From Anaeromyces robustus (taxonomy: Eukaryota; Neocallimastigomycota; Neocallimastigomycetes; Neocallimastigales; Neocallimastigaceae), in contig MCFG01000299.1 of NCBI GenBank assembly GCA_002104895.1, forward strand, positions 23,363 to 87,362: a stretch of 64,000 nt of DNA. The letters are read 5' to 3'. Shown one piece after another: positions 1 to 64,000 of the stretch (the first letter of the stretch is position 1; each line of letters opens with the position of its first letter). The translations under genes were made by a program, and so were the position numbers. Below the pieces are notes generated by a model. It was not told the DNA's origin and did no database searches. It was given only the letters and a program-made list of their open reading frames with translations.

Positions 1-263
1 TTTAAATCTTTACTCAATCTTTATTCAAATCTTTATTTAATTATTTAATACATAAAAATTAAAATAAAATAAAACAATTTTAAATAAATAAATTAAAATT
101 TAAACCATATATATTACTAATGTATTTCGGCATCGACCTTCCAGATTAACAAAAAGAAAAGTGTTAGAATATTATAAAGTATTGTTTATTTTAATTTTAT
201 TTTGTTTTTGTGTTATTTTCTGTTCTGGTATACTTGTAATATTGGAACCACCATTCCGTTACA
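1..263 (+). mobile_element. R2 element, 3' tail fragment
   Basis: The stretch ends in CCGTTACA at 263 and, read backwards, matches the tail arm of the R2 elements at 22387 and 37912 (shared blocks around the GACCTTYCAGRTTAAC and TTGTAATATTGGAAC motifs). The tRNA-like head lies outside the window or is lost. The sequence is clearly diverged from the young copies. Confidence 0.7.
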
Positions 264-545
264 GTGAAACGAAATTATAAAATTTCCGTATAATAAATTT
301 AATTAAATATAAAAATAAAATGTAATAACAATATAAATTATATAAAAAATATAGAATATAATTATTATATATGTAATTTACTAACTATTATATTTTAAAA
401 TAATTATTTTAGAAAATAAATAATACGAAAATTTTGTTGACTCATTTATCATTGTTTAATTAGTCATAGAATAATACTTAATTTCTTAACATTATGAATA
501 TTAAAAATAATAGTTCAAATAAATATTCTAAATTATTTTAAAATC
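264..545 (+). repeat. dispersed repeat, inverted copy at 33690-33978
   Basis: Starts GTGAAACGAAATTATAAAA and can be followed as an inverted, diverged match at 33690-33978 (TTATACGGAAAATTTATAA...GTTTCAC). It also contains a small foldback (arms near 493-516 and 548-573). Non-coding; origin unknown, possibly the edge of an old LTR element that the R2 at 1-263 inserted into. Confidence 0.55.
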
Positions 546-1319
546 ATTCTAACTATTACTTTTAATATTCATAAAGTTTTAATATTATTTTATTTTATTA
601 AATAAAAGAACATGAAAATATTTACAAGTTATTTATATTTTTTTTAAAATTAAACTAATTATTCTTTACACTTAAAAAATAAATTTAATAGTAAAGAATA
701 ATTAGTTAATTTTTATTAACATTTCTAAATAAGAAATAGCAATTAATTTTATATATTTTTATAAAGAAAATAAAATTGTTATTTCTTAATTAGAAATGTT
801 AAGGTATAAAGAATAATTTTAGAATCTTTTGTTATTATTTAAATAATTAATAATGTTAATAAAAATATTGTATAATTTTATAATTTTATTTTTTTATTTA
901 ATATTGTCATAAATCAAATCAATTCTCAAAAATATTATAAAAATAATTCGATATAATACTAAAATATTTTAATTATTTGAAATTTAGAAAATAATAAACT
1001 ATTATTTTAGAATAGTTTAATCAATTCAAAAATATAAACTACTATTTTAGAATAAATAGTTTTTCAATTCAAAATTTATAAACAATATAAAATATAAATA
1101 TTTGTATATAAAATAATTAAAATTAAATAGTAAAAAATTAATCGTAAATAATAAATAATATAATATAAATTATTTATTATTTACTAAACTTCAAATAATT
1201 AATATATTTTAATATTATATCGAATTAATATTTAAAGTGAATTAATAATAAATTTTAGAGGTTAATTATAAATAAAAATTATAAAAATTTTTAAAAGTTA
1301 ATATTATAATTAAAATATT
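546..1319. other. AT-rich non-coding stretch
   Basis: No reading frame, RNA gene or clear repeat boundary is visible. Parts of 580-830 resemble 2380-2800 loosely (shared blocks ending in aaattaaactaattat), so this is probably decayed repeat DNA. Confidence 0.4.
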
Positions 1320-2260
1320 AAAAAATTCATTATTTATCAATTTGATAAATGGCTATTATTATCTTAATTTGAAAATTTTTTTCAAAAATGTTAAAAGTCT
1401 TATCAAGAATTTTCTAGTTTTAAATAAGTATATCAACTTTTATTTAGACTTCTTATCAATAATTGTTATTTAATATTTATTAGTTATTATTATTATAATT
1501 AACGATTTTATCTTTATTTATTATTATTAAATATTTCCAAATTTATTAATTTTTATATTAATTCTTTATAATTATTTTTTTAATTATTAATATTATTTAT
1601 TAGATTTTTAATTATAAATTATGTTTAGTTATACTAAAAATTTGTATAATGAGAATTATTATTTTATTAATTTATAATTTCATTTTAAGTTTTATATTAA
1701 GCTAGTTGTATTTTATTAATACTAATTATTTATTATAGAATAGAAAATTTAAACTATAAATGAATAGAAAGAACAATATTTATTATGTAAAAGAGAATAA
1801 AGAATAAAAATGATAATAAAATCAATTTTTATTATTTAATGATTTAAAGAATAAAGAAATAGAAATTATTTATAATTAATTTTATATTATAATCATTTAA
1901 TGATTATCATCTAAATTAATGATTTTTATTATTATTTTTGTTAATTACAACTTTTTAACTATTTACATTTATTATTTACAATTTTTATTTTATTTTTGTG
2001 TATTTATTTAATTGTTTTAAAAATCATTTTTTTTAAAATTTTATAATTAATATTTTTATTAATATTTATTGTATTCTAAAAATTATTATTTTTAATTTAT
2101 AAATGTAATATTTATAATTTTTTTCTTTATTTATTTTTTCTAGAAAATTTAATTATTTTTACATACCGATTAATTAAATTTTAGGTGTAATTTACAATTT
2201 TGCTTGATTTTATTTTAATTAAAATTTATGGTAAAATTTTTAATATTAAATTTATTTTAC
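1320..2260 (+). repeat. dispersed repeat, copy of 58345-60170
   Basis: Colinear, diverged match to 58345-60170: shared landmarks include the TTATCA..TTGATAAAT start, AATCATTTAATGATTATC, ACAACTTTTTAACTATTTAC and AAAATTTATGGTAAA. The second copy carries an R3 insertion at 58915-59502; here the corresponding place near 1690-1725 is uninterrupted. In the second copy the repeat lies inside of an LTR-like end and purine tract, so it is probably internal non-coding sequence of a gypsy element. Confidence 0.6.
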
Positions 2261-3330
2261 GGTGTAGATTAAAATTAAAACACATTTTTAATATTTAGTT
2301 TTAAATATAGAATTTATTTATTAAAATTTATTAATTGTATTATTAACTAAGCTATATTTATTATTAATAGTAGTTATATTGTAAATATTTTCATGTAAAT
2401 TAACTATTTATTCTGAAATAATAAAGAACTTAGTAAAAATTTAAAAGTATTTATATTTTTCTTTAAAATTAAACTATTTATAATAACAAAATAATGCAAG
2501 TATTTGTAAATAATAAATAATATAATTGAAAATTATTAAATAAACAAGGTAAAAATATATAAAAATACTAATAAAATAATTAATATTATTAATAAAATTA
2601 TAAAAATAATCAGTTAATTTATTTATAAAGTAAATAACATTATTGTTATTTCTAATTTAGATATATTCAAATGTAAGGAATAATTAAATAGTAATTAGAA
2701 AGTATTTTAAAAATGTTTTTAGAAATCATTTTTGAGTCATATTACTCAATTAATATATTTTAGAATCTTTTGTTATTTTTATTATATTAATTATAAATTG
2801 TTAATAATTTATATAAGTTTAATAGTATTTTTAAGAATTGATTTGGTTTATGATATTATTAATAAAGATTTAATTTAATATAATTTTAAAATTTTATTAT
2901 TTTTTTAATATTATTAATTATTTAAATGATTAATTCCATATAATATTAAAATATATTAATTATTTGATGTTTAGAAAAAAATTATAATTTTTATTTATTT
3001 TTAATTTCTAAAATTTATTAATTTAATTCTAAGAATTTTAAAAGTTAATAATTAAAATATAAAAATTTAATTATGATATCAATTGGTACATTACAACGGA
3101 TTTTGTAAAATTTCTTAATATTCCTTATATATAAATAATAATACTAAACACTAATTTAAATACTAAATTGTTAAATTAATTTGAAATTTACCTTTATTTA
3201 TTTTATTTTAAAATATTATCCTAAATTTTGTATAAATTTCTTATACAATTACATTAAGTTTTAATTTTTTGTTCTTACATTATAATTTTACATTATGTAA
3301 ATTTAAATTCCTTTTTTGGTCTTGTATTAC
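2261..3330. other. AT-rich non-coding stretch
   Basis: No coding frame. Blocks at 2380-2800 resemble 580-830. Nothing else recognised. Confidence 0.4.
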
Positions 3331-3401
3331 AATTCCTAGTAGGATTCTCCAACTGACGAAGTCTTTCATTGAGTTTAATCCCGGGTATTGCCCTCAGTTG
3401 T

Positions 3402-3438
3402 GGATCAAAATATAACTAATAAATAGTTATTTTGATCC
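3402..3438. repeat. hairpin in a G+C-richer patch
   Basis: GGATCAAAATA pairs with TATTTTGATCC, extended by AACTA/TAGT inside, giving a long stem around a short loop. It lies in a 3330-3440 patch that is richer in G+C than its surroundings and has no open frame. Function unknown. Confidence 0.6.
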
Positions 3439-3589
3439 ATTACTCTACTCTTTTTCTTCATAAACCATGAATTCAACCAATCGTTATAAATAAAGTTCAT
3501 TCATAAAGTATTGCCTATGTATATTTCGAATTTATAAATATATAAAAATATATATTCTTGTAATTTCAAGTAAAATTAATTTTTATAAT

Positions 3590-3740
3590 TGATATAAAGA
3601 TTAAAATAAATTTTAATAATAAATAAATTTGTTATTAATACTAATTAATCTTATAACATATACATTGTAATTAGTATTGTATTAACCTAAGTTTTTAGCG
3701 TTATTACTTAATTAAATATCTTTGTGTAAATAATTTTACA
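3590..3740 (+). repeat. half of a foldback element ending in a 33-nt motif
   Basis: Matches one arm of the palindrome at 36537-36698 (TTATAACATAT, TTAGTATTGT, CCTAAGT, TTTAGCGTT) and ends at 3708-3740 with a 33-nt sequence (..CTTTGTGTAAATAATTTTACA) that also occurs, inverted to each other, at 32595-32627 and 33235-33267. A short inverted repeat follows at 3763-3779/3807-3822 (CTTAAAGTAATTTTTA). Confidence 0.55.
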
Positions 3741-4069
3741 GGCTATTTTAATTATTTAAGATCTTAAAGTAATTTTTATTCTTAGAATTCTAAAATTTGT
3801 AAAGATTAAAAATTACTTTAAGAAATTCTTTGGAATAATATAATCTACTATTCTAATAAATATTGTAATAATTTATCTAAAACAATTATTAATTTTAAAA
3901 TTATTTAAAATATTTAAAAATATATTATTTATAAATATAATGGTGTAATTCTGGAAATTCGAAATTATAGTATATTATTGATTTAAAGATTCTATCTATA
4001 TAAATTTTAATCTTCTATTTAGGTACCCTTCTAATTAATTAAATTATATTTTGTATATTTAAATTTCTT

Positions 4070-4290
4070 AAAAATCCAATATCTAGCGAATTAGTGGTCC
4101 AAATGAGCTGAAATTTAGATACATGGTAGTTCTCGAGCAGAACTTCTCAATGTAAATAAAATAAAAGTAAAGCGGGGGAAATCTTTAATATTTGGAGGAT
4201 TATCGCTATTTTTCTTCAGATTATTTTTGCTAATTTATTAAGGGTTAAATTAATTTTATTTATATTTATTTAAATTGACCAAACCCCTTA
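4070..4290 (+). repeat. LTR-like block, copy of 57850-58070
   Basis: Diverged colinear match to 57850-58070: CAATATCT, AGTGGTCC, TGAAATT, CTCGAGCAGA, CTTCTCAATG and the purine block before TTATCG. In the other copy this block leads into a CA-ended LTR-like terminus at 58202. Confidence 0.55.
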
Positions 4291-4370
4291 CTTTAGTCAA
4301 TATAACCAACTAAGATGATACAGGAAACAGTATATTCAAAAACAATAAATATATAATTTTATAACAAAAT

Positions 4371-4860
4371 GATTATTACCTATCATAGTTAGGCGCTATA
4401 TAATTATTAATTTTAATAGAATTACAGTGGTAGATTTCATTAATAATTTGTTTTAATTAATTACAAATCAATATAAATAAAACTCTTATTAATTAATAAA
4501 CAATTAATATTTTACATTAAATGTATATTCTATATAATTTTGTATTTTCAACGGAATTGTAATAATCAATTTCATTAATAATTTTGTATTATAGAACAAA
4601 ATTAATAAAATTTCTTAGATGAACAATTACTTATAATTAATAAATTGAAAAATAAATATTAAATCACAAAAAAAAATGAAATAATAAAAATAATTAATTA
4701 ATATAATATCATGGCTGATTTATTAATATATTTATATTTATTTATTATAATAATTATTAATATTATACATAAAAATATGAAAAATCATATTGATTTATTG
4801 ATTTATTTATTTTTTTTATTTATTTATTTGACTTTTCTTTATTTCATTATAATATAAAAT
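4371..4860 (+). repeat. dispersed repeat R4, copy 1
   Basis: Starts ATTACCTATCATAGTTAGGC and is shared with 7262-7675 over several hundred bases (ATTTTCAACGGAA, TTCTTAGATGAACAAT, ATCATGGCTGATTTATTAAT). No coding frame and no boundary duplication was found. Confidence 0.65.
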
Positions 4861-7261
4861 ATTAAAATATGGCAAAAAGTTCATAAACTTAAAATATTCA
4901 TATTACTTAATAATAATATTATATTAAACAGAATAAACTGAAGAATAAAAATTAAAATAAAAAAAAAAAGAAAAAAATTGTTTCATAGTGATTTTAGTAT
5001 TCATAATTAGAAAAAAATATATATATTCTAACCCACATATTATATACATCACCAAATAATGAATTATAAATAATTTTAGTTAAAATATTGTATCATAAAT
5101 CTTTATAGTATTATATATTTTTATTTAATATTTGTAATTATTTATTACTCTCTTAAAAATAAAAATTAAAATAACTTAAAATAATAATAATTATAATAAT
5201 AATAAAAATAATAATATTATTATTATTTTTATTATTATAAAATAAAAAATTAAAAATAATAAAATAATTTATTCGTCACCTACGTTAATAACATCGCAAA
5301 ATTGAACAATTAAATGGAAGAATACCATTTTACGAAAAAATAACGGATTTTCTATTCTATATTAATATTATAATTATATTATTATTAATATTTCAAATAA
5401 TATTTAAAAGTTGGTTTATAATTAAAAATATTGTCATAAATTTAACTTATATTAGCATTAAGAGAATTTTTAAAATGCTTTTCTATGTTCAAATTCATCA
5501 TAATTTTTCAAAAATATATCAATTAACTTTGTTATTATGATATAACTGAAACACTACTCCATACCTTTTTATAATAGTAATGAAAAAAATCCATTAAAAA
5601 ATAGGTTTAAATTGTTCAAAAAACTTATTTTTTTCTAAATTTATTGCTTATAAAATGATTAAAGGTTTAAAAACCATTGGCATAAATATTAATTATATTT
5701 CCTTTTTATTCCGAATAAAATATTTAGCAGTCTTCTCATAATTTGATTTATTATAAATCAAATATTCATTTCTATTGAATCTATATATAATTTTATTAAG
5801 CTTTATTACTTTAAGTTACAGACAAATTATAACTACACCGAAGTGTGTAAAATTTTCATTACTTCATCTCCGAAAATGAAAATGTTTTCATTGCAAAAAT
5901 ATTAGATATTATGAATTATTTATGGTTAAAATATTTTTGTAAATTTTACTTTCGTATTTTCAAAAAATATAATTACATTTTTTCAAAAGAATAGGATCTT
6001 ATTTATAATAAAAAATTAGAAAATCTTACATTAAAATCAGGAAAATAAACTTTCATATGTTTTTTTATTGTTTAAACTATTAACAAAATTAAAATTATAA
6101 AATAAAAATAGAAATTATAAAAATAAAATAATAATAATAATAAGATAATTTATAATAAATATTAAACAAATATACATAAATGAAATATTTTTTAATAATA
6201 AATATATATTGCTTAAATATTAATATTATATTTATTACATAGTTATAATTTTTCTATTATTTAAACATAAATAATTCATTCATATATCAATAATATTAAA
6301 ATAATACTATTTTTAATATATATATAAAAGAATAAAGTAAAATAAATAAATAAATAAATAAATAATAAAAATATAAAAATAATTAATAAAAAGTTATCTA
6401 AAACAATAATTTAATATGTTTAGTAAAAGAAATAAAAATAATTTATGGCCTGAATTAACTGTTTTAACTATAAATTGTGATAATAATGAAGAAAAAATTG
6501 ATGAAGTTAATAAATAATATAAAGAGTAAATATTTTAGAAAAAATAGTAAATGGAATATTTTATATCAACTTCGTAATATCAACAATTACTATCTGAATT
6601 TAAATTACAAAATTTATTTTTCATATAATATTCAGTATTACTTGTTATTATAAATCTCGTAGATATAATTCAAGAAGATAGCAGAAAATGAGCGCAGAAA
6701 ACCTTTTTTAAAAAAAAAATAATTCAAATTAAATATTATAAAACGTGTGACTTTTAAATACAACAATGAAGAAAAGAATTCTGTGAAAAAATGGGGATTG
6801 TTTCTAAAATTTTTTTTTAACAAAATATATTACAAAAAAAATAATAATAACAGAAAGCTTAAAAAGTCTTTATTATCGTCCTATATATATAATTCTTTTA
6901 ATTCAAGTTAAAGATTTAGAATTGTAAATACTCATTACCGTATTTTCTTTAGGGTATTTATTTAAATATATCAAATATGTAAATTTTGTAGTTCAAATTT
7001 CTTGAATTTATGTAAAAATGTTTGATGAGTTTATCAGCAATACTAGAATAGATGAAAAGACAATAATTGGTTAAAACTTTAGATGCTACAATGGAAAATG
7101 AATATTTGAAATTTTATTAAAAAATTTCTCTTTCTTCAAGAATATATAAGAAACAAGTATATTTTGTATTAAAAATTAAATAAAGAATGGGATCAATCAT
7201 TAAAACATTTTACATGTATCAAAGGAACCATAAGTAATATTATATATTAAAAATTTCAAAT
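4861..7261. other. AT-rich non-coding stretch
   Basis: Simple AT sequence with short microsatellites. No frame longer than background. A 61-codon minus-strand frame near 6638-6823 is compositionally random. Confidence 0.45.
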
Positions 7262-7675
7262 ATTACCTATCATAGTTAGGCGCTATATAATTACTAATTT
7301 ATAATATTTTTTAATCACAAAACAATAACTATTTAACATTAAATTTATATTCTATATAATTTGGTATTTTCAACGGAAATGTAATAATCAATTTTATTAA
7401 TAATTTTGTATTATAAAACAAAATTAATAAAACTTCTTAGATGAACAATCACTTAAATTGAAAAATAAATACTAAATAACACAAAAATAATAAATAATAA
7501 AAAATAACAATAAATAATAATTAATATAATATCATGGCTGATTTATTAATATATTTATATTTATTTAATATTAATTTTCCATAATTATTTTATTATTAAT
7601 ATCATTAAGATATACATAAAAATATAGAAAATCATATTGATTTATTGATTTATTTATTTATTTATTAATTATACT
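7262..7675 (+). repeat. dispersed repeat R4, copy 2
   Basis: Second copy of the 4371-4860 repeat, same orientation, diverged, with small indels. No ends that suggest a mechanism of movement. Confidence 0.65.
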
Positions 7676-7739
7676 GTTAGTATGATTCTGGTAATGGTGA
7701 ACATCTGCTAATTAAATACAAAGAAGAAAAAACTATATT

Positions 7740-7900
7740 AAAATATGCAAATGATACTTTCCATGCGGATGTGACTTATTTCACCAAATTGATTTAATAT
7801 AGCGTATTAAAAATAATTTAATTCACCAGATATGATTTTCACATGGTTTATTTATACCACCATCAATTATTTTAATGAATAAATATAAATTAATAAATAA
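7740..7900 (-). repeat. inverted copy of 26800-27030
   Basis: Reverse complement shares AAACCATGTGAAAAT, ATATCTGGT and the GTGAAATAAGTCACAT / GCGAAATGGGTCACAT block with 26800-27030. Non-coding, old. Confidence 0.5.
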
Positions 7901-8379
7901 AAAATTAATTTATAATTTAAATAATTAAATGTTAAAAGAAAAATAATTATAAAGAATATTTTTCATATATAAATATCTATATAAATAATAAATAATAATA
8001 ATAATAATAATAATAAATATATAAATAAAAATAAAAAAATTATAATAAAGATAATTATAAAATAAGAATTTTAATCTTGAATATTAAATATAAAAGAATT
8101 AAATCAATATTAATTAAATAAATAAATATAATTAATTATGTATATTAAAATTGATAATATTAAAATTTTTAACTATATATATGAGATAAGCGAAACTAAT
8201 AGAACAAATTATTATAAATAGAAAATATAAATTTAATTTTTCATCAAAGAAATGACAATTCAAAATTATATAAATGTATAGAATATAGAACAATGAAAAT
8301 GTTACGAACCTATTGTGTAATAAAATAAATTAATACTGTTTCATTATGATTGTTATAGTTATTTTAATTATATTATGTT

Positions 8380-8590
8380 AAAGAACTGTAACAATAAAAA
8401 TTATAAATAAATAATTAATATCTAACAAAATATAATTTTATTTATTTATAATTTTTATTGTTACAGTTCTTTTAGTTATATTGAATAAAAATTATTAATA
8501 AATAATTAATATCTAACTATGTATATACTTAGATATTAATTATTTATTAATAATTTTTATAAATAATTAATAATTTTTATTTAATATAAA
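8380..8590. repeat. two adjacent foldbacks
   Basis: 8380-8473: AAAGAACTGTAACAATAAAA and its complement form arms of about 33 bp around a short loop. 8484-8590: a second inverted repeat (ATTATTAATAAATAATTAAT / its complement). The first looks like a miniature foldback element; no target duplication was identified. Confidence 0.6.
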
Positions 8591-8984
8591 GTATATACAT
8601 TTATATACAGTACAATATATTTATTTATTCAACTTTTCTAATTTAAAAATTATTCATTAAATTTTACTATACAATTAGTTTAATTTATTAATTTATATTT
8701 AATGTTTATTTTTTATATTTAATGTTTATTCACTTAACTTTGGTTTTAAATCAGCAAGATTTAATTAACTAATTAATTATTCTTTTATTTAGTTTTAATT
8801 AAAAATTGTTTTATTAATTTATTAAAATACTAAAATAATTATTTATTAATAATTAGTGTTTTATTAATTTATTAAAATACTAAAATATTAAAATAAATTA
8901 ATAAAAGTAATATTTTGAATTACTTATAAATTAACTAATTAATAAAAGTGCAATTTTAAAAAATATTTAGTAAATTTTACACTA

Positions 8985-9230
8985 ATTTATAGTTTTTAAG
9001 GAAAAATAATTTTATAAAATAAAAATTATAAAAAGTTCAAGAAAATTTTTTTATGAGATTCATTTTTTGATTGAAAATGAATCTCATAAAAAAAGGAAAG
9101 TTTCTTTTTCTTATTTTATTCCATGTAATTTTATGAAGAAATACAGAAACAAATATTGAACAAAATACAGAAATTTTTAATAAATAAATTTTAAAATATT
9201 TTTTTAAAAAATTTGGTTCAACCTACAGGT
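8985..9230 (-). mobile_element. R2 element, internal body fragment
   Basis: Matches the R2 body beside the tRNA-like head (TTTTATTCCATGTAATT, repeated ACAGAAA units). Contains a strong hairpin at 9046-9093 (TTATGAGATTCATTTT and complement) whose half also occurs in the young R2 copies. Head and tail are missing. Confidence 0.6.
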
Positions 9231-10074
9231 TAAACCTTATTAGTATATCAATAACCAATTATATTATAACAAATATTTAAAAGGATTTTAGTATAAAGAA
9301 TTAATTTTGAATCGATTAAAACACTATCGTTTTAACAATTTAAATCGTGTTTTTAAAGTTAATCTTCATGTAATAAATATTAAAACAAAATAAATAAAAG
9401 TTATTATTTGTAACGGAACGGTTGTTCCAATATTACAATTGACACCAAAATTTGAAGTAAACACAAACAAAATAAAATTTAAAATAAAAGATACTTATTG
9501 CAATATCAGAACACCTTTCCTTTGTTAACCTGAAAGGTCGGTGTCGAGATATATATATTAGTAAGATTTAGTTTTAAGTTTTATTTTATTTTTATTTAAA
9601 ATATGTTTTATTAGAATTTAGTTTTATTAATTATTAAAAATTAATAATAACTAATCTTTGTAGTATTTCAAACTACTTATGAATTAATTATTACTAATAT
9701 ATATAAAGTTATAAAAGAATAAAAGCACAAAGAAAAATATTTTAACTAAAGATTTTACACCTATTAATACTTTTTGCGGAAAAATAGTTTTAAAATTAAA
9801 AGTTCATAAAAAATAATAAAAATTGCTAGAAACTAAGATATTTTGATATAAAATGAATCTCATAGAAAAATAAAGAAATATTATATAATTTTTTCTTAAA
9901 GTTTCTAATTTTATTCCATGTAATTCTATAAAGAAATACAGAAATAAAATACAGAAACAAATACAGAATAAAATACAGAAATTTATAATAAATAAATTTA
10001 AAATAAAATTTTTATAAAATTTGGAACAAGGTGTGAGTCGAACCCAGAGTGTTCGCCCAGATGGTCATAGTTAC

Positions 10075-10768
10075 TGTTAAGTTTCCAACTGGATTATTTT
10101 CTAATTTAAATAAGTCTACTAGGTCGAATGACTAATTATATAGTTTTTATAATTAAATAGTTTTTATAATTAAATAATATTTAAATAATAACTAAATTAA
10201 TTGTAATGCAAATAACACAATATTTATTTAATAATAATAATAACACTTTAAGATTAACTTTTTAATAGTAAATTTTATTTAAAAATAAGATATTGATAAT
10301 ATTAATATAACTATATAATTCAGGTGTTAATAACCTTACAAAGAACATTAAATATAACTTTATGTTATGTTCTTTTATACTTTGTAAGTTTGATAATAAT
10401 AATATAAAATATAATATAAAATATTAATACATTAATTTAATACATTAATTTAAAGTGATACGTTAACGTATAATATAATTAATAATTTGTAATATAATAA
10501 GTTATTAATATCGATATTAAATAGTAATAAAATTAATATATTATTCAATATAATTGAATATATATAAATAATATATATATTAAAATATATTATTAGATTA
10601 TTTAAATAATCTTAAATTATAATATTTAAAATAAAATATTATAATAATAATTATTATATATAATTATTATAAAAAATTATTAATAATTATTATAATAAAT
10701 AATAATATTATATATCAAAATAATTGAAATTATAAATTCTAATTTCAATTGCACTTGATGTCTTGACA
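10075..10768 (-). repeat. 3' LTR of the complete Ty3/gypsy element
   Basis: 694 bp, starts TGTTAAGTTTCC and ends CTTGATGTCTTGACA. Contains TATAAAAG and GTAAGGTTATT (10329-10339, minus strand) as in the 5' LTR. Flanked outside by GTTAC. Confidence 0.95.
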
Positions 10769-10786
10769 ACGCCCTCTCCTAAAAAA
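10769..10786 (-). promoter_or_regulatory. polypurine tract
   Basis: In the sense direction AGGAGAGGGCG lies directly before the 3' LTR, the usual position of the primer for plus-strand DNA. The flanking internal sequence (ATCGGATTCCAGACGATTGTC) matches 58218-58240, next to another LTR-like end. Confidence 0.8.
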
Positions 10787-11100
10787 TCGGATTCCAGACG
10801 ATTGTCTAATAATAAATAATATATAAAATTGATATATATAATTTTTTGAAATTTTTTGAAATTTAGATTTCAAAATTTTTAAGTGTCAATTTAACAATCT
10901 TAGAAACTTTCGAGTGGCCATTTCGAAAATTTCAAAATTGTTATTTTGTGACCAAAATAAAATTTTAATATAAAAAATATATGTAAAAACAATGTTTATA
11001 ATATTTTTAAGAATTTTTGTGTTTTAAAATGTTGAAAATTGAAATTTTGAAATTTTTTGAAATTTCAATTTCGAAATTAAATTGTTAATTTTGTGAAATT

Positions 11101-11409
11101 TAAAAAATAAATTTTTTAATAATTGTTGTAGGATGTATAAAAATAAATTTTTAATTAAAAATAGTTAAAATTATTGAATTTAAAAATTTTTTAATAATTG
11201 TTGTAGGATGTATAAAAATAAATTTTTAATTAAAAATAGTTAAAATTATTGAATTTAAAAATTTTTTAATAATTGTTGTAGGATGTATAAAAATAAATTT
11301 TTAATTAAAAATAGTTAAAATTATTGAATTTAAAAATTTTTTAATAATTGTTGTAGGATGTATAAAAATAAATTTTTAATTAAAAATAGTTAAAATTATT
11401 GAATTTAAA
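11101..11409. repeat. 75-bp tandem array inside the Ty3/gypsy 3' region
   Basis: The mark GTTGTAGGATG recurs at 11125, 11200, 11275 and 11350, an exact 75-bp period; the units look identical. Non-coding, between pol and the 3' LTR. Confidence 0.9.
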
Positions 11410-11441
11410 AATTTTTTAAATTTTGAAATTTCAATTGTGAT

Positions 11442-11735
11442 GGAAAATGGTCAATTGAAATTTTGAAAAAATTTTTTGAAATATACTATAAGTAAAAAAT
11501 ATAATAAAATAAAAATTTAATAAAAATAATTTTTTTTTTTTTTTTGGAAAATGGTCAATTGAAATTTTGAAAAAATTTTTTGAAATATACTATAAGTAAA
11601 AAATATAATAAAATAAAAATTTAATAAAAATAATTTTTTTTTTTTTTTTGGAAAATGGTCAATTGAAATTTTGAAAAAATTTTTTGAAATATACTATAAG
11701 TAAAAAATATAATAAAATAAAAATTTAATAAAAAT

Positions 11736-11786
<51 letters not shown>
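11442..11786. repeat. 104-bp tandem array and long T-run
   Basis: GGAAAATGGTCAATTG recurs at 11442, 11546 and 11650 (104-bp period). Each unit ends in a T-run; the last run is about 50 T long and abuts the pol stop codon (a poly-A run in the sense direction). Together with the 75-bp array and AT-rich filler it makes a 1-kb untranslated 3' region. Confidence 0.88.
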
Positions 11787-11789
<3 letters not shown>

Positions 11790-11792
11790 TTT

Positions 11793-14700
11793 TTAATTAT
11801 AACTGATACTAGTATATGTTCTTCCATTTTTTAAATATTCTAAATATATTCTTTGATTTCTTGGGTTATCTTCAACTTCACTAGAAGGAACCCAATTAGA
11901 CGCAGTTCTATATTTATATCTTACTCTATATTCATAACATTTCTTCTTATAATTGGTTCTAAAATCAGATATTTCTATAATATCTTTAATTGATTCTTCG
12001 TGAGAATTTCTTTTAATAAATTCAGGAGGAGTTGGAATAAAAGGCTCTAACTGTGAAACATGGAAAATTGGATAATGTTTTGGAAAAGGGGACTTTCTAA
12101 TATCTATTTTATAATTATTATTCTTTAAAACTTCAGTTACTTTATAAGGTCCATATTTACAAGGAGCTAATTTTGAACTATCTTCTATATTCAGAGAAGG
12201 TGGCGTCTGAATCCAAACTCTATTTCCAACTTCAAAGACAGGAGGTTCCATTCTTTTCTTATCTGCGTGTCTTTTATATAGTTCTTTAGATCTTAATAAC
12301 ACTTCTTTAATATGATTAAAGTTAACAATTAAGTCTTTAATAATTTTTCTATTTGTATCTATATCTGGAAGTAAATAATATTCATCCATAGAAGGGTGGA
12401 AGCCATAATTTATAAAGAAAGGTGTTTCTTTTGTTGATTCATTAACAGAGTTGTTATACGCAAACTCAGCGAGGTGTATCCAATCAATCCAATCATCATG
12501 ATAATAAGCTCTAGAATACGCTCTAAGATATTGTTCTATAAAAGAATTGGACCTTTCAACTTGTCCAACAGTTTCATGATGGTCGGTTGTAGCTATTTTA
12601 GTAGTTATACTTAAGAATTCCATAATATCTTGCCAAAGTGCACTTGTAAATTGTGATCCACGGTCTGTATAGATGTCACTTGGAAGGCCGTGTAGTTTAA
12701 AAATATTTTCTATGAACGCTTTTGCAGTTTGTTTTGCGTCTGGTATTTGCTTAAATGGAATAAGGTGGATCATTTTTGAAAACCTATCAACAACCACCAT
12801 TAACACTGTATATCCTTTAGAAGGAGGAAGGCCACATAGAAAGTCAATTTCTATAGACTTCCAAGGTCTCTCTGGAGTTTCTAAAGGTTGTAAGAAGCCA
12901 TATTTTCTATGTCTATTGTGCTTATTTCTTGCACAACTTTCACAAGAATTTACAAATTTGGTAACGTCATCTTTAATTTTGGGCCACCAGAAGTTACGTA
13001 GAATAAGTTCAAGTGTCCTCCTGATTCCAAGATGACCAGCGGCAGGCTTCTCGTGATATTTGGTTAAAATCTCCAAACGCATCTTTTCAGGAATATAAAT
13101 TAAATTATTATATAAAATTAAATCATCTTTCATTACAAACTTATTCATTTTTCTAAAAGGTCTATAGTTATAATCATTTTTTGCATTATTAGGGCTGAAG
13201 TAAAGTCTAATATCATCGGCGGTAGCATCTGTTTTAGTTTCTTCTTTGATTCTTTCTAAAAGGTCGCTTACCACACCAATATAACTTGGAACTTCTTTAA
13301 CATTTTTTATATCTAAAATGTATTCTTCTTTCTCTTCTTTATTATCTTTTATATAATCAGGTCTACGAGAAAGGCTATCTGGCTTTCCATTCTTGTTTCC
13401 TTGGCGGTAGATTAATTCAAAGTCATACTCTTGGAAAAAGAGATGCCATCTATGTTGCCTTTGATTACCGATTTTTCCACCTAAAGTATAAATTAAATTA
13501 CGGTGGTCGGTATAAACTACAACTTTATGTTTTGCACCTAATAATAGGTGTCTCCATGTGGCAAAAGCATCTCTAATTGAAAGAAGTTCTTTATCTGTAA
13601 TTGTATAATTCAACTCTGCATCATGTAAACTTCTTGAATAATATGCAACTGGATGTAATATTCCTTCACTATCTTTTTGTGATAAGATAGCTCCAATTGC
13701 AAAATTACTAGCATCACATTCAACAATAAATTGTTTGCTAGTATCTGGATGCATGAGTATTGGCGCAGAAGTCAACTTCTTTTTTAATTCTTGGAATGAT
13801 TTTTCACATTTATCATTCCATTTAAATTTAACATTCTTTTTTGTTAAGTTATGTAAGGGTTTTGCAATATTTGCAAAACTTTTAACGAATCTTCTATAAT
13901 AATTACAAAGACCAAGGAATCTTTGTACATCTTTAATACATTTTGGTTGTGGCCAATCTTGCACAGATTTTATTTTCTTTGGATCTGTAGCCACACCATC
14001 ACCAGATAAGATATGTCCTAAAAACTCTACTTTAGGAAGATCAAATTCACACTTTTCTAATTTAGCATATAAATTATTTTTTAATAACGTTTCCAAAATA
14101 GTGTGAACTTGTTTATGATGTTCTTCCAAATTATTAGAATATATTAAGATATCGTCTAGATAAAGGATTACTGATTTCTCTAGGAATGGTCTTAAAATAG
14201 AATTAATAAATGATTGAAAAGTTGCAGGAGCATTTTTTAATCCAAAAGGCATTACTAAATATTCATAATGCCCATAATTTGTAATGAAGGCGGTTTTATA
14301 TTCATCACCTTCTTTAATTCTAATTAGATTATACGCAGAACGTAAATCTAATTTTGTAAAATATTTGGCTCCTTTAACTTTATCAATAATATCAGTAATT
14401 AATGGAAGAGGGTAGGAATTTCTAATGGTCACCGCATTTAATTTTTTGTAATCCACACATAACCGAAGAGAACCATCTTTCTTCCTTTGGAAAAGCACAG
14501 GGTACCCAGCTGGAGATTCTGAAGGGCGAATGAATCCTTTCTTCAAATTTTCTTCTATATATTTCTTCAAAGCTTCATTTTCTTCTTCAGTTAATTTGTA
14601 AATTGGGCCATAGTGTAGAGAAGCGTCCTTCTCCAGCACTATTTTACAGTCAGTTAAGCGGTGTGGTGGTAGTTTATCAGCTTCTTTCTTGCTGAAAACA

Positions 14701-15020
14701 GTAGCTATATCTCGATATTGAATAGGAACTTTTTCAATATCGAAATCTTCCTCTTCTTCATCTTCTTCAAGATTTTCAGAAAAGAATGAAAGAACTAATA
14801 AATTATAATTATTCTTATTTTTCTTTTTCTTTTTATTATTTTTTAAATGATCTTTTAATGAAAGAACATTATATTTAACAATTAATTTATTATTGGAATT
14901 ATTTTTATTATTTGAAAAATTTTTATTATTATTAAAATTATTAAAATTTTTATTATTTGAATTAAATTTATTATATAAATTATTATTATATTGCAATATA
15001 TTATGATTATTATAAAATTT
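11793..15020 (-). CDS. pol: Ty3/gypsy Pol: reverse transcriptase, RNase H, integrase
   Basis: Copies element RNA into DNA and integrates it. The frame opens at 15020 without an ATG start that fits, so it is probably made as a fusion after pro; residues below are counted from 14996. An Asn-rich linker (1-65) is followed by RT (about 100-330; LDL at 216-218, YLDD at 279-282), RNase H (Asp427, Glu470, Asp497, Asp540), an integrase zinc region (His648, His655, Cys685, Cys688), DDE residues Asp718, Asp778 and Glu814, the HVSQLEPF motif and a chromodomain-like Tyr/Arg-rich C-terminus (about 1010-1055). All catalytic residues are present and there are no stops: full length for a gypsy Pol. The stop codon abuts the T-run at 11736-11786. 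Confidence 0.95.
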   Translation of the reverse strand, partial: KFYNNHNILQYNNNLYNKFNSNNKNFNNFNNNKNFSNNKNNSNNKLIVKYNVLSLKDHLKNNKKKKKNKNNYNLLVLSFFSENLEEDEEEEDFDIEKVPIQYRDIATVFSKKEADKLPPHRLTDCKIVLEKDASLHYGPIYKLTEEENEALKKYIEENLKKGFIRPSESPAGYPVLFQRKKDGSLRLCVDYKKLNAVTIRNSYPLPLITDIIDKVKGAKYFTKLDLRSAYNLIRIKEGDEYKTAFITNYGHYEYLVMPFGLKNAPATFQSFINSILRPFLEKSVILYLDDILIYSNNLEEHHKQVHTILETLLKNNLYAKLEKCEFDLPKVEFLGHILSGDGVATDPKKIKSVQDWPQPKCIKDVQRFLGLCNYYRRFVKSFANIAKPLHNLTKKNVKFKWNDKCEKSFQELKKKLTSAPILMHPDTSKQFIVECDASNFAIGAILSQKDSEGILHPVAYYSRSLHDAELNYTITDKELLSIRDAFATWRHLLLGAKHKVVVYTDHRNLIYTLGGKIGNQRQHRWHLFFQEYDFELIYRQGNKNGKPDSLSRRPDYIKDNKEEKEEYILDIKNVKEVPSYIGVVSDLLERIKEETKTDATADDIRLYFSPNNAKNDYNYRPFRKMNKFVMKDDLILYNNLIYIPEKMRLEILTKYHEKPAAGHLGIRRTLELILRNFWWPKIKDDVTKFVNSCESCARNKHNRHRKYGFLQPLETPERPWKSIEIDFLCGLPPSKGYTVLMVVVDRFSKMIHLIPFKQIPDAKQTAKAFIENIFKLHGLPSDIYTDRGSQFTSALWQDIMEFLSITTKIATTDHHETVGQVERSNSFIEQYLRAYSRAYYHDDWIDWIHLAEFAYNNSVNESTKETPFFINYGFHPSMDEYYLLPDIDTNRKIIKDLIVNFNHIKEVLLRSKELYKRHADKKRMEPPVFEVGNRVWIQTPPSLNIEDSSKLAPCKYGPYKVTEVLKNNNYKIDIRKSPFPKHYPIFHVSQLEPFIPTPPEFIKRNSHEESIKDIIEISDFRTNYKKKCYEYRVRYKYRTASNWVPSSEVEDNPRNQRIYLEYLKNGRTYTSISYN

Positions 15021-15720
15021 TTATTATTATTTTTATTATTATAATTTGATGAATTCTTATTGGTTGAATTTTTATAAAATTTTTTTGTAAAATTTTTTGT
15101 TAAATTTTTATTAATAAAATTTTTTTTCACTTTTTTATTATAAAAATAATTTTTTGAAATTTTTTGATTTAAAATACTTTTTGAAAAACTTTTGTTTTTA
15201 TTTAAAAAATATGAATAATTTAAGTTAGAATATAAATAATTATTATTATAATTATAATGAATTTTGTATTTTTGCATAAATTTATTTCCTATTAATAATT
15301 CAATAGGAATATTATCGGTTATTAAAAACTTTTCTTCAAAATAAACAAAATGAAAATTATTATTTAATTTTAATTTTAATTGAAATTTTAAATTTATATA
15401 TTGATTTATTGTTGTTGTAGCTCCAGAAATACCTTTAATTATAATTTTTTTTGATAAAGGTTTTGGAGTTACATTTAATTTTTTGATAAGCTTATTGTTT
15501 ATAAAATTACATAATGAACCACAGTCTAACATAGATTCACATGTAATTTTATTATTTTGGTTTTTGTTTACATCATTTTTATTTTTACTTTTTGTGGGAA
15601 AATATGTGGTAAAAATAAAAAATGATGTGGGTAATTTCCCGCTTGATATTACATCAAAATTTGGGAAATTATAATTGATTATTTTTGAATTTTGGGACTC
15701 CAAAGGAAGTCCATAACTTA
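14882..15720 (-). CDS. pro: Ty3/gypsy aspartic protease, -1 frame from gag
   Basis: Processes the polyprotein. Read in the -1 phase from gag across 15718-15727, so it needs no start of its own. The active-site motif is LDCGSLCNFI: the catalytic Asp and Gly are there but the usual Ser/Thr between them is Cys. A flap-like ISGATT and a late LLIGNKFM motif complete the retropepsin pattern. The C-terminal 100 residues are an Asn/Lys/Ile-rich low-complexity tail that overlaps pol by about 140 nt in another phase. The other protease remnants in the window have DSG or DTG, so DCG is particular to this element. Confidence 0.82.
14963..14969 (-). promoter_or_regulatory. possible -1 frameshift site, pro to pol
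   Basis: A AAT TTA, in the pro phase, is the only canonical X XXY YYZ heptamer in the pro/pol overlap (14882-15020), and a -1 slip enters the pol frame. No G+C-rich hairpin follows and AT-rich DNA yields such heptamers easily, so the site is tentative. Confidence 0.45.
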
Positions 15721-15727
15721 GTTTTTT
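15695..15727 (-). promoter_or_regulatory. -1 ribosomal frameshift cassette, gag to pro
   Basis: The slippery heptamer A AAA AAC (15721-15727, in gag phase) directly precedes the gag stop TAA (15718-15720). After an 8-nt spacer comes a hairpin, GGACTTCC-TTT-GGAGTCC (15695-15712), conspicuous in this AT-rich DNA. A -1 slip continues straight into the protease frame. Heptamer, spacing and stem follow the established retroviral rules. Confidence 0.85.
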
Positions 15728-16836
15728 GTTTTATTTTGATTTTTATTGTTGTTATTATAATTATTATAATTATTTTTATTATTATTATTATAATTATTAT
15801 TATTATTATTATTATAATTATTATTATAATTATTGTTATAATTATTATTATTATTATTATTTCTACTATTAAAATTATAATTTGAATTCTTCTTTTTTAT
15901 ATTCTTGCTACCACTACTATTTAATTTAATTCTACCTTTAATAGTAAGAGAATTTTCTAACAAAATACACTTAGTAAATATTGATTCTAAGGTAGAAGGG
16001 AATTCTTCCATTTGTTCAATTTCTTCTTGATATCTAGGATGAAGCCCATTATAAAAGAACATAGCAAGAGCTTCTTCACTCAAAGAAAGACCACGAGAAT
16101 GAGATCTAAACTCTTCTATATAATTGTTTATCTTTCCGTAAGTATGTTTAATTTTAGTAAGCTGAATTTTTGCTAATTTTTTGCTGGCAACATCTGAAAA
16201 GCTTTTTCTAATTTCATTAATTAATTCAGCCATGGAAGAAGGATCATTAGCGTTATACTTAGCCAAGTACCAATTTCTTGCGCCATCCCTTAAGCGAGAT
16301 TTTATAAAGTTTATCTTCACTTCTTCTTGAACTGTATTATTAGGATAAGTTTTAAAAGTATCTTCACACAACTGACAAAATAGATCAGTGTCAGTTGATT
16401 TACCAGTAAAGAATCCAGGTTCTGGCACTTGATTCAAATAAGTGGTCATGGGGTTTCTCATAATAACATCGTTGTCAACATCACGTTGAGTAATGTTTGA
16501 TCTTGTTTCGATGTTATTATTAGGTCTTGGTGTTTCGGCACGTTCGGTAGGAATATCTACAAACACATCAGGCTCTTGAGCAGGAGTTTGACTATTGATA
16601 AACGAACTAATTTTCCCTATTTCTTGTAAAATAACATCGTTGTTATTCTGGAGAGTAGCAATGTGACTTTCTAACTGAGTTTTAAAATTATAAAATTGAT
16701 CTGCAGAAATATAACTTTCAGTTACAGTTTTAATTATATGTTCTGCAGTATTTTTTGCTTCTTCTCTTATTGTTAAGACATCTTGAACGGTAGCAAGATT
16801 ACTAGTATTATCTTCACGAGCAGAAAACATTGTCAT
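15718..16836 (-). CDS. gag: Ty3/gypsy Gag
   Basis: Particle-forming structural protein of 372 residues. ATG at 16836, only 32 nt inside the 5' LTR. A heptad-like N-terminal third is followed by a Retrotrans_gag-type domain (about residues 150-290; motifs LFCQLCEDTFKTYP, RDGARNWY and FYNGLHPRYQEEI). There is no CCHC zinc knuckle. Instead the last 60 residues are Asn/Tyr/Lys-rich low complexity and basic, which may bind RNA. Homologous to the broken gag at 60750-61444. Ends at the frameshift cassette. Confidence 0.92.
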   Translation of the reverse strand: MTMFSAREDNTSNLATVQDVLTIREEAKNTAEHIIKTVTESYISADQFYNFKTQLESHIATLQNNNDVILQEIGKISSFINSQTPAQEPDVFVDIPTERAETPRPNNNIETRSNITQRDVDNDVIMRNPMTTYLNQVPEPGFFTGKSTDTDLFCQLCEDTFKTYPNNTVQEEVKINFIKSRLRDGARNWYLAKYNANDPSSMAELINEIRKSFSDVASKKLAKIQLTKIKHTYGKINNYIEEFRSHSRGLSLSEEALAMFFYNGLHPRYQEEIEQMEEFPSTLESIFTKCILLENSLTIKGRIKLNSSGSKNIKKKNSNYNFNSRNNNNNNNYNNNYNNNYNNNNNNNYNNNNKNNYNNYNNNNKNQNKTKN

Positions 16837-16854
16837 TCAAGGTAGTAACCAAAC

Positions 16855-16868
16855 TAGGGTAAGGTTAT
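16855..16868 (-). promoter_or_regulatory. primer-binding site, Tf1-like self-priming
   Basis: In the sense direction ATAACCTTACCC follows the 5' LTR end (..CTTAACA) with no gap. It does not fit a tRNA 3' end (no TGG at the border). With the last LTR base it is complementary over 11 nt to GTAAGGTTATT inside the LTR (17123-17133), which lies where the transcript should begin. This is the arrangement known from Tf1 of fission yeast, whose mRNA 5' end primes its own reverse transcription. Confidence 0.75.
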
Positions 16869-17562
16869 TGTTAAGTTTCCAACTGGATTATTTTCTAATT
16901 TAAATAAGTCTACTAGGTCGAATGACTAATTATATAGTTTTTATAATTAAATAGTTTTTATAATTAAATAATATTTAAATAATAACTAAATTAATTGTAA
17001 TGCAAATAACACAATATTTATTTAATAATAATAATAACACTTTAAGATTAACTTTTTAATAGTAAATTTTATTTAAAAATAAGATATTGATAATATTAAT
17101 ATAACTATATAATTCAGGTGTTAATAACCTTACAAAGAACATTAAATATAACTTTATGTTATGTTCTTTTATACTTTGTAAGTTTGATAATAATAATATA
17201 AAATATAATATAAAATATTAATACATTAATTTAATACATTAATTTAAAGTGATACGTTAACGTATAATATAATTAATAATTTGTAATATAATAAGTTATT
17301 AATATCGATATTAAATAGTAATAAAATTAATATATTATTCAATATAATTGAATATATATAAATAATATATATATTAAAATATATTATTAGATTATTTAAA
17401 TAATCTTAAATTATAATATTTAAAATAAAATATTATAATAATAATTATTATATATAATTATTATAAAAAATTATTAATAATTATTATAATAAATAATAAT
17501 ATTATATATCAAAATAATTGAAATTATAAATTCTAATTTCAATTGCACTTGATGTCTTGACA
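16869..17562 (-). repeat. 5' LTR of the complete Ty3/gypsy element
   Basis: 694 bp, the same as 10075-10768 by eye. In sense order: TGTCAAGACATC.. (U3), TATAAAAG at 17166-17173, and 40 nt later GTAAGGTTATT (17123-17133), the likely start of R. The segment around the TATA box has inverted repeats (CTTACAAAG / CTTTGTAAG, AGAACAT / ATGTTCT). Ends CTTAACA beside the primer site. Confidence 0.95.
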
Positions 17563-17616
17563 GTTACTAACCACTAGACCATGGTTACTATTTTACTAAT
17601 TGAGAGATTCGTTACA

Positions 17617-18070
17617 TTATTAAAACCAATAACAAATAATAAAATTCTATTTAAGTGTACAAAATCGTTTAGGAGAAGATAGAAATTCTCATACACGTAG
17701 TGTTGTCGAACAGATCGAAGTTCGCTTAAAAGTTGAATTTTAAATTAAAACACTAGCTAGAAGCCATTGTGCAAAACCCTTTTGGGTATACAGCTTAAGT
17801 GATCCACAACTCATAATTGAGCGAGGATTTAAAATTCAAACACTGCGGTTAATGCGCTTATCGGGACATCTATAAGATTCACCTTATTTATATAGCTTTA
17901 TAATTTTATTTAAAGGTTTTAACGATCCTTTCATATTAATACTACGCCGGTTTATTTAAAAGTTGTAAGGCAAAGTAGTATTGTAAATATTGTAATTAAT
18001 TTGTTAATAATAATAATAATATAATAAAATTTCATTAATAACTTTAATTAATTTTCTATAATCCCTGGTG
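17617..18070. other. non-coding stretch with higher G+C
   Basis: Flank of the R2 copy A. Slightly richer in G+C than the window and contains an imperfect inverted pair (TTGAATTTTAAAT near 17733, ATTTAAAATTCAA near 17828). No frame of note. Confidence 0.4.
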
Positions 18071-18316
18071 TAAAAGAGGAAATTGCAAGCAAAAGGCGGT
18101 GGCAATTTCATAACTCTAAGCTCTAAAGAATTACACTTTATAGAAGCTGTCCCAACCAAAATGACAAACCAGAAATTCGCTGACATTAATCCTAAAGAAC
18201 CTGAACGAATAAGGCGGTTAACTACTGGTCCGGCCTTTGAGGTTACCATATTAAGAAAAGCCGATTCGGAGATTAAGTATCAAACGCCAATCTTCAAAGA
18301 ATTTTCTTTAAATGGA
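18071..18316 (+). pseudogene. unrecognised G+C-rich coding remnant
   Basis: Markedly richer in G+C than its surroundings. A + strand frame runs about 80 codons (Lys/Glu-rich, with SSKELHFIEA and NPKEPERIRR). An upstream stretch in another phase (PGVKEEIAS) suggests one frameshift. It abuts the gag remnant on the other strand at about 18300. I do not recognise the family; it may be a transposon-captured or host gene fragment. Confidence 0.4.
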
Positions 18317-18759
18317 TGTTAAAGTCTTTAACTTTTTCGTTTCTTCTGATTTTTAATGTACGAATTTCCCTAAGTAAAACATTTTGATCTTTAATTCCAT
18401 AAAAGATTTCAAGTTCGTTGACTATTTCGGATAGAGATGGATAATGGTTATGTTCTTCTTCAAGGTCATCTTCATCTTCATCATCACTATCGTTATCCTT
18501 ATTTTGCATATTTTGGATAACTTCCCTAGGTTCACCGGTAGAAGTAAGTATACAGGCCACAAAGATTGTTTGAGGATCTAATGTCCAAAGTTTCCTTCTT
18601 GAGTTTTTCAATACCCTTAAATTTCTTCTTAAGTTCCCTAAAGTTAAGTCTTGACTGGTTGGTGTTGTTTAATGGACTTGGTAATGAAGTAGTTGGAGTT
18701 GATTCTTGAGTGTCTGAATCCATGTTGATAGTTCTGATTAATTTAAATATATATAACAT
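18294..18759 (-). pseudogene. LTR-retrotransposon gag, broken
   Basis: Two phases: 18759-18610 (starts MDSDTQEST, then LNFRELKKKFKGIEKL) and 18610-18294 (TIFVACILTSTGEPREVIQN, an Asp/Glu-rich stretch, then a typical gag LSEIVNELEIFYG..ERL-like region). Compared with the relative at 32323 about 16 residues are missing at the phase change. In the sense direction it sits downstream of the leader and primer site at 20230-20246, so it is the gag of that element. It is cut off at about 18300. Confidence 0.7.
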
Positions 18760-18930
18760 AAAAATATAAAACTGAGAATTGATAATAAGATTTTAGAGGT
18801 TATTTCAAATTAGCTTAGATTATAAAAAAAAATTGTATTTATTTATTGTATTATAATATTGATTTATATAGTATCTTATTTATCTTTGAAATATTTTTCT
18901 AAACTAACTTATAACTAATATTCTAACTTA

Positions 18931-19097
18931 TTAAATTTTTTTATTTTATACATATATTAAAATTTATTTAAATTAAATTTTTTTATTTTATACATATATT
19001 AAAATTTATTTAAATTAAATTTTTTTATTTTATACATATATTAAAATTTATTTAATTAAATTTTTTTATTTTATACTTATATTAATATATATTTAAA
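18931..19097. repeat. 42-bp tandem array
   Basis: Four units of TTAAATTTTTTTATTTTATA.. starting at 18931, 18973, 19015 and 19056, the last diverged. Lies in the untranslated leader of the gag element. Confidence 0.85.
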
Positions 19098-19590
19098 ATT
19101 AATTTTATTTATTTAATTTTTATAATTATATTATGTAAATATAGTCCAATATATAGAATGCTAAACCATCAAGTCTATATACTGTTTTAATCTATATTGA
19201 TAAGTTCTTTTAGCTCTCCTACAATAACACAAAAATTTTCGATTGTTAATATTAATAATAAATTATTAATAAAAGGAAGGAATATTATTTAATTCTTTAT
19301 AATCACTAACTTAATTAGCGGAAAGAAGTAAACAAATTCTTTTCCCCAGTATCAAAAATAATTGAATGCAAGAGTATTATGTGTGACAGTTTAACTTGTC
19401 CGCGTTAGAAGTCAATATAAACTAATATCTATATTAAATATTCTTATAAAAATTATCTAAATATAATTAATTTTAATTAACTATCTACAAAAGAATTATA
19501 TATTAATTACTATTTAATTTAATTAGTATCAATAAATATAAAATATTAATAATTTATACTATTCAATTGATAGTACACACTGTCTGACGT
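19098..19590. other. retrotransposon leader, non-coding
   Basis: Part of the leader between primer site (20230) and gag (18759), read on the minus strand. Nothing else recognised. Confidence 0.4.
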
Positions 19591-19665
19591 GCAGCTTGCC
19601 TCTTCAATGGCGTCATGCCACGCGTGTGCCACGGTTACTATATACACTATAATATATAGCAGTTC
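19591..19665 (-). other. conserved leader hairpin and A-box-like motif
   Basis: On the minus strand GTAACCGTGGCACACGCG is followed by GGCATGACGCC-loop-GGCAAGCTGC, a stem-loop. The same order occurs at 28510-28551 (CCGTGGTATACGTGAGACATGACGCC..GGCAAGCTGTC), and its first half at 31057-31075. Conservation between diverged gag families suggests a function in the RNA leader such as packaging or dimerisation; that is inference. Confidence 0.55.
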
Positions 19666-20083
19666 AGAGCCTACTAGCCAAATTACTATGTAGGATAAAC
19701 TAAATCCGGAAATCGTTGAATAATATAAGTTTTAAAAATAATTTATAAATATTGATGTACTAATATTAATTAGTAACCAATATAAAAAAATATGTTTTAC
19801 TTAGTAATTATATTTAAGATTAGTTAGAAAATGTTAGATAGGCTTAACAAATTTTAACTTTGTAAAAAAATATAAATACGTGTAATTTTTAAAATAATTT
19901 TTAAATTTATCTTTTATCTTTATTAATCTTTATTCTAATTTTAATAATTATTCATTTAAAAAAACTTTTATAAATAAAATAAACTTAAACCAAATAAAAA
20001 TTATGATTAACAATTCTTGAAGTGTTAAAAATTAATTTTGTTATAATCCATTAATTAATGTTATGAACCGTAACATGAAAATT

Positions 20084-20100
20084 TGGTGGAGATATCGGGG
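20084..20100 (+). promoter_or_regulatory. tRNA primer-binding site (inverted copy)
   Basis: TGGTGGAGATATCGGGG; identical to 30861-30877 and to the complement at 20230-20246. It would pair with a tRNA ending CCCCGATATCTCCACCA, which fits a tRNA(Ser) or tRNA(Leu) acceptor stem (5' GGAGATA). Confidence 0.65.
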
Positions 20101-20229
20101 ATTATAACAAATAAGTACACAGGATAGATTGTTAATTCATAATTTTTATAATTGTTCTAATAAAACATATTTTTTTATATTGGTTACTAATATTAATTAG
20201 TAACCAATATAAATATTATTTGTTATAAT

Positions 20230-20246
20230 CCCCGATATCTCCACCA
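20230..20246 (-). promoter_or_regulatory. tRNA primer-binding site of the 18.3-kb gag element
   Basis: Complement of TGGTGGAGATATCGGGG, 8 nt inside a CA-ended LTR end (GAACCGTAACA). Sense direction leads to the gag remnant at 18759. Confidence 0.68.
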
Positions 20247-20541
20247 AATTTTCATGTTACGGTTCATAACATTAATTAATGGATTATAACAAAATTAATT
20301 TTTAACACTTCAAGAATTGTTAATCATAATTTTTATTTGGTTTAAGTTTATTTTATTTATAAAAGTTTTTTTAAATGAATAATTATTAAAATTAGAATAA
20401 AGATTAATAAAGATAAAAGATAAAGATTAATTCAAAAATTATTTTAAAAATTACACGTATTTATATTTTTTTACAAAGTTAAAATTTGTTAAGCCTATCT
20501 AACATTTTCTAACTAATCTTAAATATAATTACTAAGAAAAA

Positions 20542-21712
20542 CTAAAATAAATTGAATTTAAATTGTTAATAAAATTATAAGTTAATTATTATAAATTTTA
20601 TTATATAATAGTTAATTACTATCTATTTATTATTTTATAATTATTAATATATTTGAAAGAATATTTTAGAATTATAACAGAAATTTTACTAAACTATTAC
20701 TAAGAGAATTATAAAAAAAATGGTTTTAAATTGAATTTGAATTGTTAATATAATTATTATTTTATTATTATAAATAATAATTATATATTATTTAATTATT
20801 TATTATTTATTATTATTATAAAAATAATATAAGTAACTGAAAATTAATGAAAATTATTTTTAATTCAATTGATTATAAAAATTTATATTAACAATACAAA
20901 ACTACTTTTACAGAAAATTATTAATAATACTTAACTAAACCACCACAAAAATATTTTATAAATATATAATAGTATAAAATAATTGTAATTATAATATATT
21001 TTAGTGCATAATTTTATTGAATTTTGGGGTGTAATTTGGTAGGGACTATTACTAATTATTATATGGCAAGGAATTTGGTTATACTTAAAAGTATTTTTTA
21101 ATTAGTAATTTTGGCTGATTTTTAGTAGTAATTTGAAATAAGAATTGTTATATTTTATAATTAATATTCATTATATATTGATTAAATAATAATATAATTG
21201 ATTTAATTATTTATTATAATTGACTTTAATAAATATTTTGATATTGATATAAAATTTATATTAATAATTTTATAAGTGATATTAATAAAAAGTGGCTGAT
21301 TAATAATAATTTTATAATTTTTAATAATTTTTATATTGATATTAATAATTTATGTTTTGATATTAATAATAAAATATTTTGTATTAATAATAATATATAT
21401 ATTTAAATTGATATTAATAATTTTTGTATTGATTTTTAATAATAATATATTGAATTTTTATATTAATAATATAATTTAATATTAAATTTATATTGGTAAT
21501 ATATATTGGAAATTTCAATTTAATATAGAATGTAGGAAAGTTCTACAAGCCACAAAGAATCTAGTAATCTTAATGAAATTAAGATTAATTGTTCATTCTT
21601 TATCACCAATAACAGATACGACTATATTTAAACCTAAGAAACCGGAATACAATAGAATTATTAATGCACTTATTAATAAAAAATTACTAACTAATAAAGG
21701 TAAGAAAAAAAT
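20542..21712. other. AT-rich non-coding stretch
   Basis: Rich in ATTAATAAT units at 21170-21500, no frame longer than background. Plus-strand frames at 21573-21767 and just after it are shadows of the integrase remnant on the other strand. Confidence 0.45.
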
Positions 21713-22013
21713 TAAAGAATTATTATTGGAAATATTTCAGCATTTGATTCGGAAACATCCTTCATAGGAAGCTCCACTATAAATCTCAGATTGAATGAAA
21801 AGGAAGAAAAAATTAATTCAAAATTAAAATCTGAAACAGGAATGCAAGAAAATTCATTGGAAGTGGGAAGATCAGTTATGAAGTCCATTGATATACAAGT
21901 CCAAGGGCGTCGGGAATTTCCAGAGGTTTTAAAAATCCATAAAGTTTGTGTTTAGTATCTTTTGAGCGGGAACAAATTTCGCAAGAACGCACATAGTCTT
22001 TAATATCTTCTTG
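21713..22013 (-). pseudogene. Ty3/gypsy integrase remnant
   Basis: Minus strand reads SQEDIKDYVRSCEICSRSK (second Cys pair of the zinc region), then LYGFLKPLEIP, then after a +/-1 shift RPWTCISMDFITDLP with the first catalytic Asp, and later MKDVSESNAEIF. Gypsy integrase from zinc region to the start of the DDE core, with at least two frameshifts. The R5 element interrupts it at about 22012. Confidence 0.75.
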
Positions 22014-22386
22014 GGAGAGTTACATTTCGCAATATTGAATTTTGAAATGGGGCACATAATTATAAATAATTAAATAAATAAAAATATAATATATAAATAA
22101 ATAAAATAACAAAACTATTTATTTTTTTTTTTATTTTTTTAATTAATAATATTTAATATTCTTTTTTTATAATATTTTAATAATATTGAATTTTTTTGAA
22201 TATTTTTTTTATTTAATATTTTTATTTAATAATATTGGATTTTTTGAATATTTTTGAATATCTTTTTATTTAATATTTTTTATTTAAAATAATAATATTA
22301 TTATTTATTAATAAATATATTAATATTTTTCAAACTAGCCTAATTCAATGATAATTAAAGAATTTTAATTATCATTATTGAGTTAT

Positions 22387-23101
22387 TGTAACGGAACGGT
22401 TGTTCCAATATTACAATTGACACCAAAATTTGAAGTAAACACAAACAAAATAAAATTTAAAATAAAAGATACTTATTGCAATATCAGAACACCTTTCCTT
22501 TGTTAACCTGAAAGGTCGGTGTCGAGATATATATATTAGTAAGATTTAGTTTTAAGTTTTATTTTATTTTTATTTAAAATATGTTTTATTAGAATTTAGT
22601 TTTATTAATTATTAAAAATTAATAATAACTAATCTTTGTAGTATTTCAAACTACTTATGAATTAATTATTACTAATATATATAAAGTTATAAAAGAATAA
22701 AAGCACAAAGAAAAATATTTTAACTAAAGATTTTACACCTATTAATACTTTTTGCGGAAAAATAGTTTTAAAATTAAAAGTTCATAAAAAATAATAAAAA
22801 TTGCTAGAAACTAAGATATTTTGATATAAAATGAATCTCATAGAAAAATAAAGAAATATTATATAATTTTTTCTTAAAGTTTCTAATTTTATTCCATGTA
22901 ATTCTATAAAGAAATACAGAAATAAAATACAGAAACAAATACAGAATAAAATACAGAAATTTATAATAAATAAATTTAAAATAAAATTTTTATAAAATTT
23001 AGAACAAGATGTGAGTCGAACCTAGAATGTTCGCCCAGATGGTCATAGTTACTAACCACTAGACCATGGTTACTATTTTACTGATTGAGAGATTCGTTAC
23101 A
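22387..23101 (-). mobile_element. R2 element copy B, complete (715 bp)
   Basis: Ends TGTAACGG and CGTTACA; GTTAT is duplicated at 22382-22386 and 23102-23106. In the sense (minus) direction: TGTAACGAATCTCTC, then a tRNA-like head with A box TGGTCTAGTGG (23056-23066) and B box GGTTCGACTCA (23012-23022) 44 nt apart as in a tRNA, a body with repeated ACAGAAA-type units, and a tail ending CCGTTCCGTTACA. No reading frame. TG..CA ends plus a 5-bp duplication point to a retroviral-type integrase; the head points to Pol III transcription. Either a solo LTR or a TRIM-like unit. Confidence 0.85.
23012..23066 (-). promoter_or_regulatory. tRNA-like Pol III promoter of R2 copy B
   Basis: A box TGGTCTAGTGG matches the TRGYNNARNNG consensus fully; B box GGTTCGACTCA differs at the last base from GGTTCGANTCC. 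The tRNA fold itself is decayed, so this is a promoter rather than a tRNA gene. Confidence 0.75.
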
Positions 23102-23666
23102 GTTATATTTATATTTTTAGAATAATTATAACAATCAATTAATTATAATTTATAATTTTTGTGATCATCTTCATTTGGTATGATTTATATTTATTTAAAT
23201 CAAATAAACAATTAAACCATAATTCAAGAATATCATTTTTATTATAACAATTTTTAATAAGGCTCGAATTCAAGTTTTTAAATTTTCTTCCATTTTATAT
23301 TAAAAATTTTTCAAATTAAAAAAATTTTATAAATATTTTTAATTTTTAAGTGATTATTTATTTATTATTTATTATCATTTTTTTAATAAAATATTTACAT
23401 ATATTGTTATATTATTTACTATCTATTATTTTATTTATTATTAAAAAATAAATATATTTAATTTTATTTTGAATTTTTATTATTTTTAATTTTTTTTAGT
23501 AATTAATAAAAAAAGAAATATTTATTTATTTGTTTATTTTCTATTCATTTATTTATATATATATTTTTAGTTTATTTTTTTAAATTATATATTATTTTAT
23601 TTCTTAACGTGGCTTTCTATATTTGTGTTGAATGTGTTGCATTTCGCAATATGATATGGCGCGCAT

Positions 23667-24233
23667 TGTAACAAAACTCAAAATTAGTAATAATATAACC
23701 ATGGTCTAGTGGTTAGTCACTGACCATCAGGCCGAGCACCTTAGATTTGACTCATACTCTCACCACTTTTAAAATAAATCTTTATTTAAATATTTTTATT
23801 ATAAATTTCTGTATTTTATTTCTGTATTTTTATTTCTGTATTTTACTTAGAAATTAATAGAATTCAATCAAAAAATTTTAGACAACTTTTATATTAAATT
23901 TTTCTAATTTTTTCTATAAGATTTTTAATCAAAGTTTCTAGAAATTTTAAATGACTTTTTACAAAGAAAACTATTTTTCCGTAAAAAGTATAAATAGGTG
24001 TAAAATTTTTAAATGATTAATTCTTCGCGATTTTATTAATTAATTATAAGTAATTCAGAATATTACAAAATTAATTAATAAATAAATAATTTTTAAATTT
24101 AATAAATTTAATAAAACAGTTCATTATAAAACAAATTTTCTTATTTCTGATTTACTTTCTGTGTTGACCTATTGGGTCAAATAAGAATAATTGTGTAAAA
24201 ATAATTAAATTATTTTTTTAGCAATTCATTACA
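23667..24233 (+). mobile_element. R2-type element copy C, complete (567 bp)
   Basis: Starts TGTAACAAAACTC and ends ATTACA, with CGCAT on both sides (23662-23666, 24234-24238). The uninterrupted target survives at 43965-43995 (..GGGGCGCATATTAAATTTTTG..). Same plan as copy B but diverged: A box TGGTCTAGTGG (23702-23712), B box GATTTGACTCA (23744-23754), TTTCTGTATTTTATT body, and a tail hairpin TTGACC-TATT-GGGTCAA. Confidence 0.88.
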
Positions 24234-24295
24234 CGCATATTAAATTTTTGCAATGAGGCGCACAAAAAATAAATTAAAAAATGAAATTTTTTTAA

Positions 24296-25460
24296 CACAA
24301 ATATTTAAAATTTATTATTACTTTATAATAAATATTCTTATAATAAATATTATTAATATTCTTTTAATATATATCCATATAATAAATAAATTTTATTAAT
24401 ATCTTATATAAATTCAATATTAAATAAATCTTATTAATATCCTACAATAAATTCTATATCTTTATTAATATTTTAAATAAATCTTATTAATATTTTATAA
24501 TAAACTTTATATATATAATAAATAATATTTTAAATAATATTTTATTAATATTTTTAAGGTTTTTAAAGCTACGTAAAACATACTAAAATCCTTACATTAA
24601 TAAATTTATATATTCTAAACTAAAGTTTTGTAAAATTTTTCTACGTTAATTACGTGTGTAAAGATATTATGCGCCACATTATAATATCTTTAATTGTAAA
24701 TTCAGCCACTTTACAAGTAACTGAATTACATAAAATATTTCTGTAAAATTATTGTGAAACAATAATTTAAATCAATTAAATAAAGTTCAAAACAAAATAA
24801 ATTATTAATTTATTTTGTGAAAAATTAATTTTTTTTATTTTAATTTATGAAATTTTCCATTGTTTTTAAATTCAAAATATATAATAAATATAGTATTAAT
24901 ATTAAAATAATAAATAAATAATAAAAAGAATTAATTCAAATAAAATGGTATTTAGTTTAAATTAGTAATTTTAGTTTACTAAATTTAGTTATGGTTTATA
25001 TTTTATTAATAAATAAAATTTATTAGGACAGTTTTATATAGAAATATATTATAAATAAATAGGAAAAATATATTATATTATAATTAATAAAAAATATAAA
25101 TAGTCAAAAAATTTTATGTAATTTGAAAAAATGTAATTGTTATTAATTTATATTTTTTTAATTCTTAAAATAATTAATAAAATTTATATTTTAATAAAAC
25201 AAATTTTTATTAACGTATTTTTTTAATTTTTGTGTTAGTGTTTTTTTATTTATTGTTGTAATCTATTTAAATAAACCCTTTACAACGTGGTCTTCAATAC
25301 AAAACATATTACAATATGTAATTATAGAAATTATATATGTAAATTCTTATAAAAACAATTATATATATAAATAACTAAACAAGTAGATATATATATATAT
25401 ATTATAAATAAGAAGTTGCATAAAAGAATTTTATTAATAATATATATAATATGTATAAAG
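24296..25460. other. AT-rich non-coding stretch
   Basis: No frame or RNA gene. A motif near 24670 (ATGCGCCACATT) resembles R5 ends and may be a scrap. Confidence 0.4.
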
Positions 25461-25525
25461 TTAGGATTATAATTGTTATTAATTTTCTATTATTATTAAA
25501 AAATTAATAACAATTATAATCCTAA
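25461..25525. repeat. 25-bp hairpin
   Basis: TTAGGATTATAATTGTTATT pairs with its complement at the right end around a short AT loop. Possible miniature foldback. Confidence 0.6.
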
Positions 25526-25587
25526 GATCACAATATAAATATTAATTAACACTATTAATAAAAAATAAAATTTTCATTATATCTAAT

Positions 25588-25825
25588 TGTAACGAAGCGG
25601 TAGTTACAGTATTACAAATTGACACCAGAACACAAAATAAACACGAAAACAAAATAAAAATTAAAGAAAATACAGTTTGTAATATTCGAACTCCTTTGTT
25701 AGTTTGGAAGGTCGGTGCCGAAATATATTAGTAATATTTGTTTTGAATTTTATTTTATTTATTTAAAATGTTTTATTAAAAATAGTTTTATTAATTATTA
25801 AAAATTAATAGTATAATTTTTTTAT
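25588..25825 (-). mobile_element. R2 element, tail fragment
   Basis: Starts TGTAACGAAGCGG and follows the R2 tail (ATTACAAATTGACACCAGAAC, GGAAGGTCGGTGCCGA). It stops in an AT microsatellite; the tRNA-like head is missing. Confidence 0.7.
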
Positions 25826-26010
25826 TATTATTTATATATTAATTATTATTATTATTATTATTATTATTTATTATTTTTATTATCATTATAATAATATTAT
25901 AATTATAATTATTGATAGTATTTTTGTAACACTGCAAAAATTTATATTATCAAATTTAATTTTTATTTATTTATTTAAATAATTTAATTTAATAGCTATG
26001 TATCACCAAA

Positions 26011-26602
26011 TGTAATGATATGGATCCATTATGGCTACTAATTTGGCTCAGTTCTACCTGCTTCTATTATTATGTTGGTTGTCTCTGGTTCGAACCTTAC
26101 TCTTTACCTCTCGGAATAATATTATTTATTTAATTAATAATAAATATATTCACTCAATTATTAAATAATAATTTACTTAAATTAATAATATGTATTCATT
26201 GAAATAAATTTATTTAAATATTAATTTATTATTCACTTAATTAATATAATAATTTATCTAGTTCATAATATTATATTTATTTAATTAAAATAATAATTAA
26301 ATAATTATATAATTCTTATTTTAAATAATTTGCCCAATCATGTAATAATTTAGAATAGATTTTTGAATATATAAATTCATGTATTTTATTTTATTTGACT
26401 CTTTGAGTCGATATTAACAATCAATTAATAATAAATAAAATATAAATATCAACCATAAATAAATGAACGAATATATATATATAAATAAATGTATTAATTA
26501 ATTAAGTGAATATTCAATAGTGTTCTAAATAATTTAATATATTATATTATTATTTATTATTAATTTCCTACAATAACCTAGTGGTCACTCCAAATCTTTA
26601 CA
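26011..26602 (+). mobile_element. R3 element copy 1, complete (592 bp)
   Basis: Starts TGTAATGATATGG, ends CAAATCTTTACA, flanked by CCAAA at 26006-26010 and 26603-26607. 33 bp in, an A box TGGCTCAGTTC (26044-26054) and B box GGTTCGAACCT (26087-26097) stand 43 nt apart. The tail has a small hairpin TTGACTC-TTT-GAGTCGA. No coding frame. Same plan as R2 but a different tRNA-like head and body. Confidence 0.85.
26044..26097 (+). promoter_or_regulatory. tRNA-like Pol III promoter of R3 copy 1
   Basis: A box TGGCTCAGTTC (last base off consensus) and B box GGTTCGAACCT with tRNA spacing. Confidence 0.7.
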
Positions 26603-27046
26603 CCAAATCCCATTTCACCAAGTGGCATATTTATTATTTATAATTTATTATTTTATTATTATTTATTATTTATTTCTATTATTTATTATTTATTATTTAT
26701 TCTATTATTTATTATTTATTTCTATTATTTATTATTTATTTCTATTATTTATTATTGATATAGATATCTATATATGAAAAAATTCTTTATAATTATATTT
26801 ATTTTAACATTTATTTATTATTTATTTATTCATTAAAATAATTTATGGTAGTATAAACCATGTGAAAATTATATCTGGTTACATTCAAAAAAAATTAATT
26901 ATAAAAAATAAAAATAAAAAGTTGAATGTGGCTTATTGATTAAAATAAAATAATTACATTTTTAATATGGCGTATTTATTAAGAAATGTAAATTTTTGTA
27001 TTTTAATTTGGCGAAATGGGTCACATTCATATTTATTTAATTTGTC
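26603..27046. repeat. AT-rich stretch with an old repeat
   Basis: 26640-26760 is an ATTTATTATTTATT microsatellite. 26800-27030 is the inverted counterpart of 7740-7900. Confidence 0.5.
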
Positions 27047-27195
27047 CGAACCCTTTACAATCATAATTTAAATACTTTTTAATATTTATTTATTTTATTG
27101 AAAATCAAATTTTAAGTGATTAAGTCAATAACGAAATTTAATTGCAATTTATTTATTAATGAATTTCAATTTTAAATCCACTAATAATCGCGACA
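27047..27195 (+). repeat. LTR-like end fragment
   Basis: Matches the last 140 bp of the LTR-like block at 57850-58202 (AAGTGATTAAGTCAATAACG, TTAAATCCACTAAT) and ends in CGCGACA. Confidence 0.6.
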
Positions 27196-28400
27196 TTTAA
27201 AATTCAGCTAATATTAATTATATGTTTATAAATTTATTCTTTATCAAAATGATACAACTTTTTCAAATAGTATCATTTTTTTATATATTTAAGGAAACTA
27301 CAAGTCTGTATATATAAAATAATATATTCTAGTATAAAGATTTATGAAAATAAATTTAAACACTTTATTATTTTATAATAAATAACCAAAAGTTAACTTA
27401 TGTTTTAACTGTCGTAATGTTTATTTATTTTATTTAGTTATTAGTCTTTCCAACTAATAATAATTATCTTTTATAATGTTTACAATATTATAATGAATTT
27501 AATACTATGTCCTAATTATTATTATTATTAAAGTAATTCTCTAAGTTAAATATTCTTTCTTAATATATTCCTAATATTTAGCTTAATTACCTTACTAATA
27601 TATATATAATTATATATTATTATTCACTATATGTTAAACTATTTAAATAATTATTTCTAAACTTCTCTTATTATTTCTCTCTATGTTATTTTATTTATTA
27701 AAATTCATTCTTTTATAGCCTTATTCTATAATTCTGATTGGTTAAATTTTGGTCATTAAAAATTTTTTGTATAAATACGAGTGAATTTTTCTTAAAAAAT
27801 TTTTAATCATTCGAAATTTTATTAATAAAATATAATTATTATTTAACACTAATTTATTAACATATGTGTTTTAATAATAAATTTTATAATTAATAAAATT
27901 TTCAAATTATTTCTTTATTTTTTATTTTTAAAAAGTATTAAGAAATTTGTATTAATATTTTTTATTGTTAAAGACACAATTCTTTACAATAAAATCTCCT
28001 TTAAAATAAAAAACTTAATACCTTAGTGTTATAATTTTTTTTTATTAAAGATAAGTCAGTAACAAAAAACTTTTTTGTGAATAAAGACGTCTTTTAATAC
28101 TAAAAAATAATAATACGTATTTTTTTCTTTCTTTCTAAATTTATTAAGTTTAAAAAATTAATAATTAAATTTTATTTATTAAGAAAATATAAGTGTAAAG
28201 CCAGTAACAAAAATTGTTTTTAGGAGGAGGCGCTCTGATCTATTTTCTTAAAAGAAATAAAAATAAATTTGATAATTTTTATATTAATAAATAATAATTC
28301 TAATAAAACGATTTTCATATTTTCTTAAAAAAACAAATTTTAAGTATTTAGTTATTAAAAAAATTTTTAATTATTTAGTATAGTCTTAGAAGCAAGCTAT
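27196..28400. repeat. AT-rich stretch with a repeat shared with 61850-62010
   Basis: 27950-28080 shares CTTTACAATAAAA.CTCCT, CCTTAGT and AGTCAGTAA with 61880-62010. A purine tract AGGAGGAGGCG at 28222 could be a plus-strand primer remnant. No frames. Confidence 0.45.
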
Positions 28401-29293
28401 ACTATAAATTAAATAAAGAATTTCCGGGATAAATTTATCTTAGGAAATAATACTAGGGGAGTATTATTCCTAAACTCTGAATTATTCTATTCGTTTGTGA
28501 GTAGAATATCCGTGGTATACGTGAGACATGACGCCTAAAAGGCAAGCTGTCCTATAAATTAAGTATATACTATTCTTTTAATTTATAGTATAATTGGAAA
28601 TTTTCTATATTAAATAATTATATATATTAATAACTAAATAATAATAATTTAAAGATATATATATATTTTTCCCAATTTTTATTTTATTTTTGATTATTTT
28701 ATCTGACTTTATATACAAGTTAGTTAAATCAATTTCTAAATAAATAATAAAAATAATAATCATAGTATAGGCGACTGGAGTCAAACCCGGTTACCATAAT
28801 ACTTCACACAGTGGGATTGTCAATACTTTGGGGTAGATAATCTGTTGAGTTCTTTAGTGCTAACACTAAGGCATAAAAAAAATTTAACAACGTTACTTTT
28901 TATCTTTTTCAGATATTAACTATTGACTTTACCATAGTTCAGTGAAGAGCTAAAGGAACCCGTTAATATACTGGGTTATAACAGGTTATATTTGATGGTT
29001 TGACACTATATAATCCGGCTTTTATTTTTCGAAATTTTACTTAATCAATAAATATATTAAAGATTAAAATTAAATATTAAATATTAAAAAAAATAAAAAA
29101 AAATTTTATATATATATAACTTTTATTAAAGAAAAAAATTGTTTAATTTAATCGAAATATCCTTTTCTTATCATTCTTAAGTTAATAACCCCTGTTTATT
29201 GTTGGAGTATAACTGTTTAACTTCTCAACAGGGGTATAGTAAGGGTAGTAATAAGATCCTGTTTCACGTGACGGAACTTAGATCTTATTTCAC
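28401..29293 (+). other. retrotransposon leader, non-coding
   Basis: Leads into the gag fragment at 29294. Carries the conserved leader hairpin at 28525-28551 (GACATGACGCC-TAAAA-GGCAAGCTGTC) and a block at 29231-29262 (GGTATAGTAAGGGTAGTAAT) that recurs at 63556-63584 in front of another gag. The B-box-like GGTTTGACTCC at 28777-28787 (minus) has no A box at tRNA distance. Confidence 0.5.
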
Positions 29294-30767
29294 GATTATA
29301 CGGTAATGCTATGAATTGGGCTGCCACTTTAATAGAAAACCAAGACCCATGCTTAGCCAATTATGAAGCTTTCGTAGGAAAACTTAAAGCTTTCTACGGA
29401 AGCAATGACGAGTCCTATATAGCGAATCAAATGCTACGAAGAATCAAACAAAGAAATATTGGAGGAGTTAGCGGATACATTCTAGAATTCAATAAATATA
29501 TAGATATATCCACATGGAACGAAGAAACTAAGATGGATGGTTTTATGGCCAGATTAAATGATCAAGTAGCCACTCGAATATTAGAAATGTTTCCTAGACC
29601 TCGAATCCTATAATGCAAACGATAGCCTCCAGGATAGATTCACATCTCTATGTAAGAAAACAATTCTCTAATAATGGCAACCATAGTAACAATCAACGAA
29701 AAACGAACAAAGTATCCTAATGGTAGAAATAACAATAAAAACAACTACCACGGCCCACTATCAAAAGAAGAAAAAGAAAGAAGAAAAAATAATTTATGCC
29801 TTTATTGTGGTTCTCCTGAACATTCTCTAAATGACTGTCCAAATAGAAAAGATAAAAGAAACTCGCCAAAGTCAACTTTCACGTCAATCCCAACGGGTCA
29901 CACTCAAACACTTAGAATAAGAAAACCAACAAATAACTCTGACCTTTTAGTAAATTTCAATATCTATCCTGATGATGAAATCCCCGTACTTATTGATTCT
30001 GGTTCCGAACTCAATCTTATTGATGAGAAATTCTGCAAAGATTACAAACTCCCTTATATGATGATGGTAGACTTCCAAAAAATGTAGGAATAGGTGGAAA
30101 ACAAGCAATTGTCGGTGTCAATCCACCTCTAAATCTTAAATATAAAGACCATGTTTGTAAAACTATATTCTACGTTACTGATCTTCCGAAGTATAATTGT
30201 ATCCTTGGTTCAAATTGGTTGAGATTTCATGACCCTAATATTAATTTCTCTAATAAAGAACTTTCTTTCAATTCTGATTATCGTCATTCATACTATGTTT
30301 CTATTCCCATATCTTACAACTCTGCTAGAACTCCTATTTCAATAGATTTAAAAAATTCTGCTTTTCCTATCTTTACTTCTTAATACAACACCCAGCACCT
30401 CCTGATTCTAATACTCATTCCGCACTTCCTATTCTTATTAATGATGAACCTAATAACTCTAATACTTCTTCAACATTCCCTATTTCCGTCAGTAATAAAT
30501 TTAACAAACACCTCTCTCTTAGTTTTTACTCTTATACGAAAGACAACCCAACACCTCTAAAAGTAGCATCAAATTTTGATGAATTTATAAACTCCGATGA
30601 TGATTTTGTTTTTCTTCCAAAAGAACTTATACCTTATAAAGACGTTTTTAGCGAAACTGCTGCAGACAAGCTTCCTCCCCATCGTCCCTATGAGTATGAA
30701 ATCAAACTAAAAGAAAATTCAAAGTTATTTTATGGGCCAATCTATCCTCTAACAGATATTAATAAAT
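29294..30767 (+). pseudogene. Ty3/gypsy gag-protease-RT fragment
   Basis: In order: end of a gag domain (NAMNWAATLIENQDP.. 29311-29613, a phase break near 29613), a CCHC knuckle CLYCGSPEHSLNDC (about 29798-29839), a protease with VLIDSGSELNLID (active site DSG) continuing after another phase break to NCILGSNWL (about 30205), and the start of RT (DKLPPHRPYEYEIKL..YGPIYPLTD) ending at 30767. The gag N-terminus is missing: the leader at 29293 is joined straight to mid-gag. Three or more frameshifts. Gag and protease share one frame here, unlike the frameshifting families. Confidence 0.85.
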
Positions 30768-30853
30768 AAGAGAACATAAACATAAATTGGTATAATCTTT
30801 TAGTTTAGATTTAGTGTTGTGCTAATATTTTCTCCTTATTACGAACCTTAACA
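30768..30853 (+). repeat. LTR end fragment
   Basis: Ends ACGAACCTTAACA, like the arms at 20064-20075, and lies 7 nt before the primer site. It abuts the truncated RT without a gap. Confidence 0.55.
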
Positions 30854-30860
30854 AAATTTA

Positions 30861-30877
30861 TGGTGGAGATATCGGGG
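30861..30877 (+). promoter_or_regulatory. tRNA primer-binding site
   Basis: TGGTGGAGATATCGGGG, identical to the sites at 20084 and 20230. It heads the leader of the gag at 32323. Confidence 0.7.
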
Positions 30878-32322
30878 AAAATATTGACACTATATATGAA
30901 AAAAAAATATTAATTTTAATTGTAATATAATTAAAAAAATTTTTTTTGGTAATTAACTGAATAAAAATTTTTTTATTAAGATTTCTGGGTTAAGTTTAAT
31001 TTACATAGTAATTGGGCTAGCAAGCTCTGTACTGCTATATTTAAATTCGAATACAGTAACCGTGGCGCAAGTGTGGAATTGTCAAGACATCAACTGCAAT
31101 TGAAATTGGAATTTATAATTTCAATTACTTTGATATATAATATTATTATTTATTATAATAATTATTAATAATTTTTATAATAATTATATATAATAATTAT
31201 TATTATAATATTTTATTTTAAATATTATAATTTAAGATTATTTAAATAATCTAATAATATATTTTAATATATATATTATTTATATATATTCAATTATATT
31301 GAATAATATATTAATTTTATTACTATTTAATATCGATATTAATAACTTATTATATTACAAATTATTAATTATATTATACGTTAACGTATCACATTAAATT
31401 AATGTATTAAATTAATGTATTAATATTTTATATTTATTTTATATTATTATTATCAATCTTACAAAGTATAAAAGAACATAACATAAAGTTATATTTAATG
31501 TTCTTTGTAAGGTTATTAACACCTGAATTATATAGTTATATTAATATTATCAATATCTTATTTTTAAATAAAATTTATTATTAAAAAGTTAATCTTAAAA
31601 GTGTTATTATTATTATTAAATAAATATTGTGTTATTTGCATTGCAATTAATTTAGTTATTATTAAAATATTATTTAATTATAAAACTATTTAATTATAAA
31701 AACTATATAATTAGTCATTCGGCCTAGTAGACTTATTTAAATTAGAAATTAATCCATTTGGATACTTAACAGGAATAACATCATATAAAAGATAAGCTGC
31801 ACGTCAGACATTGCGTATTATCTTAATAAAGAATTTTTTTTTTTGTTTTTAATACTATTAATATATTTTTTTATATACTATTAAACAATATTTTTTTGGT
31901 GTATGTATCAATTATAAATAAATAAATCAATAATTAGTTATATAAGTGAATAGATAAATAGATAATTAAATAAATAATAAATTTTCCATAAGTAAATATA
32001 CAAGTAAATATAAATTTAAAGAAATCTACTAGTATCTTATTAGAATATAAGTGAATTAACATATAAAGTTAAACCCTAAAAATTTATTATTGATTAAAAA
32101 GGTATAATTGTTAATTCAGAGTAAATTAAATTAAACAATCAAGAAGTTAAGTGGTTGATAAAGGAAATTGAGTTTTTACATAATAGAATAATAGATTGTC
32201 GAAAGGAATTTTCGAGTCTATTTTAATCTGATATTAATCAATAAAAACTATAAAAAGTATTTAGACAAAATCAACGTGATTCAATCTATCCTGTACTTCC
32301 CTATATCTTATAAAAAAAACTA
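30878..32322 (+). other. retrotransposon leader, split by a solo LTR
   Basis: Colinear with the leader at 18760-20205 read on the other strand (shared: ACATAGTAATT.GGCTAG, GCTCTG.ACTGCTATAT, AGTAACCGTGGC, AAGCTGCACGTCAGACA). The solo LTR at 31080-31771 interrupts it just after an A-box-like motif (31063-31073). No frames. Confidence 0.6.
31080..31771 (+). mobile_element. solo LTR of the complete Ty3/gypsy family
   Basis: 692 bp, TGTCAAGACATC..TACTTAACA, an inverted and mildly diverged copy of the LTRs at 10075 and 16869. GGAAT is duplicated at 31075-31079 and 31772-31776. Retains TATAAAAG (31467-31474) and GTAAGGTTATT (31507-31517), 40 nt apart. Product of LTR-LTR recombination, older than the complete element. 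Confidence 0.93.
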
Positions 32323-33234
32323 GTGATGGACAACAATATAAATTTTAAAGACATGAAGAAAGAATTGAAGGATATCGAGCCCTTGTCAAAGGAAAACTTA
32401 GATATTAAAACTTGGGCCTCTAATATCCAGTTATGGATAAATCTCCAGCAAGTAGATAATCCACGAAAAATATTTACTGCTTGCGTTCTCACTACTAAGG
32501 GAGAACCAAGAAAAATTATTCAAGAATTAGAGAATGATACAAGTGACGAAGGTGAAGATGAAGACGATAATACTGAAGAAAATCAATCTTTTACTTAATT
32601 ATTTATCTTTGTGTAAATAATTTTACAAAGAGATTTTGGAATTTCACATAAATTGGAAAAAAATGAGGGTGTAGAAGAATTAGAAAACAAAATGAAAAAT
32701 CTCAACATCAAAGCTTGCTTCTTCTGTAGTGAAAAGGGACATTATCAAAATAATTGACCTAAATTACGTGCAATAATTGAAGAAAATTAAACCGTCTAAA
32801 CAAGAATCTTTAAATCGCTAAGAGTGAGAGGAAGCACTCACGTTGTCAATATAATAGCTTCTATCTTATAACTCAAACGAAGGTTCAACTCGAGTTCCCT
32901 TCTTATACATTTGATTCTGATCCTATTGTTTGCACTAATAAAAGAAAGGTTGATAAAGTACAAGAAAGTATAGAATCTATTCACAATAAGAAAGTCAATA
33001 GAAGTTTAAAGGATAATCCAAGACCAATTATTACTCCAGCCTTGAGAAAAAGAAAGGAAAAAAAGCTGGAATTTCTTCTGTAAGTGCCAATTCAAACCAA
33101 ATACAACCTTCTATCTTGTCACAACCAAATATTTGAAAGGAGAAAGAAATTGAAAAAGAATTACGGGACGAAAAAAGAAGGAAGTCCAATATTGAATGAA
33201 TAATATTCCAGAAGTTGAAATCATTGACACTACA
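32323..33234 (+). pseudogene. LTR-retrotransposon gag, broken
   Basis: ATG at 32323; the first 90 codons resemble the gag at 18759 (IFTACVLTTKGEPRKIIQELE, then an acidic stretch). At 32595 a 33-nt sequence with stops replaces the middle of gag. Coding sense resumes near 32628 and reaches a CCHC knuckle (CFFCSEKGHYQNN) whose last Cys codon is TGA (32755-32757). Lys-rich remnants with stops continue to about 33234, where the inverted 33-nt sequence follows. Confidence 0.75.
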
Positions 33235-33267
33235 TGTAAAATTATTTACACAAAGATAAATAATTAA
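32595..33267. repeat. 33-bp perfect inverted repeat flanking the end of gag
   Basis: 32595-32627 and 33235-33267 are exact reverse complements (..CTTTGTGTAAATAATTTTACA). The left copy sits where about 80 gag codons are missing. A third copy with two mismatches is at 3708-3740 at the end of a foldback element. Confidence 0.85.
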
Positions 33268-33689
33268 TTAAAAGATTAGGGTTTAACCAAGTCAGAAAAT
33301 AAATTAATGATAGTTAGAATTTTTAATATAAAAATTAATCAAATTAGGCTGTGAATTAAATAATAATTATTAATTAATAATATTTAATTTTAAAAAAAAT
33401 TTTTATTAGAAAAATCAACACAAAATTATATAATATATTTCTAATAATAATTTCTGTTTAATAAAAGTTTTTATTTAAATATTTTTGATAATAATATTTA
33501 TAAAATAAATGTTTAATTTAGCTAAACTATAATAAAAACTAATATTAATTTAAGTTAATTAAGGATTATTTAGTTAATAATCTTTATGAAGAATTATAAG
33601 AATCGATTCTAAATAAAAGTATTTATACTTTTTTTATCAAAGTATAATTATAATAAAATATTACATGATTTTTATATTTAAAACATATG
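33268..33689. other. AT-rich non-coding stretch
   Basis: No frame or RNA gene seen. Confidence 0.4.
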
Positions 33690-33978
33690 ATTTTTATTTC
33701 AAACAATTATTTTAAACTATTCTAATATTATTCTAACTATTATCTTTAATATTTATAATATTAAGAAATTAAATATTATTCCATGACTAATTAAATAATG
33801 ATATATGAGTTAATAGGATTTTCGTATAGTTTATTTTCTAAAATAATTATAAAATAGAATAGTTAGTAATTAAATATTTTAATAATTATATTTTATATTT
33901 TTTATATTATTAATATTTATAATTTTAATATTTAATTAAATTTATTATACGGAAAATTTATAATTTTGTTTCACTGAA
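33690..33978 (-). repeat. inverted copy of 264-545
   Basis: See 264-545; ends GTTTCACTG. Beyond it (33979-34290) is a G+C-richer block on the minus strand (CGCTCCGAAAAATTTAGTCG..) resembling LTR sequence but with no counterpart here. Confidence 0.55.
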
Positions 33979-34306
33979 AAATTTTCTCTAAAATTATTTT
34001 ATAGTGTGCAACTTTAAATGCAAATATCTCCTGATCTAGTATCGAAATAATTCTTGCACGACTAAATTTTTCGGAGCGTATTTTCAGCCAAAAATCGCAA
34101 TTGGTTAAAGAGAAGTGACAATTTAAAGTCAACTCATTTTTGAGAATTTATATTTAATTAATACTTATTTTTATTTATTCACGCGAAGCTTGAAAATTTA
34201 ATTTTTAAAATAGTATTGTTTTATAAAAATTATTAATTATTGTTGAATTATGTTGAAATATGAAAAGTAATTTTGAAATTTTTATCACGTTATTTTTACA
34301 CTAATG

Positions 34307-34500
34307 ATTTCTTATCTTCTCTCTTTATTCTAGATAAGGCATCAACTAAGACATTTTTCTTTCCTGGTTCATAACAAATATCCACCTTTAGCATACTAGC
34401 CTTAAGGCACCGTCTTGTTTGTCGAGCATTGTTAGGCTCCTCGTTATTAAAAAGTCCAAGCAAGGGTTTATGATTGGTGTAAACAATAGTTATTAAAATA
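34307..34500 (-). pseudogene. Ty3/gypsy RNase H remnant
   Basis: Minus strand reads ITIVYTNHKPLLGLFNN (the TDH motif as TNH, one catalytic Asp changed), then LKASMLKVDICYEPGKKN and VDALSRIKRE. C-terminal half of a gypsy RNase H; the rest is gone. Confidence 0.82.
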
Positions 34501-35005
34501 ACGTGATCACAATATATATATTATTCAATACTATTAAGAAAAAATATAAAATTTTCATCATACCCCTATTATATATATTAGTAAAAATTAAAAATTTAAA
34601 AAATTATATATCTAAATAATAATAAATAAAATTTTTATATATCTAAATAAATAAATATATACCTAAATTAACTTATTATTACTTAATATATATAATGAAT
34701 TAAAAAAAAATTGATAAATATATATATAGGAATTATTATAAATAAATTTTCCATTATTCATAAAAATTTATTATTTATATATTTAAGTAAAAGATAAAAA
34801 ATTATATAAAGTTATTTTATATTTATTCATTTAAAAAATAGTATTATATAATAAAAATACATAATAATTTATAAAGCTTGTTGAAAATATATAATATATA
34901 AATATAAATAAAAAATATTACTTAACAATATTTTTAAATATTATTAAGATAATAAAAAAATTTACATTGTATATATATAGATAAAAAATTATTAAATTAT
35001 ATAGA
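34501..35005. other. AT-rich non-coding stretch
   Basis: AT filler, no frame. 34500-34560 resembles 25530-25580. Confidence 0.4.
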
Positions 35006-35095
35006 TGTAAAGATTTGTATTGACCACTAGGTTATTGTAGGAAATTAATAATAAATAATAATATAATATAATATAAGAAATTACTTAGAACACCA
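35006..35095 (-). mobile_element. R3 element, tail fragment
   Basis: Starts TGTAAAGATTTG and matches the reverse complement of the R3 tail (ACCACTAGGTTATTGTAGG). The head is missing. Confidence 0.7.
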
Positions 35096-35150
35096 ATCAC
35101 TATAATTTTTGTTTTAGTTTTTATTATTAACTTTATTATCTTTATTAAAA

Positions 35151-35627
35151 TCATGTTGTACTACATTTACTACATCGTTTAAAATACAAATTTTCACAGT
35201 CAAAATCAATGACAGCTCTGTTTGATTTGAGCCAAGGAGTACCAATAATAGGGGGAAGAGATTCGTCATCTGTTATGATAAATTGTATAGAGAACGAGTC
35301 ATCCTTGTAAAGAATCTGAAGAGGTTTAGTAAAACCTGTGATATTGGAAGTTTTTCCGCCACAATCAACAGTTCCAGAAACTTCAGAATTAGACAGAGGG
35401 ATAAAATATTTTTTAACAAAGGAATTAGAAATAGTATTTTCTATAGCCCCTGAGTCGACCAAAATGGATGTGGAAACTAAGTGATTATTGTCAAAAGAAA
35501 GAGTGAAAGGAAAAACTAGGTAATTACTATTTGGATAGAAGGGATTGTTTACAAAGGATTTAGGACTATTATTAGTAGAAGTGTATACTAGAGTGAGATT
35601 TAGGCTCAGAATCTACTCTAGAAGTTA
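35151..35627 (-). pseudogene. Ty3/gypsy protease, broken
   Basis: LVDSGAIENTISNSF (active-site DSG, about 35460) to PPIIGTPWLKSN. From the frameshift site at 35628 the -1 frame runs about 20 codons (LTSRVDSEPK) and then needs another phase change to reach the protease, so the copy is decayed. Downstream RT is missing at 35150. Confidence 0.75.
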
Positions 35628-35634
35628 GTTTTTT
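35588..35634 (-). promoter_or_regulatory. -1 frameshift cassette, gag to pro
   Basis: A AAA AAC (35628-35634) directly before the gag/NC stop TAA (35625-35627); 6 nt after the heptamer a stem CTAGAGT-AGAT / ATCT-C-ACTCTAG (35588-35621) follows. Same layout as at 15695-15727 in a clearly different gypsy lineage. Confidence 0.75.
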
Positions 35635-36439
35635 GGAACTTTTGGGCAGGTAGCAACCATATGGCCTTCAGCACCACAATACATGCAAAGTCCTATAGCA
35701 CGTCTTTGTTGTTTTTCTTCTGGAGTTAAAGGTCCACGCTTTTTGCGTTCGTTCGGGTCTTGCGGGAAAAAGGATTGGTATCTTATTCTCTCATCTTACG
35801 TACAAATGGATTATATATGGAAGCACCCTAATAACCTTTGGAAACTTGATACTTTTGAAGTAAACTTGAATCAATTATCATAGCCCTATGAAAAGCAGAG
35901 AGAAGAGTAGGAATTTTATCCCCACGCATTAGTAGTTCACATTTGACTTCTTCGTGGAGCCCATCTATAAACTTAGCTACTAATGCAGATTGATTCCATC
36001 CAAGGTGTACGGCGGCTTGTTCAAAGTCCTTGATATATTGGCTGACTTCACCGATACGTTCTTGCTTGAGGGCTATAATGATTTGAGTATTATTGAAAAC
36101 GATGTCTATGATTCCAAATATTCTCCTCATTAACGAAACAAAGGCATCGTAGTTCTTTAGAACAGGATTACCGGCTTGAATCAGGTGTGCTACAAAGAGT
36201 TTAGCATCACCTTCCATGAAGGAGAACATATAGGCAACCTTGTACGAGTCGTTTCGGAATAACAGGTTTTTCATGTGAAAATTGATTTCGCAATGCTGGA
36301 TAAAACCTTTGAGGTCTGGACTGTTTTCAGAAAATTTAGGCGGCTTTCCAAGAGGGAACATGAAATCTAACATGGCAGGATCGGCGGCAGATTGCTGAGA
36401 GGAGGCGGCGGCGGCAGCGTGGAAAGGGTTGTATGACAT
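35628..36439 (-). pseudogene. Ty3/gypsy Gag with CCHC knuckle, broken once
   Basis: ATG at 36439. Ala-rich start, then a Retrotrans_gag domain (PKFSENSPDLKGFIQHCEIN.., YMFSFMEGDAKLFVA, QYIKDFEQAAVHLGW, KFIDGLHEEVK). The frame stops at 35828. After one phase change the Lys/Arg-rich stretch and a CCHC knuckle CMYCGAEGHMVATC (35646-35687) follow, ending at the frameshift cassette. Related to the gag starting at 63876. Confidence 0.85.
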
Positions 36440-36536
36440 AATAAAAAATGTTTTATTAGAAAATAGTTTTATTAATCAGGAAATATAAAAAAATTGTGTT
36501 AAGGTAAGTCTATTTTTCAATGAGAATTAGTATTTT

Positions 36537-36698
36537 AACAACGCTAAAGACTTAGGTTAACACAATACTAATTAGTCTTTATATGTTATAATATTAATTA
36601 GTTTTAATAACAATTTTATTTATTATTAATATTTATTTTAATCTTATAACATATAAAGTCTAATTAGTATTGTGTTGACCTAAGTCTTTAGCGTTGTT
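36537..36698. repeat. palindromic foldback, 57-bp arms
   Basis: AACAACGCTAAAGACTTAGG.. and its complement flank a 50-bp spacer, with few mismatches. A half copy is at 3590-3740. Upstream of a gag ATG on the minus strand, so possibly inserted into a leader. Confidence 0.75.
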
Positions 36699-36959
36699 AT
36701 AATAAAATATAAAAAATAAATAAATAAATAAATGTTTATAGTTCATAATTAATAAGAAATTTTAAATAATAATAATATATGAAATATTTAAAAGAAATAA
36801 TTAACGTAATAAAAATTAATTCTTATCTATAAATAATTCATATATATAAGAACTTTATAATAAAATTTAAAAAAGATAATAATAATAATATATTATATAT
36901 ATTTATAAATATATATATATATAGTTATTATTATTATTATTATACATAAAGAAATAAAA

Positions 36960-37720
36960 TCAAAATCTTTTATAAATTTTCTATAATATCCAATTGCTCC
37001 AAGAAAAGATCTTAATTGTGTGATATTTTTAGGAGATTTTTATTTAGAAATAGCATCTACCTTTTTAGGTATTGGTTTTACTCCTTCGGTAGATAATATG
37101 TGTTCTAGAACTTGCTTAATAAAATGGCATTTTGTTAAGTTAGCCTTTAATCCATTTTCTTTAATTATATTAAACACATTTTGTAAATCTATAATGTGTT
37201 GTTCTAAGTTTATAGAGAATACAATTAAGTCGTCAATGTAAATAAACACATTTACTTATTAATGGTAAAAATATTTTGTTATTTCACGTTAGAAAGTTGA
37301 AGAAGCATTACATAGTCCAAATAGCATGACTTTATAATTGTAATTTCCAAACATAGTTGTAAAGCAAGTTTTGTCTCTATCTTCTTCTTCATTGGAATTT
37401 GATGGAATCCAGAAAATAAATCAATCGTAGACAAATACTTAACTTTATTACCAATTGAAAATAATATTTCTTCTATATATGGTAATGGATAAGAATCTTT
37501 AATAACAATATCATTTAATTTTTTATAATCCACTACCATTCTCCACTTTCCATTCTCTTTAGGAATTAGTATAACTGAGAATGACCATGAGGATTTAGAT
37601 GGTTCAATTATTTTTATAATTTACTTATTTCTTCTCTTAGAATATGTATTTGCTTTTTATTTGCAACTTGATACATTCTTTGTTTAATAGGAGTTCTACC
37701 GTTTATTATTTTTATTTTAT
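36960..37720 (-). pseudogene. Ty3/gypsy reverse transcriptase fragment
   Basis: In sense order: RTPIKQRMYQVANKK, PSKSSWSFSVILIPKENGKW, VDYKKLNDIVIKDSYPLPYIEE, LSTIDLFSGFHQIP, FIYIDDLIVFS (active site YIDD) and LRSFLGAIGYYRKFI. Fingers to connection, with several frameshifts and stops. RNase H and integrase are absent. Confidence 0.85.
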
Positions 37721-37730
37721 GACTTAAAAA

Positions 37731-37792
37731 TTTTATTATTCTAAATACTTTTAATAATTTTATTAATAAAAGAAGTATTTAGAATAATAAAA
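37731..37792. repeat. hairpin
   Basis: TTTTATTATTCTAAATACTT pairs with AAGTATTTAGAATAATAAAA. Small foldback at the edge of the RT fragment. Confidence 0.6.
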
Positions 37793-37911
37793 TAAACAAG
37801 TTTGTTTAATAATTTTAATAAAATTAACTATTATTTTTAATTTAGAATTATTATTATATTATATAATTAAAGTATTAATAATAATATTTATTTTGTTTTA
37901 ATAAAAGTATT

Positions 37912-38341
37912 TGTAACGGAACGATTGTTCCAATATTACAATTGACACCAGAACTGAAAATGAACACGAAAATAAAATAAAAGAAAGTGATTATACTTTG
38001 TAATATCAGAACACCTTTCCTTTGTTAACCTGAAAGGTCGGTGTCGAGATATATATTAGTATAATTTTAATTCATAAGTAGTTCGAAATACTACAAAGGT
38101 TAGTTATTATTAATTTTTAATAATTAATAAAACTATAACTCTAATAAAACATATTTTTAAATAAAAAATAAAATAAATTTAAAATTAAAATTATACTAAT
38201 ATATCTCGACACCGACCTTTCAGATTAACAAAGGAAAGGTGTTCTGATATTACAAAATATAATCACTTTCTTTTCTTTTATTTTCGTGTTCATTTTCAGT
38301 TCTGGTGTCAATTGTAATATTGGAACAACCGTTCCGTTACA
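37912..38341. mobile_element. palindromic R2 derivative (430 bp)
   Basis: Both ends are R2 tails: TGTAACGGAACG.. inwards from each side, arms of about 160 bp that differ at only a few positions. The central 100 bp matches the R2 region next to the tail (AAGTAGTT.GAAATACTACAAAG). The tRNA-like head has been replaced by an inverted copy of the tail. No clear 5-bp duplication. Confidence 0.82.
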
Positions 38342-38995
38342 ATAAAAGCACCCAAACAAAGAAACATCGCCTGGAACCTTAGTGTCGAGGATTCGGAATC
38401 TGCTACCAATTTTTAGTTTCTACTTTTTTTTGGATTCTACCGCCTTTTAGGTCTACTTTTGGATACTACTTCTTTAGTCTTGATCGTAAAATACTACTTT
38501 TTCTTAGTTTCTGGATACTACCTTTTCTAGCAATAATCTTTTAGTCTTAGTTTTTGGATATTTCTACCTTAGTCTTTGATTCCTAGTTATCTACCTTGTA
38601 TAATTCTTAGTTTATAGTCTTGTCTTAGTTCTTGTTTACCTTTGTTTACCTTCCTTGAAAAATTCTAGTATCCATCCTGTCAAGTATCCTTCTTGAATAG
38701 AAATTTTTCTCATTAAGTAAAAATAAAGCACCCAGATTCCACCCGTCCTTAGTTTAACCAAGTTCTTAGAACCACCGCCTAGTTTCACTCCTTAGTCCTA
38801 GCTACTTTACCTTGAATTGCCTTTGAATTACTTAGAAACCTTAGCTGTAGAAAATTTTGTACCACCCTAGAATTAGTTGAAAAAATTTCCTTGTGTAACA
38901 TTTTGAAACATTTCCTTGTACTACCAGAAGATAAAAATAGTGTACCCCATATTATTTAAAAAAGATTTTGTACTACCTTGCCAGTGATATTTTCG
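38342..38995. other. unexplained pyrimidine-rich block
   Basis: Clearly richer in G+C, with C and T concentrated on the + strand. Recurrent words: TTTTAGTCTTAG, GGATACTACC, GTACTACC, CTTAGT. AAAGCACCC occurs at 38346 and again at 38725. No frame on either strand; TAG/CTAG is too frequent. On the minus strand it is a purine-rich leader-like sequence with TTGGTAGCAGATTCC near 38410, which faintly resembles a tRNA primer site. Not identified. Confidence 0.4.
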
Positions 38996-39234
38996 GAAAA
39001 TTAATAAAATTAAATTAAAAAATTAAATAAATTAAATTAAGTGAATGAATATTAATAAATTAAATAAATTAATATAAAAAATTAAGTGAATAAATAAATT
39101 ATAGAATAGATAAATTAAATTATTTTTCAAAAAAATTTTTTTAGTCAAAAAAAAAAAAAAAAAAAAAATTATTTTAGTTATATAGTTTAAAAAAAAAAAT
39201 ATTTTTAAATAATTAATACAAATTTAATAAAATC
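38996..39234. other. AT filler with a poly-A run
   Basis: Ends in a run of more than 20 A near 39147 and AT-rich filler. Confidence 0.5.
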
Positions 39235-39420
39235 TTAATAAGGAGAATCATTCTGAGGATCCTTATTTTTATACTGTCTTTTTTCTTTTATAATTAAATT
39301 TCGAGTTTCACATTGGTCCTCGCTGGTAGGCTCAGACGTAAGTCCTACATTCAGCTCGAGTAAGTTGATAAACTGAAAGAACAGTAGTATGAAATAGAAA
39401 AAATTATTATAATAAAACAA
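39235..39420 (-). CDS. small frame of unknown nature
   Basis: 61 codons: a hydrophobic start, then a charged part (SEPTSEDQCETRNLIIKEKRQ) of higher G+C than its surroundings. The charged part looks like genuine former coding sequence; the hydrophobic start is AT filler. Probably a scrap of a transposon polyprotein; not recognised. Confidence 0.25.
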   Translation of the reverse strand: MFYYNNFFYFILLFFQFINLLELNVGLTSEPTSEDQCETRNLIIKEKRQYKNKDPQNDSPY

Positions 39421-39499
39421 ATTTTTATTTCGTTATTTTATTTTTTTTATTTTAGTGTTTGTGTTATTGTAATATATTTCTTATCAATCTTTTACAGCT

Positions 39500-39702
39500 G
39501 TTCTAAACTTTCCTCCTGTAGATCTAGTCCATACAAGATAATCAATATCCTCTATAATAATAATTATAAAATTGACTTAAAAAAAATATCACCATTCTCT
39601 AAAAACTATAATGTTTTTCATGTTTCAGAATTAGAACCTTTTTGTAAAAATTCTGTCTTTAACAATAAAAATTTAAATAAATCCTTAACACTTAAAAAAT
39701 AA
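39500..39702 (+). pseudogene. Ty3/gypsy integrase C-terminal end
   Basis: Reads SPYKIINILYNNNYKIDL..FHVSELEPFC and ends in LTLKK and a stop. The FHVSELEPF motif matches FHVSQLEPF of the intact Pol. Only the last 60 codons remain. Confidence 0.8.
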
Positions 39703-42700
39703 AAGAAATTTTAAATTGTATATTAATTATGTTACAAATATAAAACTTATTGTAATTGACTAATTTCAAGTAAAGTAGAAAACAGTTCTCTTAATCAAAA
39801 AATATATTGATTTTATTTAAAATATATATATAATAAACCAGTGAATATTAATTATGATTAAATTATTTAAAATACTTATTACAAATTTTACAAATTATCT
39901 AATTTGTTAAATTTATTTTCTAATATTATATTAAGAACAATTTATTAAAAATCAACACTATAATTATTAGAAAATCGACACTCAAATGTCAAAAATTTTT
40001 TACTCTACCAAAAATAAGTTTAAAAATTTTTTGTTTTTATATTATTAAGATTCAAACTCGAGTATATTTTATTTAAATTTTTTCAGATTTTTTAGAAATT
40101 TTTTAGACTTCGAATTTTGAAATTTTAACTAAACTAATGTAATTTACATTAAATTGGGAAATTGAAATTTAAAAGATTTTTTCAAACACTTATTAATTAA
40201 ATATCAAATCAAATATAAATCAGTCTTCTTATAAATTTTATATTTAAAAAATTCATTAGTTTTATATAAAATTTAATAATTACCATTTTTAATATTTTAA
40301 TTAAAAAATAAAACACATATTTACATGTAAAATTATTATTTTTTTTAATTCTTCACTTGTGATTTTCATAAAAAATTTTAATTTCAAACCAATTTGATTA
40401 TTTTTAAATTTTTGAAATTATCACAAAAAGTGCACTTGTAAAATAAAAAAAAAATTTTTTTTTTAATTCTACTCATTTTTAACAAAAACTAATAATTAAA
40501 AAATGTTTTTATTTTATTTTATTTTTTAAAATTAGTTTATTATAATAATTTCATTTTTTTATTTTATTTTTTTTTAAATTTGGTTTATTGTTAATTTTAT
40601 TTTTCTTATTTCTAATTTTTACTTTGTCTTTAATAATTTAAATAAATAAATAATAAAAAAGTTTTATCAATAATACTTTTTCTAATTATTACTTAATAGG
40701 CTTGGGATTTTAAGTATTATTTTATTAAATTTTAAATTGTATATATTAAATTATAATAAAATAAAAGAGAAAATAAGTAAAAATAAAGTAAAAAAATTAT
40801 ATATTAAAAATATATATAGAAAAAATTTGATAAAAAATTTATAATAAAATTATCAAAAAATTTTCATTGTGTAACTCAAAAAAGTTGCATAATTAAAATA
40901 AAATAATAATAATATCAAAAATTTCATTGTGTAACTCTAAGAAACAGTAGCACAGAAAAATGTGTAATAATAATAAATAAATAATAAATCTATATGCTAA
41001 AAAAAAATAATATTTAACGCATGAAATTTATTTACATGAGATATAAATAAATTTCAATTTCAAATTCTTACATTTACAAAAGTAAAATATATCATAATGA
41101 AAAACAAAAAGATTTTTTTATTGAAATAAAAATTAAAATTGAAAAATAAAAAAAAAATAGAAAAAAAAAAGATATCCAAATTAGCAATTTAATTTTAACA
41201 AAATTATTTAAAATTTAAATAAATAAATTAAAATAAATTTCCTTATATTATTATAAAAAATTATAACAAAAATTAATAAATAAAACACTTTTTTAAATAT
41301 TAAATTTTAAAAATAGAAATAAGTTGAAATGAATTTAAATTCATTTTAAAAATAATAAGAAGAATTAAAATTGAGATAAATTTAGATAAAATGAATAAAA
41401 AATAAATTTACTATTAATTTTTATTTATTTTTATTTTATTTTATTTAAATGAATTTAAATTCAACTTATTTAAAACTCATCTTTTTTCTTTTCTTTTCTT
41501 TTTTTCGTTTCTGAGTTTAAAAAACTTTCTTTTATGTTTGCTTTAATTTTTATAACCCTTTTAAACTTAAATTTTGTAGGAAAATCCAATTATCAAAAAA
41601 AAAATTTTTTTTTATAAATTTCGAACGAGATTTCAAAGTTTTAATTTTTATTTCAGATCCCTTTCAAAACGAGTTTTTCTACTATTTTAAAAGCTGAGGA
41701 ATTCAATGAAAGTATTTTTTTGTAAGGGATTATTATAAATAAAATTGATTTTTTAAAGGAAAAGAAATCAACTATCCTATAACGTAATTTTTTTTTACTT
41801 TTACAAAAAATAAAAAAAAAATTACGTTATAGGATAGTTGATAAAAGAAATTTACCAACAAAAATGTTTGGTAAAAAATTTTTATTTAGGTATGTAAAAA
41901 CAAAAAAAAAAAAAGAAAAATTTACTTATTTTTAAATTGAAATTAAGATTGAAATTAGTTTTGAAATATATTATTAAATGGAAATTAAGATTTACTTTTA
42001 AAATAAAATTAAAATTTGAGTTTATTCTTTAAATTATACGAAAGATTAATATTTAACACTAAAATATCTATACTAATATTTTATATTTTTGAGTATATAT
42101 GATCAAAATTTTATTAATACATTTTATTTTATTTTAAACTTTTTTATGACTAATTTAATTGGTTAAATATATAAATGTTTATATTTAATATTCTCCTTTA
42201 ACAAATCAAAAATGTCAAATTTTTTCACATATTTTATATTTTATATTAACTATTTTATGTAAATACATTATATGTAATGTACAACGTATTTATTTAATGA
42301 ATTTTTATATGTTTTGTGTAACATTTTGTCAATAATATATTAATAAATATAATAAAATTTTTTTTTATTTAATAATAATTAATAATTAAAATTTATTTCA
42401 AGCCTTAAAAATAGTTTAAGAATAATTTAATATTTTATCAATTTTATTATTAATAATTAGAATGTTTTAGAAATTATTTTATTTCTGTAAAAATAATAAT
42501 TATTAATGTATTAATAATATTTTTATGCTTTTAATAATTAATCATTTTCTATTACTAATAACTCATTTTCTATTAGTAATATTAGTTAGTTTGTTTATAT
42601 AGCTTAATTTTAGAAAAAAATATAAATATAAAGAAAAATCACTTTTATATTTTTTCTTCATAAAAGAGATTATCGTCTGAATAATCTAAATTAAAGATTT

Positions 42701-43529
42701 AACCATAATCTTTATTAATTAATTTTTATATCGAATAATTAGAAACAATTTATAAATTTAATTACTATTTAACCCTAATAAATAACAATATTCTTAAACT
42801 AAATCTTAAATAAAAAAAAAAAAATTTATTACAAGCCACATTTAATAACTTTCAGCTTATTTGTTTGTTTAACCTTTTGATACATTTCTATAAAATGTGT
42901 GACCAATAAATGTTATACAATTTTTTATTATAAAATTGCGAAAATATTTATTTACAAAAATAATTTTATTTACTTAATTAATAATTATATATTTATATAT
43001 TTATTTATTATCTACTTAATAATTAATTATTGAAATATTAATATTTTACTAAATTTACTATAAATTTTTTTTAATGGTGTATATAACTCAATTTTAATTT
43101 TAATCATTTATTTTATTATATCTTTTTCTTATTGTAATTTTTTTATATTAATAAAAAAGTATTTTAGGTCTGTTTTTTCTTAGTACTAAATTAATTCCTG
43201 TAAAGGCAGGTAGATTTTTCTTTATAATAAAAAATAAAAAACATTATATTAATTATTTAAATTTATTTAAAGTTTAAGATATATTATAAAAAATAAATTA
43301 AACAAATAAATAATTAATTAATTAATAATATATAAAAATATAATAAATATTTTGATTATATTCATTAGTAAAATTAAAAAAAAAAAACAAAAAATATTAA
43401 TAAAAAATAATATTAAAAAAATTAAAAAAAATCTTATATAAAGTTATAAAATTATTAATTTTTATATATAAATTATTTTGTATTTATTAAATTTAATTTT
43501 ATCTTTTATTATTAAATATTATTATACAG
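39703..43529. other. long AT-rich gene-free stretch
   Basis: Low-complexity A and T with no frame above background. Holds inverted repeats at 41320-41468 (AATGAATTTAAATTCA arms) and 41767-41842 (separate entry). 43400-43529 is the 3' part of an intron of the following gene, ending TTATACAG. Confidence 0.5.
41767..41842. repeat. 27-bp hairpin
   Basis: ATCAACTATCCTATAACGTA with its complement at the right end; the loop is T- and A-rich. Perfect stem, no function known. Confidence 0.7.
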
Positions 43530-43577
43530 ATTGTACAGTTAGTAGTTCAGAAAGTGGTGATTTAATTTTTTCTGGAT

Positions 43578-43697
43578 GTAAAAATTTCTTTTATCTTTAT
43601 TTCATAATTATATATATAAAATTAATAAAAACTTTAAAAAAAAAAGATCTGTTTCTTTTTTATTAATAAACGTAATATATACTTTTTTATTTAAAAG
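43578..43697 (+). other. intron (120 bp)
   Basis: GTAAAA..TTTAAAAG, splitting a Cys codon after Gly (phase 1, GGA T|GT). AT-rich, with no frame through it. Confidence 0.65.
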
Positions 43698-43940
43698 GTA
43701 CTTAAGAAACTTTCTATACTTCAAGTACTGGTTGTTTAGATGGATGTAGTAGTAGTCAAGTTCTTTCCCCATTAGAAGATGATGTCAGTAATAAATATTT
43801 ATTTTATTGTTCTACAGCAACATCTTGTGAAATTAAAAGTACTGGTTCTTATTATAGTACTAATTTTTTAATTGAATGAACTAATACTAACTCTTGTACA
43901 GTAACTACTCATAATCTAAAAAACCATTAATTTATTGTGA

Positions 43941-45228
43941 TGGAATGTGTTGCATTTCGCAATATGATATGGGGCGCATATTAAATTTTTGCAATGAGGC
44001 GCATAAAAAATAAATAAAAAAATGAAAAAATTTTTAACACAAATTATGAAAGCCACGTTATAAAATAAATTAATATATAATTTAAAAAAATAAAATAAAA
44101 AATATATATAAATAAATGAATAGAAAATAAACAAATAAATAAATATTTCTTTTTTTATTAATTATTTAATTACAAAAAAAAAAAAATTAAAAAAAAAATT
44201 TTTTTATAAAATTAAATATATTTATATTATTTTTTTGATAAATGAATAATAATAAATAAAATAAAAGATAATAAATAATATAACAGTATTATATATGTAT
44301 TTTTATTAAAAAGACGATAACAAATAATAAATAAAAAAATAATATAAACTTTAGACACTTTAAAATTAAATCTATTAAATTTTTTTGATTTGAAAAATTT
44401 TTAATATAAAATGAAAGAAATTTTAAAAACTGGAATTCGAGCTCATTAAAAGTGGTTAAAAAAAATTGATATTGTTGAATTATGACTTAATTGTTTATTT
44501 GATTTAAATAAATATAAATTTTGACAAATGAAGATGATCACTAAAATTATTAATTATAATTAATTGATTGTTATAATTATTTTAATAAATCTAATTCAAT
44601 AATGATTATTAAAGAATTTTAATTCTCATTGCATTGGGTTAATTTGAAAAATATCAATATATTTATTAATAAATAATAATATTATTATTTTAAATAAAAA
44701 AAGAATATTAAATGTTATTAAAATATTAATAATAAAAGTAAAGTTTAATAGAACAAAACAAATATAAAATATAAAATATAAAAAATATATATAATTTATA
44801 TATTATTTACATTTAAAAAAATACTAAAACTTTAAAAAAAAACTAATAACAAATAAAAAAATATTCAAAAAATATTCAAAAATATTCAATATCATTAAAA
44901 TAATAACAAAATGATATTCATTATTATTAAAATGTTAAATAAAAGATATTCAGAAATATTCAATATTATTAAAATATCAGAAAAAAAGAATATTAAATAT
45001 TATTAAATAAAAAAATATAAAAAAAATATTAAATATTATTAAATAAAAATATAAAAAAAAAATATTAAATAATTTTATAATTTTATTATTTTATTTATTT
45101 ATATATTATATTTTTATTTATTTATTTATTTATATAATTATGCGTCCCATTGCGAAATGCAATATTGCGAATTGCAACCTACAAATCTTTGTCATGCGCC
45201 CCATTGCGAAATGCAACTCTCCCTACAA
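43941..45228 (+). mobile_element. R5 element copy 1, uninterrupted
   Basis: Inserted in an exon of the repeat gene: the coding sense breaks after PLIYCDG and resumes with TNIITCTANT. Ends are GTGTTGCATTTCGCAATATG.. and ..GCGAAATGCAACTCTCCC; a GCAATGAGGCGCAT sub-terminal motif and a second pair (CATTGCGAAATGCAA) lie near the ends. No protein. It keeps the empty target of R2 copy C at 43974-43978. No obvious target duplication. Confidence 0.78.
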
Positions 45229-45537
45229 ATATAATTACTTGTACAGCAAATACTATATGTAATACCGGTGCTGCTGAAACATCCTGTACTGCCGAAAAAA
45301 TAGGTAATATTTATAAATCTGATTCAAAATTTTATTTATGTGTTTCAACAACAACAGAATCGGATAATGTTGAAATTAAAGTGGGAGCTACACCTAGTAC
45401 TAAAGTAATTACAAAAGCTAAATTCCCAGGAACTACTGGTTCTGTAGTAGATAATACAGTAAATATAAATGTGGATGGTAGTGTTACTTATCAAGGATGT
45501 ACTTCTGTTGTAAATGGTGGCACAACTTGGGCTGGAT

Positions 45538-45679
45538 GTAAATATTTTTATAATTTATTATATATAATATAAAATAATATAAATTTATTAAAAAATAATA
45601 TTTTTTTTTCGAAATTAATACATATATATCTAAAATGTTATATTTTATTCATTTTTTTATTTTAAAAAATTGATATAAG
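45538..45679 (+). other. intron (142 bp)
   Basis: GTAAAT..GATATAAG. Removing it joins TGG GCT GGA T with GT AGT GCT GGT and keeps the repeat in frame. Same phase and same place in the repeat unit as the 43578 intron. Confidence 0.82.
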
Positions 45680-47961
45680 GTAGTGCTGGTGCATATTATC
45701 TTTCTACTACAAATTGTTCTTCTAGTTCTTGTTCTACAGACTTATCTTAAATGATTCAGTAGAAACTTCACTATATTTGTTTTATTGTACTAGCTCAAAT
45801 GGTTGTAGTAAAGAAGAAAGTAGTATAACTGGTCTTTCATATTTAAATAATGACACTATTATTACATGTTCAGATTCAAAATGTACTTCAACAGAATTTA
45901 CTTCTGCTAATTCTGGTTTTTATGTCAATGGTGGAAAAGATAAATCTACAAAACCATTAATTTATTGTGATAGAACTACATGCTCAACTCAAAATGCTTC
46001 CAATGGGTATTATTTAAGTGGATCAGATAAAAAGGATGGAGGGAATAATATTTATAATAAAGTAATTAAATGTGACAGTAATGGCTGTTCTGTTCCTGGT
46101 ACTACACCTAGTACAGAAGATTATTATATTAATGGAGATGGAGCTACTATAAATAATAATGGTGAAATAATTTATAAAAAGTTAATAAAACTTACTTCTA
46201 ATTTTAGTGAAAAAATTATTGCTCAAGCAACAGATGCTGGGGTATACTTAGATGCTGGTAATGGAGAGAATGTCATTATTTGTACTTTTAATACAACTGA
46301 AAAAGGTGCTTGTATTTCAAAGGTAGGAAATATAAATAATGGATATGGTTATATTGATGCAAATACCCTTGGAAATATTATTGTTTGTCCAGCAAGTTCA
46401 TGTTCAAATTTACCAGATGGTAACGCTCAAGCAGCAGTTAATAATAAACCAGTACAAAATGTATATTGATACTTCAGTTACTGGTGATGCAACTATAATT
46501 ACTTGTACTAAAGATGCACAAGGTACTACTCCTTGTACTTCTACATCATTCCCATCTACTTCTTCAAAATATGCTTTCTTGGATGGTTCAACTTACGATT
46601 CCGGCAGTTCCGTTTTTAAAAATATTTTGGTATGGGATTCAAGTGATAAAAAAATTAATCAATTATTGGAAAATAGCATTTCCACCAGTGGTATTGCTTA
46701 TATTGATGGTAGCGACACAGAACATAAAAGAATTATTAAATGTACATCTACATCTTGTGAAGCTACAGCTAATGGATCAAACGAAACTACTAATATATTC
46801 TTTATTAATGGTGTAGATAAAAATCAATATGTTGTTTGTACTTCTACCGAAGGTTGTGTATCAAAACCAGGTACTGTAACTACTTCCAATTCAGATAATT
46901 ATTATCATGATAGCTTAAATTCTGATAAAGTTATTAAATGTTTATCTAAAAATGGAAATTGTTCTCAAGAAGACCATAAAGTGTAGAATCAGCTTATACC
47001 TATTATCTTGATGGTTTTAATCCTGGCAAAGTATTAGAATGTAAAAATGGTACAATATGTACTGAAAATGAAGGTTTATCTACAAACGGTTATGCTTATA
47101 TTGATGCAGTCACTAGCGGAAATGTCATTATTTGTAAATCAAATGATGCATCAGCTATTATTTCAACTAAAAGTACCAAAAGAGATGGAAATAATTCATC
47201 ATCTACTACTTGTTCATCACAAAGTAGTGGTGCAAAACCAGCTGATACAACTGCTAAAACTGTAGCTCAAAATCCTGGATTTTTAAATGCAGCTGCTGAA
47301 CATCCTACTAAAACTATAATTATTTGTTCAAAAGCAGATACTTCAAGTTCTCCTACTTGTACTTCATCTGTCGTTACTGTTGTTCAAGGACTTGCTTTCT
47401 TAGATGGTTCAAGTGTTGATGCTAATGGAAATTTCAAAAATGTTATTATTTGTGATACTACAAAATCGGATTGTAAAACTTTAGTTGATGATTCAGAAAC
47501 TTCAATTAAAAAAGATGGTTATGCTTACATTGATGGTGGTTCTCCATCATCAACTAAATACATAAATATTATTCGTTGTAAAGATAGTGTATGTAAGGTA
47601 GAAGGAAATAGTACTAACAATGGTGAAGTTTATATTGACTCTATTAATCCAAAATACGTTATTTCATGTACAGATACTGAGTGTACGTCATCTGTACGTC
47701 ATCTGACCCTAAAACTGATAGTTATGTTAATGCTTTAGATTTATCACAATTAATTTATTGTCCTAATCAAAAAAATTGTACTACCTATCAAAGTGTTGCT
47801 AAATCTGGTCATTCTGAATACTATCCAAAATCCACAATTAGTGCATCCGAACTTTTAGTTTGTAATTCAGAAAATAGTAATATAAAATGTGGATAAGTTG
47901 CTACTTCGGCTGATAAATATAAATTTTAGGTATTTTTTAATGATTTCTATGGTGAAAGCAA

Positions 47962-49298
47962 TTACACTCTATGATCTGTAATAATTTTTGTAGGATTTCT
48001 ATTACTTAATATATAAGGTCTAAAATGTTTTATACTAAATATAACAGCTAATCCATCAAGATCTGTTACGGAATAATTTTTCTCAGATGTGGAGAGAGTT
48101 CTACTAATACAACATATTGGATGTTCTAGTTCACCCCCTTCCACCTGTAAAAGAACACCACCAATGCCCTTTGTAGAAGCATCAGTTCGAATGATAAATT
48201 CTTTATTAAAATTTGGATAACTCAAACTAGGATCTGAAAGTAGACATTCTTTAATATTTTGAAAAACTTCTTGGCATTCTATTGACCAGATATACTTAGT
48301 ATTTTTCTTTAAAAGTTTAAACAAAGGATCTGCAATAATTGAGAAATTGTGAATGAATTTTCTGTAATAGCTAGCTAGACCTAAGAAAGAACGTAATTCA
48401 TTAACATCTTTAGGACTATCCCATAGAGCAATACTTTGTACTTTTGAAGGGATTGTTTTTAATCCTTTAGATGTTAACACATGTCCTAAAACTTCAACAC
48501 TTTCTTGGAAAAATTTGCATTTTTGTAGGTTTAATGGAAGATTGTATTTTTCAAAGATTTTGAAGACTAGGTTAAGATGTTTTAAATGTTCTTCTAAAGA
48601 CTTAAAATAGATTACAATATCGTCTAAATAAACAAAGAGACATTTGCCTATTAATAGCAAAAGTATTCAATTCATTTCCCGTTGAAATGTAGCGGGAGCA
48701 TTAGTAAGCCCGAATGGCATTACTTTAAAATTGTAATTACCGAATTTAGTAGTGAAAAATGTTTTTTCGATATCTTCTGGATTCATTGGGATTTGGTGAT
48801 ATCCAGAATATAAATCTAACGCTGAGAAGATTATTGCACCACTAACTGAGCAAATTAATTCTTCTATAAATGGTAAAGCGTACGAATCTTTAATAGTTAT
48901 TTCATTTAACTTACGGTAGTCGATGCAAAGTCTCCATTTTCCGTTTTTCTTCCTGACTAAAAGAACTGGAAATGATAAGGCGAATCTGAGGGTATTATTA
49001 GCCCTTTATCTAATAATTTTATAATTTCTTCTTTAAAATATCCGAATGTTCTTTGGACAGCTTATATGGTTTTAAGTTTAATAGGTACTTCTATGGTGGT
49101 TTTAATTGAATGAGGTTCTAATTTGGCTGTACTTAGTTGAGACATAGAAGTAGCCATACAATTTTTGAATTTAAGAATTAATTTTTCAAATTTATCCTTG
49201 ATATCTTTTGGAACAGATTCAATAATTTTATTTAGCGTTTCCATAAATTCTTGTTGTTGTTCATACTCTTCTACAATTATAGAATTTATGAGCGGCAT
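47962..49298 (-). pseudogene. Ty3/gypsy RT and RNase H, broken and truncated
   Basis: In sense order: a spacer (49298-49062), RT fingers and palm ([51 protein letters not shown]) with one break near 48660, active site YLDDI (about 48630), LRSFLGLASYYRKF, and RNase H to TDHRV, where it stops at the junction with the repeat pseudogene. Integrase is missing. Confidence 0.88.
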
Positions 49299-50288
49299 TC
49301 TTGGTATTAATGATATATGTTATTTTCTTTATACTATGTTTTGTTTTCTGGTAGATAGCATCATCATCTGGATCAATAAAAAGACGATACTTCTTTTGAA
49401 TTCCTCTACCAAATATAAGTTCAAAATATGGATTAGTATAGTTTATAATGTAAAATTTTTCAGTTATTGTTAAGTTATTATTAACGTTTATTTTTAACTC
49501 AACATAACTATCTGCAGAAACTGTAGTACCATCAGCAATAGTAATATCTTCTGAATTCTCACAATATTTGATTGTTTTATTAGAAAGTTTATCTAGACCA
49601 AGAGTGGCTATAACGTTTACGTTGGCACCGGTATCATAAAGTATTTTAAAAGTTTTGTTATCTATTTCACCACAAATTACAGGGATATTAGTAATAGTCA
49701 AAGAACAAAGGATTTTCTCTACTCTAGGTTTACATCCTTGTTCAAATTTTTTCCTAAGGGATGGACTTGCGGATAATAATTGCGACAAGCTAATTTTTGG
49801 AAATAGGTTATTAGCTTCTTCGGTTATACTAAATTTTTCATTTTCATTTAACATTTGAATACTAGTCATATTTCTTTTTCTAATAGGTTTTTGTTTTTCA
49901 ACTTCTTTATTATTATTAACTGTTTCACCTTCAACTTTTTCATTATTCGTAATGGAGGATTCTGGTTCTTTATTTATTTCTTCGTCTTCTATTTCTATCA
50001 TAGAAGTTTCATTAATATCTTGTTTGCTAGATTCTGAATTACTTATTTTTCTTCTTCTAGAATCTTTAATTAATTTCTTTTGTTGTTTTACAGCTTTTGA
50101 TTTTGGTTCATTTAGTATAGAAGGTTTTACGATTGATTTATTGTTTGTTTTATTAGGAATTTTTCTTTTATGTACTGCATAGATAAAATTTTGAGGATCC
50201 TCATCCTCAGTATTACTTTCAGATTCGGATTCAATTTCGTTTTCGGTTGCAATTTTAGTTATACTGGGAGATTGCCTACTCCCAATTA
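49261..50288 (-). pseudogene. Ty3/gypsy protease domain, -1 frame from gag
   Basis: From the frameshift site at 50292 the frame reads KLVIGSRQSPS.., a long acidic/Lys-rich linker, then a protease with KILYDTGANVNVIA (DTG) and ELIFGRGI. It is open for about 340 codons, unusually well kept for this copy. Ends at 49261, overlapping the RT frame in another phase. Confidence 0.8.
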
Positions 50289-50298
50289 CTAATTTAAA
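50265..50298 (-). promoter_or_regulatory. -1 frameshift cassette, gag to pro
   Basis: T TTA AAT (50292-50298) directly before the stop TAG (50289-50291) of the knuckle frame; after a 7-nt spacer comes TGGGAG-loop-CTCCCA (50265-50284). A -1 slip enters the protease frame. Third example in the window. Confidence 0.8.
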
Positions 50299-51204
50299 TG
50301 ATCGTTATCATCAGGGCATTCTTCTGCCTTATGCCCAATTCGTTGGCATACTACACAAAAGTTTATTTTTATTTTTTTAATTTCTTTGTGATTTCATTTA
50401 ATTCTTCAGTAGTAGGTTTGGGATATCTTAGTAAGTTTCTTCTCTGTTCAATGCCTTTATTAATATTTTCCCTAAATTGAATATTGTAACGATTATTAAC
50501 ATTATTATTATAATTATTACTATTATAATTATTATTATTAGAAGGGATGAATTCACTTTTATAATTATTATTATAATTTCTATAGTTGTTATATTGATTA
50601 TTTTTAAAGGTTTTTATTTCGTTTTTATTATTATGGCTATTTGTACTTTTTCTAGGAACATTAAGTGAGTTTTTATTTTTATTCTTACTTTCTTCTAATA
50701 AATCAAAAATTTTTCCTTTTTTTGAAGTTATTTTCATTGCTTCTTGCAATGTGGAAGGTTCTTCTAATAATGCTTCGTAAATTTTACTCCAGTTTCTAAA
50801 AGCATTAATATAATAAGAAGCTTGATCATTTAAATTTAATTTAATTTGATTAAATAACGAATTAAACCTTACATAAAAATCAAATATTTTCTCATCTTTT
50901 CTTATAGTAATAGTAGACATTTCTAATAACTTTGCGTTTTTGGAAGTAGATCTCCTATAATGTTCTTTTAAACTTTTGATGATTTCTTCATAATCATCAG
51001 GAATAGTCTTATTTAAGGAATTGTATACAATAGTTCTAGCAGTATTGGTGGTTAATGATATTAAGTATTCAATCTTTTCATTATTTTCTATATTATTGGA
51101 CTTGCACCACCGTTCAAACAAAAAATACCATTCATCAAAAGAATTTTGTCACCTCCTAATATAGGTAATCGATTAAAAGTAATTACTTTAGTAGAATTTT
51201 CCAT
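50289..51204 (-). pseudogene. Ty3/gypsy Gag with CCHC knuckle, broken
   Basis: ATG at 51204 (MENSTKVITFNRLPILGG), a one-base break near 51145, then a gag domain (FERWCKSNN.., IIKSLKEHYRRSTS, DFYVRFNSLFNQIKL), an Asn-rich tail and a stop at 50369 after a run of seven A. One base back the frame gives the knuckle CVVCQRIGHKAEEC (50315-50362) and ends at the frameshift cassette. The A-run is most simply an indel, though A AAA AAA before TAA could itself slip. Confidence 0.85.
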
Positions 51205-53014
51205 TATATTAATTTCAATATTTAATTAATTAATGATTTATTTATTTATTTATTTATTATTTGTTCACTTAATTATATTACAAAATTTATTTATTTATTT
51301 ATTTATTTATTTAATATATATTCACTTAATTAAGGTTATAAATTTATTTACTTATTATTCACTTAATTATATTACAGAGTTTATTTGTTTGTTTATTATA
51401 TATTCATTTAATTATATTATAGAATTTATTTACTTATTATTTATTCATTCACTTATGTTATAGGATTTATTTATTAATTTATGTTAAATGGTTAAGAAAT
51501 TATACTTTTATTATAAATTATTTAATTTATATTTATTCTTACACTTAATTATTTTAAAGAAATTCTTTATTTATTTATTAGATTATAATTTTATTATAAA
51601 TTTATTTAATTTATTTTTATTCATACACTTAATTATATAAAAGATTTATTTATTAATTAATTTCTTTATTAAATTATATTTTTATTATAAGTTTATTCAA
51701 TTAATATTTTATTAATACACTTTAATTTTATTAAGAATTCATTTGTAAGTATGATATTTATACGTTTAATTATATTAAGAATATTTATTTGTATATATAA
51801 TATTTATAAGAATATGTTTTATTTGAATTTACTTTACAATTAATTCTTATTATACTTTAATTTATTAAATATATATATATAGATATTATTTTATTATTAT
51901 TGTCTTTAAAGAAAATTTTTAGAAGCAGAGTTTTGAGATATTTCAGTAATTTATTATTATTGTGGTAATTTAAAGAATGTAATATATATATATATTTTTT
52001 TTATATGGGTACACTTATTTAATAATATTTATTATATATAAGGTGGTATTTATATTTTCGACCTCCACGTATTATATATACTTTCTCTAATAGTTTTCAC
52101 ACTATTATTTTATTTAATAATATGATACTCTCCTATTAGATTTTCTATTCTATACGTGCTCTACTCTCTATAGCTATTCACCTCTTGAGTTATAATAAAT
52201 TAGCGCAACCTAGAGTCAAGCTTCAATAGTTTATTGTTAATAAATTATAACCTATATAATATAAATTTTTTTTTTTTTTTTTTTTTAAATTAATCGATGT
52301 TCCTGACTGTATATTAAATTTTCGACCTCGTTGAGTACTATTTACTCTCTTATTGAATTTATAAATAATAAATTCAGTAATTTTCAATTCTACTCAACTT
52401 CTACTCTCTTTAATATTACCTCAGTACTCTCTCGAATTATCGAATAATAATAAAATTCCTTTTTATTACTAAATACTTATTTACAATTTATTTACAATAC
52501 GTTGGCTCACAACAATAAAATAACCGTCTGTATTGTTATAACTAGTGCAGCGAATGGCACAATAAAAAAATTTTTTTATGAAAAATTATTAAAAAAAATT
52601 TATTTTTTGAATAATAAAATCGATATCAATAAAAGTGAATATTTTGCAATAAAATTGAATATTTTTAATAATTAATTTTACAATTTAATATTAATTTTGA
52701 TAATAATTGTGTGTGTATATAGTCCAGTTTAATTTTTTGTGTAAAATTATAATTTTTGTAATAAAGAATTAAGATGATTGAATGTTAAAAATTGAATAAA
52801 AATTGAAGTGTATTTAATTTTTATAATTATTTAATTTATATGAAAAATTTTGAAAAAATTTTTTGAAATGAGATTTACATTCTTTATGAATTTTGTTGAA
52901 ATTTCGAAATGAATTGTTGAGATGAGTCTATGGTGTGTTAATAAATGTTGTTGATATTTGTTTTTTGAATTATATTATTAATTTTTTGTATATTGGTGTA
53001 AGTTAAATTTAAGA
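51205..53014. other. AT-rich non-coding stretch
   Basis: 51233-51480 has loose units of TTTATTTATT..TTCACTTAATTATATTA about 60 bp apart. 52030-52560 is somewhat richer in C and G (CTCTACTCTCT-type words) with a T-run at 52267. 52560-53014 resembles the 3' untranslated region of the intact gypsy element (GAAATTTTTTGAAAT words), which fits the pol remnant that follows. No LTR recognised. Confidence 0.45.
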
Positions 53015-55233
53015 TTAATGTTTACGAATGCTTTTGTTGAAATTGTTAAGTAAATCTTGGTATCGTGGGTCGTTTTCTATGACTGTTGCAGGCACACAGT
53101 GCCAGGTTAACCTATATTTATACCTGATTTTGTACTCATAGCGTTTTTCTTTATAATTTGTTCTGAAATCGGCAATTTCTACTATTTCGGCGGTAATTTC
53201 TTTATATTTTTTCCTATTTTTGAATATTTCTGGAGTAGAAACGTATGGTTCTAGCTTAGAAATATGGAATACTGGATGGTGTTTTGGGAAAAGTGACTTC
53301 GAAATCTCGATTTTGTAGTTTCCATTAGGTAACACTTCCAAAATTTTATATGGTCCATACTTGGGTGGAGCAAGTTTTTGATTTTCATTAGTAGCAAAAG
53401 CTGATGGTGCATTAATCTATACTTTTTGATTTTCCTTTAGTTCTGGTGCAACAATTCTTTTCTTATCTGCTTGTCTCTTGTATAGGTCTTGTGCACGCAC
53501 TAGGACCTCTTTTACTAAATGAAAGTTATCACCTACATTTTGAATATATTTAAAATTAGAATTAGTACCATTAAATAAGAAAATATCATCTATTGATGGA
53601 TTAAAACCATAGTTAATAAAGAAAGGAGTTTAGTAGATTCATTAATTGTGTTATTATAAACAAATTCTGCTAAATGTAGCCATTCAACCCAGTCATCATG
53701 GAAAAAGGCTCTTGAATAACATCTTAAATATTGTTCGATGAATGAATTACAACGTTCCACTTGACCAACTGTTTCATGATGGTCGGTAGTAGCAATCTTT
53801 GATCGAATCCAGAGTTTTTCCATAAGTTCAAGCCATAAACCACTAGTGAATTATGTTCCTCTATCGGTGTAGATATCTTCAGGTAAATCCATGTAATCTA
53901 AATATGTGTTTTATAAAAGCTTTGGCTGTTTCTTCAGCAGTAGGTATTTCTTTAAATGGTATTAAGTGAATCATTTTGGAAAAGGGATCAACAACAACCA
54001 TAATTACTGTGTATTTTTGGATTCTGGTAGTCCACATAAAAAGTCTATTTCGATTGATTTCCAAGGACGATCAGGAACTTATAAAGGTCTTAATAAGTCA
54101 TATCTCTTGTGTCTAGTAACCTTGTTTCTAGCACATTGATCACAAGAGTTGGCAAATTTTGTAATATCTTCATGCATTTTTGGCCACCAGAAATTTCGAG
54201 AGATTAATTCTTCAGTTCTTCGAACACCAAAATGTCCAGCAGTTGGATTTATCATGGTACCTATTTAAAAATTCTAAACGTAAAGAAGCTGGAATATAAA
54301 TAAGATTATTGTATAATATCATTTTGTTTTTAATTTGAAATTTGTTCATTTTTCTAAATGGTCTATAAAAGTAACCTTGATTAGCATTGTTTGGGCTAAC
54401 GTATAAGTGAATATCTTTAGGTGTTTCATCTTCTTTTGTTTCTTGGATGATTTTATCTATCAAAGTACTTACAACACCTATTAAACATGGAGTAGTTGAA
54501 ATATTTTTGCTATCTAAAATATGTTCTGGGCGAATTTCTTCTTAGTCTTTTTCATAATCTGGTCTTCTTGACAAGATATATGGTTTTCCGTTTTTTCTTC
54601 CTTGGCGGTAGATAAGTTGAAAATTATATTCTTGAAAGAATAAATGCCAACAGTGTTGACGTTGATTCTCAACTTTTCCTCCTAAAGTATATATTAAATT
54701 CTTATGGTCAGTGAAAACAGTAACTTGATACTTAGCTCCAAGTAGTAAGTGTCTCCAAGTAGAAAATGCACTTTTTATAGCCAATAATTCTTTTTCTGTT
54801 ATAGGATAATTAAGTTCAGCATTATTTAAGCTTCTGGAATAATAGGCAAAAGGATGAAGTTTTCCTTCATTATCCTTTTGTGATAAAATTGCACCTATTG
54901 CGAAGTTACTTGCATCACACTCCACAATATATGGTTTCTGTGTAATCAGGATATAGCAAGATTGGAGAAGTAGTAAGTTTTGTTTTTAATTCTTGGAAGG
55001 TATCTTCACAATCTTTTGTCCAATTAAATTTTATATTCTTCTTAGTTAAGTTGTGTAATGGCTTAGCAATGAATGCGAAGTTTTCAACAAAGCGGCGGTA
55101 ATAATTACATAAACCTAAAAATTTTTGTATATCCTTGACACATTTTGGAGTTGACTATTCTTTTACTAATTTAATTTTATTTGGATCGGTAGCTATTCCT
55201 TTTCCAGATATAACATGTCCTAAAAATTCAAGT
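53015..55233 (-). pseudogene. Ty3/gypsy Pol of the intact family, decayed
   Basis: Same lineage as 11793-15020. In sense order: RT end (FLGHVISGKGIATDPNK, LGLCNYYRRF), RNase H (ECDASNFAIGAILSQ.., TDHKNLIYTLGG, ending ILSRRPDYEKD), integrase zinc region, DDE pieces (VIMVVVDPFSKMIHLIPF, TDHHETVGQVER), FHISKLEPYV and the chromodomain-like end at 53015. More than six breaks. The first half of RT is missing at a sharp junction with copia sequence. Confidence 0.9.
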
Positions 55234-55235
55234 TT

Positions 55236-56415
55236 GTAAGTAAATATGAACTGATACTCCTGAATCTAACACAGTTTGTGATATTGTTTGAATTATCATT
55301 GTTGATAATTGTTTTAGCCTCTTCAATATCATTGATCTTTTGTATATAATAAGTGTGGTATTCTGTGTCCGAATTATAGTCTTTGGTAACTGCTTCTTAT
55401 ATATTCTTTGATTCAGAGTTTGTTACAAGGAGGGCGTGTTTGTTTCCTTTATAGTTAGAGCGTATTGTTTTAATGTTTTTGAATTTATTGGATTGTTTTC
55501 TATTGTTAAAGGATTTCTTGGATTTGAAATGTTTATATTTTTTGTATTTGTAATTTTTATTTGTGATGCTTTTATTAAATTTGCATTCATAGGCGAAATG
55601 TCCAAATTTTTTTGCAGATATAACACTTTCCATTTCTTTTCTTGTGATTCCTAATTGTGGCTGCTAGTATTTCTTTGTTTTCTGAATTTATCTTCATTAA
55701 TCGATTTTCTTTTCTGTAGGAATAGATAATATCGGGAATCACGTTAATGATATATTTGGTACAATTCTTCCACTCTAAATTGAAAAACATTGATCCAACG
55801 TAGATTTTCGGGTAGTGACCTATTTAGAATTCCAATTTTGGCGTTATCTGGAATGTTGTAATCCAAAAGTTCTAATTCATCAAAAATATTTTCTATGTAG
55901 GAAATGAAAAATATTTATGTCAACTGAAGTGTCAAATTTGAGTTTTTCTAATTTTTCTTTTAATTCCGATTTTAATTGTTCTTTTCCTTTGGTGAACGAG
56001 TTCTCAAGGATCTTCCAGACTTCGTAGGCAGTCTCTATTCTCAATGATCTTTCTAGTTTCTTCATTTAAGGGGTTTAAAATTATCTATTTCCTGGTGTTG
56101 TCGTTTTTAATATCTGATAATTGAGTAGACTTGTGGTAAGCAACCGAAGGATCTAATTTGTCGATAATGTAATCTTCAGGATTATTAATTTTATTTCATT
56201 TAATTTTCTTTATCTTTTTAGTAATGACATAATCAACAAGGTTGTTAATATCCAAGAGATAAAGCATTTTAGTTTTCCAGCTATTATAATTATCAGTATT
56301 TAAGGTAACAGTATGGGTAAAAGAATCAGTGTTGTTGAAGGATATATTATGTCTGTTTTCTGGTTCACGGATTTCACCATCTCTGGTTCTTCTATTATTC
56401 AATCTTACGGATATA
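55236..56415 (-). pseudogene. Ty1/copia Gag and protease start, decayed
   Basis: In sense order: MNNRRTRDGEIREPENRHN, the copia gag signature NYNSWKTKMLYLLDINNLVDYVI, NPEDYIIDKLDPS, the UBN2-like AYEVWKILENSFTKG..KSELKEKLEKLKFD, a knuckle CYIC..GHFAYEC (one extra A breaks it), and VLDSGVSV, the copia protease active site, at about 55246-55275. Many stops and breaks. It ends at the gypsy junction. The only copia sequence seen. Confidence 0.8.
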
Positions 56416-57849
56416 TTGTACTATCTTTCAATATAGAATTTATTTATTAAACAATATTATATGAAATGAATTATTGAAATATAAAGAAAAATCAATTTAT
56501 ACGATGGATTTATATTTTGAAAATAATATTTTATCAAATATTATCATGATAATATATATAATTTAATTAATAATGTAATTTATTTGTATTTTAATAATTT
56601 TAAATTTAATTATAATATAATTTAATTTCATTGGGATAATTTTAAAAGCTAATTGTGATATAATTTAATTTAATTAGGATAATTAATTGTAATTTGAATA
56701 TAATTGTTATAATTAAAATTTCTGATTGGACATTTATTTTAATTTTTATTAATTTTCAATTAAATTTAGTTAATATAGCTGAAATTTTATTTAAAATTTA
56801 ACTTATTTTACTTATTTCAGCTCTTTTTATTTATATAGCTGACCCTTGTTATTTATTTCAGCTTATTTTATTTTTATGGCTTACCCTTTTTATTTATTTC
56901 AGCTCATTTTATTTTTATTTATTGATATATATGAAATTATTTCCCATCTCATTATATATTTATATTATTTTTATTTTTATTTATATATATGTGTATGTAC
57001 TTTGTAAATACTATACTTTAACAATTAATATTATTTTTAATTTAGTTATTTGATATTCATATCATATGTAATATTTAATATAATGTAAAAGAGAATATAT
57101 TAGAAATTATATATTTATATTTATTATATTAATTTATTTTTATTTTATTTATATTATTTAAAATTATACGTAGCTTTTATGTTAATTAAGATAATGTTAT
57201 TTTTCGGATATATTAATTGATATGTTTATGAACACTTTTATTAAAAATAAAAATATTTTGCACCATATTTGTTTAAATATATTTTGTATATAAAAGATTT
57301 CGGAAATTTTTTTTTAAATTAATATATCAATATATAAAATGTAATTAAAATTAATAATGGATAAATGATGTGATATTTTATTATAATATTCATTTATACT
57401 TAGCTTTTATTTTAGAGTCAATGAGACTCTTAATCGGTCAAAAATATATATCTTATAATATATATATTAATATTATTTTATTTAGAATAATAAAAATATT
57501 TTTAAAGAATATTTTGCATATTCTTCTTTTATACTATTACAATACATTATTTAGATATTGTACATTATTAAATACATTATTTAATACATTATTTATTTGA
57601 CATATTCAATTATTCTAATAATTATAAAAAAATAATTAATAATTGTTATAATAAATTATATAAAAATATTATTATTATTCTAATTAATATTTATAAATTA
57701 TTTAATGGCGTTTTTCTGTAATTTCTGAATTATTATAATTATTATAAGTTATAATATAATTATTGATTTAAAAGATTTTTTCTATATAAAATTGAATTTT
57801 TTATTTATGGACCCATATACAAATTTAAATATAAATTTATATGTTTTAA
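56416..57849. other. AT-rich non-coding stretch
   Basis: 56778-56930 is a 41-bp tandem array, three units marked by TTATTTCAGCT at about 56814, 56855 and 56896. Otherwise AT filler. Confidence 0.6.
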
Positions 57850-58202
57850 ATCTTTAAATTCCAATATCTCGCCAACCAGTGGTCCTAATGGGCTGAAATT
57901 CAGATATGTTGTAGCTCTCGAGCAGATCTTCTCAATGAGCATAAAATCAAAGCGAAGTAGAGGAAAATCTCAATTATTTGGTGAGTTATCGTTATTTTCC
58001 TTCACATAATTTTTATTAATTTGCTAAGGGTTAAATTAAGTTGATTAATATTTATTTAATTTGTCAATCACAATTTAAATACATTTTAATACTTGTTTAT
58101 TTTATTGAAAATAGAATTTTAAGTGATTTAGTCAATAACGAAATTTAATTGCAATTGATCTATTAGTGAATTTCAACTTTAAATCCACTAATATTCGTGA
58201 CA
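57850..58202 (-). repeat. LTR-like end (possibly a 3' LTR)
   Basis: Ends ATTCGTGACA at 58202. Beyond it, in minus-strand sense, TTTGGGGGAGCGA is a polypurine tract (58203-58216), and the following 40 bp match the sequence inside the intact element's 3' LTR (10787-10823). So this is the LTR of a related gypsy family. Copies at 4070 and 27047. The outer end was not located. Confidence 0.6.
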
Positions 58203-58344
58203 TCGCTCCCCCAAAGAAAATCGAATTCCAGGCGATTGTCAACAACCAAATAATATGAATTAAAGTTTGAAATTAATAATCTTAAATAATTTATAGTTGA
58301 AAATAATATAATTGAATATATTATAATTAAAAGTAGTATAAAAA

Positions 58345-60170
58345 TTTCATTACTTATCAGAATTGATAAATTTGTCTATTATCTTAATTTGAAAATAGCT
58401 TCCAAAAGTGATAATAGCTTTATCAAGAATAATAATTTTCGTAATACTTACTTTAGATTTATAGACTTAGTTCAAAAGTTCAGTTTCTATTTAGATTTCT
58501 TATCAAATTTTGTTATTTTATTTTTATTAATTATTATTGTTATAATTTACAATTTCTCTTGATTTACTAATATTAAATTAAATTTTTCTAGGTTTATTAT
58601 TTTATTATACTAAGTTTTTTAATAATTATTTCTTTAATTATTAATTTTATTTATTAGACTTTTAATTATAATTTTTATTTAGTTACACTAAAAATTATAT
58701 TATAATATAATTTATTATTTTATTTTTAATATTTTATATTTTATTATTTATTATTTTATTAATTTATTATTTTATTAATTTATTATTTTATTATTATATT
58801 ATTTTATAAATTCACTATTTAAATTTAGTATTTTATAAATTTTTTATTTTATTATTTTACAAATTTATTAAAATTTGTTATGTTAACTAGTTCTAATTTT
58901 ACTATTAGTTTTATTGTAATGATATGGATCCATTATGACTACTAATTAGGCTCAGTTCTACCTGCTTCTATTATTATGTTGGTTGTCTCTGGTTCGAACC
59001 TTACTCTTTACCTCTCGGAATAATATTATTTATTTAATTAATAATGAATATATTCACTCAATTATCAAATAATAATTTACTTAAATTAATAATATGTATT
59101 CATTGAAATAAATTTATTTAAATATTAATTTATTATTCACTTAATTAGTATAATATTTTATCTAGTTCTTAATATTATATTTATTTAATTAAAATAATAA
59201 TTAAATAATTATATAATTCTTATTTTAAATAATTTGCCCAATCATGTAATAATTTAGAATAGATTTTTGAATATATAAATTCATGTATTTTATTTTATTT
59301 GACTCTTTGAGTCGATATTAACAACTAATTAATAATAAATAAAATATAAATATCAACCATAAATAAATGAACAAATATATATTAAATAAATAATTCTATT
59401 ATTAAGTGAATACTCAATAGTGATTTAAATAATTTAATATATTATATTATTATTTATTATTAATTTCCTACAATAACCTAGTGGTCACTCCAAATCTTTA
59501 CATTTATAATTATTAATTAATTATTAATATATTTTATTATTTTATATTGGTTATTATTTACTATTCTAATAACAACGAAATAATTCTTATAAAATTTTTA
59601 TATATATTTGTATTTTTGCATTAATTTAAAGTATTTATAATATTTAATAATAAAATAAATAAAAAGAACAATTTTTATTATAGAAAAGAAAATAAAGAAT
59701 AATTGTTATTATTTAAAAGAATTAAGAGAATAAAGAAATAGAAATTATTTTTATTTAATTTATAAATAATAATCATTTAATGATTATCAGCTAAATTAAT
59801 AATTTTAATTATTAATTTTATTATTTACAACTTTTTAACTATTTACATTTATTATTTACAATTTTTAATTATTTACAAGTTTTAATTATTTTTATAGATT
59901 TATTTAATTATTTAAAAATTATTTTTCTTTTAAATTTTATTAATAATATTTTTATTAATATTTACTTTATTCTAGAAATTATTTTGTTTAATTTATAATT
60001 AATATATATAATAATTTTTCTCTTTTATTTATTTCTTTCTAGAAAACTTAATTGTTTTTGTATATTATTAAGTTAGTATACTGATTAATTTAATTTTAGG
60101 TTTAATTAATATTTTTATTATATTTTATTTTAGTTAAAATTTATGGTAAATTTTTAATATTAAGGATTTG
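58345..60170 (-). repeat. dispersed repeat, copy of 1320-2260, with an R3 insertion
   Basis: See 1320-2260. Lies just inside the LTR-like end, so it is probably the 3' non-coding region of that element. R3 interrupts it at 58915-59502. No protein frames. Confidence 0.55.
58915..59502 (+). mobile_element. R3 element copy 2, complete (588 bp)
   Basis: TGTAATGATATGG..CAAATCTTTACA, nearly identical to 26011-26602; TTTAT is duplicated at 58910-58914 and 59503-59507. A-box position 58948-58958 (first base A), B box GGTTCGAACCT at 58991-59001, 43 nt apart. Confidence 0.88.
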
Positions 60171-60189
60171 AATCAATTATAGATATAAG

Positions 60190-60619
60190 CCACATTATAT
60201 CTACTAAGTTATAATTATTCAGCATGATCATGGGCGACATATCCTTAATTTAATTATTATTAATTTTATTATAATATAGTTGAATATAAATTATACTTTT
60301 ATTTTATTAACAAATTATATTCTTATTTAATATTATTTTTAATATATATTATTATACTTAATATAAATATTAATTTACTTATATTATTGTGTTGTTCAAT
60401 GAAAATGTATAAAAGATTGATGAAATATGTATTTTTACATTCTTTGTAAGATTATTTAACTATTAATAATCTAATAACATAATAATAAATAAATAATTAA
60501 ATAAAACTAAATAATTAAATAAACTTATAATAAAAATAATTATAATTTGTACACCCTACGTATTAGATTATTGTGTGTTCTGACCAAGTTACGTATTTAA
60601 ACCAAACATAAACTTTACA
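60190..60619 (+). repeat. LTR (start undefined) with TATA box and R start
   Basis: TATAAAAG at 60408-60415, then 38 nt later GTAAGATTATT (60446-60456), then a CA end at 60619 (CTTTACA). Same plan as the intact LTR but a diverged sequence. A G+C-richer patch at 60190-60250 may be U3. The left end is unclear. Confidence 0.65.
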
Positions 60620-60629
60620 ATAATCTTAC
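60619..60629 (+). promoter_or_regulatory. self-priming primer-binding site
   Basis: AATAATCTTAC, beginning with the last LTR base, is the exact complement of GTAAGATTATT at 60446-60456. Compared with the intact element both partners carry one change that keeps the pair (G-C to A-T). Confidence 0.78.
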
Positions 60630-60749
60630 CTGCTGTTTTGTAACTTCCTTGGAATTCCAAAGTTCTCCTTAAGAAAGAACACTGGTTATTCTGCGAAATT
60701 GGAAGAAAAAATGGAGATGAATCAAGACGATTCAGTACAATAATTAAGA

Positions 60750-61444
60750 ATGGAAGCCTCTCAAACTGAAGGACTAGAACAATTAAGTAATGAGCTTTCC
60801 CAAGCCTGTTCAAATATTGTATCTGATGTAAATCAAGGTTTCGTCTCAAAGGATGATTTACAATGTTACCATCAAGAGGTAATGAAGCAATTTCAATCCT
60901 ACGAGCGTTTTAACAATGAGATATTGAACTCCATAGAATCCTTGAAGAAAGCTACTCTCTACTTTAAGCACGAGCTTAAGCAAAAAGAGAGACTTTATCC
61001 TGGTGCTATGGCTTCTACTGGTGAACAACCAATTCCGGTAGTTACCACTTCTGTTCTTCAACCTACTTTTGATGACAACGCTACTATTACCAGGTTTGAC
61101 TTAGATCACGATGTTATTATGAGAACAGCTTTCCCTTATACTGTTGCTCAGGTACCTGAAACTGGTCTCTTCTATGGTGATATCTCCGAAATTGATTTAT
61201 TCTGTCAACTTTGCGGAGATACTTTTAAAACTTATCCTTGTAAGTTATGGCCCGAAGAAGCGAAAATCAACTTCGTTCAGTCTAGGTTGCGTGGAAATGC
61301 TAGGAGTTGGTACCAGACTAAATATCCCATTGGTACTGTTCCATCCTCTTTATGGATCCTCCTTGAAGAATTAAAAAGAGCTTTTCATGACTTCGTAAAC
61401 AGGAAATTAAAGAAGATCAAATTACAAATATAAAACATACTTAC
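60750..61444 (+). pseudogene. Ty3/gypsy Gag, truncated relative of the intact gag
   Basis: ATG at 60750; 227 codons to a stop at 61433. Shares QVPE.G.F.GD/KS..DLFCQLC.DTFKTYP, INF..SRLR..AR.WY and KHTY with gag at 15718-16836. Near 61425 one base is off phase (TNIKHTY follows), and an R2-like element begins at 61445, cutting gag off. The N-terminal third has the same heptad-rich character. Confidence 0.87.
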
Positions 61445-61545
61445 TGTAACGAATACTAGAAATTATAGAGTTGGCTTACTCGTTAAGCTCTAGAACTCTG
61501 CTCAGTATTCCTGGGTTCAATACACAGGAATGCCTTTTGTTAAAA
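61445..61545 (+). mobile_element. head of an R2-like element with a tRNA-like promoter
   Basis: Starts TGTAACGAATACTAG exactly where gag breaks off. A box TGGCTTACTCG (61472-61482) and B box GGTTCAATACA (61514-61524) are 42 nt apart; the latter lies in a T-arm-like CCTGGGTTCAATACACAGG. The far end was not found; after 61545 the sequence is AT filler. Confidence 0.65.
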
Positions 61546-62139
61546 TTTATATTTTTATTTTTTACTATTTTATTATTTTATTTTTTTTTTTATTATTATT
61601 TTATTATATATTAATATATTATAAAGTGTATTAAATGATAATATTATTTTATTATAAAAAGGTTAATAGACCAATTAGATTTAGAATATAATAACTCATG
61701 AAAAATGTAATTAAAATATTTTGAAATAATGTTTTTAAATATTCAAGAATTTTCTCATTTGAAAATTCGAGTTTTTATTAACAAAGAAATAATAAAATAA
61801 ATAAAATTATTTGATACTAACCTGTTGTTTGTTTGTGTCCAATAATTCTTGTTTATTTTCTAATATTGAGGTGTTTTTAAGTTTATTAAGAATTATTATT
61901 GTTGGACTTCTGTTCTTTACAATAAAAACTCCTATAAAATTTTTTAAACACCTTAGTATCAAATAATCAAATATAAAATTTTTAAAGACTACTTAAGTAA
62001 GTCAGTAAAAATTTATATTAAAGGAAAAAGGACGCTGAAAAAATAGAAAAGTCCGTATACTAATATAAATTTTTACCTTTTGGCGCTTAATAGTAATAAA
62101 AAATTTTATATAATAATTTTTATAAAACAAAATTTTTTT
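61546..62139. repeat. AT-rich stretch with a repeat shared with 27950-28080
   Basis: 61880-62010 resembles 27950-28080. Nothing coding. Confidence 0.45.
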
Positions 62140-62437
62140 AATGACAATTTCAATTTCAGTTCAATTTTAATTTCAAATCTCAATTTCAATTTCTATCACA
62201 ATTCAATTAAAACTTCAATTTCAGTTCAATTTTAATTTCAAATCTCAATTTCAATTTCAATTTCAATCACGATTCAATTAAAATTTCAATTTCAATTTAA
62301 AATCTCAATTTCAACTTCAATTATAATTCAATTAAAATTTCAATTTCAATTTAAAACCTCAATTTCAATTTCGACTACAATCCAATTAAAATTTCAATTA
62401 CAATTTAAAATTTCAATTCAAACTTCAATTACAAATC

Positions 62438-62475
<38 letters not shown>

Positions 62476-62530
62476 ATTTCAATTTCAATTTCAATTTCAA
62501 TTTCAATTTCAATTTATTCTTAATTTTAAA
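62140..62530. repeat. TTTCAA-based satellite with A-runs
   Basis: Imperfect (TTTCAA)n over 400 bp, with a looser longer order (CAATTAAAATTTCAATTTC recurs), interrupted by about 30 A at 62442; a second run of about 30 A is at 62581 in similar sequence, and another A-run at 62689. Confidence 0.85.
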
Positions 62531-62575
62531 TCCAATTTAAATTTAAATTTTGATTACAAATTCCAATTTAGTATT

Positions 62576-62613
<38 letters not shown>

Positions 62614-62699
62614 TTTTTCTTATCATCAAATTTAAATTCAATTGCAAATTGAAATTTCAATCTCAAAATTTCAAAATCAATTCTGTCAAAAAAAAAAAA

Positions 62700-63375
62700 A
62701 TCTTTTTTTATTTAAAACAATACCAAACTAGAAGAGAATAAAACATTACAATTAAAGTAAACTTGACTAAAATATACAAAAAAGGAAAAAAATATGAAAA
62801 AAAAAATAAATAAATACAAAGAAATTTAAATAAATCCAATAATAAAATTTAAATATATAAGTGAATGAATAAATATTTTTTAAATAAATCAATTAATAAG
62901 TGAATAAAAATATAATATTTAAATAAAACACATAATAAAAAATAAACGAATAATTGTAATAAAACAAATAAAAAAAAAAATAATATAAAATATTTTTCTT
63001 TTTAATAAAAGAAAAATAAATATTTTTATATAAATTGTTATAAATTTTCTTTAAATCAGCTTCCTGTGACTTCCTACGCGAGGTAGCTTAATCAACTGCC
63101 GATACGTAATACTTTTGTTTTCTGGGATATTTGACAACTGAGGTAGCTCATATAATTTTTTTCTTAAGGCTAATTAAGTTAGTCGTTAAAAAAAGAAATT
63201 AATAATATCCTACCTTTTATTAATTTTTAATTAATATTAACAGTCGAATATCTTAGCGTTTATATAACGGTTATAACAAAAGAGCTAAGGGTTCTATCAC
63301 CTGAAGTTATTTAATAATTTATAAATAATTTGTTATAAAAATATTTAATTTTAATTATTAAAAAGAAAATATTAT

Positions 63376-63428
<53 letters not shown>

Positions 63429-63752
63429 CTTTAAGAAAATTTATTGTTGATTTATATAAAAATTTAATATTGATAATTGAAATATCCTTTTCTTATTGAT
63501 ATTGAATTTAACAGTTTAAATCAGCATAGACGAGCCTTACTAATCAATCAACAGAGGTATAGTAAGGGTGGTAATAAGATCCTGAAGCGCGTGACGGAAC
63601 ATAGATCGCGTGAATAGGGTGACGGAAAACGTTTACCATCGGATGAAAGACTCTTGATTAGTAGTCTATTATATTTAAACTGGTCGGAAATTCAATTTCG
63701 ATAATAACAATATTAAATTTATTTTTTTATAAACTTATATTACTTGAAAACT

Positions 63753-63803
<51 letters not shown>

Positions 63804-63875
63804 TATTCTGAAGATATAAATTCGTTTTAATAAATTAAATTTCTCTTATTATAAATAAAGTAATAACTTTTAATA
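62700..63875 (+). other. retrotransposon leader or LTR region
   Basis: Leads to the gag at 63876. G+C-richer patches at 63060-63150 (ACGCGAGGTAGC, CTGCCGATACG) and 63240-63310; A-runs longer than 40 at 63381 and 63755; and the block GGTATAGTAAGGGTGGTAAT at 63556-63584 shared with 29231-29262. LTR borders were not found. Confidence 0.5.
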
Positions 63876-64000
63876 TGGACGAAGTAAACATCGACAATGC
63901 AATCCTGAAAGATGGATTTGCTGGGGATAGACGATATCTTAAGGGCTTTCTCGCTAAAATTAACTTGATATTCTTATTGTACCCAGATCGTTACCCAGAT
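63876..64000 (+). CDS. Ty3/gypsy Gag, start only (runs off the window)
   Basis: ATG at 63876 (MDEVNIDNAILKDGFAGDRR); YLKGFLAKINLIFLLYPDRY matches the LKGFIQHCEIN gag block at 36439-35828. It would precede the gag part kept at 29294 (N-A-MNWAATL). Open to the window edge; whether the element is intact cannot be seen. Confidence 0.75.

Follow-up and report, generated by a model that had tools for sequence, protein, structure and literature searches.

The short repeat at 22387..23101 of the Anaeromyces robustus DNA analyzed here (contig MCFG01000299.1; a stretch of 64,000 nt, hereafter the window) combines TG..CA ends and a 5-bp target duplication with a head that carries tRNA-like Pol III boxes, which raises the question of what kind of element it is and what such a head would do in it. 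The first-pass annotation had proposed a tRNA-promoter counterpart of Cassandra, i.e., a miniature element moved by gypsy proteins and not described before. We found that the 715-bp repeat is a solo LTR (family A), not a free-standing short element, and that it is almost certainly the LTR of a Tf1-like chromovirus and its gag-only relative. In the window, where G+C is ~12-32%, it lies on the minus strand between two copies of GTTAT (22382-22386 and 23102-23106). All its internal features are on that strand: the A box (TGGTCTAGTGG; 23056..23066) at LTR positions 36-46, the B box (GGTTCGACTC; 23013..23022) at 80-89, the two starts being 44 nt apart, a TATA-like TATTAATAGG (22738..22747) at 355-364, and a putative self-primer, GTGCTTTTAT (22697..22706), at 396-405, where the R region is predicted to start.

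The window holds two further copies, and the duplications TTATT, GTTAT and CGCAT do flank the three, as had been claimed; TG..CA ends with a 5-bp duplication are those of an LTR element, in agreement with the retroviral-type integration suggested for them. The copy at 9409-17616 had been taken as complete. Both of its ends and its TTATT duplication are present, but it is split, since an unrelated gypsy element (10075..17562, minus strand; TSD GTTAC) has inserted in its head, between the A and B boxes. The two pieces, also on the minus strand, are sense positions 50-715 of a family A LTR at 9409..10074 (outer duplication TTATT at 9404-9408, inner duplication GTTAC at 10070-10074) and sense positions 1-54 at 17563..17616 (TTATT at 17617-17621, GTTAC at 17563-17567). 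The nested element belongs to another lineage; its LTRs are 99.86% identical, its gag, protease-like and pol ORFs are separate and on the minus strand, and A and B boxes are absent from its LTR on either strand. The remaining copy (23667..24233, plus strand, 567 bp, TSD CGCAT) is a solo LTR of a second group, family B, with an A box at 23702-23712, a degenerate B box (GATTTGACTC) at 23744-23753, a TATA box at 23989-23998 and the self-primer GCGATTTTAT at 24027-24036. The ends TGTAAC..GTTACA, earlier assigned to all three copies, hold for the first two, while this one reads TGTAAC..ATTACA. Likewise, the boxes lie where they had been placed, 42-44 nt apart from ~35 nt into the LTR (starts at 36 and 78, 42 apart, in the family B copy), but the B box of that copy is degenerate. 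Finally, the 3' part of a family-A-like LTR (38049..38341, plus strand; sense 420-715, 87%) is followed on the same strand by the internal start of such an element (38342..39426; 87.8%), which opens with the primer binding site (PBS) ATAAAAGCACCC, so that an LTR-PBS junction is visible within the window at 38341/38342.

Full-length 715-bp copies numbered at least 40 in the fungus's own genome, at 98-100% identity (the best 40 of 457 candidates were scored), and six pairs of them lay in the same orientation ~4.4-4.5 kb apart. Paired copies with a PBS and a polypurine tract (PPT) were therefore found, as the first-pass annotation had anticipated, but their interior was not short: the nine paired elements read (L021-L026, L063, L064, L080) measured 5.1-7.7 kb, and all five with listed frames were coding. 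Their LTRs are direct repeats of 530-715 bp around gag or gag-pol, and both PBS and PPT are present in all three families (A, B, and C). In the elements bounded by paired 715-bp copies, ATAAAAGCACCC stands directly 3' of the 5' LTR and a PPT-like CCTGAAGGAGGACCA directly 5' of the 3' LTR. Family A elements (5.1-5.3 kb with their paired LTRs) contain one long internal ORF (614 and 600 aa in the two elements with listed frames); the 614-aa ORF matched the Pfam models Retrotrans_gag and Ty3_capsid, and its aspartyl protease matches were weak, just below cut-offs. Since only residues 1-409 of the family B polyprotein aligned with the internal region of family A (five of five A elements tested), family A is gag-only, without pol; the remaining polyprotein matches at those loci fell in flanking DNA. 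Two full family B elements (L063 and L064) each have a single ORF, of 1387 and 1384 aa, the latter with Pfam matches to Gag, RT, RNase H, integrase, SH3_Tf2-1, and chromodomain models and a protease match just under cut-off. Family C (L080) has 530-bp LTRs, the TSD GGACC and a 1432-aa ORF of the same domain make-up. With the order Gag-RT-RNaseH-IN and a C-terminal chromodomain in one ORF, families B and C are, as judged from sequence, autonomous Ty3/gypsy chromoviruses. The gypsy proteins invoked earlier were thus borne out, as Gag-Pol-chromodomain ORFs in B and C and as Gag in A.

Families A and B share an identical PPT, and their internal regions are ~87% identical over 690 columns on the 5' side and 86% over 198 columns adjoining the 3' LTR, compared to 69% in the gag part (Gag proteins, 64% over 417 aligned positions). 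Considering the shared PPT and similar internal parts, proteins of the B/C type would very probably mobilize family A in trans. Protein relatives stood at 60-81% identity (120 of 173 listed), one of them, 66% identical among the matches listed, being from JGI Orpsp1_1, which we take to be Orpinomyces; together with the low G+C of the window, these matches accord with an anaerobic gut fungus. The two LTRs of an element were 98.9-100% identical in all seven pairs measured (the L024 tandem and L063 were not among them), pointing to recent transposition, and an exact 5-bp TSD surrounded five of these pairs (no match in L022 and L026). L024 is a family A tandem, LTR-internal-LTR-internal, in which an LTR has a PPT before it and a PBS after it.

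The census took in 55 distinct full-length LTRs from the fetched loci, including the window's own two (via L001); partial matches, duplicates and copies without five flanking bases were left out. All 55 had TG..CA ends. An exact 5-bp TSD was found for 12 of the 18 copies first scored as solo. The other six belonged to a repeated-tail LTR subtype: two were 5' LTRs followed by a PBS, three had an exact TSD beyond the tail and one lacked a TSD. After inspection, an exact TSD was thus on record for 15 of the 16 solo LTRs. In this subtype of family B (L045, L053, L054, L058, L059, L061, L012), the last 50 bp are tandemly repeated two to three times. The TG..CA ends and fixed 5-bp duplication rule out a SINE, for which variable duplications and poly-A-like ends had been named as the mark, and the directly repeated LTRs around gag or gag-pol rule out a Ginger-like or other DNA transposon, the second alternative raised at first pass. 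More generally, the pairing of the LTRs excludes a free-standing element of SINE-like or DNA type.

In each family, the 10 nt that directly follow the LTR can pair with a single site inside it, which lies at the same aligned position in all three (GTGCTTTTAT at 396 in A, GCGATTTTAT at 363 in B, GTGCTTTTAT at 369 in C). Family B differs from A and C in both the PBS and the LTR site, and these changes are compensated so that pairing is kept. When shuffled 10-mers were sought in the same LTRs, they were found in 80, 15, and 8 of 20,000 trials for A, B, and C, respectively. The complementary site lies 38-43 nt below a TATA box (TATAAATAGG; LTR 355, 325, and 326 in the fetched A, B, and C copies), which predicts a Pol II start at the self-primer and places U3, including the head, upstream of it (by 360 nt for the head of family A). 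This layout matches the self-priming arrangement of Tf1 and Tj1, as far as outlined in the available text of PMC4600332, the likeness here being one of complementarity with a predicted mRNA start. Self-priming of the Tf1 type is therefore predicted for these elements with high confidence: the mRNA made by Pol II would very probably begin with the self-primer, a short way downstream of the TATA box, and this 5' end would then prime reverse transcription at the PBS. For a genome of the type found in anaerobic gut fungi, these elements give a clear example of predicted self-priming, which the compensated PBS changes support. Between approximately LTR 140 and 195, an alignment of the U3 of families A, B, and C showed three to four imperfect tandem TTTCTGTATTTTA units, which are perhaps activator sites.

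Read in the same sense as the ORF, the LTR opens with the tRNA-like head, which therefore lies at the start of U3. The Pol III-type A and B boxes reported for it are indeed there: the A box was kept in 55 of 55 census copies and the exact B box in 53, with a spacing of 44 in 53 of 53 by a strict recount. One of the two copies with a damaged B box is the family B copy of the window (23667-24233). The A/B box pattern matched twice in the window and not at all in 100 shuffles of it. Across the 70-Mb genome, GGTNTAGTGGTTAN{24,40}GGTTCGANTC gave 258 matches (53 nt in length among the matches listed) and TGTAACGAA...GGTNTAGTGGTTA gave 229, with no match for the control of either (for the former, the reversed pattern). 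A general A-B consensus had 133 matches in heads, 18 in tRNA loci and two elsewhere in 730,650 bases, a figure that covers the two strands and includes the window as well as overlapping loci; one of the two places elsewhere is a tRNA-Cys gene according to ARAGORN. At L014 3327 (minus strand), there is a further box pair, TGGCTCAACGG...GGTTCGAATC, which is neither a head nor an ARAGORN-called tRNA and possibly belongs to another Pol III-type repeat.

Likeness to a tRNA is confined to the boxes and their spacing, and the tRNA arms are not kept. From the A box to GTTC, the head measures 45 nt, and five of the six host tRNA genes printed measure 43-46 nt (the sixth has no consensus A box at the expected place). 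ARAGORN called no tRNA in the head, and the covariance-model check that had been recommended went against one: Rfam found no tRNA, with E values of up to 1 allowed for window positions 22000-24500 and up to 10 for three loci. A genuine tRNA gene, with its cloverleaf, was rejected on these results. When the heads were folded, B alone was predicted to have a closing stem, and A and C had none. Rfam also gave no 5S match in window positions 22000-24500, L081, L028, or L052. A host tRNA of the same D-loop type was rejected as the source on 0 matches to the two patterns tried. We consider it probable that the head is of tRNA or SINE origin. Integration near tRNA genes was considered and rejected, as 48 loci with flanks of up to 1.5 kb held no tRNA; among 13 loci, a set that partly overlaps these 48, one had a tRNA-Cys gene ~200 bp from an LTR fragment. 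At L030, where such a gene occupies 231-303, the fragment is inverted and abuts another LTR of the same repeat. The tRNA genes themselves are clustered on contigs C219, C378, C151, C213, and C353 of the fungus's own genome, many of the 63 listed tRNA matches lie within tens of kb of one another, and the best-scoring tRNA read was tRNA-Arg(tct).

In an alignment of the A, B, and C LTRs, the head stood out as the 65-column window with the highest conservation: 54 columns were identical and none had a gap. None of the 579 windows that do not overlap it was gap-free, and none reached 54 identical columns. Conserved G/C columns were likewise more frequent in the head (26/32) than in the rest of U3 (25/54; Fisher p 0.0016). 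The test compares three related families only, and identity declines 5' to 3' along the LTR regardless, so that three sequences cannot settle whether the head is under selection. These data bear on the possibility that the head is a passenger, i.e., a piece of a tRNA or SINE that an ancestral LTR acquired on a single occasion and that its descendants carry unused. The head has no tRNA fold, the three families have a single common origin, and the B box has changed in 2 of 55 copies, all of which would fit a passenger; however, the families differ in ~39% of U3 columns while the head is the most conserved, gap-free window, and the boxes are exact at a fixed spacing in A, B, and C. We therefore regard a passenger as unlikely.

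The reading that we prefer, with modest confidence, is that these repeats are solo LTRs of Tf1/sushi-type chromoviruses that have a Pol II promoter and, separately, a Pol III-type head in U3. Each repeat would have been left by LTR-LTR recombination. By its A and B boxes, we infer the head to be a promoter of Pol III type, putatively type 2, which would be an ancient acquisition from a tRNA gene or SINE and may have been kept by selection. Its use by Pol III or TFIIIC appears somewhat better than an even prospect. The first T-run (four or more) occurs at LTR 101-115, and the product of the head would be an RNA of some 80-90 nt, terminated short of the Pol II start; failing that, the head would at least recruit TFIIIC. 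Each LTR would thus have two separate promoters, with the Pol II promoter making the genome. An RNA ended by the T-run would be without R, U5 and the interior, so it could not be a genome copy or transposition intermediate, and the Pol III site might instead have a regulatory, small-RNA or boundary role. A bolder version, in which a gut-fungal clade of autonomous, self-priming chromoviruses has a selected U3 Pol III promoter making an element-controlling RNA (silencing, start-site or boundary control), is tentative and, in our judgment, falls short of an even chance. If it were true, Helenus-like miniatures could arise from such LTRs, besides by SINE insertion into a TRIM.

The boxes might also act as DNA only, binding TFIIIC as a boundary, nucleosome or Pol II enhancer element with no RNA product. 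TFIIIC-only sites occur in yeasts and animals, often without an A box. Retention of the boxes but not of the tRNA body is consistent with such a site, as are the separate TATA box and predicted start downstream; the A box, however, is kept in all 55 copies, and the first T-run falls just past the head, though T-runs are common in such A+T-rich sequence. On balance, this too is improbable. Less probable still is that the head acts as RNA, either within the genomic transcript or as a hairpin small RNA, with the likeness to Pol III boxes being secondary. The A-box half is predicted to fold into a hairpin in B and C, the head directly follows the PPT, and its fold z-scores are -1.09 (A), -2.93 (B) and -2.00 (C), but the predicted fold of A differs and is not significant, and an exact B box at tRNA spacing is left unexplained. 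A Cassandra/Helenus-like miniature transposing via its own Pol III transcript would have just such a tRNA-like head in its LTR and a 5-bp TSD, but it is very unlikely given the length of the nine paired elements read, the coding content of the five with listed frames, and the T-runs that would stop a Pol III RNA within the first 101-115 nt.

As for known systems, one-ORF Gag-Pol with SH3_Tf2-1 and chromodomain matches likens families B and C to Tf1, Tf2, Tj1, and the sushi type, and the present elements share TG..CA LTRs, a 5-bp TSD, and a PPT adjoining the 3' LTR with Tf1/sushi-type elements; we know of no Pol III-type head in the LTRs of Tf1, Tf2, Tj1, or sushi-type chromoviruses. Family A resembles the TR-GAG type in that it keeps gag and a protease-like part without pol, but the literature on that type, among the matches listed, is nearly all on plants, and to our knowledge no Pol III motif is known in such gag-only elements. 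The claim that a tRNA counterpart of Cassandra was not described fails in its general form, since Helenus (TRIMp3; Kojima 2024, PMC10886601), as presented in the available portions of that paper, comprises TRIMs of 311-1263 bp whose LTRs are tRNA-like and which occur in fungi, animals, and plants, the fungal ones being tied to Copia and tRNA primers. Like Helenus in those portions, the present elements have a tRNA-like LTR with conserved A and B boxes, a 5-bp TSD (in fungi), a PBS, a PPT, and many solo LTRs. For Helenus, as here, the Pol III promoter is putative. Unlike Helenus, they are coding gypsy elements of 5.1-7.7 kb with predicted self-priming, none of families A, B, and C is a short non-coding TRIM, and the motif is present in autonomous elements too. 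The same portions judge a long LTR stretch common to an autonomous partner to be unlikely. They also mention that partial likeness to a tRNA is seen in a fair number of Repbase LTRs, among which there may thus be autonomous cases not yet reported. Cassandra likewise has a Pol III promoter in its LTR but is a 5S-derived plant TRIM (as given in PMC10886601), and no 5S match was obtained here. The Cassandra-like miniature of the first-pass annotation is thus not what the LTR belongs to: the elements are coding, two of their families are autonomous, and they have a TATA box and self-priming site of their own. Among autonomous LTR retroelements, bovine foamy virus makes a ~122-nt Pol III RNA from U3 (available text of PMC5807749); it differs as an animal retrovirus whose product is a pri-miRNA in infected cells and cattle, and we liken it by description, not sequence.

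A literature search at title and abstract level, covering few subscription journals, found no report of a tRNA-like head in autonomous gypsy LTRs, and the available part of PMC8778642, on anaerobic fungi, contains nothing about LTR structure. What is new here, reading from the DNA alone, is a tRNA-like LTR motif in full, self-sufficient elements, such motifs having been known before in tiny TRIMs. Pol III motifs in LTRs were previously tied to tiny elements, and the coding, self-sufficient gypsy elements described here carry one beside an ordinary promoter, so the origin of the miniatures and the role of a Pol III site in LTR elements become testable. Searches with the head pattern and the protein found no relatives among viral contigs. 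Contigs in prokaryote records gave seven polyprotein loci, six in MAGs and one in Streptomyces, none with an LTR pair or A-B combination. The gypsy polyprotein contigs L083-L088, from MAG records of Bacillota, Erysipelotrichaceae, and Methanosphaera, are probably misbinned eukaryotic DNA.
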